DNA from: a virus
Length of the DNA stretch: 36,181 bases
Virus record (IMG/VR): IMGVR_UViG_3300025138_000136
Span: 1-36,181 of that record
Strand: one strand, 5' to 3'
A program made the translations under genes and the position numbers. Of this stretch, positions 1 to 36,181 are shown piece after piece (positions within the stretch are counted from its first letter, which is position 1; the number at the start of each line of letters is the position of its first letter). The notes below the pieces were generated by a model, which worked only from the letters and a program-made list of their open reading frames with translations, ran no database searches and was not told where the DNA came from.

Positions 1-440
1 CTTCTGGTTGGTCTGCTTATGCACAAAATAAATGGGCAGACGGTCTTGGAACAGACGCTGTAATGACAACTACAAACGCTACGTTTTTCTTGACAGGATG
101 CCAGTTAGAAGTTGGGCCGCAAAGTACATCGTTTGAGCATGAACCAGTGGGAGTTACTTTAAGCAAGTGTCAAAGGTACTTTATGTCTTGGAATAGTTCA
201 GGGTTAACTGATAATATATATCTTGTTACTCCTTATGCGACAGGTACGCCCTCAAATAGTTCAGCAAGTGCGCCTTTCACCTTTCCTGTTACAATGAGAG
301 CAAATCCTACAATGGCTGGCACTGGTCTAAGCTTGAGTAGATTTACTGCAAATACACATAATGCAGTTATGCAAATGGGCAGCACCTCTGCTGGAAATGC
401 ATATTCTCTTTCAGCTTGGACTGCGGATGCGGAGTTATAA
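1..440 (+). CDS. Tail fibre/collar-type structural protein, 3' part (5' end outside window)
   Basis: The reading frame is open from the first base (codons begin at position 3) to the TAA ending at 440, so this is the C-terminal part of a longer gene. The segment FFLTGCQLEVGPQSTSFEH followed by LSKCQRYF is the typical end of a marine phage fibre/collar family, whose members read TGVQLEVG...FEHR...CQRYY. The matching N-terminus (NMIINGAMQVAQRG) lies at the other end of this window, in a phase that would join correctly. The family is found in virions and is thought to belong to the tail or appendage; the exact role is unknown. The ATG at 63 is internal and should not be taken as the true start. 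Confidence 0.75.
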   Translation, partial: SGWSAYAQNKWADGLGTDAVMTTTNATFFLTGCQLEVGPQSTSFEHEPVGVTLSKCQRYFMSWNSSGLTDNIYLVTPYATGTPSNSSASAPFTFPVTMRANPTMAGTGLSLSRFTANTHNAVMQMGSTSAGNAYSLSAWTADAEL

Positions 441-442
441 AA

Positions 443-613
443 ATGAATATTGAATCAGTAAAATATATAACAGGTGATGATGGTAAAAACTGTCAGGTTA
501 GAGCGACAATAGACGGTCAAGTAATGTTCGTACCAATGTCAGAGGACAACCGCCACTGGCAAGCCATACAAAAATGGGTGGCAGAGGGTAACACCATAGA
601 AGAGGCCGACTAG
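443..613 (+). CDS. Small conserved phage protein, function unknown
   Basis: This gene encodes 56 residues beginning MNIESVKYITGDD. I prefer the ATG at 443, just after the stop of the fibre gene, over an upstream in-frame ATG at 416 that would overlap that gene. The C-terminal part, DNRHWQAIQKWVAEGNTI, is a pattern I associate with short proteins in tail regions of marine phages. The stop (611-613) directly abuts the next ATG at 614, so the genes are probably translationally coupled. No catalytic motif or membrane segment is visible. It may be a small virion component or an assembly factor. Confidence 0.65.
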   Translation: MNIESVKYITGDDGKNCQVRATIDGQVMFVPMSEDNRHWQAIQKWVAEGNTIEEAD

Positions 614-1252
614 ATGCTAGGCTTTGCCCCTATAGCAGGCGCGTCTATTGCTGACGTAGGCATTGTTAAATACAGCCTGACCCCTGTCTACAATGGCAAT
701 GCAGTAACAATACCAAATGCTGTTATGGTGGAGATCGAAAACTTTGCTCCACCTGACGTTATATCTGGCGCAGTATCTATACCTCCTGCCGTTCTACTTT
801 ATGGCATAAACTTTCAGCCTGCCGATATAAACACTGGCGCGGTTGACATAGGTACGGCTCAGTTTGCCCACGATTATCAGTTAGTCGGCACAAACGTAAA
901 TGCTGGTGCGGTTTCTATAGCCAACGCTACGACTACAATTACTTATAACTTTGCAGGCAATGCTGTTAGTACGCAAAACCCGACTGTCGGTAGTCCAACA
1001 CTTACGCAAGATAATCAGATTGTTGGTAACGATGTTATTACTGGAAATGTTGACGTTGGCACTGCAATCACAAGCATAAGCCATATATTTGTTTGTGAAA
1101 ACGTTATCAGTGGTGCGGTAGATGTTGGGAAAGTTAGATTTAAATTTGAAGAAATAAACGTGCCGCCTAAAAATTACACAGAAATTAATGTACCATCTGA
1201 AACTTATACTGAGATTAATATACCATCTGAAATATGGACGGATGCGGCCTAA
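614..1252 (+). CDS. Repeat-containing probable tail fibre/adhesin protein
   Basis: The protein has 212 residues and is built largely from degenerate repeats. The core unit resembles ISGAVSIPPA and recurs as NTGAVDIGTA, NAGAVSIANA, ITGNVDVGTA and ISGAVDVGKV at intervals of roughly 25-35 residues. The last 35 residues hold a second, shorter repeat (NYTEINVPSE, TYTEINIPSE, IWTDAA). Such short beta-rich repeats without catalytic residues fit a trimeric fibre or an extended surface protein. Its place between other fibre genes supports this. The overlapping minus-strand frame at 881-1255 is a shadow of the repeats. I do not recognise a named family. Confidence 0.65.
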   Translation: MLGFAPIAGASIADVGIVKYSLTPVYNGNAVTIPNAVMVEIENFAPPDVISGAVSIPPAVLLYGINFQPADINTGAVDIGTAQFAHDYQLVGTNVNAGAVSIANATTTITYNFAGNAVSTQNPTVGSPTLTQDNQIVGNDVITGNVDVGTAITSISHIFVCENVISGAVDVGKVRFKFEEINVPPKNYTEINVPSETYTEINIPSEIWTDAA

Positions 1253-1283
1253 CATGATATGTTTGCATAAATAGGAGATTAAT

Positions 1284-1760
1284 ATGGCTTTAAATTTAAC
1301 ACTCCCAACTATCGGTGGTAGTCAGGACACATGGGGTCAGACTATAAATACTGCGTTAACGGCTGTACAGGATACAGTAAACGGAACAGCAGGAACAGTT
1401 TCACCTGATTTAACTGCATTAAAAATAAACGGAACAACAGTTACGTCAACGCCTGCAGAATTAAATACATTAGATGGATTTACTGGTACAACGGCAGATT
1501 TAAATTATGCCAAAGATTTAAATGCTACTGGCGTAACCACAACAGAGTTCGATTTATTAGATGGTGCATCTGCAGGGTCAGTAGTTGCTAGTAAGGCTGT
1601 TATTTATGATGGTTCTGGCGGTGTTGTTTTGGGTAACTGGAGAGTTATTGAAAGCGGTGGAAATCTATTTTTTCAAACAGGTGGAACAAGTAAAATGAAG
1701 CTTGATGCCAGTGGGAATTTAACGGTTACTGGAAACGTAACAGCTTTCGGAAGTGTCTAA
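1284..1760 (+). CDS. Tail fibre-like structural protein
   Basis: This 158-residue protein begins MALNLTLPTIGGSQDTWGQ, a common N-terminus of marine phage fibre proteins that probably serves in attachment to the particle. The middle has two or three copies of a motif like TPAELNTLDGFTGTTADLN and FDLLDGASAG, well known from phage fibres. The end, KLDASGNLTVTGNVTAFGSV, is also a standard fibre shaft motif. A good ribosome site (AGGAG near 1273) precedes the ATG. The TAA overlaps the next ATG in a TAATG junction. It is likely a short accessory fibre or a fibre segment completed by the neighbouring adhesin. Confidence 0.75.
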   Translation: MALNLTLPTIGGSQDTWGQTINTALTAVQDTVNGTAGTVSPDLTALKINGTTVTSTPAELNTLDGFTGTTADLNYAKDLNATGVTTTEFDLLDGASAGSVVASKAVIYDGSGGVVLGNWRVIESGGNLFFQTGGTSKMKLDASGNLTVTGNVTAFGSV

Positions 1761-2734
1761 TGGCTTTACCTACCTCTGGCCCATTAACTCTTGATCAAAT
1801 ACACATTGAGGCTGGTGGCTCTAGTGGAGCTTTATGTTCATTAAATGATGCAGACATTAGAGGTATTATTAATAAAAGCGTAAATGCATCAAACGCATTT
1901 TCTGAATATAGAGGCCAAAGCTCTGAAACAACTCTTACATCTGGCGGTACTGTAAACGGTCAGGCTCAAAGGCAAGAAATTACAGTTAGCAGTTTTATTT
2001 CTTCAGGCGGTACTTTGCGTATACCGTCAAATATGTGGGTTTGGTCAGATAGCACATCTACGGCTGCATTAACAATAGATATACCATGTACTGTTATTAA
2101 TGAGGGTAAGGTAATTGGTAAAGGTGGTCAGGGTGGTAATTACGTTGGGGTTAGAGCTACTGCTGGTGGCCCTGCAATTAATGTAACTTCTTCGGGTGTA
2201 ACTTTTACAAATAGTTCTGGTGCTTATGTTGCAGGCGGTGGAGGTGGTGGAGGTTATTACCAAGACCAAAGTAACCCTAGTGATGCCCATGCTGGCGGCG
2301 GCGGCGGTGCTGGTGGTGGAAACGGTGGAACGGGCCGTATAAATCAGGGATATTGGCAAGCTGGTGTTGGTGGAGCATTGAACGCATCAGGAACCGCTGG
2401 CGGTAATGGTGGTAATTCAAATAACGTCACTGGTGGCGGTGGTGGCGCAGGTGGCGGTAGCGGCAGTCAGCAATATGGCGGAGGTGGAGGTGGGCGCATT
2501 TTGCCTGGAACGGGTGGCAGCAGCGCAAGTAATGCTTCAAACGGTGGTAGCGCAGGAAATGCTGGTTCTTCCTCCAGTAACTTTTTGGCTGGTGGCGGCG
2601 GCGGTTGGGGTGCGGCTGGAGCTTACGGTGGAGGTACAACAGGTACATTCTCTAACGGCGGCGCAGGGGGTGCAGCAATATCAGGAACATCAAGAACACT
2701 AAACAATAGTGGCACAATATACGGATCAACATAA
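1760..2734 (+). CDS. Glycine-rich putative receptor-binding tail protein
   Basis: This protein has 324 residues. The N-terminal MALPTSGPLTLDQIHIEAGG plus a segment ending NAFSEYRGQ is a conserved attachment module of marine phage tail proteins. Residues from about 120 to the end are dominated by long glycine runs (for example AGGGGGGGGYY and GGGGGGAGGG), separated by short Ser/Asn/Ala segments. This composition resembles polyglycine-II adhesin tips such as gp38 of T-even phages, which bind receptors with loops projecting from a glycine lattice. That parallel is by composition only. It overlaps its neighbours by TAATG-type junctions on both sides. Frames at 2069-2359, 2406-2702 and 2427-2648 are shadows of the repeats. 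Confidence 0.7.
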   Translation: MALPTSGPLTLDQIHIEAGGSSGALCSLNDADIRGIINKSVNASNAFSEYRGQSSETTLTSGGTVNGQAQRQEITVSSFISSGGTLRIPSNMWVWSDSTSTAALTIDIPCTVINEGKVIGKGGQGGNYVGVRATAGGPAINVTSSGVTFTNSSGAYVAGGGGGGGYYQDQSNPSDAHAGGGGGAGGGNGGTGRINQGYWQAGVGGALNASGTAGGNGGNSNNVTGGGGGAGGGSGSQQYGGGGGGRILPGTGGSSASNASNGGSAGNAGSSSSNFLAGGGGGWGAAGAYGGGTTGTFSNGGAGGAAISGTSRTLNNSGTIYGST

Positions 2735-5700
2735 TGCCTTTAGTACCTTTAGATTTACCAGCAGGATTTTACCGAAACGGCACAGATTACGAAGGGTCTA
2801 ATCGTTGGCGTGACGGTAGTTTAGTCAGATGGCTAGATGGCTCTATGCGTCCTATTGGTGGTTGGGAAGCTAGAAAAAACGGTTTTACTAAAAATCCAGT
2901 TCGGGGAATGCATGCTTGGCAAGATAACAATGGCACGGCTTGGCTTGCAGGCGGTAGCTTCGATGAATTATCTGTAATGACAGGCGCAGGCATTGCTTAC
3001 GATATTACGCCAGATGATTTAGCAGGCGGCAGAGAGAGTGCAGCGGTTAATACTGGTTACGGTTTTGGTTATTATGGTCAGGATTATTACGGCAACCCCA
3101 GACCAGTAAATAGTGACAGTATTCCGCAAGAGGCAAGCACTTGGCAGTTAGATAACTTTGGTCAAAACCTCATAGCATTACATCAGGACGATGGCAGATT
3201 ATTTGAGTGGCCTTTATCTACAACTACTGGTTCTGAGCTAGTTACCAATGGCACGTTTGCATCAGATGCGAACTGGAATAAAGGCGTAAACTGGTCAATA
3301 GCAAATGGCTACGCTTCCTACGCACAACGCAAAGCAACTTTTGCCGCAGATAATACGGTTATTGGTACGCAAACCTTTGCAGTGACAGTTGTTAACGTAG
3401 GCGGTCAGAATAAATATGCTTTTAATGGCGCTGTAGCTCCTGTTTTATCGCTTGTGAGAGGCGTAACGTATACTTTTGATATGAGCAACAACTCTAATAG
3501 TGGACACCCTCTAGCCTTTAAAAATGGCTCTACGGCATACACAACAGGAGTGACAACAACAGGCACGGCAGGAGCGTCAGGATCAAGTGTTGTTATAGCA
3601 GTAGACGCCGCTGCCCCTGCTTCTGGTTTGCTGTATTATTGTACGGTTCATGGTAACGCGATGGGTGCGGCTATCACTACAAGCGCAAATACAGCACCTA
3701 TAAATTATTCTACTGAAACAATTACAGCAACGGCGCATGGCTTTTCTAACGGAAATGAGGTTACTTACACTGTGCCAACAGGACAATCGGCAATAGGCGG
3801 TCTAACCTCTGGTACAAATTACTTTGTAGTTTCTGCGGCAACCAACAGTTTAAAATTAGCGGCAACTTCTGGTGCGGCAGCAATAAATCTAACTGCACCC
3901 TTATCAGTAACAATAAACGGTAGTAGCGGTTCTGTTGTGGTTTTGGCTACTAATAAAATAGTAATTTCCAATACATTTACAAATGGCGATAAGGTTGTTT
4001 ATTCTAACGGAAATGGCACTAATATAACGGGTTTGGTTAACGGTACAGAATATTTTATTGTTGGTGCTAGTTCATCTGAGTTTCAGCTTGCCGCAACATC
4101 AGGTGGCGCAGCAATAGCACTCACAGCATTAGGCACTGGAACGGCTCACAGTTTTACAAAGCGTTTAGGCGCAACGCATCAATTAGCATTAGTAAGCGTT
4201 ATAACAGCTACTGTTTTTGATCAAACGGTAAGTGGTTTAGTTGTAAGCCCAGATAGCCAAGATAGCCATGATTTAGAAATAACACTGATTGATAGAAACG
4301 ATGATGGTGATGCTTCCACAATACCTAATGTGAAAGTTAAAGTTACTGGTACAACTACAAGTACGGTAAACATAGATCAGACGCTTGTAGTTGGATCAAA
4401 TATATTTAGATTTGGCGCAACGGATGCCGCTGTTAAAATAGAAATATTACCACAAGTATATAATACTCCAAATTTTGATATTGATAACGTATCTTTAAAG
4501 AAAAGAACTGTTACCGCGCCAATTGCAAACGCACCAATCGACAATAAGGGTATGGTTGTAACAGAAGAACGTTTTATCTTTGCATTAGGTTCTGGCGGCA
4601 ATAGCCGTAAAGTTTCTTGGTGCGATAAAGAAAACAATACAGTCTGGACGCCAAGTGCAACGAATGAAGCAGGCGATATTGAGTTAGCTACGGCAGGACA
4701 GATAATGCAGGGCATAAGGGGCCGTGGCATTACACTGATTTTAACTGACACAGATGCTCACGTTGCACAGTATATCGCGCCACCTTATGTGTATTCATTT
4801 CAAAGAATTGGAACGCATTGCGGAGCAGTTTCTAGGCTTTCTGCGGTGGCTGTTGACCGTGGTGTGTTTTGGTATGGGCAAGAGAACTTCCATTATTTTG
4901 ATGGTAACACAGTGCAAACATTAAAGTGCGATGTGCATGATTACGTCTTTGGTGATTTTAACAAAGATCAACAATCTAAAGTTTGGGGTATGTCCGTTGG
5001 TTCTGAAGATGAAATCTGGTGGTTTTATTGTTCTGCATCTTCAACAGAAATAGATAGATATGTTGGCTATGATGCGGCAGAGGGTCATTGGCTCATTGGT
5101 AATTTATCAAGAACGTCAGGCGTAAGCAGAGGTGTATTTGCTCATCCGTTTATGGCAGGCGAACTAGCAGAAACATTAGATATAAATGTAAGTGTCGTAA
5201 ATTCTGGTGGTAACAAATATGCGTTTAATACTTATTTGGGTTATGCGCCAACACTACAATTAATCAGAGGCAAAACTTATAAATTCAAACAAGATGCGGC
5301 AAGCAATGCAACGCACCCTTTTAGATTTTCTACGCAACCAAACGGAACGCATGGCGGTGGGGTAGAATATACAGAAGGTGTTACGAAAGTTGGAACGGCA
5401 GGACAGGCAGGCAGCTATACGCAAATAGTCGTTGGGGCTAATACGCCTACTTTGTATTATTATTGCGTTAATCATTCTGGTATGGGATCAACAGCAAATG
5501 TTGTAGAGCCAGTAAGCATATTTAACCATGAATATGGTCATAACTACGACAGCCAACCTATATTCTGCGAAACAAGTAGTATTAGTATTGGTAACGGCGA
5601 TCAGATAGCTAAAGTTACTGAGGTTATACCAGATGAAAAGACGCAAGGTGATGTTAATCTTAAATTTAAAACACGCTTTAATCCTAACGATGTAGAGCGT

Positions 5701-5844
5701 GAATATGGTGCATATAACCCAAGCAACCCTACGTCAGTACGGTTTTCTGGTAGGCAAATCCGCATGAGAGTTGAAGGTGATCAAAATGTGGATTGGCGTG
5801 TGGGTACAATGCGCTTAGATGTAAAAGCAGGGGGCAGACGGTAA
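2734..5844 (+). CDS. Tail hub/DNA-stabilisation protein (P22 gp10-like) with inserted cupredoxin-like domains
   Basis: The protein has 1036 residues. The N-terminus (LPAGFYRNGTDYEGSNRW, then SLVRWLDGSMRPIGGW) and the core around residues 600-800 (APIDNKGMVVTEERFIFALG, RGRGITLILTD, VFWYGQENFHYFDG) match the marine podophage protein I associate with P22 gp10, which plugs the portal and anchors the tail. It is longer than expected because of insertions. Residues about 215-315 and 816-925 are two related domains with His258/Cys303/His306/Met310 and His861/Cys911/His914/Met917, a cupredoxin-like ligand pattern. Residues about 325-480 hold two copies of a fibre repeat (HGFSNGNEVTY...GTNYFVV...LAATSG). 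The ATG overlaps the upstream stop. The hub assignment is by resemblance; the insertions are seen directly. Confidence 0.75.
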   Translation: MPLVPLDLPAGFYRNGTDYEGSNRWRDGSLVRWLDGSMRPIGGWEARKNGFTKNPVRGMHAWQDNNGTAWLAGGSFDELSVMTGAGIAYDITPDDLAGGRESAAVNTGYGFGYYGQDYYGNPRPVNSDSIPQEASTWQLDNFGQNLIALHQDDGRLFEWPLSTTTGSELVTNGTFASDANWNKGVNWSIANGYASYAQRKATFAADNTVIGTQTFAVTVVNVGGQNKYAFNGAVAPVLSLVRGVTYTFDMSNNSNSGHPLAFKNGSTAYTTGVTTTGTAGASGSSVVIAVDAAAPASGLLYYCTVHGNAMGAAITTSANTAPINYSTETITATAHGFSNGNEVTYTVPTGQSAIGGLTSGTNYFVVSAATNSLKLAATSGAAAINLTAPLSVTINGSSGSVVVLATNKIVISNTFTNGDKVVYSNGNGTNITGLVNGTEYFIVGASSSEFQLAATSGGAAIALTALGTGTAHSFTKRLGATHQLALVSVITATVFDQTVSGLVVSPDSQDSHDLEITLIDRNDDGDASTIPNVKVKVTGTTTSTVNIDQTLVVGSNIFRFGATDAAVKIEILPQVYNTPNFDIDNVSLKKRTVTAPIANAPIDNKGMVVTEERFIFALGSGGNSRKVSWCDKENNTVWTPSATNEAGDIELATAGQIMQGIRGRGITLILTDTDAHVAQYIAPPYVYSFQRIGTHCGAVSRLSAVAVDRGVFWYGQENFHYFDGNTVQTLKCDVHDYVFGDFNKDQQSKVWGMSVGSEDEIWWFYCSASSTEIDRYVGYDAAEGHWLIGNLSRTSGVSRGVFAHPFMAGELAETLDINVSVVNSGGNKYAFNTYLGYAPTLQLIRGKTYKFKQDAASNATHPFRFSTQPNGTHGGGVEYTEGVTKVGTAGQAGSYTQIVVGANTPTLYYYCVNHSGMGSTANVVEPVSIFNHEYGHNYDSQPIFCETSSISIGNGDQIAKVTEVIPDEKTQGDVNLKFKTRFNPNDVEREYGAYNPSNPTSVRFSGRQIRMRVEGDQNVDWRVGTMRLDVKAGGRR

Positions 5845-6191
5845 TGCCAGTTACACCGCCTATTCTTGGTGAAGATTTACGACAGTGGGGCAGACAGCTT
5901 AATCTGTTTTTAAGCAGAAACTTAGGTAAGTTATACTTTAAAACTAGTGACGATAACCCAAGCGAAAATGGCATTTTTTTATGGGATGAAGATAAGAATT
6001 ATCCTGTTGTGTCAGCGCAAAACGTTTTTAAGCAGATTGCAATGAAGCAAACCACGCCTAGCTCTAGTGTTGGTGCGGCAGGCGATGCGGCAGGAATGAT
6101 AGCTTGGGATACTAACTATATTTATATTTGTACTGGCACACATAACGGTAGTGCAGCAATTTGGAAGAGGGTAGCATTGTCTACATATTAG
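5844..6191 (+). CDS. Small tail-region structural protein, unknown function
   Basis: The protein has 115 residues starting MPVTPPILGEDLRQWGRQLN. I chose the ATG at 5844 because it forms a TAATG junction with the preceding gene; an earlier ATG at 5793 would lie inside that gene. The first half (EDLRQWGRQLNLFLSRN) is helical. The second half (AAGMIAWDTNYIYICTGTHNGSAAIWKRVALS) is a compact beta module that I associate with short marine phage virion proteins, often next to the tail hub. It is probably a tail or fibre-attachment component, and no enzyme motif is present. Confidence 0.6.
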   Translation: MPVTPPILGEDLRQWGRQLNLFLSRNLGKLYFKTSDDNPSENGIFLWDEDKNYPVVSAQNVFKQIAMKQTTPSSSVGAAGDAAGMIAWDTNYIYICTGTHNGSAAIWKRVALSTY

Positions 6192-6566
6192 ATGCCTAAA
6201 GATACACAAGTAAATGAATTAGAAAGATGCCGCCCTTGGATAGAGGCGGCTTTGGAGTATAGTGGTGGTACACATAGCTTTGAGGATGTGGCAAAAGGTA
6301 TACTTGATGGGAGTATGCAGTTGTGGCCTAGCCCAAGGGGGTGCATTGTTACAGAAATTGTGATATATCCTAGAAAAAAGGCGTTGAACGTGTTTTTAGG
6401 CGGTGGTGAGCTAGATCAGTTGTTAGATATGCACAATGATGTTACAGATTGGGCAAAGAGCTATGGATGTGAAGCTTTGACGATTACAGGTCGTTTTGGA
6501 TGGAAGAAACCTTTGAAGGCGCATGGTTGGAAGCCATTGCACGCTTCATTTCAAAAGGAGATATAA
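6192..6566 (+). CDS. GNAT-like fold phage protein
   Basis: The protein has 124 residues. The pattern of an N-terminal helix (RCRPWIEAALEYSGGTHSFEDVAKGILDG), then strands (LWPSPRGCIVTEIVIYPRKKALNVFLGGGE), then a helix with CEALTITGRFGWKKPLKAHGWK, resembles small GNAT-fold proteins found beside the ejection-protein genes of T7-like and marine podophages. In that family the acetyl-CoA loop is usually degenerate, and it is not convincing here either. The protein may therefore be a structural or assembly factor rather than an active acetyltransferase. The start abuts the preceding stop. The following gene begins 2 bases after this stop. Confidence 0.6.
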   Translation: MPKDTQVNELERCRPWIEAALEYSGGTHSFEDVAKGILDGSMQLWPSPRGCIVTEIVIYPRKKALNVFLGGGELDQLLDMHNDVTDWAKSYGCEALTITGRFGWKKPLKAHGWKPLHASFQKEI

Positions 6567-6567
6567 A

Positions 6568-7062
6568 ATGAGTGGCGGTAAAGGTGGCAGCAAGACCACA
6601 AGAACAGAAATACCAGCATACATTGAAGATGCAGCTAAATCTAATTTAGGTCTTGCTGATAAAATATCTAATATAGGGTATACACCTTATTATGGCCCTG
6701 ATGTTGCAGCATTTACTCCAATGCAAGACGCATCTTTTCAAAATACACAAGATGCAGCATCAGCTTTTGGTATGAATGCAGGCGCAGGGCAATATATGCC
6801 AGAAGCAACAGAGTTTGCTGGTGGCGGTATGGGGTATTCTTCTGCTCCTATGTTTGAGCAATCTGTAGAAAACTTAGCTCAGTTTAGACCAGCGCAAAGT
6901 CAATACATGGATACATTTTTTATGAATCCTCAAACTGGCGAAGCAGGCAGTAACGCTGCTCCAATGGGTAGCGCAGAAAGCTTTACTCCAAGGCCTTTTG
7001 AGCCATCATCACCGCTAGGGGTGAAACCTGTAGCAAGAGACATTATGACGAGGGGTAAGTAA
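6568..7062 (+). CDS. Probable internal virion/ejection-associated protein
   Basis: The protein has 164 residues beginning MSGGKGGSKTTRTEIPAYIEDAA. The start at 6568 is preceded by AAAGGAGA, a good ribosome site, and follows the stop of the previous gene. The N-terminus is a signature of a structural protein family I associate with marine podophages, usually next to injection proteins. The middle is rich in Gly, Ala, Gln and Met with no transmembrane helix. The next gene, one base away, has a similar Ala/Gln-rich composition, and the two may form one complex. The exact role is not known. Confidence 0.6.
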   Translation: MSGGKGGSKTTRTEIPAYIEDAAKSNLGLADKISNIGYTPYYGPDVAAFTPMQDASFQNTQDAASAFGMNAGAGQYMPEATEFAGGGMGYSSAPMFEQSVENLAQFRPAQSQYMDTFFMNPQTGEAGSNAAPMGSAESFTPRPFEPSSPLGVKPVARDIMTRGK

Positions 7063-7063
7063 C

Positions 7064-7705
7064 ATGGGCGCAGCAGCAAATCCAGCAATGACAATGAACC
7101 CTTATCAGGGTGCGGCTCAAGCAACGATGCAGGCAGGACAAGGCTTTGCTAATCCAAATGTAAACCAATTTATGAACCCATTTAATCAAAATGTTGTTGA
7201 TAAAACATTAAGAGATGTAGGCAGCGCGGCTCAGATGGGATTAAACCAAGTTGGGGCGCAGGCACAAGGAGCAGGCGCTTATGGTGGTTCTAGGCAAGGT
7301 ATTATGGAAGCTGAGACGCTGAAAGGCTTTCAGCAGCAGGCCTTAGATAAGGTTGGTGCATTACGTCAGCAAGGCTTTGATAATGCTATGAATAACGCAT
7401 TTAGATCAGCGCAAGGTTTGCAGGGTGTAGGCTCTCAAGCCTTTAACATGGGTCAAGCCATTAATCAGCAGCAAATGCAACAAGGGCAAATGCAGCAAGC
7501 GGCAATGCAATCTTTAATTAATGCTGCTAAAGGTCAGTATGGTCAGTATGCAAATGCTCCAATGAATAAGCTCCAGTTACCTCTTGCAGCATTAGGTGCA
7601 GCGCCTGTTCCTCAGACACAGACGCAAGATAGACAATTAGGTATTATGGATTATTTAACCGCAGGCGCTTCATTTGCAACTGGTATGCCGTCATTTATGG
7701 GGTAA
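7064..7705 (+). CDS. Ala/Gln-rich probable DNA-ejection protein
   Basis: The protein has 213 residues with a marked Ala/Gln/Met bias (QQQMQQGQMQQAAMQ near residue 140). A helical, weakly conserved middle (GAYGGSRQGIMEAETLKGFQQQALDKV) follows a conserved start NVNQFMNPFNQNVVDKTLRD. This last motif is typical of proteins I associate with phage virions, upstream of the portal gene in this type of genome. The composition and position fit the small ejection proteins of podophages (compare P22 gp7 or T7 gp14), which leave the capsid with the DNA and enter the cell envelope. That role is inferred from context; no homology can be computed here. Confidence 0.6.
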   Translation: MGAAANPAMTMNPYQGAAQATMQAGQGFANPNVNQFMNPFNQNVVDKTLRDVGSAAQMGLNQVGAQAQGAGAYGGSRQGIMEAETLKGFQQQALDKVGALRQQGFDNAMNNAFRSAQGLQGVGSQAFNMGQAINQQQMQQGQMQQAAMQSLINAAKGQYGQYANAPMNKLQLPLAALGAAPVPQTQTQDRQLGIMDYLTAGASFATGMPSFMG

Positions 7706-7708
7706 AGC

Positions 7709-9442
7709 ATGATTAAAGATTATGATTTTAGAGATTTTGCAGGCGCAGCAGCAAGCGCGTTTAACTCATTAAGGTTTGAGCCTGATAAGGGCCTTAATCA
7801 AGCGTTGCAGACAATACAGCAGCAACGCACAGCAAATAGAGCAAAAAATAAGACTGTTGAGTATCTTAAAGGTTTAGGTACGCCTATGGGTGACAGGCTT
7901 GCTGGCATGGTTGGCACAGGTCAGCTAAAAGGCTCTCAAGCATATGGCATGATGTTTGATATGGAAAAAGAGGCTAGGGCTGAAGAAAGAGCTAGAAATT
8001 TAGCTACTTTTCAAAACCAGCTTGCTATGGATAGAGATGCAGCTAAACCTGTTAAGCCTACTAATACGCAAGTTCTTCATAATATGGCTTTAGCAGCAGG
8101 CCATCCTGAAGGCTCAGATAAGTACAATCAAATAGTCTTTAAATTACCAGCAGAAAAACAATTGTCGCCAGATTTGCAACAGAGAATAACTTTAGCAGAC
8201 ACATTAGGCTATCCTGAAGGATCACCTGAATATAGAAATCTTGTTTACGATGATAAGATGCCGATAACTATGCCAAATAATATGGACGCAGAACTTTTTA
8301 ATACATTTCCTGATCAAACTAAAAAAGCGATACTTGCTACTGGCGCTGCTGGTATAAATTATCCTGTTGACGGTACTAAGGCAGAGCAACAAGCTTATCT
8401 TGGTGCGGTAATGAAAACATCTGATGAGCTTTCTAAAGAAGGTACTATTTTAGACCCTAGTGATCCTCTTTATAAACAGTATGTCACCTCTGCTTTTGGT
8501 AAAGACTTTGATATGAATCAAGGTATAGGCGGTCTTATTATTAAGAAAAAAGATAATACTATTGACTTTGTTCCGTTTAGCGGTGGCGGTGTTGACGTTG
8601 ATGTTACTGTCGGCACTGGTGATGGCAATCAGGACGTACCGCCAGATGAACCAGAATTAATAAAACAAATGGCTAAAAAGGAAATGGTTCCAGAGTACGC
8701 TGATCCTAGTGATCCTAGCAAGGGTTTAAAAAGAAATCCTGCTACTAATCAAATAGTATTTAAACCAGCAGAAGGCTCTAAGCTAGAATTTGATCGCAAA
8801 AAAGAAGAGTTAGAAAGAATACAACGTAATTTTTCATCTAAAATGACAGATGACATGAAGGTTGATAATATAACATTTTCTGCCAATAGAATTTTAGATG
8901 TTCTTGTTGGTGAAGTTGATTCAAAAACAGGGAAAAGGCCCTCTGAAAAAGATGCTAAATATAATAAATCAGGTTTTGCAAGATTGTTTACACTTGACCC
9001 ACCTGAAGCTGGTGTTAGGGGTAAAGCTTTTGGTGAGTTAGGAATAGCTTCATCTACAGAAAGTGTAAGTGTTGCAAACTTTCTTCAAAATATAGTAGCA
9101 AATATTGGTTTTGATAGATTAAGTTTGATGAGGGAGCAATCTGCTTCTGGTGCAGGACTTGGGCAAGTTAGTAATTTAGAATTAGGTCAATTAAATAACT
9201 CTATGAGAGCATTGCAGCAAAATTTAGAGCCGAAAGATTTAGCTTTTAACGTGGAGCAAGTAGTTAAAATTTATAGTAAAATCTTAAATGACCCAATAGC
9301 TAGAGCAGTAAAAGAAGCATCATCAGTAGAAGAGGCGCAGAGATTAATTAAGCTTCATCAAGATGTGGAGGCTGGATTTACTAAAGATAATATTATTTTT
9401 AACGGTGGCGATGGTAGTTACACCATTAAAGTAAAGGAGTAG
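7709..9442 (+). CDS. Large internal virion/ejection protein candidate
   Basis: The protein has 577 residues and is mostly hydrophilic and helical. The N-terminal 100 residues (DYDFRDFAGAAASAFNSLRF and the following Gln-rich helix) are followed by a region with repeated phrases on LGYPEGSPEYRNL and AGHPEGSDKYNQI, around residues 130-175. A long helical C-terminus runs from about residue 350. No signal peptide or enzymatic motif was seen. It sits between the Ala/Gln-rich protein and the second large internal protein, upstream of the portal, which is where ejection proteins occur in this genome type. The two PEGS phrases are similar to motifs in other marine phage internal proteins. Confidence 0.6.
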   Translation: MIKDYDFRDFAGAAASAFNSLRFEPDKGLNQALQTIQQQRTANRAKNKTVEYLKGLGTPMGDRLAGMVGTGQLKGSQAYGMMFDMEKEARAEERARNLATFQNQLAMDRDAAKPVKPTNTQVLHNMALAAGHPEGSDKYNQIVFKLPAEKQLSPDLQQRITLADTLGYPEGSPEYRNLVYDDKMPITMPNNMDAELFNTFPDQTKKAILATGAAGINYPVDGTKAEQQAYLGAVMKTSDELSKEGTILDPSDPLYKQYVTSAFGKDFDMNQGIGGLIIKKKDNTIDFVPFSGGGVDVDVTVGTGDGNQDVPPDEPELIKQMAKKEMVPEYADPSDPSKGLKRNPATNQIVFKPAEGSKLEFDRKKEELERIQRNFSSKMTDDMKVDNITFSANRILDVLVGEVDSKTGKRPSEKDAKYNKSGFARLFTLDPPEAGVRGKAFGELGIASSTESVSVANFLQNIVANIGFDRLSLMREQSASGAGLGQVSNLELGQLNNSMRALQQNLEPKDLAFNVEQVVKIYSKILNDPIARAVKEASSVEEAQRLIKLHQDVEAGFTKDNIIFNGGDGSYTIKVKE

Positions 9443-9445
9443 CTG

Positions 9446-11062
9446 ATGCCTGTTTTTGAAATAACTGCTCCAGACGGTAAAGTTTACGAAGTAGAGGGTA
9501 AAAGTATAGAAGGCGCTCAAAACGCTTTTCGTCAGATGATGGCTCAAAACGAAAGGGCAGATCAAATTGTTCAGGATTTTGTTAATCAAGACATAAAACT
9601 TAACGAGCAAGGTTTTGCTGAAGGTTTTTTTACTGACCCTACTAAGCAATATAAAGACCCGACAACAGGCGAAACTGTTTTGGGTGTTACGTCTAGGGAT
9701 AGGTTAAAAGAAGAAATAGGTGATCAAAACAACCTTATGGGCAATTTAAGAAGTTTCTTTACTGGCGCTGGTAATATGGCCTCTTTATCAGGTCAGGACG
9801 AACTTATAGGAAAACTTTCTGGTCAATTTGGTTCTAGCGGAACTGAAACAGAAAGGCAGAAGTTTGGAACAGAGCTTGCTAGAGCAAATATGGAAGTGGC
9901 TAGGGAGCAAAATCCTGTTACTACGGCTGCTGGCGAAATAGCTGGCGGTTTAGCTATGCCTTTTGGTAAAGCAAAAACTACTCTTGGAGCTATGGGTAAG
10001 GGCGGTATGTACGGCTCTGCTTATGGCGCTGCATATGGGTTTGGTTCTGGTGAAGAAAATTTTGCAGATAGATATAATAGAGCAGTGAAGGGTGGTACTG
10101 TAGGCGGTTTATTTACTGCTGCCAGTGTTCCTGTTTTTAATGTTGTTAGAAGTGGTGGTAATAAAACTTATAATTATTTAGTTGGTAAAAACCAAGAAGC
10201 TCCTACTTTAAAAAGTCTTAAACAGTTAAAAAATAAAGCTTATGAGATAGTCGATAAGTCAGGGATAAAGATACCTCAAGAAGCAATCGACAATATGTTT
10301 CTTATAGTTAACAGGATAAGAGAAACTCCCTCTTTTGTTTCAGGAAGTAAAACTAAAAATCAAAGAGAATTAGAATATTCTTTAGATGTTATAAACAACA
10401 TAACCAAACTAAAAAAAGACGGAACCCCAGAGTTTAATGGCACTCTTGCAGGCATGGAAGAAATAAGAAAAAATCTTATTGCTTCTCACGCTAGGGCAAA
10501 CTTTGATCCAAGAATAGGATCAATAGTAGATGAGTTTGATAAAATTGTAGAAAACTTTGATGGTGGTGAATTGGTTTCTGCTGCAAGAGAAGCTTTTAAA
10601 ACATTTAAAAAAGTAGAAATATTTGATCGAGAAATGACTAAAGCTGTTGATAAAACCAAAGCAGCAGGATCGGGTGGAAATACAGACAACCAATATAGGC
10701 AAGCTGCGTTAAGAATTATTAATGGAAAAGATGCTAAATTTTTTGGTGAAAAAGAAATAGAAGTGCTTAGAAAAGCAGCCAATGGTGATGTGGGTACAGA
10801 TATACTAAGATTAGTAGGTAAACTTAGCCCAAGCGGAAACGGTCTTATGACCTTTTTAAATCTTGCTGCTATAACAACTGATCCTGTATTTATGAGTGCT
10901 TCACTTGGCGGCATTGTTGGAAAGACAGGCGCAGATAGGGCTAGGGCATTAGCTATGGATGATATAAGGCAGTATTTGGCTACAGGTGGAATGCCGATGA
11001 GAGATAAGGTTTCACCTTTCTTTGTCGGTGGTCAAGCTGGAACATATCAAGAGGGGCAATAG
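9446..11062 (+). CDS. Internal virion/ejection protein candidate
   Basis: The protein has 538 residues. The first 30 residues, PVFEITAPDGKVYEVEGKSIEGA, form a small beta-hairpin module often found at the N-terminus of phage ejection proteins. A glycine-rich hydrophobic segment follows at about residues 160-240 (TTAAGEIAGGLAMPFGKAKTTLGAMG, YGSAYGAAYGFGSG, GGTVGGLFTAASVPVF), with alternating small residues that could insert into membranes. The rest is helical and charged. The spacing to the portal gene is a direct stop-ATG abutment. A role in DNA ejection across the cell envelope is likely but inferred. The minus-strand frame at 10486-10914 is a shadow. Confidence 0.6.
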   Translation: MPVFEITAPDGKVYEVEGKSIEGAQNAFRQMMAQNERADQIVQDFVNQDIKLNEQGFAEGFFTDPTKQYKDPTTGETVLGVTSRDRLKEEIGDQNNLMGNLRSFFTGAGNMASLSGQDELIGKLSGQFGSSGTETERQKFGTELARANMEVAREQNPVTTAAGEIAGGLAMPFGKAKTTLGAMGKGGMYGSAYGAAYGFGSGEENFADRYNRAVKGGTVGGLFTAASVPVFNVVRSGGNKTYNYLVGKNQEAPTLKSLKQLKNKAYEIVDKSGIKIPQEAIDNMFLIVNRIRETPSFVSGSKTKNQRELEYSLDVINNITKLKKDGTPEFNGTLAGMEEIRKNLIASHARANFDPRIGSIVDEFDKIVENFDGGELVSAAREAFKTFKKVEIFDREMTKAVDKTKAAGSGGNTDNQYRQAALRIINGKDAKFFGEKEIEVLRKAANGDVGTDILRLVGKLSPSGNGLMTFLNLAAITTDPVFMSASLGGIVGKTGADRARALAMDDIRQYLATGGMPMRDKVSPFFVGGQAGTYQEGQ

Positions 11063-13165
11063 ATGGAACTTAAAGCTAAAACAGAATTAGAGATAGAAAG
11101 CATTGTTCAGGCCGCTATTGATGACGCAGTAGACTTTGTTGAAAGCGAAATATCTGAGGATAGAATAACTGCTCAACGCTACTACGATGGCGAAGTTGAT
11201 ATAGGCTTTGAGGATGGGCGCAGCAAAGTAGTCGCCACTAAGGTTCGGGATACTGTGCGTGCGATTAAACCGTCATTGATGCGTGTGTTTCTAAGCACTG
11301 CAAGACCAGTAGAATTTATGCCGCATGGCCCAGAAGATGTGAACATGGCAGAGCAGGCAACTGATTATGTTCATTATGAGTTTCAGCGCAGCAATGGTTA
11401 TAGGGTGTTGAATGATGCGTTTCACGATGCGCTAATCAAGAAACAAGGTATAGTAAAAGCATACTGGGAAGAAATGCCAGAAGCAGAAATTTACACTTAC
11501 ACAAATTTATCTGATGATGAGTATACCTTTTTAGTGCAGGATGATGAAGTAACGGTTCTTGAACATACTGTCGAGCAGGAGATGAGTATGGATGAACAAG
11601 GCGCTGAGATAAAAACGCCTGTTCATTCTGCTAAAGTTTCAAGAAAAGCATACGCTGGCTGTTTAAAGATAGAAAGTGTGCCGCCAGAAGAGTTCTTTGT
11701 AGATCGAAATTGCAGAACTCTAGAGGATGCTCATGTTGTTGTTCACCGCACAGAGATGCGTGCTAGTGATTTAATATCAATGGGCTTTGAGGCAGACATG
11801 GTGCTTGACCTAGACAGCTTTGATTCAGGTACAGAAATTACTGAAGCAGAGCGTATTGAGAGACAGGGTTATTCAGATGATTTTAGCGAAACAAGCTCTG
11901 ATCCATCCATGCGTTCTGTTACTGTAACAGAAGCTTATATGAGGGTGGACGTTGATGGAACAGGGGTTGCTGTGTTGCATAGATTTCTATGCGGTGGAAC
12001 TAAGTACAAGCTGCTAGATTATGATTTAGCAGACGAGTTACCTTTTGCAAAATTTGAAGTAGATCCAGAACCGCACACATTCTATGGCAGAAGTATTGCT
12101 GATCTAATTTTAGATGATCAGGACGCAGCAACCTCTATTTTAAGAGGTATATTAGATAACGTAGCCATGACTAATAACCCCAGAATTGGCATAGTCGATG
12201 GTGCAGTTAACATAGACGATGTTCTAAACAACGAAATAGGTGCAATCGTTCGTATGCGTCAAGCAGGAGCAGTGCAGGATTTAGCTGTGCCGTTTACCGC
12301 AGGACAGACGTTAGGCGCACTTACATACTTAGATCAGCTTGTAGAGGGTAAGACAGGCGTTACCAGAGCTTCTATGGGGCTAGACCCTGATGCTATGCAG
12401 TCTACAACTAAGGCTGCTGTACAGGCCACTGTGCAGGCCGCAGCAGGGCAAGTAGAGGTGATGGTTCGTAATCTGGCAGACGGAGCAAGAGATTTATTTG
12501 GCTTGATGTTAAGATTGCTGCAAAAGAATATGGAAGATGGCGCAATGATGCGTATGAATGGGCGTTTCCAGCCTGTTGATCCAAAAGCTTTTGACATAGA
12601 TATGGACGTTACTATTAATGTAGGGCTTGGCACTGGTAGAGAGGAAGAAAAAACAAACGCTCTTGCTATGGCATTGCAGCAACAAACTATGGTATATCAG
12701 ACATATGGCCCTATGAATGGCTTGGTATCACTAACAAACATCCGTAATACCCTTACAGATATGTTAGCCTCTAGCGGAATTAGAAATGCAGATCGTTACT
12801 TTGCACCAATTACGCCAGAGATTGAAATGCAACTATTGCAGATGCAACAGCAACAGCAAGCGGCATTAGCAGGGCAAAATCAACCACAAGACCCTGCGGC
12901 TGTGATGGCGCAAGCTGAACAAATGAAAGCACAAACCAGAGCGCAAGTTGATTTACAAAGAGCGCAAATGGATGATGCTAGAAAGCGCGAAGATATGACT
13001 ATGCAGGATGATCTAAAAAGAGATCAGATGGCGCAAAATTTATATGTTGATGCCGCTAAAACGTTAGGTCAATATGGTTCATCAGTAGACATAGCTAGAA
13101 TTAAGGCAGAGCAGGAAAAAGAACGTCAGATAAATGACATGACTGCCAGAGCAGCAGGTTTATGA
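11063..13165 (+). CDS. Portal protein (P22-like)
   Basis: The protein has 700 residues, a normal length for P22-type portals. Recognisable segments include RYYDGEVDIGFEDGRSKVV and VRDTVRAIKPSLMRVF in the N-terminal region, and IADLILDDQDAATSILRGIL followed by NNPRIGIVDGAVN in the core. Then come GVTRASMGLDPDAMQSTTKA and a Gln-rich C-terminal coiled-coil part (LLQMQQQQQAALAGQNQ, near residue 595). The portal is a dodecameric ring at one vertex through which DNA is packaged and ejected. The next gene overlaps the stop by ATGA. The Gln/Met-rich C-terminal helices may form the barrel extending into the head, as in P22. Confidence 0.9.
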   Translation: MELKAKTELEIESIVQAAIDDAVDFVESEISEDRITAQRYYDGEVDIGFEDGRSKVVATKVRDTVRAIKPSLMRVFLSTARPVEFMPHGPEDVNMAEQATDYVHYEFQRSNGYRVLNDAFHDALIKKQGIVKAYWEEMPEAEIYTYTNLSDDEYTFLVQDDEVTVLEHTVEQEMSMDEQGAEIKTPVHSAKVSRKAYAGCLKIESVPPEEFFVDRNCRTLEDAHVVVHRTEMRASDLISMGFEADMVLDLDSFDSGTEITEAERIERQGYSDDFSETSSDPSMRSVTVTEAYMRVDVDGTGVAVLHRFLCGGTKYKLLDYDLADELPFAKFEVDPEPHTFYGRSIADLILDDQDAATSILRGILDNVAMTNNPRIGIVDGAVNIDDVLNNEIGAIVRMRQAGAVQDLAVPFTAGQTLGALTYLDQLVEGKTGVTRASMGLDPDAMQSTTKAAVQATVQAAAGQVEVMVRNLADGARDLFGLMLRLLQKNMEDGAMMRMNGRFQPVDPKAFDIDMDVTINVGLGTGREEEKTNALAMALQQQTMVYQTYGPMNGLVSLTNIRNTLTDMLASSGIRNADRYFAPITPEIEMQLLQMQQQQQAALAGQNQPQDPAAVMAQAEQMKAQTRAQVDLQRAQMDDARKREDMTMQDDLKRDQMAQNLYVDAAKTLGQYGSSVDIARIKAEQEKERQINDMTARAAGL

Positions 13166-13398
13166 CAGTAGATATAAGAATACAGGCAGAAGATGCCAAA
13201 AGGTTAAAAAATGATACTGCATTTAAGCAGTTTGTTGAGAATGTTCGTAATGAGCAAATTAGGCTTTTTACGACTAGCGCAGCTCAAGACATTGAGGTAC
13301 GCGAAGAGGCGCACGCAGTATTGCGTGCATTAACCAAGATCGAAGTGGAACTTGACGCCGCTATAATGGCAGAGACACTTTTAGATCGCAAACAATAG
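13162..13398 (+). CDS. Small protein between portal and scaffold
   Basis: The protein has 78 residues: MTVDIRIQAEDAKRLKNDTAF, then a helical body and LTKIEVELDAAI. The ATG overlaps the portal stop (ATGA), suggesting coupled translation. A small helical protein of this type lies between portal and scaffold in many marine podophages. Its function has not been assigned to my knowledge. It could be a portal- or scaffold-binding assembly factor. There are no transmembrane segments or metal-binding motifs. Confidence 0.6.
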   Translation: MTVDIRIQAEDAKRLKNDTAFKQFVENVRNEQIRLFTTSAAQDIEVREEAHAVLRALTKIEVELDAAIMAETLLDRKQ

Positions 13399-13408
13399 GG
13401 GCAGTACC

Positions 13409-14389
13409 GTGGAAGCGACTGACTTACAAAGCGCAGTAGATCAAATCATAGCGCCAGCGCAAGAAGAAACAGGCGAAACTAATCAAGTAGAAGCAGAACA
13501 GGCAGTTGTGGAGCCAGAGGCCGAAGAGGTTGAGGTGGAAGCATTTGAAGGGACTGAAGAGCTTGATGAACTAGAAGCATCTGAGGAAGATTACGAAGAT
13601 GCGGAAATACAAACCGAGGACGAAGTAGAGGCTACTGAGGAAAACAATCTCATCCCCGTAAAAATTGACGGCAAAGAAGAGCATTGGACAATGGATCAGC
13701 TTAAGCAATCTGCGGCAGGCCAAGGTGCAATAAGCAATCGGTTTCAGGAGATCGCCCAGATACGCAAGAGACTGGAAGATCAAGAGGTCGGTTTAGCACA
13801 GAGAGAACAACAGATCGCGCAAATGTATAGCCAATCTCAACAAGGCTTTATGTCACAACCTCAATTGCCAGACCATACTTTGGCAGAGAGTGACCCCATT
13901 TCTTATATGGAGCAAAGGGCAAAGTACGATGCTGATATGCAGAGTTACCAGCAGCAACATATGCAAATGCAACAAATACAACATCAACAAAAGCAGCAAG
14001 CTGATCAACAGCACCAATCTTTTGTTACAGAACAAGCTGAAATAATCAGAGGCAAAATCCCTGAATTGGCTGATCCAGCAAAGAGTAAAACTCACTGGCA
14101 GTCATTAATGGGTAGCGCTAAAGAGTATGGGTTTAGCGATGAAGAAATCGCAGCCACAGCCGATGCACGTTATATACAAATGGCTAATGATGCTATGAAG
14201 TTTAGACGTATAGTTGCAAATCGCAAAAAAGCAGAAGCCAAAGGCAAAAATGCAAAACCTGTTGTCAAGGCTGGTGCAAAGAAAGTTGCCGATCCTGTTA
14301 ATTCTTCTCGCCGAAAGCAGCAACAAAAGTTGCAAAAGAGTGGTCGTATTGAAGATGCAATCGACTTAATGATGAACCCACAAGGATAA
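13409..14389 (+). CDS. Scaffolding protein
   Basis: The protein has 326 residues from a GTG at 13409, with a purine-rich site (AGGGGCAG) upstream. The N-terminal 90 residues are strongly acidic (VEVEAFEGTEELDELEASEE). They are followed by IPVKIDGKEEHWTMDQLKQSAAGQGAISNRFQEI, a motif common in scaffolds of podophages with SU10/P22-like heads. The middle (residues about 150-215) is a Gln-rich coiled coil, and the C-terminus is basic (RKKAEAKGKNAKP, RRKQQQKLQKSGR). This acidic-to-basic layout and the position directly before the capsid gene fit a scaffold that templates procapsid assembly. A protease function is not evident. Confidence 0.85.
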   Translation: MEATDLQSAVDQIIAPAQEETGETNQVEAEQAVVEPEAEEVEVEAFEGTEELDELEASEEDYEDAEIQTEDEVEATEENNLIPVKIDGKEEHWTMDQLKQSAAGQGAISNRFQEIAQIRKRLEDQEVGLAQREQQIAQMYSQSQQGFMSQPQLPDHTLAESDPISYMEQRAKYDADMQSYQQQHMQMQQIQHQQKQQADQQHQSFVTEQAEIIRGKIPELADPAKSKTHWQSLMGSAKEYGFSDEEIAATADARYIQMANDAMKFRRIVANRKKAEAKGKNAKPVVKAGAKKVADPVNSSRRKQQQKLQKSGRIEDAIDLMMNPQG

Positions 14390-14419
14390 TCCTTGTAAGC
14401 CGTTGAAAAGGAAATAGAT

Positions 14420-15376
14420 ATGGCACAACCAACAAATACATTTGACACCTATGATGCCATTGGTATCAGGGAAGATTTATCAGATATGATCTACAACGTT
14501 GATCCATCTGAAACTCCATTTTATTCTAAGGCGAGTAAAACCAAAGCAAAAAACACTCTGGTAGAGTGGCAAACTCAAGCATTACGCGCTTCAGCCGTAA
14601 ATGCTCACATCGAAGGAGATGCAACATCAGCTAATGCAGTTACTCCAACTGTACGTCTTGGCGCACGCACACAGATTTTCAAAAATGCTGTGATCGTGTC
14701 CGATACGGATGAAGCAGTCGATAATGCAGGCCGTGCTAGAGAGCTTGCATACCAAACTTTGCTCATTGCTAAAGAGCAAAAATTGGACATCGAAAAGGCT
14801 TTATTTGCGAACCAAGGAAACGTAGCTGGCTCTTCAACTGCTGCTCGAAAGACTGGTGGCGTACCATCATGGCTGATTACAAATGTAAATTTTGTTTCAG
14901 CTAGTTCTGGTGCAAATCCAACAGGCGACGGCTCGAATGCTCGCACAGACAGCGGCGCACCAACTGCATTTACGCAGGCCAAGTTTGACGACGTTATGCA
15001 GTCAATCTGGGAAGAGGGCGGAAAGCCAGATACTTGTTATCTGTCAGCCTTTCAGATGAATGTTGCTTTGGGCTTCACTGGTAACAATAACCAGCGTTCA
15101 GGCGTACAAGCTGGCGACGAAACTGTTGTTAAGTCACTCGCAGTATATGTGACGCCTTGGGGTACAGTGCAGTTCCACCCATCTAGAGAGAACCGTTCAC
15201 GCGATATATTTATCCTTCAGGATGATATGTGGGAAACCGCAATCTTGCGTGGAACTAAGAATGTTGCGTTGGCAAAAAATGGCGACAACACTACTCGTCA
15301 GGTCACAACCGAATTGGCTCTTTGCTCAAAGAACGAAAAAGCCAACGGCGCGATTTACGACAACACAACTTCTTAA
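14420..15376 (+). CDS. Major capsid protein (SU10/DUF5309-type HK97-fold)
   Basis: The protein has 318 residues. The N-terminus (NTFDTYDAIGIREDLSDMIY followed by PSETPFYSKASK) and the central phrases VEWQTQAL and VSDTDEAVDNAGRARELAYQ match the SU10-type major capsid family, expected to adopt the HK97 fold. The length is normal for the family. The ribosome site is AAAGGAAAT before the ATG. This is the main shell protein, made in hundreds of copies. A hairpin (15386-15411) follows the gene. Codon use includes more GC-ending codons than the neighbouring fibre genes, as often seen for highly expressed capsid genes; this is an impression, not a calculation. Confidence 0.9.
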   Translation: MAQPTNTFDTYDAIGIREDLSDMIYNVDPSETPFYSKASKTKAKNTLVEWQTQALRASAVNAHIEGDATSANAVTPTVRLGARTQIFKNAVIVSDTDEAVDNAGRARELAYQTLLIAKEQKLDIEKALFANQGNVAGSSTAARKTGGVPSWLITNVNFVSASSGANPTGDGSNARTDSGAPTAFTQAKFDDVMQSIWEEGGKPDTCYLSAFQMNVALGFTGNNNQRSGVQAGDETVVKSLAVYVTPWGTVQFHPSRENRSRDIFILQDDMWETAILRGTKNVALAKNGDNTTRQVTTELALCSKNEKANGAIYDNTTS

Positions 15377-15385
15377 TATAATAAA

Positions 15386-15411
15386 AGAGGGGGCGAATTA
15401 ACGCCTCCTCT
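15386..15411 (+). terminator. Hairpin after capsid gene
   Basis: A 10-base inverted repeat (AGAGGGGGCG, loop AATTAA, CGCCTCCTCT) lies 10 bases after the capsid stop. All positions pair if one G-U pair is allowed. No U-run follows, so it is not a classical terminator. It may slow transcription or protect the 3' end of the capsid message from exonucleases. Confidence 0.45.
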
Positions 15412-15430
15412 GCTCAATCGGAGAAATGAC

Positions 15431-15616
15431 ATGAAGAAAGTTTTAGTTGTGGGCCATAAGGTACACACATCTATTGGCAAGTTGGTCAAAGAAGACACAG
15501 CAGAGTTGCCAACCGCAGAAGTTGAAACGCTAATGCGAGTACGCCCAGATGCACTGAAAGTGCTTGAAGACGTTAAGCCTGCGCCTGCACCAACCAAGCG
15601 AATTAAAAGTAAATAG
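15431..15616 (+). CDS. Small protein downstream of capsid, unknown function
   Basis: The protein has 61 residues: MKKVLVVGHKVHTSIGKLV, then EDTAELPTAEVETLMRVRPDALKVLEDV, ending in a Pro/Lys-rich tail (APAPTKRIKSK). The site CGGAG at 15420-15424 precedes the ATG. It lies between the capsid gene and a 95-residue protein common in marine phages, where head-completion or decoration proteins are often encoded. No known motif is visible. A decoration or head-closure role is only a positional guess. Confidence 0.6.
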   Translation: MKKVLVVGHKVHTSIGKLVKEDTAELPTAEVETLMRVRPDALKVLEDVKPAPAPTKRIKSK

Positions 15617-15619
15617 AGC

Positions 15620-15907
15620 ATGGCAAAGATTGTAGAAAATATTAGCTTTGAGCATGATAACATGGTTATCAAGCAGCGGCATGACGTAAGTCAAGCACTC
15701 AAAGATGTGCAGATGGCAAAAGACGCTGGCATAGGTATGTCTGGCGAAAATCGTCTTGCAGGCTTTTTAGACGGTGCTGTGCTTGGAGCATGGTTAAAGG
15801 AAGCAGGCGTATCATGGTCTGATACAGAGGCGGCAAAAGAAGTCGTCAAGCGCAAGATGATGTCTGGCGAGTTTTCCAAATTTAGAGTTTGGAAGGGTAC
15901 ATATTAA
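15620..15907 (+). CDS. Conserved head-region protein, unknown function
   Basis: The protein has 95 residues starting MAKIVENISFEHDNMVIKQ. The segment MAKDAGIGMSGENRLAGFLDGAVLGAWLKEAGV is highly structured, with alternating helices and Gly. I associate this segment with small proteins encoded right after the capsid gene in marine podophages. It lacks signal or membrane segments. The stop overlaps the next ATG (TAATG). It may be a head-associated protein; the function is not established. Confidence 0.6.
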   Translation: MAKIVENISFEHDNMVIKQRHDVSQALKDVQMAKDAGIGMSGENRLAGFLDGAVLGAWLKEAGVSWSDTEAAKEVVKRKMMSGEFSKFRVWKGTY

Positions 15908-16098
15908 TGGACAAGCGCACAGTACAATCAGCGCACTCACGCATAGATGCATTGGAAAAACAAATGATTGAGATACAAACTGAAATGAAAATACAGTTTA
16001 AAGATTTGTACAATCGTATGAAGCGTATGGAAGCAATTATGATTGGTATTACTGGAGCTAGTTTATTATTACTTATTCGTATGAGCGTCATGGGATAA
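15907..16098 (+). CDS. Small coiled-coil protein with C-terminal membrane segment
   Basis: The protein has 63 residues from the ATG at 15907, chosen because it makes a TAATG junction. A longer in-frame start at 15889 would overlap the previous gene without a ribosome site. Residues 5-40 form a heptad-like charged helix (SRIDALEKQMIEIQTEMKIQFKDL). Residues about 45-60 are hydrophobic (IMIGITGASLLLLIRM), giving one membrane helix. It is the first of a series of small membrane proteins ending with the holin candidate and the endolysin, so a part in host lysis or envelope damage is plausible. The exact role is unknown. Confidence 0.6.
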   Translation: MDKRTVQSAHSRIDALEKQMIEIQTEMKIQFKDLYNRMKRMEAIMIGITGASLLLLIRMSVMG

Positions 16099-16102
16099 TG
16101 AT

Positions 16103-16504
16103 GTGGACTTACCCAAGGTAAATATCGCTGTTGCTGCAAGTGCAGTAGTGGCAATTGTGTCTAGCTTGGGCGGTGGTATTTGGTATGCAAGTTCTCAAGC
16201 ATCAATTATTGACGGATTAACATCTCAAGTTGAAAAATTGACTATTGAAAATTCTGCCACTGATCGCACCAATTTGATTAGAGATGTAGAGCAAAATGCA
16301 GATAATATTGAAGAGCTTACAGATATATTGTCTGAGTTCTATGATGATATGGAAGATAGTGACAATGACATTTGGGCTGATATTGATATGATCAATGAAG
16401 ATATGGGTGGCATGGCTGCTCATATGATGGAAATTATTAAGCTGCAATCAAGAGTGGCAATCTTAGAAAAGACAGTAGAGTTTAGCCGCAATGATGGGAT
16501 GTAA
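16103..16504 (+). CDS. Membrane-anchored acidic coiled-coil protein
   Basis: The protein has 133 residues from a GTG at 16103, where only stop-limited sequence lies upstream in frame. Residues 7-27 are hydrophobic (VNIAVAASAVVAIVSSLGGGIWY), a likely signal anchor. A coiled-coil region follows (SQVEKLTIENSATDR), then a very acidic stretch (FYDDMEDSDNDIWADIDMI). The layout is that of an inner-membrane protein with a soluble periplasmic or cytoplasmic coiled-coil tail. It lacks a lipobox, so it is not an obvious spanin subunit. It belongs to the run of small membrane proteins before the endolysin. Confidence 0.6.
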   Translation: MDLPKVNIAVAASAVVAIVSSLGGGIWYASSQASIIDGLTSQVEKLTIENSATDRTNLIRDVEQNADNIEELTDILSEFYDDMEDSDNDIWADIDMINEDMGGMAAHMMEIIKLQSRVAILEKTVEFSRNDGM

Positions 16505-16506
16505 GT

Positions 16507-16962
16507 ATGGAAGTGCTTACAATCCTTGCAGGAATTAAAACAGGTTTAGCCGCTGGAAAATCCATAGCTGGTCTTAGTAAACAGATAGGGCAATTCTTTG
16601 ACGCGACTGACCAAGCTAAGAAACAACTACAAAAAAAAGGTATATCAAGCAAAAGCACCAATGCTACTGCGTTGGATCGTTGGGCGAAGGTTAGAGCAGC
16701 AGCAGAGGCTGAAAGCGAACTCCAAGAATGGATCACCCAAACCTACGGAAGATCAAAATGGTTAGAGCTTTTAAAGATACGTAAGGAAGTTTTATTAGAA
16801 AAGCGTGAAGCAGAGGCGCAAGCAAGGCGTGACGCTATAGAACGTCAAGAGTTAGCTGTTACCCTAGCAGGAATATTTTTCTTACTCACAGCGTCTGCTA
16901 TCGGGGCGACTGCTTATCTACATCATATGCGTTGGATAGATTTCTGGGATTATTTTAAATGA
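16507..16962 (+). CDS. Small helical protein with C-terminal membrane helix
   Basis: The protein has 151 residues. The start MEVLTILAGIKTGLAAGKSIAGLSKQIGQFFDA is amphipathic. It is followed by a charged helical middle (RKEVLLEKREAEAQARRDAIERQ) and a single hydrophobic C-terminal helix (VTLAGIFFLLTASAIGATAY), leaving a short tail HHMRWIDFWDYFK. I associate this architecture with the lysis region of marine podophages and myophages. The tail and membrane helix suggest a C-tail-anchored protein at the inner membrane. The next small gene starts in the overlapping ATGA. The function is not known. Confidence 0.6.
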   Translation: MEVLTILAGIKTGLAAGKSIAGLSKQIGQFFDATDQAKKQLQKKGISSKSTNATALDRWAKVRAAAEAESELQEWITQTYGRSKWLELLKIRKEVLLEKREAEAQARRDAIERQELAVTLAGIFFLLTASAIGATAYLHHMRWIDFWDYFK

Positions 16963-17132
16963 TTTATGTTTTAGTTTTCTTACATTTTATTAGCACAGAT
17001 CGTTTACAGTATTATCAAATCGGAACATTTTCGGATAAAGAGCAATGCCTAGAGCAAGCAGAAAAAGCACAGATACTAGTAACGCACAACTCAATGAAGG
17101 TGACTTGCCTAGAAGTAAACAGCCAACAATAG
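16959..17132 (+). CDS. Tiny membrane-anchored protein overlapping the next gene
   Basis: A 57-residue frame beginning MIYVLVFLHFISTDRLQYYQ opens in the ATGA overlap with the upstream stop. The first 11 residues are hydrophobic. The rest is polar, with Cys at 30 and 50 (FSDKEQCLEQAEK and MKVTCLEV). I associate short proteins of this layout with lysis regions of marine phages, where the Cys pair may form a disulphide outside the cytoplasm. The 3' 88 bases overlap the start of the following gene in another frame. I believe it is real because of the start coupling and the cysteine pattern, but it is too short to be sure. Confidence 0.5.
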   Translation: MIYVLVFLHFISTDRLQYYQIGTFSDKEQCLEQAEKAQILVTHNSMKVTCLEVNSQQ

Positions 17133-17254
17133 TAGAACGTGGCAAGAAGTTTGCAGCTTATGATAATTATGGTAAGTTAATTATATTGGGATATGAAAGA
17201 AGAATAATACAGGAGTATGCAGATGCCCAAAGCAAAATACGATCTAAACGATAA
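17045..17254 (+). CDS. Small basic conserved protein
   Basis: The protein has 69 residues: MPRASRKSTDTSNAQLNEGDLPRSKQ followed by IVERGKKFAAYDNYGKLIILGYERR and a basic tail. The middle phrase (ERGKKFAAYDNYGKLIILG) is one I have seen repeatedly in small marine phage proteins, which argues that this frame is real although its 5' part overlaps the 57-residue gene. There is no membrane segment. The function is unknown. The next gene starts within its 3' end at 17223. Confidence 0.55.
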   Translation: MPRASRKSTDTSNAQLNEGDLPRSKQPTIVERGKKFAAYDNYGKLIILGYERRIIQEYADAQSKIRSKR

Positions 17255-17528
17255 CGGCAAGATTGACCCTGACGAGAGAGCCATTATGCTCGAAGACCGT
17301 CGTAGAATTATGATAGATCAAGATGCCAAGCGCGATGCACAGCGAAGAATGGCTTGGTTTAGTCTCACTGGTATGCTGGTGTTTCCGTTTGGCGTGATTT
17401 TCACAGAATGGGCGCAGCTACCGCAGGCTTCTGTAATGTTAGCAAGCATGAGTAACATTTATTACGTTTCTATCGCTGCGATTGTTGGAGCTTACTACGG
17501 ATTTACAAATATGGGTAAAGGACAATGA
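17223..17528 (+). CDS. Two-helix membrane protein with EF-hand-like loop
   Basis: The protein has 101 residues. The ATG at 17223 lies 7 bases after AGGAG (17211-17215), which favours it over the in-frame ATG at 17217 only one base away. Residues 7-18 (DLNDNGKIDPDE) fit the canonical 12-residue EF-hand calcium loop: acidic or Asn at 1, 3, 5, Gly at 6, Ile at 8 and Glu at 12. Two hydrophobic helices follow (WFSLTGMLVFPFGVIF and YYVSIAAIVGAYYGF). The size and topology resemble class II holins, and the position next to the holin candidate and endolysin supports a lysis role. Calcium binding is a prediction. Confidence 0.6.
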   Translation: MPKAKYDLNDNGKIDPDERAIMLEDRRRIMIDQDAKRDAQRRMAWFSLTGMLVFPFGVIFTEWAQLPQASVMLASMSNIYYVSIAAIVGAYYGFTNMGKGQ

Positions 17529-17911
17529 TGCAATTTCTTTCACCAATAGCAAATCTTGCTGGTACTTGGCTCAACGGTAAGGTTGAGGAAAAGGCAGCGC
17601 TTAACAAAGTGAAGGTTGCCAAGGCAGAAGCGGAAGCGCAGATCATGGTGTCTGCTGCTACGAGCGAAGCCGAATGGGATCGGATCATGGCAAATGCTTC
17701 TGCTAACTCGTGGAAAGACGAATGGCTAACAATTTTATTTTCAATTCCATTAATCCTTGCATTCTGTGGAGATTGGGGAAGAGGCATTGTGTCGGAAGGT
17801 TTTTCTGCTTTGGAAAATATGCCGAGCTACTATCAATATACGCTTGGCGTAATTGTAAGTGCATCTTTTGGTGTAAGAGCAGCAACTAAATTTTTCGGAG
17901 GCAAAAAATGA
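17525..17911 (+). CDS. Holin candidate (GTA-holin/3TM-like)
   Basis: The protein has 128 residues. The N-terminus MMQFLSPIANLAGTWLNGKVE leads into a charged Ala/Glu/Lys helix (KVKVAKAEAEAQIMV). Two hydrophobic segments (DEWLTILFSIPLILAFCGDWG and YYQYTLGVIVSASFGVRAA) follow, and the protein ends with GGKK. This matches the family of three-helix holins found in phages and gene transfer agents, which form pores releasing endolysin. The start overlaps the upstream stop and its own stop overlaps the endolysin ATG (ATGA), the classic coupled holin-endolysin arrangement. Confidence 0.7.
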   Translation: MMQFLSPIANLAGTWLNGKVEEKAALNKVKVAKAEAEAQIMVSAATSEAEWDRIMANASANSWKDEWLTILFSIPLILAFCGDWGRGIVSEGFSALENMPSYYQYTLGVIVSASFGVRAATKFFGGKK

Positions 17912-18537
17912 GTGATGCATTAAAAATATTACAAGCTAAGTGTGGCGTAAAAGACGATGGTTCATTTGGGCCTAATACTGCTAGAGCTATAGCAAAGCAT
18001 TATGAATTATCAGATAAACATGGAGCGCACCTGTTAGGTCAGGCCCACCATGAGAGCGGTGGCTTTAAACGAACCAAAGAAGGTTTGTATTACAGTACAC
18101 CAGAGAGACTAATGGCGGTTTGGCCTAGTAGATTTAAATCTGTAGAGGCTGCAATGCCTTATACAAAAAACCCAGAAGCATTAGCTAACAATGTTTATAG
18201 TGATCGCATGGGTAATGGTGATGAAGCGTCAGGCGATGGCTGGAAATTTTCTGGCAAAGGTTTCATTCAACTCACAGGGCGTTCTAACTACAGATCATTT
18301 AGCAGCGATATGCGCCTACCTGATGTAATGAAGCATCCAAGCTTTGTTGAAACTGAGTATGCCTTTGAGTCGGCTCTGTGGTTCTTTAGGTCTAACAACC
18401 TATTCACTATATGTGACAAGGGTGTTGATGATGATACAATCAAGGCTGTGACTAAGCGTGTAAATGGTGGCACGCATGGCCTAAAAGATCGTATAGAGCA
18501 AACTAAAAAGATTTACGAGTGGCTTACCACGGCCTAG
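17908..18537 (+). CDS. Endolysin, glycoside hydrolase family 19
   Basis: The protein has 209 residues. The first 35 residues (LQAKCGVKDDGSFGPNTARAI) look like a peptidoglycan-binding module. The catalytic domain shows the GH19 pattern: GQAHHESGGF with the likely general acid Glu, then GKGFIQLTGRSNYR and a late MKHPSFVETEYAFESALWFF. GH19 phage lysins cut the peptidoglycan glycan chain between GlcNAc and MurNAc. No signal peptide is present, so the holin is needed for release. The ATG overlaps the holin stop (ATGA). It is the last gene of the long rightward late operon; a leftward gene overlaps its 3' end by 14 bases. Confidence 0.88.
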   Translation: MSDALKILQAKCGVKDDGSFGPNTARAIAKHYELSDKHGAHLLGQAHHESGGFKRTKEGLYYSTPERLMAVWPSRFKSVEAAMPYTKNPEALANNVYSDRMGNGDEASGDGWKFSGKGFIQLTGRSNYRSFSSDMRLPDVMKHPSFVETEYAFESALWFFRSNNLFTICDKGVDDDTIKAVTKRVNGGTHGLKDRIEQTKKIYEWLTTA

Positions 18538-18730
18538 CCACTGGTTTAATTAATTTAGACACAACATCACTAATCTGGCAGTAACCTTCTGTAGCGTTTA
18601 TTTTATCATAAAGAGAGACTCTACTCATTAATACGCTCCAGCATTCATCTTCACTTGGAAACCATATACTAAACTGCCAATCATGCTCCATCAATGGATA
18701 AACTATTGTTAATAATGTGTAATATTCCAT
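18524..18730 (-). CDS. Small protein, unknown function (convergent with endolysin)
   Basis: The protein has 68 residues: MEYYTLLTIVYPLMEHDWQFSIWFPSEDECWSVLMSRVSLY, then DKINATEGYCQISD and a Pro/Trp-ending tail. The SEDECW phrase with later Cys resembles a group of very small marine phage proteins. It is the last gene of a leftward cluster of five and its stop lies inside the endolysin. No ribosome site is strong upstream. The function cannot be assigned. Confidence 0.5.
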   Translation of the reverse strand: MEYYTLLTIVYPLMEHDWQFSIWFPSEDECWSVLMSRVSLYDKINATEGYCQISDVVSKLIKPVARPW

Positions 18731-18745
18731 TGCCTGCTCTGCCTG

Positions 18746-18970
18746 TTATGGTATTCTAATACTAGAGGAAGCCTTTAGCTTTATATTTTTCCTGCTCGTA
18801 TCGGTTTTGTTAATGGTTTCCTCACCATTTCTCTTACCGTTATTCTTTAAAAGCCTAAACTTGTTTTCTGCGGTTATGCTTTTAGATGTACCGTGCAACA
18901 TTTTGCGCTGCTTTTCTCTTTCCAGCTTTGCCATTTTTTTCATGGCTTTACCAATTTCTTCTTCAGTCAT
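18746..18970 (-). CDS. Small basic helical protein, unknown function
   Basis: The protein has 74 residues: MTEEEIGKAMKKMAKLEREKQRKML followed by a Lys/Arg/Asn-rich second half. The N-terminal helix is strongly charged. The start overlaps the stop of the upstream leftward gene by 8 bases. The 3' half is low in complexity and could be poorly structured. The high positive charge suggests nucleic-acid or host-protein binding, but no motif supports this directly. Confidence 0.45.
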   Translation of the reverse strand: MTEEEIGKAMKKMAKLEREKQRKMLHGTSKSITAENKFRLLKNNGKRNGEETINKTDTSRKNIKLKASSSIRIP

Positions 18971-19208
18971 TATTTTCTTCCTCTATTTGTCTAAAAACAG
19001 ATGCTAAACGTAGTAATTCTTTGTGCATCCCTTTCTCAATAAAACCTGTAAATAAGGGTCTACGATCTTTTGCATTTACAGCTTCACAAGCTTTTAAACA
19101 AAAAGTTTTATATTTTTTGCTATATTCAAAAGTTATGTGGCCCACCTGTATGCACTGCCTATCTGCATCTGGATGTCGCCTGTTAGCCTTTAATGTGTGC
19201 GTACTCAT
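18963..19208 (-). CDS. Small protein with His/Cys residues, unknown function
   Basis: The protein has 81 residues: MSTHTLKANRRHPDADRQCIQVGHITFEYSKKYKTFCLKACEAV, then a charged helical tail (GMHKELLRLASVFRQIEEEN). Cys19, Cys37 and Cys41 with nearby His could form a small metal site, but the spacing is not a known finger. The start is coupled by ATGA to the stop of the preceding leftward gene. It belongs to the leftward cluster opposite the replication operon, a place where phages commonly encode host-takeover factors. Confidence 0.5.
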   Translation of the reverse strand: MSTHTLKANRRHPDADRQCIQVGHITFEYSKKYKTFCLKACEAVNAKDRRPLFTGFIEKGMHKELLRLASVFRQIEEENND

Positions 19209-19384
19209 ATATCTACGCCCTCTGCTTGCAACTTATTAACAAGAGTTTCCATAGCACTTATAGCATCTCTATATTGCTGTTTAATCTTTGGATCTGCATT
19301 AATTGATAGCGCCATTGGTTCTATTCTTTGTATTTCCCTCTTTAAACTGTCTCTTAGATTCCTGTCTTCTGGCTTCAATTCCAT
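19205..19384 (-). CDS. Small helical protein, unknown function
   Basis: The protein has 59 residues starting MELKPEDRNLRDSLKREIQRI. I choose the start at 19384 because AGGAG lies 7 bases upstream on the minus strand. A longer frame to 19432 is possible but has no such site. The protein is one or two helices (KQQYRDAISAMETLVNKLQ). Its 5' part overlaps the preceding zinc-finger gene by 86 bases in another frame, and the 3' end overlaps the next start by ATGA. The function is unknown. Confidence 0.5.
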   Translation of the reverse strand: MELKPEDRNLRDSLKREIQRIEPMALSINADPKIKQQYRDAISAMETLVNKLQAEGVDI

Positions 19385-19511
19385 TGTTACACTCCTCACA
19401 AATTTGTTTTTGCTTAGTGACATATCCAACATCTGGCAAAAAGAAAATTGGATGCACTACCTCTACCTCAATATAACCTGTATCTTTACAGGCATTACAA
19501 ATGTTTTTCAT
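19299..19511 (-). CDS. Small DnaJ-type zinc-finger protein
   Basis: The protein has 70 residues from the ATG at 19511 (MKNICNACKDTGYIEVE). Two Cys-x2-Cys pairs (CNAC and CEEC) separated by about 35 residues, with the first followed by DTGY, match the central zinc-finger pattern of DnaJ. Tiny stand-alone proteins of this type are common in phages. An in-frame ATG at 19532 exists, but the predicted leftward promoter would start transcription about there, so the downstream ATG is more likely. It is the first gene of the leftward cluster and diverges from the replication operon. Confidence 0.6.
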   Translation of the reverse strand: MKNICNACKDTGYIEVEVVHPIFFLPDVGYVTKQKQICEECNNGIEARRQESKRQFKEGNTKNRTNGAIN

Positions 19512-19525
19512 ATTATCATTCTCTG

Positions 19526-19566
19526 TTGACATATCGTTTGATATCGAATAAATGCTTAACTGTCAA
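19526..19566. promoter_or_regulatory. Divergent early promoter region
   Basis: Leftward: a perfect TTGACA (complement of 19561-19566), a 17-base spacer and TATCAA (complement of 19538-19543). Rightward: TTGACA at 19526-19531 and TTGATA at 19538-19543, with weaker -10 candidates. The arms TTTGATA (19537) and TGTCAAA (19561) form an inverted repeat, so both promoters overlap and a regulator bound here could control both. The promoter calls are by consensus only. Confidence 0.5.
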
Positions 19567-19587
19567 ACATAATTTCGAGAGGCGAAA

Positions 19588-19794
19588 ATGAAAAATAGAC
19601 AAGAGGTAAAGCAACAATGCTTACGGCTAAGTAGTAAAACTACTATGATGCTAGACAGTATTAGCAGCTATACACGCATACCTAAAGGCGCATTAGCTGA
19701 TATGGCTATGCAGGATTATCTATCTGAACAAATCAAAAACCTTAATATTAATATTGAGGATAATGATGAGGAGCTAATAGAAACAGATGGTTAA
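19588..19794 (+). CDS. Small putative DNA-binding regulator
   Basis: The protein has 68 residues: MKNRQEVKQQCLRLSSKTTMMLDSISSYTRIPKGALADMAMQDYL, with an acidic tail. A short strand (QCLRLSSKTTMMLD) followed by two helices (with IPKGALADMAMQDYL as the second) resembles the ribbon-helix-helix fold of small regulators, but this is a weak match. As first gene of the rightward early operon, just after the divergent promoter, a transcriptional regulator would fit. The site GAGAGGCG lies before the ATG. Its stop overlaps the next start. Confidence 0.5.
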   Translation: MKNRQEVKQQCLRLSSKTTMMLDSISSYTRIPKGALADMAMQDYLSEQIKNLNINIEDNDEELIETDG

Positions 19795-20197
19795 CAGTCG
19801 TCAAAAGGGGGCAACTTTTGAGAGAGACATTTGTAGAGACTTACAACTTGATTTAAACATCAAGGGTTTCGTTAAAAGGGATATAGAGCAGTACAGGACG
19901 GCAGATAGAGGAGACATATTAATAGAGGATGATAGTTTTCCATACCTTATAGAGTGTAAGAGGTATAAATCAGGAAACACTTATTCAGACGCTTGGTGGC
20001 AACAGGTAGAAAGAGCCGCAGAGAACATGAAGAAAGAACCTGTTTTAGTTTATAAGTTTGATAGACAACCTGTTACAGTAGTTATGCGATTAGAACACTT
20101 AATGAAAGATGATGCGCTGCATGAAGAGAAGGTAAGAATGGATTGGGAAGCTTTCTGTTACATAGCTAGGGAGAACTGGAATGACTTACGGAACTGA
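19787..20197 (+). CDS. PDDEXK nuclease, Holliday-junction resolvase-like
   Basis: The protein has 136 residues. The N-terminal helix NSRQKGATFERDICRDL carries Glu12. A basic strand follows, then TADRGDILIEDDSFPYLIECKRY, with Asp43 and Glu56-x-Lys58 forming the PDDEXK catalytic set seen in archaeal Hjc and phage endonucleases. The later WWQQVERAA helix is typical of the family. Such enzymes resolve branched DNA during recombination and before packaging. The genes before and after overlap it by several bases, in one early operon. A restriction-like or recombination-endonuclease role cannot be separated by sequence alone. Confidence 0.75.
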   Translation: MVNSRQKGATFERDICRDLQLDLNIKGFVKRDIEQYRTADRGDILIEDDSFPYLIECKRYKSGNTYSDAWWQQVERAAENMKKEPVLVYKFDRQPVTVVMRLEHLMKDDALHEEKVRMDWEAFCYIARENWNDLRN

Positions 20198-20492
20198 ACC
20201 GCATTTTCTTTATAAAAGAGGAGATGCAGAAACTAGTGCGGAAGCTGCATATGCAGTAGATACTACCAAATTAGAACAGATGGTGCATGACGCAATCATT
20301 AATTATGGTGAGGCAGGATGTATATCTGATATGCTTTTAGATCAATTTGAGAGGTATCCATATTCATCAATTACAGCCAGATATGCAGCTTTAGAAAGAA
20401 AAGGTTTTATTTACAGAAACGGAGATAAAGCTAAAGGTAGAAGCGGCAGAAACCAATTAATAATGAGAGCAATAAAGCATAAGAAAGGCTAA
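20181..20492 (+). CDS. Winged-helix-like conserved phage protein
   Basis: The protein has 103 residues. The start has YKRGDAETSAEAAYAVDTTKLEQMV. The second half (SDMLLDQFERYPYSSITARYAALERKGFI, then KAKGRSGRNQLIMRAI) resembles a winged helix with a basic wing. I associate this family with marine phage replication regions, where its function is untested. It starts inside the previous gene. Its last four codons AAG AAA GGC TAA double as the ribosome-binding leader of the exonuclease gene. Confidence 0.65.
   Translation: MTYGTEPHFLYKRGDAETSAEAAYAVDTTKLEQMVHDAIINYGEAGCISDMLLDQFERYPYSSITARYAALERKGFIYRNGDKAKGRSGRNQLIMRAIKHKKG
20483..20492 (+). promoter_or_regulatory. Early-gene leader GAAAGGCTAA (first of seven exact copies)
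   Basis: The decamer GAAAGGCTAA precedes early start codons on both strands. Exact copies lie at 20483, 21340 and 22059 on the + strand, and at 24886, 25218, 25606 and 25937 on the minus strand (lowest coordinate given). A one-base variant (GAAAGGTTAA) lies at 26887 and a degenerate copy near 25353. Extended as AGAAAGG, it complements a 16S 3' tail of CCTTTCT, typical of alphaproteobacteria. Late genes do not use it. Confidence 0.7.
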
Positions 20493-20494
20493 AA

Positions 20495-21334
20495 ATGACA
20501 CACATTGATTATGAAATGAGTAATGAGGATTACCATAATACAGAACTACATCCTCACTTTAGTTCATCAGATATTAAAGAAGTGGTTAAGAACTCACCGC
20601 TACACTGGATAATAAAACAAGAGCTACCTAGAAAAGACCCAACTCCTGCTATGCTATTAGGCAGCGCAGTACACGCATTTATATTGGAGCCAGACAAAGG
20701 TGAATTTGTGCGTGGTGAAGGTTCAGGTAGAACTAAAGATTTTAAAGCACAAAAAGATGAGCTTGCTAAAAAAGGTAAAACACTTTTAGCAGAAGCTACA
20801 TTTGATGAAGCTATGCGTATTGCTACTAAAGCAATGGAGACAAACGCATATTTAGTTAAGCTTTTAAAAGAAAAACGCTTTGTTGCAGAGGCATCTATAT
20901 TTACAGAGTGTCCAGAAACTTCTTTAAGCATACGCTGTCGGCCTGATGGTCTTATAAAGCCAGACGATAAAGGTAAGGGTGGTATAATATTTGACATAAA
21001 AACCACTAATAACATACATCCGTTCAACTTTTTTAAAGATGTAAAATCGTGGTCTTATGATGTTCAAGCAGCGTTTTACTTGCATACTTGTGCAGCAGCT
21101 AAAATACCTGTTGAGAAGTTTATCTTTTTTGCAGTCTGCAAAGAGACAGGTATTTGTCAGGCACACGTTTTATCGGAATTGTATTTAGCACACGCACACA
21201 AGCGTATGTTAAAAGCAATGAGTGACCTATTAGACAGTCAAGTGTCAGGTCGCTTTACAACTGGGTGGGATATGGAAAACACTATCCACCTACCTCAATA
21301 TCTTCAGGAAGTTACTGAAGAAAATCCATTTTAA
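20495..21334 (+). CDS. PDDEXK exonuclease (DUF3799/RecE-like)
   Basis: The protein has 279 residues. The N-terminal MSNEDYHNTELHPHFSSSDI and LLGSAVHAFILEPDK are hallmarks of the DUF3799 exonuclease group, distant relatives of RecE. The catalytic set includes Asp151 in RPDG and Asp167-x-Lys169 in FDIKTT. It should degrade double-stranded DNA to give single strands for recombination, working with the single-strand-binding protein encoded next. No RecT/Bet annealing protein is visible, so the DUF2815 neighbour may take that place. It begins 2 bases after the upstream stop, behind a GAAAGGCTAA leader. Confidence 0.8.
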   Translation: MTHIDYEMSNEDYHNTELHPHFSSSDIKEVVKNSPLHWIIKQELPRKDPTPAMLLGSAVHAFILEPDKGEFVRGEGSGRTKDFKAQKDELAKKGKTLLAEATFDEAMRIATKAMETNAYLVKLLKEKRFVAEASIFTECPETSLSIRCRPDGLIKPDDKGKGGIIFDIKTTNNIHPFNFFKDVKSWSYDVQAAFYLHTCAAAKIPVEKFIFFAVCKETGICQAHVLSELYLAHAHKRMLKAMSDLLDSQVSGRFTTGWDMENTIHLPQYLQEVTEENPF

Positions 21335-21353
21335 TTAGTGAAAGGCTAATAAT

Positions 21354-22013
21354 ATGATTTATAAATTTATGAAGGTAACAGCACGTTACCCAAAACTAAA
21401 CCAACCTTATGTCTGGTCTGATGATGCGAACTCTTATGTCGGCACAACACACGAAACGCCAAACGCAGCGTTTTACTGTGATGCTTTCTTAACTAATGAG
21501 CAATGGCAGGAAGCTGACAAAGCTGTGAAGAAAGTTTGGAGCGAGTTTGTTGCTGAACAAGAGAAAGCAGGCAAGCCTATTAAAAAGCCAAATGATATGC
21601 GTAATCCCTTAGATGAAGATGATAAAGGAAAAGGCTACGTTAAAATGAAGCTAAATTGCTATGATGAAAAAACTAGCGTCAGGCAATTAGATTCAAAACT
21701 TAACAAACTACCGACAAACTTTGAGTTAACTTCTGGCAGCGATATAAATGCTAGAGTTGTTATAAAAGCTTATAAGTCAGGAGCGCAGCAAGGCATAACT
21801 TTGCGTTTAACTGATGTTATGGTGAACGAACTTGCAGATAAAGAAGAGCCACCAGTTGATTTTGAAGCTAATGCTAATGGTGGCTTTACTTACAAAGAAA
21901 AAGAGGAAGCAGAGCCAGTAGTCCAAGAGAAGGTTATATTTGGTGATATGGAAGTTGAACCAGAAAATCAAACCGAATCAAAAAAAGAATTTGAGGACGA
22001 AATACCATTCTAA
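21354..22013 (+). CDS. Single-stranded DNA-binding protein (DUF2815-like)
   Basis: The protein has 219 residues. The N-terminal MKVTARYPKLNQPYVW, the middle KGKGYVKMKLNCYDEKTS and INARVVIKAYKSG..GITLRL fit an OB-fold of the DUF2815 type, found beside phage recombination nucleases. The C-terminus is very acidic and ends FEDEIPF. A terminal Phe after acidic residues is the interaction tip of SSB and T7 gp2.5, used to contact polymerase and helicase partners. The leader GAAAGGCTAA lies 4 bases before the ATG. A hairpin follows the gene. Confidence 0.8.
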   Translation: MIYKFMKVTARYPKLNQPYVWSDDANSYVGTTHETPNAAFYCDAFLTNEQWQEADKAVKKVWSEFVAEQEKAGKPIKKPNDMRNPLDEDDKGKGYVKMKLNCYDEKTSVRQLDSKLNKLPTNFELTSGSDINARVVIKAYKSGAQQGITLRLTDVMVNELADKEEPPVDFEANANGGFTYKEKEEAEPVVQEKVIFGDMEVEPENQTESKKEFEDEIPF

Positions 22014-22020
22014 AAAAGAA

Positions 22021-22040
22021 GCCCCCTCGCAAGAGGGGGC
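22021..22040 (-). terminator. GC-rich hairpin, terminator-like on the minus strand
   Basis: A perfect 8-bp stem GCCCCCTC / GAGGGGGC with loop GCAA follows the SSB gene. On the + strand the tail TATAAAG is not U-rich. On the minus strand the stem is followed by TTCTTTTTT, so it is the better terminator leftward, and perhaps bidirectional. Its position could stop antisense read-through from the leftward ardC operon. Confidence 0.6.
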
Positions 22041-22050
22041 TATAAAGTCA

Positions 22051-22080
22051 GTCTGGCAGAAAGGCTAATAAATGCCAGAC
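22051..22080 (+). promoter_or_regulatory. Hairpin enclosing a ribosome site upstream of the primase gene
   Basis: The 7-base arms GTCTGGC (22051) and GCCAGAC (22074) are exact inverted repeats. The 16-base loop contains the leader GAAAGGCTAA. An ATG at 22072 behind it opens only a 6-codon frame (MPDKSS), partly inside the right arm. The primase start follows at 22121. This could be a translated leader controlling the primase, but this is inference. Confidence 0.45.
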
Positions 22081-22120
22081 AAAAGCAGTTAAAATAAACC
22101 TCAACGGAGTATTTGGGAAG

Positions 22121-24022
22121 ATGTTACAAGATATAGGGAGTAAACGCAACACATCCACACTATATTGGAGTGAATATGCGTCAGGAATAATTAACAGATT
22201 AGAGCTAAAAAAAGTAAACGAGCAAGAGTATTGCGGTGGTTGCCCAAACTGTGGGGGAGTTGATCGGTTTCGAATAAATAACTACAATGGTGAAATCCGT
22301 GTAAATTGCAGAAAATGTAATGACTTTGCACAGATATTTAAAATACTCAGGGAAGACTTGCAGTTGTTACCAGAATACTCACCACAAAAAGATGTAGTTA
22401 ATTTACACCAAGTTGAAGAGATACATCCGTACCTCACGCGCAAGAGAATTAAATTACATAACGCTGAAGTAGATGAGACAGACCTTGTAGTGCCGATTAT
22501 AGATAAAAAAGGTAAAAGGCAGGGATCACAGTTTATTGACGCGCATGGAAGCAAAAAGTTTAACTATGGGTTAAAGTTTAAAGGATGCTTTTCTGTACTC
22601 AACGGCAAGATAAAAGACTTTGCTTGGCTCTGTGAGGGCTTTGCAACAGCAGCAGCCGTAACAGAATCAACTGGTCAGCCTGCAATACACTGTCTAAATG
22701 CTGCAAACATAATAGATGTAATCGAAGCGTTTAAGGAAGTTAGACCTGAAGTAGAACTTATTATAGCAGGCGATAATGATGAGGCAGGGCGCAAGGTATG
22801 CGAGAAAGCTCTAGAGCAACACGGTATTCAATATGTCTTGCCTGATACTGAAAGTTTAGATTGGAACGATGTTTATATTGCTAGGGGCGCAAGCTTTACA
22901 AGAAAGGCATTAAAACCGTCTAGCGTTTTAGATGAGATAGTTATGCCTGAAGACGCAGTTGTACAAACTAAATCAAACTACATAATTAAAGGTTGGCTAT
23001 CTCAAGACACAACTAGTATTGTGTTTGGCGCGTCAAACGTAGGTAAAAGTTTTTTCTGCTTGGATATGACATATCATATAGCTGCAAATCAGGATTGGAT
23101 GGGCTGTAAAGTTAAAGGTGGCTCAGTGCTTTACCTACAAACTGAGGGCGGTACAGCGTTCAACACACGCTTAGTCGCGCTTAGAAATAAATATCCTGAG
23201 TTTAAAGATGTTAAACTTGCGGTCAGAGCTTTACCAATAAATCTATTTAATGATGAAGGAGACATAGCAAAGGTAAAATTACTTATTAAAGAAATCAGCA
23301 AAAAACACGGAGATGTTAAGGTTTTATGTGTGGATACAATCGCAAGAGCTACACAAGGACAACTAGAGGAAAATTCAAATTCAGAGTTTTCTAAATTTTT
23401 AGCTAACTTAGATAAAATTAGAGAGGAGACAGGCGTGCATATTATGCTTGTAGGACATACTGGTAAAGACTTGAGCAAAGGTTTGAGAGGATCTTATTCT
23501 GCTGTAGCCGCAGCAGAAACATTAATAGAAATAACTTTAGATAGTAGCTCAAGTATTAGAACAGCAGTAACAACTAAGCAGCGAGATATGGAGCTTGGTA
23601 AAACTATAGACTTTGTACTTACTAAAGAAACTTTAGGTGAAGATGAAGACGGTGATGAAATAACAACTTGCACCATTAGAATACCAACTGAGGAAGAAAT
23701 AAAAGAAAACAATAAACCAAAAATATCTGGCAAAAATCAATTATTATTTAAACAAGTTTTCTATCAGCTTCGAGGTGAAGGTATAGGTAAAGCTAATCCA
23801 AGCGGTGCAGGATGGCCCAAAGGTAAATCATTCTGGTGCATAGATGAGGAAATAATAAAGGATCACTTCAAAGGTAAACTTGTAGGCGCTTCTAACCCTG
23901 CACAAACCTATAAACAGGCTGTAACAGCTTTGATGAGCGCAGGACATATTGCTGCAAATGAGGGGCAAATATGGTTCTTAGATAAGGACGGCATAATTAA
24001 AAATCCTTTCGATGAGGACTAA
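22121..24022 (+). CDS. Primase-helicase (zinc finger, TOPRIM, RecA-like ATPase)
   Basis: The protein has 633 residues. Residues 38-66 hold a zinc ribbon (Cys41, Cys44, Cys63, Cys66). A TOPRIM-like domain follows (LCEGFATAAAV, then IIAGDNDEAGRKV with the acidic metal-binding residues). A RecA-type ATPase comes next, with Walker A GASNVGKS at about 303-310, IARATQG after the Walker B segment VLCVDT, and sensor-like MLVGHTGKD. The C-terminus is probably a winged-helix module. Such proteins prime and unwind at the fork, like T7 gp4 but with a RepA-like ATPase. GGAG lies at 22106-22109, 11 bases before the ATG. No polymerase is encoded nearby. Confidence 0.85.
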   Translation: MLQDIGSKRNTSTLYWSEYASGIINRLELKKVNEQEYCGGCPNCGGVDRFRINNYNGEIRVNCRKCNDFAQIFKILREDLQLLPEYSPQKDVVNLHQVEEIHPYLTRKRIKLHNAEVDETDLVVPIIDKKGKRQGSQFIDAHGSKKFNYGLKFKGCFSVLNGKIKDFAWLCEGFATAAAVTESTGQPAIHCLNAANIIDVIEAFKEVRPEVELIIAGDNDEAGRKVCEKALEQHGIQYVLPDTESLDWNDVYIARGASFTRKALKPSSVLDEIVMPEDAVVQTKSNYIIKGWLSQDTTSIVFGASNVGKSFFCLDMTYHIAANQDWMGCKVKGGSVLYLQTEGGTAFNTRLVALRNKYPEFKDVKLAVRALPINLFNDEGDIAKVKLLIKEISKKHGDVKVLCVDTIARATQGQLEENSNSEFSKFLANLDKIREETGVHIMLVGHTGKDLSKGLRGSYSAVAAAETLIEITLDSSSSIRTAVTTKQRDMELGKTIDFVLTKETLGEDEDGDEITTCTIRIPTEEEIKENNKPKISGKNQLLFKQVFYQLRGEGIGKANPSGAGWPKGKSFWCIDEEIIKDHFKGKLVGASNPAQTYKQAVTALMSAGHIAANEGQIWFLDKDGIIKNPFDED

Positions 24023-24025
24023 TAA

Positions 24026-24108
24026 AATGTTTTGTATTATTAACAATAACTTAGATGGTAAATTATTATATTTATTAGTTAATTATTATATAAATAGTAC
24101 AAAACATT
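24026..24108. repeat. 11-bp inverted repeat in AT-rich spacer
   Basis: The 159-base spacer 24023-24181 has no convincing gene. It contains an exact inverted repeat, AATGTTTTGTA (24026-24036) and TACAAAACATT (24098-24108), separated by very AT-rich DNA. ATTAACAATA-like words occur at both sides. The segment precedes the 45-bp element shared with the terS leader and could be a regulatory or unwinding site. Confidence 0.55.
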
Positions 24109-24111
24109 AAC

Positions 24112-24156
24112 AATACTAATAATAATAATAATTACTTTAGTATATTATTATTATTA
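24112..24156 (+). repeat. 45-bp direct repeat, copy A (AT-trinucleotide hairpin)
   Basis: These 45 bases are identical to 27527-27571. The element has five AAT units, the short palindrome TAC-TTTA-GTA, then ATT units, giving a long hairpin with one bulge. Copy A has six ATT units and runs into the gene start at 24182. Both copies lie 25-40 bases upstream of a rightward gene, which suggests a shared promoter, operator or replication element. Confidence 0.75.
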
Positions 24157-24181
24157 TTATTTTGATGTAGCGGAGATTAAT

Positions 24182-24427
24182 GTGGATTATTCTAACTATA
24201 TAAAAGACAAGTTAAGTAAAGGCCTTGCAAAGACGTTCGAGCATGGAACAAGTAAGATTAAACCTTTGCAGAACTTTGAACAAAAACTTGCAAGTATTAA
24301 TACTGAAGATGAGCTTTACGGTTTCGCTAATCGCAGGCGTGTTCTGGGCGTCAATCTGCCTGAATGGAGCAATGAACAAGTAAAGGCTATAAAATGGCGG
24401 TTGATGGAAATAAGAAAGAGCCAATAA
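24182..24427 (+). CDS. Small protein, unknown function
   Basis: The protein has 81 residues from a GTG at 24182. GGAG (24172-24175) is 6 bases upstream, while an overlapping ATG at 24180 opens only a short frame. The sequence (MDYSNYIKDKLSKGLAKTFEHGT, then NFEQKLASINTEDELYGFANRRRVLG and a helical end) resembles no named family that I know. It starts just after the AT-trinucleotide hairpin element and overlaps the following gene by 34 bases. Confidence 0.6.
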   Translation: MDYSNYIKDKLSKGLAKTFEHGTSKIKPLQNFEQKLASINTEDELYGFANRRRVLGVNLPEWSNEQVKAIKWRLMEIRKSQ

Positions 24428-24597
24428 GGTGGGCTGTACATTCAGATGGCCTTAGGATCTATTCTAAGGGCGCTCTGGTGGGGGTAATACCTTTTGATGA
24501 GGCTACCCACCTGATAGCAGAATTAAGCAACTCTATTCGGTGGTTATATGGCAAGGGCGCACAAAAAAAAGACCCTGCAAAACAGGGTCTAAGTTAA
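24394..24597 (+). CDS. Small protein, unknown function
   Basis: The protein has 67 residues: MAVDGNKKEPIRWAVHSDGLR, then KGALVGVIPFDEATHLIAELSNSIRWL and a basic tail KKDPAKQGLS. The central beta-strand pair followed by a helix could bind a small ligand or partner. It overlaps the preceding gene. Its last codons form the hairpin that serves as a leftward terminator for the convergent operon, so the 3' end is constrained by both functions. It is the last rightward early gene before the leftward cluster. Confidence 0.6.
   Translation: MAVDGNKKEPIRWAVHSDGLRIYSKGALVGVIPFDEATHLIAELSNSIRWLYGKGAQKKDPAKQGLS
24570..24590 (-). terminator. Rho-independent terminator of the leftward ardC operon
   Basis: On the minus strand an 8-bp stem (AGACCCTG / CAGGGTCT, 5-base loop) is followed by eight T (complement of 24563-24570). 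It lies 25 bases beyond the stop of the last leftward gene (24615-24881). On the + strand it lies within the 3' coding end of the gene at 24394-24597 and is not followed by a T-run. Confidence 0.8.
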
Positions 24598-24614
24598 ATC
24601 AAGAAAGGTTGTTA

Positions 24615-24881
24615 TTATTCTTCTTCTGAATACCATATTCGCATTTCGTCACAGTCGCTAAAATTTTCGTTTAACTTTTCCCATTTAACAATTTCTCTTT
24701 TTGGGTAGCCGTGTTCATTCATCACAACTTTACCGTTTTTGTGTTTCTTATTTTCCCAAATTGGTTTTTGATATTCAATCCAAACGTCTTCATATTCGTT
24801 GTGTTTCCATTCTATATTTTTGCTTTCCAAATGTTTTTGGATTGCTTCCATTACGTCAAAATAACTTAAAGTAATAAACAT
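24615..24881 (-). CDS. Small protein of the antirestriction operon, unknown function
   Basis: The protein has 88 residues: MFITLSYFDVMEAIQKHLESKNIEWKHNEYEDVWIEY, then a Lys/Asn-rich middle and MRIWYSEEE at the end. It is rich in Trp, Tyr and Glu. The leader GAAAGGCTAA (24886-24895) precedes the ATG. It is the last gene of the leftward operon, closed by the terminator at 24570-24590. No family is recognised; a host-takeover or anti-defence role is only suggested by the neighbours. Confidence 0.6.
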   Translation of the reverse strand: MFITLSYFDVMEAIQKHLESKNIEWKHNEYEDVWIEYQKPIWENKKHKNGKVVMNEHGYPKREIVKWEKLNENFSDCDEMRIWYSEEE

Positions 24882-24885
24882 TGTC

Positions 24886-25047
24886 TTAGCCTTTCTTATA
24901 TTTGTTAAATTCTTTTAAATTTTCTAATTCACCTTGTACTATTCGAACCCTTAACAAAGTTTTTTCTAACAAGGTAAAAATATCTCTCATTTCTTTTTGC
25001 GCGTTTTCTATTCGCTGATCTATTGAATAGCTTTCTTCAAGCTTCAT
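24886..25047 (-). CDS. Tiny helical protein ending in Lys-Lys-Gly
   Basis: The protein has 53 residues: MKLEESYSIDQRIENAQKEM, a long charged helix through to LENLKEFNKYKKG. Its last codons AAG AAA GGC TAA (24886-24897) form the ribosome leader of the next leftward gene, so stop and translation start are linked. Its start overlaps the end of the preceding gene by 11 bases, behind GAAAGGCG. Too small for confident assignment; the coupling and leader argue that it is expressed. Confidence 0.55.
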   Translation of the reverse strand: MKLEESYSIDQRIENAQKEMRDIFTLLEKTLLRVRIVQGELENLKEFNKYKKG

Positions 25048-25213
25048 CTGTTCGCCTTTCGTTTAATATTGTTAATATTTCAACTGCTCGATTTGGCGTT
25101 AATTCCATTTGGTTTGTATGGTTCCCTTCACCGTCATATATTATGACACTGAAACCGTATTTAGTATTTTTAAGCCTATAAAATTGCCGTCTTAAATATT
25201 CTTCACTAGTCAT
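25037..25213 (-). CDS. Tiny protein, unknown function
   Basis: The protein has 58 residues: MTSEEYLRRQFYRLKNTKYGFSVIIYDGEGNHTNQMELTPNRAVEILT, ending NERRTDEA. It reads as a helix, two strands and a helix. The leader GAAAGGCTAA (25218-25227) precedes the ATG. The stop overlaps the next gene's start. It is one of several tiny genes in this leftward operon and no family is recognised. Confidence 0.55.
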   Translation of the reverse strand: MTSEEYLRRQFYRLKNTKYGFSVIIYDGEGNHTNQMELTPNRAVEILTILNERRTDEA

Positions 25214-25217
25214 TGTC

Positions 25218-25349
25218 TTAGCCTTTCTTAATTAAAATTATTTCGTTTATTAAATCAGCTATTGCAAAGCCCATAAACAGCGCTGCAAAAATGCCAGTTA
25301 ATAAAAGTGAGCTTGTAAGCGTGTACCAAATTATTTCGCGTGTAGTCAT
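25218..25349 (-). CDS. Tiny single-helix membrane protein ending in Lys-Lys-Gly
   Basis: The protein has 43 residues. After MTTREIIWYTLTS comes a hydrophobic stretch (LLLTGIFAALFMGFAIADLI) and the end NEIILIKKG. It is therefore probably a one-helix membrane protein. As with the gene two places downstream, its AAG AAA GGC TAA end supplies the ribosome leader of the next gene. Its own leader (AGGCTTAG) is degenerate. Small membrane proteins in early phage operons sometimes block superinfection or host defence, but nothing here proves this. Confidence 0.5.
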   Translation of the reverse strand: MTTREIIWYTLTSSLLLTGIFAALFMGFAIADLINEIILIKKG

Positions 25350-25352
25350 TGT

Positions 25353-25601
25353 CTAAGCCTCACCATCTCTTATTGAATTAATATATTCTTGAACAACTAG
25401 GCGTGGCTCTACATTGCCAAAATATTGATTAATATGCTTTGTTGTTGTTTGACTAAATTTTGTAGTCGTTTTAAACGCACCTTTAACGTCATATCCTGCA
25501 ACTGGTGTGTCATAAGAGAATAACAGAGTTACATCGCAATCGTCATAATGATTTTTAAAAGTTAATTCTGTTACGTTTGATTTTATATTTTTAAGTTTCA
25601 T
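25353..25601 (-). CDS. Small protein, unknown function
   Basis: The protein has 82 residues: MKLKNIKSNVTELTFKNHYDDCDVTLLFSYDTPVAGYDVKG, then TKFSQTTTKHINQYF and RLVVQEYINSIRDGEA. It is beta-rich with a helical end. I associate similar sequences with small marine phage proteins of unknown function. The ATG at 25601 is preceded by GAAAGGCTAA (25606-25615). The stop TAG lies within the leader of the next leftward gene. Confidence 0.6.
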   Translation of the reverse strand: MKLKNIKSNVTELTFKNHYDDCDVTLLFSYDTPVAGYDVKGAFKTTTKFSQTTTKHINQYFGNVEPRLVVQEYINSIRDGEA

Positions 25602-25656
25602 TTTTTTAGCCTTTCATTGATTCGTATTTTTACTTTATCAATATTATCTGATATTA

Positions 25657-25707
25657 CAATAATATTATAAACTAGCTCAATTAAGAGCTAGTCTGATAAT
25701 ATTATTG
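25657..25707. repeat. Long hairpin between leftward genes
   Basis: CAATAATATTAT + AA + ACTAGCTC pairs with GAGCTAGT + CTG + ATAATATTATTG across a 6-base loop, so 12 plus 8 bp with a small internal mismatch. It overlaps the stop of the gene at 25702-25932. No T-run follows on the minus strand, so it may be an RNA-processing or stability element rather than a terminator. Confidence 0.65.
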
Positions 25708-25932
25708 CGCTTCATCAACTTCATCATGCAGTTTAATAAAACTATTTATTATTCCGTCTTCTGTTATCTCACTTACTAATCCGCCTAAACAGTTGCGAAT
25801 TGTTATGTGACCATGTTTTGCGTTCAAGTGTTTTACCTCCTGAACATACCTATTACTCGCTACATTTGGCGCAATAATAGCTAAAGGTTTTACCCGATCA
25901 TAACCTTTATAAACGTAATACGTTCTATTCAT
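25702..25932 (-). CDS. Small protein, unknown function
   Basis: The protein has 76 residues: MNRTYYVYKGYDRVKPLAIIAPNVASNRYVQEVKHLNAKHG, then TIRNCLGGLVSEI and an acidic helical tail (SFIKLHDEVDEAQ). The ATG at 25932 lies behind GAAAGGCTAA (25937-25946). It directly follows the ardC-like gene in the leftward operon. A hairpin (25657-25707) overlaps its stop. No known motif is visible. Confidence 0.6.
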   Translation of the reverse strand: MNRTYYVYKGYDRVKPLAIIAPNVASNRYVQEVKHLNAKHGHITIRNCLGGLVSEITEDGIINSFIKLHDEVDEAQ

Positions 25933-25965
25933 TATCTTAGCCTTTCTTAATTAGTGTAGCGCCTG

Positions 25966-26883
25966 TTAAGACGCTACTTTTGTTACTGTTATGGGTAGGT
26001 TTCTTTGCTCTGTGTTTTGTTCAGCAGCTTCTAAAATGAATGTTGCAGCTTTGTCAGCAGCGCTTGCAGCTTTTTGTATAGCATCAGGTTTACTCTTTAG
26101 ACACTCAATCCAACTGTTTAAATATTTAGCATGATCTGCGCGTGGTTCAGCGTCAATTTTAGTCAGACCTGATAAAATGGCGCTTGTTAATTCTGCTATC
26201 AATTCTTCAAAAGCATAACCATCAGAGCCAAAGCGAGTACCAAATTTGCGGTCTAATCTTTCTTTGCTGCCCGTCCAATGTCCTAACTCGTGAAACAGTG
26301 TGCCGTAGTAGCCCGAAGCATTTTTAAACTGCTCTTTGCTTGGCATATTAATAGTGTCGTTTGAAGGTCTGTAATAGGCGCTATTTGCGTCTTCATTTAC
26401 AAATTTAGCACCTGATAATTGAGCAAGGTTTTCTGCGTCAATAACGTCTGACCAATCCTGATTTAGCTTCTTTTCTTCAGGTAAAAAATCACCTTTCCAA
26501 CCTTTAACATATTGAGAGTTAAAAACAGGCCAAGATTTCCATTTAGGATAAAGTTTTTCTTCACCTGTTTTCTTATCTTCATATTTAATAAGTGACCAGA
26601 AAACAATTCTTATGCCTTTACCTTTAGCACCTTCTAATTCGTAGCCTAAACTTTGCCATTGATTATAGGTTGCAAAAACAGGTGAAGTATAACCTCTAGC
26701 AGCCATAAGCATTGATAAATTAATTCTGTTAATACCGCTATATTGATGCTTTCTAGCACTCATTGGTTGATTGTGCTGCAATACATTTACCCAAGGTTTT
26801 ACCCAATTGATGCCCGCTGTAGCCATGTCTGAAGTAACTCTAGAAGTTATTTCGTGCATTACTTGTGTTGTCTTTTTGTCCAT
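25966..26883 (-). CDS. ArdC-like antirestriction protein with zinc metallopeptidase motif
   Basis: The protein has 305 residues. The N-terminal half has the ArdC-type DNA-binding pattern (TAGINWVKPW, YSGINRINLSMLMAARGY, ATYNQWQSLG, then KGKGIRIVFW). The C-terminal half has the zincin motif HELGHW (His198, Glu199, His202) and a downstream FEELIAELTSA that can supply the third ligand. ArdC proteins protect incoming plasmid or phage DNA from restriction and bind single-stranded DNA; the length fits the family. It is first in the leftward operon, behind a GAAAGGTTAA leader and the promoter region at 26939-26976. The target of the peptidase is unknown. Confidence 0.85.
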   Translation of the reverse strand: MDKKTTQVMHEITSRVTSDMATAGINWVKPWVNVLQHNQPMSARKHQYSGINRINLSMLMAARGYTSPVFATYNQWQSLGYELEGAKGKGIRIVFWSLIKYEDKKTGEEKLYPKWKSWPVFNSQYVKGWKGDFLPEEKKLNQDWSDVIDAENLAQLSGAKFVNEDANSAYYRPSNDTINMPSKEQFKNASGYYGTLFHELGHWTGSKERLDRKFGTRFGSDGYAFEELIAELTSAILSGLTKIDAEPRADHAKYLNSWIECLKSKPDAIQKAASAADKAATFILEAAEQNTEQRNLPITVTKVAS

Positions 26884-26938
26884 TTTTTAACCTTTCTTTG
26901 ATTCGTTATATATATATTTAAACAGTATTTTTAATATC

Positions 26939-26976
26939 AGGTCAAATGCTTTTAATATTATAGAGATATTATAGCA
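26939..26976 (-). promoter_or_regulatory. Leftward promoter candidate for the ardC operon
   Basis: The minus strand shows TGC-TATAAT (complement of 26968-26976), an extended -10, with a second TATAAT about 11 bases further downstream. A TTGACC with 17-base spacing to TTTAAA lies below it. Transcription starting near 26960 would leave a leader of about 75 bases before ardC. Consensus match only. Confidence 0.45.
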
Positions 26977-27065
26977 ATATTAGGGAAGCGGCATTTTATG
27001 ACCTAAGTATAGCAAAAGGCCTTTCTGCTCTCAGTGAGCTTCTTAGAGCCTCTCAGAGCATAGCA

Positions 27066-27289
27066 ACTGTTTAGTATACAATTGTTTTCAATTGTTTAGC
27101 ATTGTTTGGTTTTTGCCAAAACGCGACACGACAAACAGTAAAGCACAAGGTCGCGCAGGGGCGCGCGCAAATAGTACAATGCGAAACAAAGAGCAACCTA
27201 TTGTTCGCCATTGTTTAATATTGGTTAAACTTAGAACAATACCCCATGTTTGACTCTGGTTGTACTGTCTTTGACTAACTGCAAACAAT
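27066..27289. repeat. Phased ATTGTTT repeats (iteron-like)
   Basis: ATTGTTT occurs at 27081, 27091 and 27101, exactly 10 bases apart. A second triplet, ATTGTTC, ATTGTTT and ATTGGTT, lies at 27200, 27210 and 27220. Inverted copies lie at 27234-27240 (GAACAAT) and 27283-27289 (AAACAAT). Weaker ones are ACTGTTT at 27066 and AAACAGT at 27133. Spacing of one helical turn suggests a protein binding on one face of the DNA. Confidence 0.75.
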
Positions 27290-27317
27290 GAGATGCAACG
27301 GTATACAATAAATTTGA

Positions 27318-27347
27318 CCCCCCCCTGCCTAGCCCACCCCCACCCCC
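27318..27347 (-). other. G-quadruplex-capable tract
   Basis: On the minus strand there are four G-runs of 5, 5, 3 and 8 bases with loops of 1, 1 and 7 bases. This meets the usual G-quadruplex rule (runs of at least 3, loops of 1-7). On the + strand it is a C-rich tract able to form an i-motif. It stands out in an AT-rich genome. Confidence 0.7.
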
Positions 27348-27396
27348 GACTTTAATACTACATTCCCACACACAAAAATTTGTGTTATAGGATTTT

Positions 27397-27456
27397 TGGG
27401 TGCTGTTTAATAAAATCTAACCTCCCTGAGTTTTATTAACTTTCTCGCAGCACCCA
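27397..27456. repeat. Large imperfect inverted repeat
   Basis: The outer arms TGGGTGCTG (27397-27405) and CAGCACCCA (27448-27456) match exactly. Inside them GTTTAATAAAA pairs with TTTTATTAAC with one bulge. A smaller palindrome, ACACAAA-AA-TTTGTGT, lies just upstream (27370-27385). The structure lies between the C-rich tract and the AT-trinucleotide arms. Confidence 0.6.
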
Positions 27457-27489
27457 CCCCCACTAATAAAACTAATATTATTAGCTTTT

Positions 27490-27573
27490 ATTATTATTAT
27501 TAGTTATACTTCTGCGTACAAATACAAATACTAATAATAATAATAATTACTTTAGTATATTATTATTATTAGT
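27490..27573. repeat. AT-trinucleotide arms including 45-bp direct repeat copy B
   Basis: Bases 27527-27571 are identical to 24112-24156. Here a third arm is present: ATTATTATTATTAGT occurs at 27490-27504 and again at 27559-27573, and its exact complement lies between them at 27530-27544. The middle arm can thus pair with either flank, giving two mutually exclusive hairpins 36 bases upstream of terS. Confidence 0.75.
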
Positions 27574-27608
27574 TGAAGTACGGGGCGAAGTAATAATATG
27601 AGGAAAGC

Positions 27609-28103
27609 ATGGCAGGCAGACCAAAATTCAAAAAAGCTATTGCAGAGCTAGATAAGCGTGGTGGGGTTGAGACTTTGCAGCAGGAGTTACTTGCAGGCAA
27701 AACTATACCTATGATTGCTAAAGAGCTTGGGTTAGATCGCGGTTACTTTAGGCGTAACATTGTGAAGAGCGAAAAGTATGGTAACGCCATACGCGAGATA
27801 GAGCATCAAGTTGCAGATGCTCATGCTGATGCAGCTTTTGATATGTTAAGCGATATTAAGGATAGGCGTGATGTTGAGGTTGACGAGGCGTTAAACGGTA
27901 AGAACAGCCGTGACGTTAGCGAGGCAAATGTTAATCAGGTTGATATTGGCATTGCGAAGGGTTTAGCGCAGCAGCATAATTTTATAGCTTCATCTTTAAA
28001 CAAAAATCGTTATGGTAGCGGTAGTCAACAAAACATCCAGATTAACATTGGTGATTTGCATTTAGATGCGCTGCGTAAGATGAAGGTTATTGACCATGAA
28101 TGA
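27609..28103 (+). CDS. terS: Terminase small subunit
   Basis: The protein has 164 residues. Residues about 33-52 (TIPMIAKELGLDRGYFRRNI) form a helix-turn-helix, as in DNA-recognition parts of small terminases. The middle is helical (oligomerisation) and the C-terminus (QNIQINIGDLHLDALRKMKV) probably contacts the large subunit. AGGAAAGC lies directly before the ATG. Its stop overlaps the terL start. It would bind the packaging site and load the large subunit. The assignment rests on the HTH, size and adjacency to terL. Confidence 0.8.
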   Translation: MAGRPKFKKAIAELDKRGGVETLQQELLAGKTIPMIAKELGLDRGYFRRNIVKSEKYGNAIREIEHQVADAHADAAFDMLSDIKDRRDVEVDEALNGKNSRDVSEANVNQVDIGIAKGLAQQHNFIASSLNKNRYGSGSQQNIQINIGDLHLDALRKMKVIDHE

Positions 28104-29502
28104 CTTATCTCAGAATACGATGATTGAGTTTACTCAGCGTTACGCTAGAAAGCCAACATTGTTTGTGAGAGAGGTGCTTGGTGTAGAGCCGTTAGAATAT
28201 CAAGCTGAGTTTCTTGAGGCTATTGCGTCTGGTGAGCGTAAGATTAGTATAAGGTCTGGGCATGGTACTGGTAAGTCAACTGCTGCATCTTGGGCTATGC
28301 TTTGGTATTTTTTGATGCATTATCCTAATAAGGTTGTTGTAACCGCACCAACATCTAGCCAGTTGTTTGATGCTTTATTTGCTGAGATGAAGCGCTGGAT
28401 TAATGAGTTACCCGAAGCGTTTAAGGAAATGTTAAACGTAAAGTCTGACCGTGTTGAGCATACGGCTGCGCCTAGTGAGATGTTTATTTCGGCTAGAACC
28501 TCAAGAGCAGAAACGCCAGAAGCTTTAGCAGGAGTACACTCAGAACACGTTATGTTGATTGTAGACGAGGCTAGTGGTGTGCCAGAGCAAGTATTTGAAG
28601 CTGCTGCTGGTTCTATGTCTGGTCATAATGCTACGACAATTATGCTGAGCAACCCCACTAGATCTAGTGGTACATTTTTTGAGAGCCAGAATAGGTTGGC
28701 TTCTAGTTGGTGGACGAGGCGTTGGTCGTGCGTAGATAGTCCTTTGGTTAGTGATGAGTTTGTTGATGAGATGAAGCTGCGCTATGGTGAAGACAGTAAT
28801 GCCTTTAGAATCAGAGTGTTAGGAGAATTTCCACAGGCTGATGATGATACGATTATACCGTATCACTTGGTTGAGAATGCAATACATCGTGATGTTGAGG
28901 GTGATGAGGACTTGCCTAGTGTGTGGGGTTTAGACGTTAGTAGGTTTGGTAATGACAAAACTGCGTTGTGCAAGCGGCAAGGTTCTATTGTGACTGAAAT
29001 GAGGTCTTGGTCTGGTTTAGATTTGATGCAGACTGTTGGCCGTGTTGTTGCAGAATATGAAAGTTTACAGCCATCTAAGAAGCCTAGAGAAATACTTGTG
29101 GATAGTATTGGGCTTGGTTCTGGTGTTGTTGATAGGTTGAGAGAGCTAGAGTTGCCTGTTCGTGGTGTTAATGTTTCTGAAGCGCCTAGTATGGGTGCTA
29201 CATATTTAAATTTGCGTAGTGAGTTATGGTTTAAGACTAAGGGTTGGTTTGAGGATCGTGCTTGTAAGTTGCCGAAAGACGATCAGTTATTAGCGGAATT
29301 GACAGGTATTAGATATAGCTTTACGTCTAGTGGTAAGATGAAAGCTGAAAGTAAGGATGAGATGCGTAAGCGTGGATTAGCGTCACCTGATTTGGCTGAT
29401 GCACTTTGCTTAACGATGGCAAGTGATGCTGCAACTGCATTATCTGGTGCGTTTAGTAATTGGAAAGGCGACATAAAACGCAATTTGCGTGGCATTGCAT
29501 AA
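28096..29502 (+). CDS. terL: Terminase large subunit (packaging ATPase and nuclease)
   Basis: The protein has 468 residues from the ATG at 28096, which overlaps the terS stop; a TTG two codons earlier is less likely. The ATPase domain has Walker A GHGTGKST (residues 55-62) and Walker B MLIVDEAS (Asp157, Glu158), with a coupling-like segment IMLSNPTR. The nuclease domain has Asp280 (WGLDVSRFG), Asp336 (DSIGLGSG) and Asp435 (DLADAL), the RNase H-like catalytic set. It pumps DNA into the procapsid through the portal and cuts it. It lies far from the portal gene, unlike in most phages. Confidence 0.92.
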   Translation: MNDLSQNTMIEFTQRYARKPTLFVREVLGVEPLEYQAEFLEAIASGERKISIRSGHGTGKSTAASWAMLWYFLMHYPNKVVVTAPTSSQLFDALFAEMKRWINELPEAFKEMLNVKSDRVEHTAAPSEMFISARTSRAETPEALAGVHSEHVMLIVDEASGVPEQVFEAAAGSMSGHNATTIMLSNPTRSSGTFFESQNRLASSWWTRRWSCVDSPLVSDEFVDEMKLRYGEDSNAFRIRVLGEFPQADDDTIIPYHLVENAIHRDVEGDEDLPSVWGLDVSRFGNDKTALCKRQGSIVTEMRSWSGLDLMQTVGRVVAEYESLQPSKKPREILVDSIGLGSGVVDRLRELELPVRGVNVSEAPSMGATYLNLRSELWFKTKGWFEDRACKLPKDDQLLAELTGIRYSFTSSGKMKAESKDEMRKRGLASPDLADALCLTMASDAATALSGAFSNWKGDIKRNLRGIA

Positions 29503-29538
29503 TGTGGTATGTGTTTAAAAAAAATAAAGGAGATTGTT

Positions 29539-29592
29539 ATGGGTAATTATGGTAAAGGAATGGGTAAGAAAAAAGGCGGCAAGAAAAAATAA
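29539..29592 (+). CDS. Tiny lysine-rich peptide
   Basis: The frame encodes 17 residues, MGNYGKGMGKKKGGKKK, with 7 lysines. AAGGAGA stands a few bases before the ATG, and the stop makes a TAATG junction with the next gene. The clear ribosome site and the coupling support expression although it is extremely short. It could bind DNA or serve as a leader for coupled translation of the following basic proteins. Confidence 0.5.
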   Translation: MGNYGKGMGKKKGGKKK

Positions 29593-29768
29593 TGGCAAAA
29601 GGTGTTGCACATTATTTTCGAGATGGCACAAAGCATACAGGCACTATGCACAAAATGTCTAACGGTCAACTTCATACTGGTAAGACGCACACTAAGACTA
29701 GTAAGCGTATTTTTCATTTTGCAGATTTAAGTATGTCTGCTAAGAAAAAAGCGAAAAAGAGGGCGTAA
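29592..29768 (+). CDS. Small basic protein, conserved in marine phages
   Basis: The protein has 58 residues: MAKGVAHYFRDGTKHTGTMHKM, then GQLHTGKTHTKTSKRIFHFADLS and a basic tail AKKKAKKRA. Many His, Lys and Thr residues occur. The phrase HYFRDGT...HTGKTHTKTSKR is one I associate with short marine phage proteins encoded next to terL. Both ends are TAATG junctions. A virion DNA-binding role is plausible, but nothing shows it directly. Confidence 0.6.
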   Translation: MAKGVAHYFRDGTKHTGTMHKMSNGQLHTGKTHTKTSKRIFHFADLSMSAKKKAKKRA

Positions 29769-29944
29769 TGTCTTTATATAGGAATATTGCCAAAAAGAGA
29801 GCTAGAATTAAAGCTGGTTCTGGTGAAAAAATGCGTAAAAAGAACGCGAAAGGCGCACCTTCTGATAAAGACTTTAAAGATGCAGCAAAAACAGCTAAGA
29901 AGCGTCCTAAGAAGAAAAAATCTAAAAAGAAGGGTAAGAAGTAA
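29768..29944 (+). CDS. Small highly basic protein
   Basis: The protein has 58 residues, of which 21 are Lys and 5 Arg (RNIAKKRARIKAGSGEKMRKK, then the KKRPKKKKSKKKGKK end). Such a composition is histone-like and predicts non-specific nucleic-acid binding. TAATG junctions couple it to both neighbours. As it is transcribed with terminase and adaptor, packaging with the DNA is an attractive idea, not a demonstrated one. Confidence 0.6.
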   Translation: MSLYRNIAKKRARIKAGSGEKMRKKNAKGAPSDKDFKDAAKTAKKRPKKKKSKKKGKK

Positions 29945-30705
29945 TGGCTGAAGAGACTGACAGAGAAAGACATATGAGGCGAGTGGAGGAACACTATGCT
30001 GCTGTTGGTATGGACAATCCTCACAGGCAGCATTTTGCCATGCAGAGAGGAATGTCTGATCCTTCTTCTAGAAAGGGCGGCCTTGGTTCTAACAAAGGTG
30101 CAGCTAAATATGAGAACACTTCTGTTGAAGATAGGTCGGCAGCTAATTCTGATGGTAGGTATGGTTATTTTGACGAGGTAAACAAGCGTTACGTTCCTGC
30201 TTTTTTTGATGCTATGGATGGCGGTGGTTTCGACACTCGCGGTGATACTTTTAAGGGCGGTATTTTTAGCGGTATGCTAAATGATATAGGTGTAACTCCA
30301 TATGGTTCTGAGATGGAGCGTGCTATGGTTAGCCCTAATACTTCACCTATTGTTCAGGCAGTAAATGCTGTTCCTCAAGGAATAACTAATGAGCAGCGCA
30401 CAAGTGCAGCTATGGCAGAAGAGGCTAGGCAAAGAGGTTTATCTCAAGACGCAACAGATCCCAGAATGGGCATGACTCAAATGAGCAATATGGTTATGGG
30501 CGAAACTCCAATGCAGCAGCAGGCTATGCAACGTGCTTCTGCTGCACAAGCAGAACAGGTTAGAATGGCTGCTATAGTAGATGAAGCTAGAGGTTTAGCT
30601 GCTAGGTCTGGTTTAAATTTTGACACAATGCCACAAGAAAGGCAGGCAGAGTTTGTAAATGCTGTTAAGTTTGGCGTAGGTGGGCCTACTAGCGGTAGAT
30701 TTTAA
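29944..30705 (+). CDS. Probable virion structural protein
   Basis: The protein has 253 residues: MAEETDRERHMRRVEEHYAAVG, then a Met/Gln/Ala-rich C-terminal half (MQQQAMQRASAAQAEQVRMAAI). The Met/Gln-rich composition is shared with the internal proteins at 6568-7705. The C-terminal phrase FVNAVKFGVGGPTSGRF follows. It lies between the basic proteins and the adaptor gene, so an internal virion component is a reasonable guess. No family is recognised. Confidence 0.55.
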   Translation: MAEETDRERHMRRVEEHYAAVGMDNPHRQHFAMQRGMSDPSSRKGGLGSNKGAAKYENTSVEDRSAANSDGRYGYFDEVNKRYVPAFFDAMDGGGFDTRGDTFKGGIFSGMLNDIGVTPYGSEMERAMVSPNTSPIVQAVNAVPQGITNEQRTSAAMAEEARQRGLSQDATDPRMGMTQMSNMVMGETPMQQQAMQRASAAQAEQVRMAAIVDEARGLAARSGLNFDTMPQERQAEFVNAVKFGVGGPTSGRF

Positions 30706-30971
30706 TGCCACGAAAAGCTGAAAAAGCTATACGCAAAACAACTAAAGGTAAAGGGCGAAACTATCGAACAGTAAAAGAAGGTGCTGGCATGACCGCTAAA
30801 GGTGTTGCTGCACATAGAAGAAAAAACCCAAAGTCAAAATTAAAAACGGCGGTAACAAAAAAGAAAAATTTAACTGCAAAAGACAAGGCTCGTAAGAAGT
30901 CATTTTGCGCTAGGTCTAAAGGTTGGACAGGTGAACGTGGCAAAGCTGCTCGTAGAAGATGGAATTGTTAA
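30705..30971 (+). CDS. Small basic protein (DUF6321-like)
   Basis: The protein has 88 residues: PRKAEKAIRKTTKGKGRNY, then EGAGMTAKGVAAHRRKNPKSKLKTAVTKK and FCARSKGWTGERG. The GMTAKGVAAHRRKNPKSKLKTAV pattern and the later Cys/Arg/Ser end are typical of a short basic family found in marine phages. It overlaps its neighbours by TAATG/AAATG junctions. It continues the run of strongly basic proteins behind terL. The function is not known. Confidence 0.65.
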   Translation: MPRKAEKAIRKTTKGKGRNYRTVKEGAGMTAKGVAAHRRKNPKSKLKTAVTKKKNLTAKDKARKKSFCARSKGWTGERGKAARRRWNC

Positions 30972-31592
30972 ATGGCTTTAACTAATTATACCGAACTAAA
31001 AGCTAGTATAGCTGATTTTCTAAACAGAGATGATTTAACGTCAGTTATACCTGATTTTATTACACTTGCTGAAACTGTTATGAATAGAGAGGTTAGACAT
31101 TGGCGTATGGAAAAACGTGCCACTGCTGTTCTTAACTCTCAGTATACAGCACTGCCTACTGATTTTTTAGAGCCTATTCGTATGTCTTTAGACACTGCAA
31201 ATACAAATACTTTAGAAATGGTTAACGCTTTTCAAATATCTAATTTAAGGGCGCAAAACCTTAATACAAGCGGTAGGCCAATAAACTTTGCTATACTCGA
31301 TGGTAGTATTGAAGTATTTCCATCACCTGATGCTTCTTATACTTTAGAGCTGCTTTACTATGAGACTATTGATTCATTAAATGCACAAACGGCAACAAAT
31401 TGGGTTTTAACTAATTACCCAGATGCTTATCTTTATGGTTCTTTAGTTCACTCTGCACCATATTTGCAGGAAGACACTCGTGCAAATACTTGGGCGGCAT
31501 TGTATCAAAAGGCAATTAATGATATTAATTTGGAAAGTGAAAGATCAAAAACTAGCGGCTCTGGTCGCAGAATGAAGATAAGGAGTTACTAA
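30972..31592 (+). CDS. Head-tail adaptor protein (P22 gp4/DUF-type)
   Basis: The protein has 206 residues. The phrases MALTNYTELKASIADFLNRDDL, TLAETVMNREVRHWRMEKRA, LPTDFLEPIRM, ILDGSIEVFPSPDASYTLELLYY, and DAYLYGSLVHSAPYLQED are the hallmarks of the phage adaptor protein that binds beneath the portal ring (comparable to P22 gp4 and T7 gp11). It therefore joins head and tail. No peptidase is apparent. The position between terL and fibre genes, away from the portal, is unusual. Confidence 0.85.
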   Translation: MALTNYTELKASIADFLNRDDLTSVIPDFITLAETVMNREVRHWRMEKRATAVLNSQYTALPTDFLEPIRMSLDTANTNTLEMVNAFQISNLRAQNLNTSGRPINFAILDGSIEVFPSPDASYTLELLYYETIDSLNAQTATNWVLTNYPDAYLYGSLVHSAPYLQEDTRANTWAALYQKAINDINLESERSKTSGSGRRMKIRSY

Positions 31593-31969
31593 TGGCATTT
31601 ATAGCAGACAGAGTTTTAGACAACGGTTTGACGGTTTTAGATACGGAAGCGTCAAGATTTGATATTACATCACAAGAAGCAACGACATACGCCTCCGCAA
31701 CATCTACGCATACACTAGGCAACACAACCAGTATTTCTATTGGTGCGCCAGCGGATCGAACAGCTTCTGGCGGTGGGCGTAAAGTAACGCTTGCAGCTAT
31801 TAGTGATGCTTCTGTGACAGGTACAGGCACGGCAACACATTTTGCAATAACAGATGTTTCAAACAGTAGGTTGTTAGTAACAGGTGCGTTGAACGCTTCA
31901 CAGTCGGTTAATAGCGGAAACCAGTTTGACATATCTGCTTTGGATATTGGCATACCAGACCCATCATAG
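31592..31969 (+). CDS. Small beta-rich tail-region protein
   Basis: The protein has 125 residues: MAFIADRVLDNGLTVLDTEASRFDI, then Ser/Thr/Ala-rich strands (TASGGGRKVTLAAISDASVTGTGTATHFAITD). The end is FDISALDIGIPDPS. I associate this family with marine phage tail regions, where it is present but not characterised. It overlaps the adaptor stop by TAATG. It is probably a tail or fibre-attachment component. Confidence 0.6.
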   Translation: MAFIADRVLDNGLTVLDTEASRFDITSQEATTYASATSTHTLGNTTSISIGAPADRTASGGGRKVTLAAISDASVTGTGTATHFAITDVSNSRLLVTGALNASQSVNSGNQFDISALDIGIPDPS

Positions 31970-31976
31970 GTGATTA

Positions 31977-32315
31977 ATGGTTAAAGTCGCAGATAGAGTA
32001 AAGGTTACAACGACTACGACAGGTACAGGCACAATAACGCTTGGCTCTGCGGTTACTGGTTTTAGAACATTTGCTAATGGCGGTATAAGCAATGGCGATA
32101 GTGTGCGTTACGTTATAGAAAGCGGAAATAGCTATGAAATTGGCACTGGCACATATACGCATTCTGGCACAACTCTAAGCAGAACCTTAACATCTAGTTC
32201 TACGGGTTCTTTATTAAATCTTACTGGAACATCAACGGTATTTATCACACTGGCATCGGCTGACTTTGATGAGCGTGCGGCTGTTCCAGTAGCTATGGCG
32301 ATTGCGTTAGGATAG
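31977..32315 (+). CDS. Small beta-rich tail-region protein
   Basis: The protein has 112 residues: [37 protein letters not shown], then [37 protein letters not shown]. The end [18 protein letters not shown]. This domain (GxGTxTLGSAVxGFxTF...YxIexGxxWEIGxGTYTxsGTTLSR) is very common in marine and T4-like phage fibre proteins, where it is repeated or stands alone. It likely belongs to a short fibre or collar. It follows its neighbour after 7 bases. Confidence 0.7.
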
Positions 32316-32318
32316 AAT

Positions 32319-32651
32319 ATGGCAAACACGTTTAAAAGAAAACTAAGCAGAAATATCGGCACATCTGCAACGGCTATAGGAAGTTATACTGTAGGAGCTT
32401 CTACGCAAACAACCGTCATAGGGCTAACTTGTTCTAACAATACAACTACAGCCATAACGGTAAACGTAGCTTTGAATGACGGTTCTAATGATCACTTTAT
32501 GGTTAAGACGGCAACGGTTCCAAGCGGAGGCAGTCTTGTCGTTGTTGGTGGTGATCAAAAGGTTGTTTTGGAAACAAGCGATAGCGTCAAAGTTACATCA
32601 AGTGCGGCTAATAGTTGTGATGCGATTATGAGTATATTGGAGATTACCTAA
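32319..32651 (+). CDS. Small tail-region structural protein
   Basis: The protein has 110 residues: MANTFKRKLSRNIGTSATAIGSYTV, then TTVIGLTCSNNTTTAITVNVAL and GGSLVVVGGDQKVVLETSDSVKV. The beta-sandwich-like repeats and the C-terminal LETSDSVKVTSSAANSCDAI are typical of a structural protein I associate with marine phage tail regions. The stop overlaps the next start (TAATG). The function is unknown beyond probable presence in virions. Confidence 0.65.
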   Translation: MANTFKRKLSRNIGTSATAIGSYTVGASTQTTVIGLTCSNNTTTAITVNVALNDGSNDHFMVKTATVPSGGSLVVVGGDQKVVLETSDSVKVTSSAANSCDAIMSILEIT

Positions 32652-33133
32652 TGGGTAAGTCACATGATATAGCTTCTGGTCAAGTATCTGGTCATGTTAT
32701 TCAAGTTGTTGAAAGCGTAAGAACTATATGGACAAGTACAACCACAACACATTTTGTTAGCACAGGTCTTTCAGTAGCTATTACACCATCTGCAACGAGT
32801 AGTAAGATTTTACTAATGGGTTCTATGAATGGCACTTATACGTCTGTCGCAACTGCTTATCATCAATATAAGTTATATAGAAACGCCTCTGATTATGGTT
32901 GGATAACAAGTAATTATGGGCAAGAGGATTCAGCAATAAGTGGGGGCCATACGAGTAATTATGGACAGTCATTATCTTGGTCATGGTTAGATAGTCCTTC
33001 ATCAACAAGTACTCAGACTTATGAATTATTCTTTAGAACTCCTGCTGGTGGTACTGTTGGGTATAATAATTATGACGCAAACGGAAATAATACTACACGA
33101 AGCGGTATTATAGCATGGGAGATAGCAGGATGA
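32651..33133 (+). CDS. Tail fibre-like protein
   Basis: The protein has 160 residues: MGKSHDIASGQVSGHVIQVVES, then a compact beta domain (VSTGLSVAITPSATSSKILLM, YHQYKLYRNASDYGWI, YELFFRTPAGGTVGYNNYD). The phrase LSVAITPSATSSKILL with RTPAGGTVGYN is characteristic of a phage fibre head domain. I expect a receptor-facing role. The stop overlaps a 10-codon fragment resembling the start of another fibre gene. Confidence 0.65.
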   Translation: MGKSHDIASGQVSGHVIQVVESVRTIWTSTTTTHFVSTGLSVAITPSATSSKILLMGSMNGTYTSVATAYHQYKLYRNASDYGWITSNYGQEDSAISGGHTSNYGQSLSWSWLDSPSSTSTQTYELFFRTPAGGTVGYNNYDANGNNTTRSGIIAWEIAG

Positions 33134-33162
33134 GTTCAGTATTAAAAGTAGATGTAGGATAA
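33130..33162 (+). pseudogene. Remnant of a fibre gene start (MSSVLKVDVG)
   Basis: A 10-codon frame (MSSVLKVDVG, then TAA) follows the upstream stop in an ATGA overlap. MSS-LKVD is the standard start of a large group of marine phage fibre genes (which usually continue with TI and a Gly/Asn-rich stretch). Here it ends at once and a different fibre gene begins 3 bases later. It looks like the leftover of a gene replaced by recombination. Confidence 0.5.
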
Positions 33163-33165
33163 AAA

Positions 33166-34167
33166 ATGGCTTATATTGGACAGTCACTAACTGAGGGAAC
33201 GCGCAGAGCTTACACGTTCGTAGCGACTGCTGGGCAAACCACCTTTAATGCTGTTTATGGTGTGGGTGCAGTTGACGTATATCAGAATGGAATATTGCTA
33301 CAGCCATCAGACTATAATTCAAGTTCTGGTTCTTCAGTGGTGCTTGGCGTTGGTGCAGCGGTCAACGATGAAATAACAATCATAGCGCACAATACATTTA
33401 GCGTTGCTGATACTGTTAGTTCTTCGCAGGGTGGTACGTTTGCAGGCAATGTACAGTTTGACGGTTCGTTTACCTCTAAGGGCATAGACGATAATGCTGA
33501 TGCTACGGCAATAACCATTGATAGTTCAGAAAATGTAAAGTTAGAAACTGGCAATTTACAGATAAAAACAACAGGTCAAATAGAGGATAATGGAACTAGG
33601 TTGTTATGCAGAAGCACTGGAGATGCTTCGGGTCTTCGGTTTGACGGAGCCAGTTATACACCATTTAAAAACGGTTCAGTTGCAAATGGTACAGTTGACT
33701 TAGGTTATGGAAGTGGCAGATATAAAGACCTCTACCTCTCAGGCGGTGCTTACATTGGCGGCACTGGTGCGGCTAATAAGTTGGACGATTACGAAGAGGG
33801 TACTTTCACGGGAACTCTGATTGGGTATTACGGAAACCCTAGCAGTGCTGTTACAACAACTGGTTATTACACTAAGGTTGGTAATTCTGTTGATGTTTAT
33901 ATAAATTTTGAAGGTGCTAATACATCAGGAGCGGCTGGTGATATGTGGATTACTGGTTTGCCTTTTTCTCATAGCGGCCCTTATGCAGTCCTATCCACTC
34001 AAATGAACGCAGCAGGAACTTATCCTAACTCTTCCCCGTTTGGTTTAATAGCTGGTGCTATTTGTTACTTTTATAAACACGTTAGCAATGGGAATGTTAC
34101 AGCAGTAGCCCACAATGCAGGAACAAATCGTTCAATTAGAGTAACAGGAAATTACAGAGTAGCTTAA
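33166..34167 (+). CDS. Tail fibre protein
   Basis: The protein has 333 residues. The N-terminal domain (MAYIGQSLTEGTRRAYTFVATAGQTTFNAVYGVGAVDVYQNG, then LLQPSDYNSSSGSSVVLGVGAAVNDEITIIAHNTF) is the standard particle-attachment module of marine phage fibres. The middle contains shaft-like segments (GTFAGNVQFDGSFTS, VKLETGNLQIKTTGQIEDNG). The C-terminal beta domain (YYTKVGNSVDVYINFEGANTSG) is a receptor-binding candidate. A second gene with a related N-terminus lies at 34442, so the phage has at least two fibres sharing a base. Confidence 0.75.
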   Translation: MAYIGQSLTEGTRRAYTFVATAGQTTFNAVYGVGAVDVYQNGILLQPSDYNSSSGSSVVLGVGAAVNDEITIIAHNTFSVADTVSSSQGGTFAGNVQFDGSFTSKGIDDNADATAITIDSSENVKLETGNLQIKTTGQIEDNGTRLLCRSTGDASGLRFDGASYTPFKNGSVANGTVDLGYGSGRYKDLYLSGGAYIGGTGAANKLDDYEEGTFTGTLIGYYGNPSSAVTTTGYYTKVGNSVDVYINFEGANTSGAAGDMWITGLPFSHSGPYAVLSTQMNAAGTYPNSSPFGLIAGAICYFYKHVSNGNVTAVAHNAGTNRSIRVTGNYRVA

Positions 34168-34177
34168 AGGAAGAAAA

Positions 34178-34432
34178 ATGGCATTAACAGAAGAAACAGA
34201 ACAAGATAAGATTGAGATAATTAAACCGTTTAATATGTTACAAATTAGAACCGCAACGATTATCAAGAAAGACGGTGTTGAGATTAGCAGAGCATTTCAT
34301 CGTCATGTTGTTGCGCCAGACGCAGACGTATCAAGTGAAAGTGATGATGTAAAAGCACTAGCCACACAGTTTCATACAGACGCAATTAAAACCGCATACG
34401 CTGCACATTTGGCAGCTTCATCACCATCATAG
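34178..34432 (+). CDS. Small fibre-associated protein, unknown function
   Basis: The protein has 84 residues: MALTEETEQDKIEIIKPFNMLQIRTATIIKKDGVEISRAFHRHVVAP, then DADVSSESDDVKALATQFHTD and an Ala-rich end. The core (MIQIRTATVIKKDGVEISRSFHRHVL type) is one I associate with marine cyanophage and podophage fibre operons. It may be a fibre assembly or attachment factor. AGGAAG stands before the ATG. Confidence 0.65.
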   Translation: MALTEETEQDKIEIIKPFNMLQIRTATIIKKDGVEISRAFHRHVVAPDADVSSESDDVKALATQFHTDAIKTAYAAHLAASSPS

Positions 34433-34441
34433 GAATGCAAA

Positions 34442-35983
34442 ATGGCTTATATAGGCACTTCGCCAACGAAGGTAGTTAGCAGACAATCAGCTAACATTTT
34501 TACATATCAAGCCACGGCTAATCAGACAGCTTTCACTGGCTCTGACGCAAACGGTAATACGCTTGCTTGCACCCCTTCAGACATCATGGTTCATATGAAT
34601 GGGCTAAGATTAGAAAAGTCGGATTATGTTGCCACCACAACTACGGTAACGCTTGGTTCTGGCGCAGCGGCAGGGGATGAAGTTACGATCACGGCTTTTG
34701 TAACGTTTGAAACCGCAGACGCTTACACCAAAAGCGCATCAGATACTAGATACGTCAATATTACTGGCGATACGATGACAGGTGCGTTGACTGTTGCTGA
34801 TGGGGCAGACATTATTACTTCTACAGCAGGTACAGACAACGTAAGACTTGGAGCAGGGGCAGGAGATAGTATTGCGTCTGGTGGTAATAACAACGTAGCC
34901 ATCGGTAAGGATGCTGGTACAGCTATTACAACAGGCGATAGAAATACTGCCGTTGGTAAGGATGCTTTAAAAACAATTACAACATCAACTGACAATACCG
35001 CAATAGGATATGATGCACTTATAAATCTTTCATCAGGTACAGAAAATACTGCTGTAGGTGCTGAAGCTGGGGATGCTTTGACTATAGGTAATCTCAATGT
35101 AGCAATAGGAAACCAAGCATTAAGTAATGATACTGTTGGCTCTAGATGTGTTGCTGTTGGAGCTACTGCTTTAAAAGTTCAACAAGCCGCTGGTGGTAGT
35201 GTTAACAATTATTATAATACTGCGGTTGGTTATGGTGCAGGTTTATCTGTTACATCAGGTTACTATCACACATTACTGGGGTCTTTCGCAGGGTCTAGTC
35301 TTACTACTGGTATTAGAAATACTTTTATCGGATATGACGCAGCAGGGTATGCAACCACAGGAAATGATAACCTTGTTATTGGTTATAAAGCAGGAATGTA
35401 TCAAACTAATTTAACAACAGGTGGTGGTAGTTGTATAGTAGGAAATTATTGTGACCCTACTGATGGGGCTGCTGACTATTCTCACGGTCTTGGGTATAAC
35501 TTAGATTGTGCAGGAGGCTACACAACTCTTGGTCAAGGGTCTAGTGATATTAGATCGCAACACGGCTCAGCAACATGGTCAACAGTATCAGATGAACGCT
35601 ATAAAAAAGACATTGTAGATTCGACAACAGGTTTATCTTTTATTAATAATCTAAAGCCGCGTACATTTAACTATAAAACTCTTGGGGAACTGCCAGATAC
35701 TTTTCGTGCTTATAAAGAAGGGTCTACTGAAGTATTTAAATCAGAACAAATGCAACACGGCTTTATAGCGCAAGAAGTTAAAATAGCGGTTGATGCTGAT
35801 AGCAGTATTAAAGATGGGTTTAAGTTTTGGGATGAACGGGAGGATGGTTCTCAGGAAGTTGCTGAAGCTGCATTAATACCAATACTTACAAAAGCAATTC
35901 AAGAACTCTCAGCAAAGAACGATGCACTAGAAGCAGAAAACACGGCAATCAAAGCTAGATTAGATGCGCTGGAGGCAGGATAA
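34442..35983 (+). CDS. Tail fibre/spike with S74 intramolecular chaperone
   Basis: The protein has 513 residues. The N-terminal 110 residues (MAYIGTSPTKVVSRQSANIF, MVHMNGLRLEKSDY, GSGAAAGDEVTITAF) resemble the attachment module of the gene at 33166. Residues about 140-300 form repeats of the type NVAIGKDAGTAITTGDRNTAVG and NTAIGYDALINLSSGTENTAVG, like the YadA head. The C-terminal domain has SDERYKKDIVD with Ser383 and Lys388, the dyad of Peptidase_S74 chaperones that trimerise the fibre and then cleave themselves off. A terminal coiled coil follows (NDALEAENTAIKARLDALEA). Confidence 0.85.
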   Translation: MAYIGTSPTKVVSRQSANIFTYQATANQTAFTGSDANGNTLACTPSDIMVHMNGLRLEKSDYVATTTTVTLGSGAAAGDEVTITAFVTFETADAYTKSASDTRYVNITGDTMTGALTVADGADIITSTAGTDNVRLGAGAGDSIASGGNNNVAIGKDAGTAITTGDRNTAVGKDALKTITTSTDNTAIGYDALINLSSGTENTAVGAEAGDALTIGNLNVAIGNQALSNDTVGSRCVAVGATALKVQQAAGGSVNNYYNTAVGYGAGLSVTSGYYHTLLGSFAGSSLTTGIRNTFIGYDAAGYATTGNDNLVIGYKAGMYQTNLTTGGGSCIVGNYCDPTDGAADYSHGLGYNLDCAGGYTTLGQGSSDIRSQHGSATWSTVSDERYKKDIVDSTTGLSFINNLKPRTFNYKTLGELPDTFRAYKEGSTEVFKSEQMQHGFIAQEVKIAVDADSSIKDGFKFWDEREDGSQEVAEAALIPILTKAIQELSAKNDALEAENTAIKARLDALEAG

Positions 35984-36181
35984 TGAGTAACGCAAGAAAA
36001 CTAGCAGATAATCTTCCTAGTGAGGGCAGTCTCTCTGAACGCAACATGATTATCAATGGGGCGATGCAGGTGGCGCAGCGTGGAACGTCAAAAACACTTG
36101 TTAATGGACAAATAAATTTTTGTACAGATCGCTGGCATCTATATTATGCAGGGTTTGATAATTTTGCAGGAACTTTAACAC
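35983..36181 (+). CDS. Tail fibre/collar-type protein, 5' part (continues beyond window)
   Basis: The frame begins MSNARKLADNLPSEGSLSERNMIINGAMQVAQRG, a very common start of marine phage fibre/collar proteins, and is still open after 66 codons at the window end. It overlaps the S74 fibre stop (TAATG). The window begins with the 3' part of the same kind of gene, and one leftover base here plus two there complete a codon. Members of this family I know are longer than the direct join would give, so an internal part is probably absent. Confidence 0.75.
   Translation, partial: MSNARKLADNLPSEGSLSERNMIINGAMQVAQRGTSKTLVNGQINFCTDRWHLYYAGFDNFAGTLT

Follow-up and report, generated by a model that had tools for sequence, protein, structure and literature searches.

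In podovirus SU10, four Ig-like nozzle domains lie between blades 2 and 3 of the nozzle's beta-propeller, form the blunt tip of the tail, and straighten upon phage attachment (PMC9509320). Metals are also known from phage tails; His-x-His fiber tips bind iron, for which a Ferrojan or Trojan horse role has been proposed (PMC11705849). The cupredoxin superfamily and the tail nozzle protein are thus both known already, yet a recurrent copper-site module on virions appears to be undescribed in the open-access literature. No description of a virion cupredoxin was found in the open-access literature searched, in keeping with the original prediction for this locus, made from its sequence, that such a fold on a virion would be new.

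The protein considered here is a podoviral tail nozzle with two added domains, D1 and D2. These are likely to be true cupredoxins with complete type 1 copper sites, carried as removable modules on the outside of the nozzle, with docking as their tentatively proposed role.

The Nozzle Gene and Its Genomic Context

The window, meaning the whole 36,181-base stretch of DNA that was analyzed, is a podovirus record with genes for an SU10-type portal, a scaffold, a major head protein, a helicase-primase, a terminase, and a tail spike. Judged by its portal and nozzle core, the virus is closest, among named relatives, to Octadecabacter Antarctic DB virus 2, whose 492-aa nozzle, gp13, has neither D1 nor D2. 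The gene of interest (2734..5844, + strand) encodes 1036 amino acids and lies next to a portal-tail gene block, with the portal at 11063-13165 and the major capsid protein at 14420-15376. Initially taken for a tail hub protein, the product is now identified as a tail nozzle of the SU10, P22 gp10, and T7 gp12 type. Profile A4, built from 49 nozzle relatives, matched a tail protein of Pseudomonas phage Pa223 in the PDB (9nwi_Y, 1.5e-22) and the Vibrio phage VP1 nozzle (8zkm and 8zkk, 3e-14 and 7e-14), and a fold search with the full-length model, itself moderate to weak (pLDDT 73, pTM 0.47), returned Pa223, the SU10 nozzle, VP1, P22 gp10, and T7 tail complexes. By analogy with the C6 structures of relatives (PMC9509320), the nozzle would form a hexamer at the end of the tail.

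Two other genes of the window deserve mention. Just upstream of the nozzle gene, positions 1760-2734 encode a glycine-rich protein, likely a fiber or adhesin, with weak similarity to the T-even Gp38 adhesin (PF05268, 1.4e-4, below the cut-off) and to tail fiber PHROGs. An anti-restriction protein (phrog_7245, 1.8e-70) is encoded at 25966-26883 on the minus strand, opposite to nearly all other genes.

Insertions and Modularity of the Nozzle

The minimal core of the nozzle comprises approximately residues 1-163, 595-808, and 929-1036. Between these parts lie insertion 1 (residues ~164-594; 3223..4515, + strand) and insertion 2 (residues ~809-928; 5158..5517, + strand), the latter consisting of D2 and short linkers, and nozzle alignments show clean absence at exactly these two points. 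Insertion 1 is missing from relatives of ~494 aa and is present without D1 in three nozzles (L185-L187), and insertion 2 is precisely absent from L170-L182 and from the ~494-aa relatives. As these short relatives have neither D1 nor D2, the suggestion that both domains sit outside the core holds.

The same modularity is seen among nozzles fetched by core sequence alone. About forty, of roughly 494-600 aa, carry neither domain; others carry only D2 (L007, L008, L010, L191, and L193), only D1 (L168, L170-L175, and L178-L182), or both (L004-L006, L085, and L183), and one (L169) carries D1 twice in tandem. The nozzle core would accordingly be expected to assemble without D1 and D2.

Insertion 1 is a candidate equivalent of the SU10 nozzle domains and probably occupies the same insertion point, and D1 would then lie within the insertion that forms the tail-tip domains in SU10. 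D2 belongs to the second, C-terminal insertion, in the part where SU10 has its short-fiber dock loop (Trp839-857), a comparison of position only. To the eye, insertion 1 also resembles a jelly-roll or carbohydrate-binding domain split into halves (ELVTNGTFASDANWNKG... and ...FDIDNVSLKK), with D1 and two similar beta repeats of ~75 aa nested inside them; insertion 1 of the relatives gave no Pfam match, and membership in a carbohydrate-binding family is an impression only.

Predicted Cupredoxin Domains D1 and D2

D1 spans residues 213-317 (3370..3684, + strand) and D2 residues 814-924 (5173..5505, + strand). The proposed ligands are all present in the 2734..5844 reading frame as originally predicted. 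In D1, the first His is H258 (codon 3505..3507, + strand) and the ligand loop (3640..3663, + strand) supplies C303 (3640-3642), H306 (3649-3651), and M310 (3661-3663), all in invariant columns. In D2, the first His is H861 (codon 5314..5316, + strand), invariant column H51 of alignment A1, and the loop (5464..5484, + strand) supplies C911 (5464-5466), H914 (5473-5475), and M917 (5482-5484), which are invariant columns C101, H104, and M107. Both domains thus have the canonical type 1 order of His, Cys, His, and axial Met. The motif N-x2-HP-(38-60)-C-x2-H-x2/3-M occurs twice in the nozzle and in none of the other open reading frames of the window; chance can be ruled out as its source, since none of 20,000 shuffles of the nozzle protein contained it.

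A model of D2 (AF2), built from 65 relatives, has a pLDDT of 95.8 and a pTM of 0.89. Its top fold matches in the PDB are all cupredoxins, led by a three-domain copper nitrite reductase (2dv6, E 4e-4, TM 0.62 on the query) and including rusticyanin (5e-4), multicopper oxidases, and AcoP. D1 shows the identical succession of nine strands in the full-length model (pLDDT 73). The check proposed with the original prediction, a Greek-key cupredoxin fold, is therefore borne out by the D2 model and its PDB matches, and for D1 by its sharing of the D2 strand order. At the level of sequence, plastocyanins are retrieved by the family profile (E 3e-4 to 1e-3), the ligands of the two falling in register, and single divergent members of the family match PF00127 (1.1e-5) and the TIGR02656 model of plastocyanin (4.7e-7); the D1 and D2 copies of the window alone gave no Pfam match above the cut-off. 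On the modeled fold and the sequence relation together, D1 and D2 are placed in the cupredoxin superfamily.

D1 and D2 are related, as had been noticed, with 47% identity over 99 aa. In a tree, the subfamily of D1 (C-x2-H-x3-M) has a short loop and consists of phage proteins, and that of D2 (C-x2-H-x2-M) has a long loop and also includes cellular copies. A simple or recent internal duplication from D1 to D2 is unsupported by this tree of 100 columns and modest support; because the domains fall in different subfamilies, they were probably acquired separately.

Conservation of the Predicted Ligands

The only invariant residues in alignment A1 are F41, H51, C101, H104, and M107 (D2 numbering), and when 251 distinct copies are compared over 91 columns, those of the four ligands rank first to fourth in conservation. 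All four ligands are present in 249 of the 251 copies, and they remain the most conserved columns at sequence identities down to ~25-30%. The patterns used to retrieve some of the loci include the Cys-His loop, so retrieval bias was controlled for in three ways. The ligands were kept in all 31 copies retrieved only via the nozzle core, a search blind to the motif, and in all 15 copies found by tblastn in named phage records; masking of the ligand columns in the search model left the count of copies with all four at 249 of 251. Retrieval bias is thereby ruled out as the source of the conservation. Two additional matches of the masked model were short fragments and not cupredoxins.

CAT and CAC are used in about equal shares for the ligand His residues, and both codons for Cys occur, so it is the residue that is conserved and not the DNA. 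These comparisons indicate strong purifying selection on the ligand set; together with the fold, this supports the type 1 copper ligand set proposed at the outset. Fold, ligand set, modularity, and selection on the ligands are computed properties of these domains; copper binding of type 1 is very likely for both D1 and D2, with copper as the probable metal.

The two copies that have lost the copper ligands are L271 (5539-6927; N/C/T/A at the four positions) and L065 (8161-12291; H/S/D/M). They show that the fold can persist without ligands and that ligand loss is rare, and they offer natural controls for a ligand-free fold. With 249 of 251 copies complete, the family differs from metal-free cupredoxins of the ephrin type, in which the ligands are lost.

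Distribution in Marine Phages and Plankton

D2 matches 81 of 50,697 phage records, which are marine as far as named: phages of Synechococcus, Prochlorococcus, Pelagibacter, and Methylophilales (OM43), marine single-virus and fosmid records, and one phage with its host unstated. D1 matches 53 records, nearly all of them Synechococcus phages. No enteric, Pseudomonas, or soil phages were among the matched records from this search. The carriers differ in their place in the particle. Among them are the protein just downstream of the portal in S-TIM5, T7-type tail fibers in pelagiphages, and gp9-like connectors and baseplate wedge proteins in cyanomyoviruses.

In cells, the domain is part of lipobox proteins, combined with cadherin or Ig parts in SAR86, SAR92, OM182, and other gammaproteobacteria and with collagen-like parts in Poseidoniales archaea. 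These proteins (L244, L245, L247, L248, L250, L251, L259, L268, and L270; L254 and L256-L265) may represent a family of surface copper-binding lipoproteins of ocean plankton; inspection of the gene lists of four loci revealed no copper genes beside them, a point that weighs against the main reading.

Several further occurrences were recorded. Four Pelagibacteraceae single-cell contigs (L249, L252, L253, and L255; ~4699-6459) encode a T7-type tail fiber with the copper-site domain (PF03906, E 7.5e-35 in L249), and the presence of this fiber on contigs of 70-133 kb suggests pelagiphage proviruses. Phage-type proteins of 265 aa (L018, 2694-3488; L239-L243), on MAG contigs that may be phage, combine an N-terminal, zinc-finger-like C-x2-C-G-F-R-Y part with the domain at the C-terminus. 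The D2 model also matched three BFVD entries (A0A481Z6J5, A0A481Z7Q7, and A0A481YVH3; E ~1e-6 to 2e-5), each a 'Beta-sandwich protein' from pithovirus or marseillevirus metagenomes.

Possible Roles of the Copper Sites

Type 1 sites have a very high affinity for Cu(I) and Cu(II), cupredoxins generally reach their fold in the apo form, and free copper is almost absent from the bacterial cytoplasm. Since virions are assembled in this reducing, copper-poor compartment, newly released particles are probably metal-free, and their sites would probably take up copper only once lysis has occurred, either in seawater or at the surface of the next cell. A hexameric nozzle, as in related solved tails, would bring twelve sites to each particle. 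D1 and D2, once loaded with metal, may serve as docking modules, aiding a copper-dependent grip of the tail tip on the host envelope or on surface polymers. From the evidence above we infer copper as the metal, the time of its loading, the exposure of the domains, and this docking role. Docking is favored on two grounds: the carriers are without exception surface proteins, of either virions or cells, and D1 is expected at the tail tip; taken by itself, the docking role is nevertheless put forward tentatively, and the exposure of the domains on the particle rests on homology, given the weak full-length model (pLDDT 73, pTM 0.47).

The main rival to docking is structural stabilization, in which copper would pin an Ig-like decoration domain so that it withstands unfolding as well as the proteases and oxidants of seawater, while playing no part in host contact, much as iron is held by His-x-His pairs in fiber tips of the T4 type. 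Metal-stabilized fibers are known from the SU10 short fiber (PMC9509320) and T4 gp37 (PMC11705849), and carriers at many positions of the particle, not at tips alone, would suit a pin; the wide variation in carrier position fits general decoration as well as it fits a receptor-binding tip. If the role were purely structural, some lineages should nevertheless have been able to replace one ligand or another, yet all four are retained in 249 of 251 copies, and the general capacity of apo-cupredoxins to fold metal-free also speaks against a need for the pin. This explanation is possible, though on the unlikely side.

Extended beyond the nozzle, the docking proposal becomes a broader one, in which marine phages of several unrelated tail types would share a common copper-dependent attachment module, placed on the nozzle, fiber, or baseplate. 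Copper would be taken from seawater or the host surface, and the loaded form would recognize or hold the host, making the module a copper analogue of the 'Trojan horse' proposed for iron. In this general form the proposal is doubtful.

A narrower variant is a copper 'Ferrojan horse', whereby the loaded domain mimics a copper carrier and is recognized by a copper-uptake system in the host outer membrane. An argument of this kind has been put forward for the iron of phage tail fibers (PMC11705849), and members of the domain family are also displayed on surface lipoproteins of marine bacteria and archaea, so that the domain is already in use at the cell surface. Yet the use of one domain family across Synechococcus, Pelagibacter, and Methylophilales hosts argues against a single receptor, leaving this variant clearly unlikely. 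A redox role, with the copper center exchanging electrons at the host surface or scavenging copper or reactive oxygen around the particle, would draw on the classical function of type 1 sites in electron transfer and on the closest solved relatives, which are electron carriers and copper enzymes; the nozzle, however, has no partner, second copper site, or enzymatic domain, and twelve fixed sites per particle amount to a small redox capacity, so that such a role is very unlikely. That the fold is simply a convenient beta-sandwich, with His, Cys, His, and Met as inherited baggage, is hardly credible, since L271 and L065 are the only degenerate copies among 251 and the ligands are the top conserved columns even at ~25-30% identity.

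Docking by metal-loaded modules thus remains the preferred, if tentative, reading, and parts of the wider significance depend on copper being bound. With copper as the presumed metal, protein-bound copper is probably present on the exterior of the particle in many ocean phages. If so, phages would belong to the sea's pool of strong copper ligands, and copper chemistry could be tested for an effect on the way ocean phages locate and enter their hosts, which include some of Earth's most abundant cells. The recurrence of the domain in cyanophages, pelagiphages, OM43 phages, and uncultured marine podoviruses, with copper ligands as its most conserved feature, also offers a molecular handle for proteins whose present annotation goes no further than 'virion structural protein' or 'tail fiber'.

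Comparison with Known Systems

The same domain, with 40-64% identity and the ligands kept, is found in the cyanophage proteins phrog_27200, phrog_30742, phrog_693, the C-terminal part of phrog_677, and S-TIM5 AEZ65678. These are annotated as virion structural, tail fiber, or baseplate proteins, and the annotations seen do not mention a copper site, although database entries for some carriers may bear a generic 'cupredoxin' signature.

With plastocyanin, amicyanin, and rusticyanin (PF00127 and kin), D1 and D2 share the predicted Greek-key beta-sandwich, the His...Cys-x2-His-x2/3/4-Met order, the Y-Y-C and M-x-G contexts, and the profile and fold matches. The spacing between His and Met is x4 in plastocyanin, x3 in D1, and x2 in D2, the last being the spacing of amicyanin. 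Unlike these small blue copper proteins, the nozzle domains have a long G-x-x-Y-T-T-G-V-T-x-x-G-T-A-G loop region, and whereas plastocyanin and amicyanin are free electron carriers, secreted or lumenal, that have redox partners of their own, D1 and D2 are internal to a 1036-aa virion protein and fall outside that group. The N-terminal cupredoxin domain of nitrite reductase 2dv6 is likewise an add-on module, but it feeds electrons to a catalytic copper site, a partner that the nozzle does not have.

Among podoviral nozzles, the protein shares a common core in sequence and fold with SU10 gp17, P22 gp10, T7 gp12, VP1 gp16, and Pa223. As in SU10, its beta-propeller would be interrupted by extra beta-sandwich domains (PMC9509320); those of SU10 are described as Ig-like and metal-free, whereas two of the insertions here are predicted cupredoxins. 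With the iron fiber tips, finally, the nozzle would share a transition metal in a tail protein of (marine) phages (PMC11705849). The means of holding it would differ: fiber-tip iron is octahedral and lies between the chains of a trimeric fiber with repeated H-x-H, whereas each nozzle site has a single His, Cys, His, and Met and would be held within one globular, folded copper domain.

Follow-up and report, generated by a model that had tools for sequence, protein, structure and literature searches.

Helically phased AACAAT arrays at a putative divergent promoter pair in uncultured marine phages

The Pho box is built of 7-bp direct repeats that recur every 11 bp and stand in place of the -35 element. 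Sites of PhoB have been described as direct repeats of 11 bp (PMC2648988), ribbon-helix-helix (RHH) proteins bind 10-bp direct repeats and loop or repress the promoter lying between split arrays, as in ParR/parC (PMC5016525), and at the pac site of SPP1 direct repeats overlap the terS promoters (PMC4737164). The locus described here belongs to a viral DNA of 36,181 nucleotides (IMG/VR record IMGVR_UViG_3300025138_000136), the whole of which is referred to below as the window, and occupies an intergenic gap of 725 bp (26884-27608) that separates an ardC-like gene on the minus strand from terS on the plus strand.

The locus resembles the ParR/parC centromeres of R1, pB171 and pSK41 in its 10-bp direct repeats, in arrays split around promoter sequence and in a candidate RHH reader; repeats of about 10 bp are accompanied by an encoded protein of predicted RHH fold, assigned through matches with weak E-values and Z under 5. 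It differs from these centromeres in that the units would lie inside promoter positions -15 to -40, array A has 3-4 units instead of about 10 and the reader is a predicted one; no gene for a ParM-like motor was seen among the proteins searched, which cover part of the ORFs. Pho-box/OmpR-type promoters share with the present locus short direct repeats one helical turn apart, which appear to replace the -35 element at a fixed distance from the -10. Unlike in those promoters, the period is 10 and not 11 bp, the word is unrelated, the arrays run to within 2 bp of the -10 and no such regulator was recognised in this phage. The logic of the Pho box would nevertheless be the closest functional analogue if the reader were a host factor. 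As at the pac sites of SPP1/SF6, direct repeats are found upstream of terS, overlapping its presumptive promoter, and TerS is Sf6-like, but the array also occurs here in phages with another terminase. Phased direct repeats at a fixed spacing, adjoining AT-rich DNA, are likewise a feature of iteron origins, from which the locus is set apart by a word of 6-7 bp in a 10-bp frame, mirrored at two putative promoters, and by the lack of a recognised initiator.

Layout of the intergenic region and chance tests of its repeats

Relatives of the window were collected by searches with TerL and TerS, which yielded 113 loci, and multiple entries of a single contig were collapsed ahead of the counts. Four groups were defined by the identity of TerS to that of the window (I, 92-100%; II, about 84-87%; III, about 46-51%; IV, 60-66%), and TerL identity is mostly 85-100% across all four. 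The features of the gap and the genes concerned are listed in Table 1.

Table 1. Features of the intergenic gap and associated genes in the window
Feature	Position	Strand	Remarks
68-aa ribbon-helix-helix (RHH) protein	19588..19794	+	First gene of early operon; leading candidate for array binder (predicted)
ArdC-like protein (ArdcN + MPTase-PolyVal)	25966..26883	-	First gene of leftward operon
Conserved leader of leftward transcript (TTTTATGACCTA ... CTCAGTGAGC..GCCTCTCAGAGCAT)	26990..27062	-	Common to unrelated phages
Leftward -10-like hexamer TATACT	27073..27078	-	2 bp from array A; identical in 16/16 group I sequences listed
Array A, three 10-bp units, read leftwards (n4)AACAAT	27081..27110	-	Immediately upstream of leftward -10-like hexamer; relatives have 3 or 4 units
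Tract between arrays, conserved and GC-rich, with purines and pyrimidines largely alternating	27150..27170
Oppositely oriented unit pair TACAAT, AACAAA, 10 bp apart	27175..27190	-
Array B, degenerate 10-bp units	27200..27229	+	Most relatives have one unit more than the window; no -10 alongside
Units on the right, sharing the 10-bp frame: CTAAC, AACAAT (27284-27289), GCAAC	27274..27299	+	Group II: two exact AACAAT units
Rightward -10-like hexamer TATACA, terS/late side	27302..27307	+	Offset to AACAAT-type units equals that on the left
C-run and C-rich tract in terS leader	27318..27348	+	G-quadruplex-type motif on minus strand
Structured terS leader: CACA..TGTG hairpin; GGGTGCTG (27398)..CAGCACCC (27455) stem, CCTCCC loop	27360..27455	+	Covaries in group III
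TerS	27609..28103	+	First gene of rightward operon; model matches Sf6 gp1 terminase small subunit
TerL	28090..29502	+

A first-pass annotation of the window had described two triplets of ATTGTTT with a spacing of 10 bp. The first of these is exact (27081, 27091 and 27101), whereas the second is degenerate, with ATTGTTC at 27200, ATTGTTT at 27210 and ATTGGTT at 27220 (read as ATTGTTCGCC, ATTGTTTAAT and ATTGGTTAAA, respectively), so that 27210 alone is an exact copy; the spacing within both clusters is exactly 10 bp. The remaining description of the surroundings was borne out, as inverted copies are present nearby (AAACAAT occupies 27283-27289, and TACAAT at 27175 and AACAAA at 27185 form another minus-oriented pair with a 10-bp interval), the non-coding gap is the longest in the window and the AT-rich repeats alongside are triplet repeats at 27462-27573.

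The word ATTGTTT by itself is not enriched (16 copies genome-wide against 13.4 expected); its clustering is. None of 5000 dinucleotide shuffles of the 725-bp region carried three ATTGTTT at 10-bp spacing, and the same result (0/5000) was obtained for three ATTGTT-N4-ATTGTT pairs and for any 7-mer occurring three times at equal spacing. A lag of 10 is the top lag in 27060-27300, which is also the best place for that lag in the whole genome. The repeats of the window are real and non-random. A general excess of 10-bp ATTGTT arrays in viruses was also considered, with at least 119 stretches at 10-bp spacing against 84 at 11-bp spacing; many of the former fall in coding or simple-repeat DNA and the excess is not claimed.

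Several other elements of the region were recorded. The terS leader is conserved and structured (fold z-score -5.7), and in group III its stem is rewritten with compensating changes (GGGGTTGC/GCAACCCC, GGGGTCAC/GTGACCCC); a search of Rfam with the region and the terS leader gave nothing at the gathering score and a tRNA search gave none. C-runs on the plus strand at 27318-27348 and 27450-27463 flank the leader hairpin, and the corresponding G-quadruplex-type motif of the minus strand was found in 17/17 group I, 27/27 group III and 6/6 group IV sequences and, by the same pattern, not in group II. The Z-DNA-like tract between the arrays is GC-rich in an AT-rich gap; most groups retain it in altered letters, with a length of up to 21 bp in group III. 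An exact 45-bp copy of the AT triplet repeat is shared by 24112-24156, after the primase-helicase gene, and 27527-27571, before terS; inverted copies occur too, and the minus-strand genes between the two places are flanked by these repeats. Within 27609-29502, a sharp module border separates terS from terL in three relatives (L008, L012 and L026), in which terS has been swapped to about 50% identity with TerL still at 94-96%.

Conserved spacing and register with two outward hexamers

Spacing was counted in 29 sequences with TerS at least about 84% identical to that of the window, comprising 17 of group I (window included) and 12 of group II. Pairs of TTGTT at a distance of 10 numbered 52 in group I against 0.2 expected and 25 in group II against 0.1 (77 against about 0.3 in total), and none were found in groups III and IV. 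A word-free test likewise gave lag 10 as the strongest in groups I and II, and the lag was seen in every sequence. Copy number among the relatives varies by whole 10-bp units; array A has 3 units in the window and 4 in L006, L010 and others, a difference of exactly 10 bp. The comparison with relatives that the first-pass annotation had called for is thus borne out where TerS is similar, the spacing of 10 bp being kept almost perfectly in groups I and II, and fails in the more distant group III (TerS about 46-51%), which is without the array despite a TerL 87-96% identical. A blastn comparison of the region with the INPHARED phages gave no match, or chance matches only.

Read outwards, the repeats follow one another every 10 bp as (n4)AACAAT, and 2 bp separate the last of them from TATAC. 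The leftward register is ACCAAACAAT GCTAAACAAT TGAAAACAAT TG TATACT; the rightward register is GTTGAACAAT GGCGAACAAT TG TATACA in group II and, with weaker units, TTTGACTAAC TGCAAACAAT GAGATGCAAC GG TATACA in the window. This register is equal at both ends in groups I and II. The lock is weaker in group IV, in which the last unit on the left is kept (AACAAT GG TATACC) and the right side carries ACAAT/GCAAC. With the hexamer taken as a -10, the units would lie close to -15/-20, -25/-30 and -35/-40; no sigma-70 promoter with both boxes was found for either hexamer in a simple scan. In group I the two hexamers are 224, 234-235 or 243-245 bp apart, except in L102 (283), which carries an extra repeat block; the distance is 263 in 10/11 measured sequences of group II and 264 in 1/11, and 315 in 4/4 measured sequences of group IV. 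It shifts in steps of about 10 bp as units come or go, and this stepwise change alone is claimed, since groups I, II and IV agree only roughly in a helical phase taken modulo 10.5 bp. The sequence pattern, its exact spacing, the lock to hexamers at both ends and the conservation are established directly. Such a layout has the appearance of divergent promoters with phased sites upstream of them, and is hard to account for by an origin or a packaging site alone.

The exact pattern AACAATN4AACAATTGTATAC was found in 27 viral stretches, namely relatives of the window and two contigs, L456 and L461, whose TerS and TerL differ from those of the window; HMO-2011-type phages of Roseobacter and SAR116 have a TerL that shares 57-79% identity with the TerL of L461. 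When groups I, II and IV were used to build a profile of the leader without the array, it matched the isolate CRP-738 (E 5e-11), which has the leader motif and no full array, as well as L456 (E 6e-8) and L461 (E 2e-6). Arrays were not seen in the non-coding ends of the cultured HMO-2011-like phages CRP-9, CRP-13, CRP-603 and HMO-2011. As judged by these matches, the cassette of array and leader is common to unrelated marine phages, as would be expected of a promoter cassette. In the Roseobacter phage CRP-738 (L465), the leader motif CTCAGTGGSCCTTATATYGCCTCTCAGAGC occurs at 8716-8807 and 6351-6474, once alone and once as two head-to-head copies.

A putative two-promoter switch and its candidate reader

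The repeats are interpreted here, with a probability of roughly 0.62, as operator or activator sites of a divergent promoter pair serving the ardC-side and the terS/late operons, and the locus is most likely not a replication origin but a switch that controls two sets of genes. The first-pass annotation had offered an origin or a master regulatory site; the regulatory part is supported because the arrays are locked to the -10-like hexamers of two putative divergent promoters, and the origin part gained no positive evidence, as the GC skew follows the gene strand and no initiator was recognised among the proteins searched. Two observations count against a promoter reading, namely that TATAC is only -10-like and that array B has no neighbouring -10.

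From the sequence we infer that the hexamers are used as promoters and that one protein binds the arrays. Each promoter would then consist of a -10-like hexamer (TATACT on the left, TATACA on the right) without a -35 box, in place of which the 10-bp-phased AACAAT units would occupy a single face of the DNA, at about -15/-20, -25/-30 and -35/-40. A small protein would bind the units cooperatively and recruit or exclude RNA polymerase, and the bound protein would switch the ardC-side operon and the terS/late operon together. The middle units (array B and the inverted pair) may let both promoter complexes touch.

The reader of the arrays is tentatively taken to be the early RHH protein at 19588, with a host factor as a serious if somewhat less favoured rival; TerS or yet another protein would be an unlikely reader. 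The first-pass annotation had pointed to the small regulator at 19588, which does model as a ribbon-helix-helix protein (mean pLDDT 83), with matches to CopG, Arc, ParD, TraM and AmrZ, mostly RHH. The structure matches have weak E-values and Z under 5, yet most of the top matches are RHH proteins, and the weak E-values probably reflect the modelling of a lone chain without the shared ribbon. A small RHH-like protein is encoded at the syntenic position in groups II, III and IV, and hence in all four groups. The predicted strand-face residues Q-C-R are common to groups I and II despite an identity of 34-39%; alignment with Arc suggests Q-L-R as the DNA-facing residues in group IV and different ones in group III (P-L-H, N-M-R, Q-T-H, A-M-H). 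The residues of the TerS helix-turn-helix follow the array type no less closely than those of the RHH protein, so co-occurrence cannot choose the reader within the family, and no recombinants separating TerS from RHH within the family were found. Outside it, the array and leader stand on contigs with an unrelated terminase, and the TerS of the window is therefore not the general reader; its candidature as binder, raised earlier, is weakened accordingly.

The surroundings of the RHH gene were also inspected. Its own promoter carries no array, a point against the favoured reading. Facing TTGACA ... TGTCAA boxes lie at 19526-19566, between the minus genes and the RHH gene, are kept with small changes in all groups examined and could possibly be overlapping head-on promoters. 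A 103-aa ORF at 20181-20492 corresponds in position to a wHTH regulator of Roseobacter phage CRP-831; this wHTH-like ORF was rejected as reader, as it is absent from the relatives examined, including those that keep the array.

Alternative explanations and biological significance

The alternative that survives best differs only in the reader, the arrays being read by a host transcription factor as a portable, host-responsive promoter cassette of Pho-box type. Taken as a whole it is possible, though on the doubtful side. To our knowledge, no host motif fits AACAAT every 10 bp. The module is common to unrelated marine phage types, a search of the two HMO-2011-like contigs that carry it (partial, 7.5 and 13.3 kb) revealed no RHH gene and PhoB sites are likewise built of direct repeats, every 11 bp (PMC2648988), all of which would suit a host factor. 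Against it, group III is without the array despite a TerL up to 96% identical, and the only match to a cellular contig is a Rhodobacteraceae bin.

A pac/cos site at which TerS would initiate packaging, on the model of SPP1/SF6, appears quite unlikely, even though repeated elements do lie just upstream of terS, the TerS model matches Sf6 gp1 and the TerS helix-turn-helix is near-identical in groups I, II and IV, which have AACAAT units, and different in group III, which has none. The array does not always accompany the same TerS, being found with the leader in phages with unrelated TerS and TerL, and the arrays fit the leftward operon as well, an operon without a part in packaging. The region does contain numerous contig ends, scattered over several hundred bp around C-runs and repeats with no fixed physical end; a clean genome end in the gap was considered, and the scattered ends were taken as assembly breaks. 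By analogy with SPP1, a dual role in promoter control and packaging is possible.

A replication origin, with the phased words as iterons for a phage or host initiator and the flanking AT-rich triplet repeats as unwinding element, is improbable: in-phase direct repeats do adjoin AT-rich repeats in the longest non-coding gap and groups that have the array differ in their replication genes from groups that lack it, but the units are locked as mirror images to -10-like hexamers at both ends, the GC skew has no switch of its own, no initiator family was matched among the proteins searched, small ORFs being without assignment, and group II keeps the arrays but has no AT triplet repeats.

Within the favoured reading of a divergent promoter switch, a more far-reaching and rather unlikely version may be considered, in which the locus would be a portable cassette acting as a master switch in marine phages. 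A regular, ParR-like helical assembly of a minimal RHH protein (or a shared factor) would form on the 10-bp units across the two promoters, over a distance of 224-315 bp that varies mostly by whole turns, and would set both operons at once, and the cassette would move between unrelated phage types independently of their terminases.

Regulation in the abundant uncultured marine phages is almost unknown. The locus offers a precise and testable promoter architecture, defined by its register, unit number and a candidate regulator, which many contigs preserve and which recurs in two unrelated phage types. Should the RHH protein be the reader, the ardC-side and late operons would be governed by a simple switch made of a 68-residue protein and a series of 10-bp units, which would also provide a natural system for the study of cooperative phased binding.
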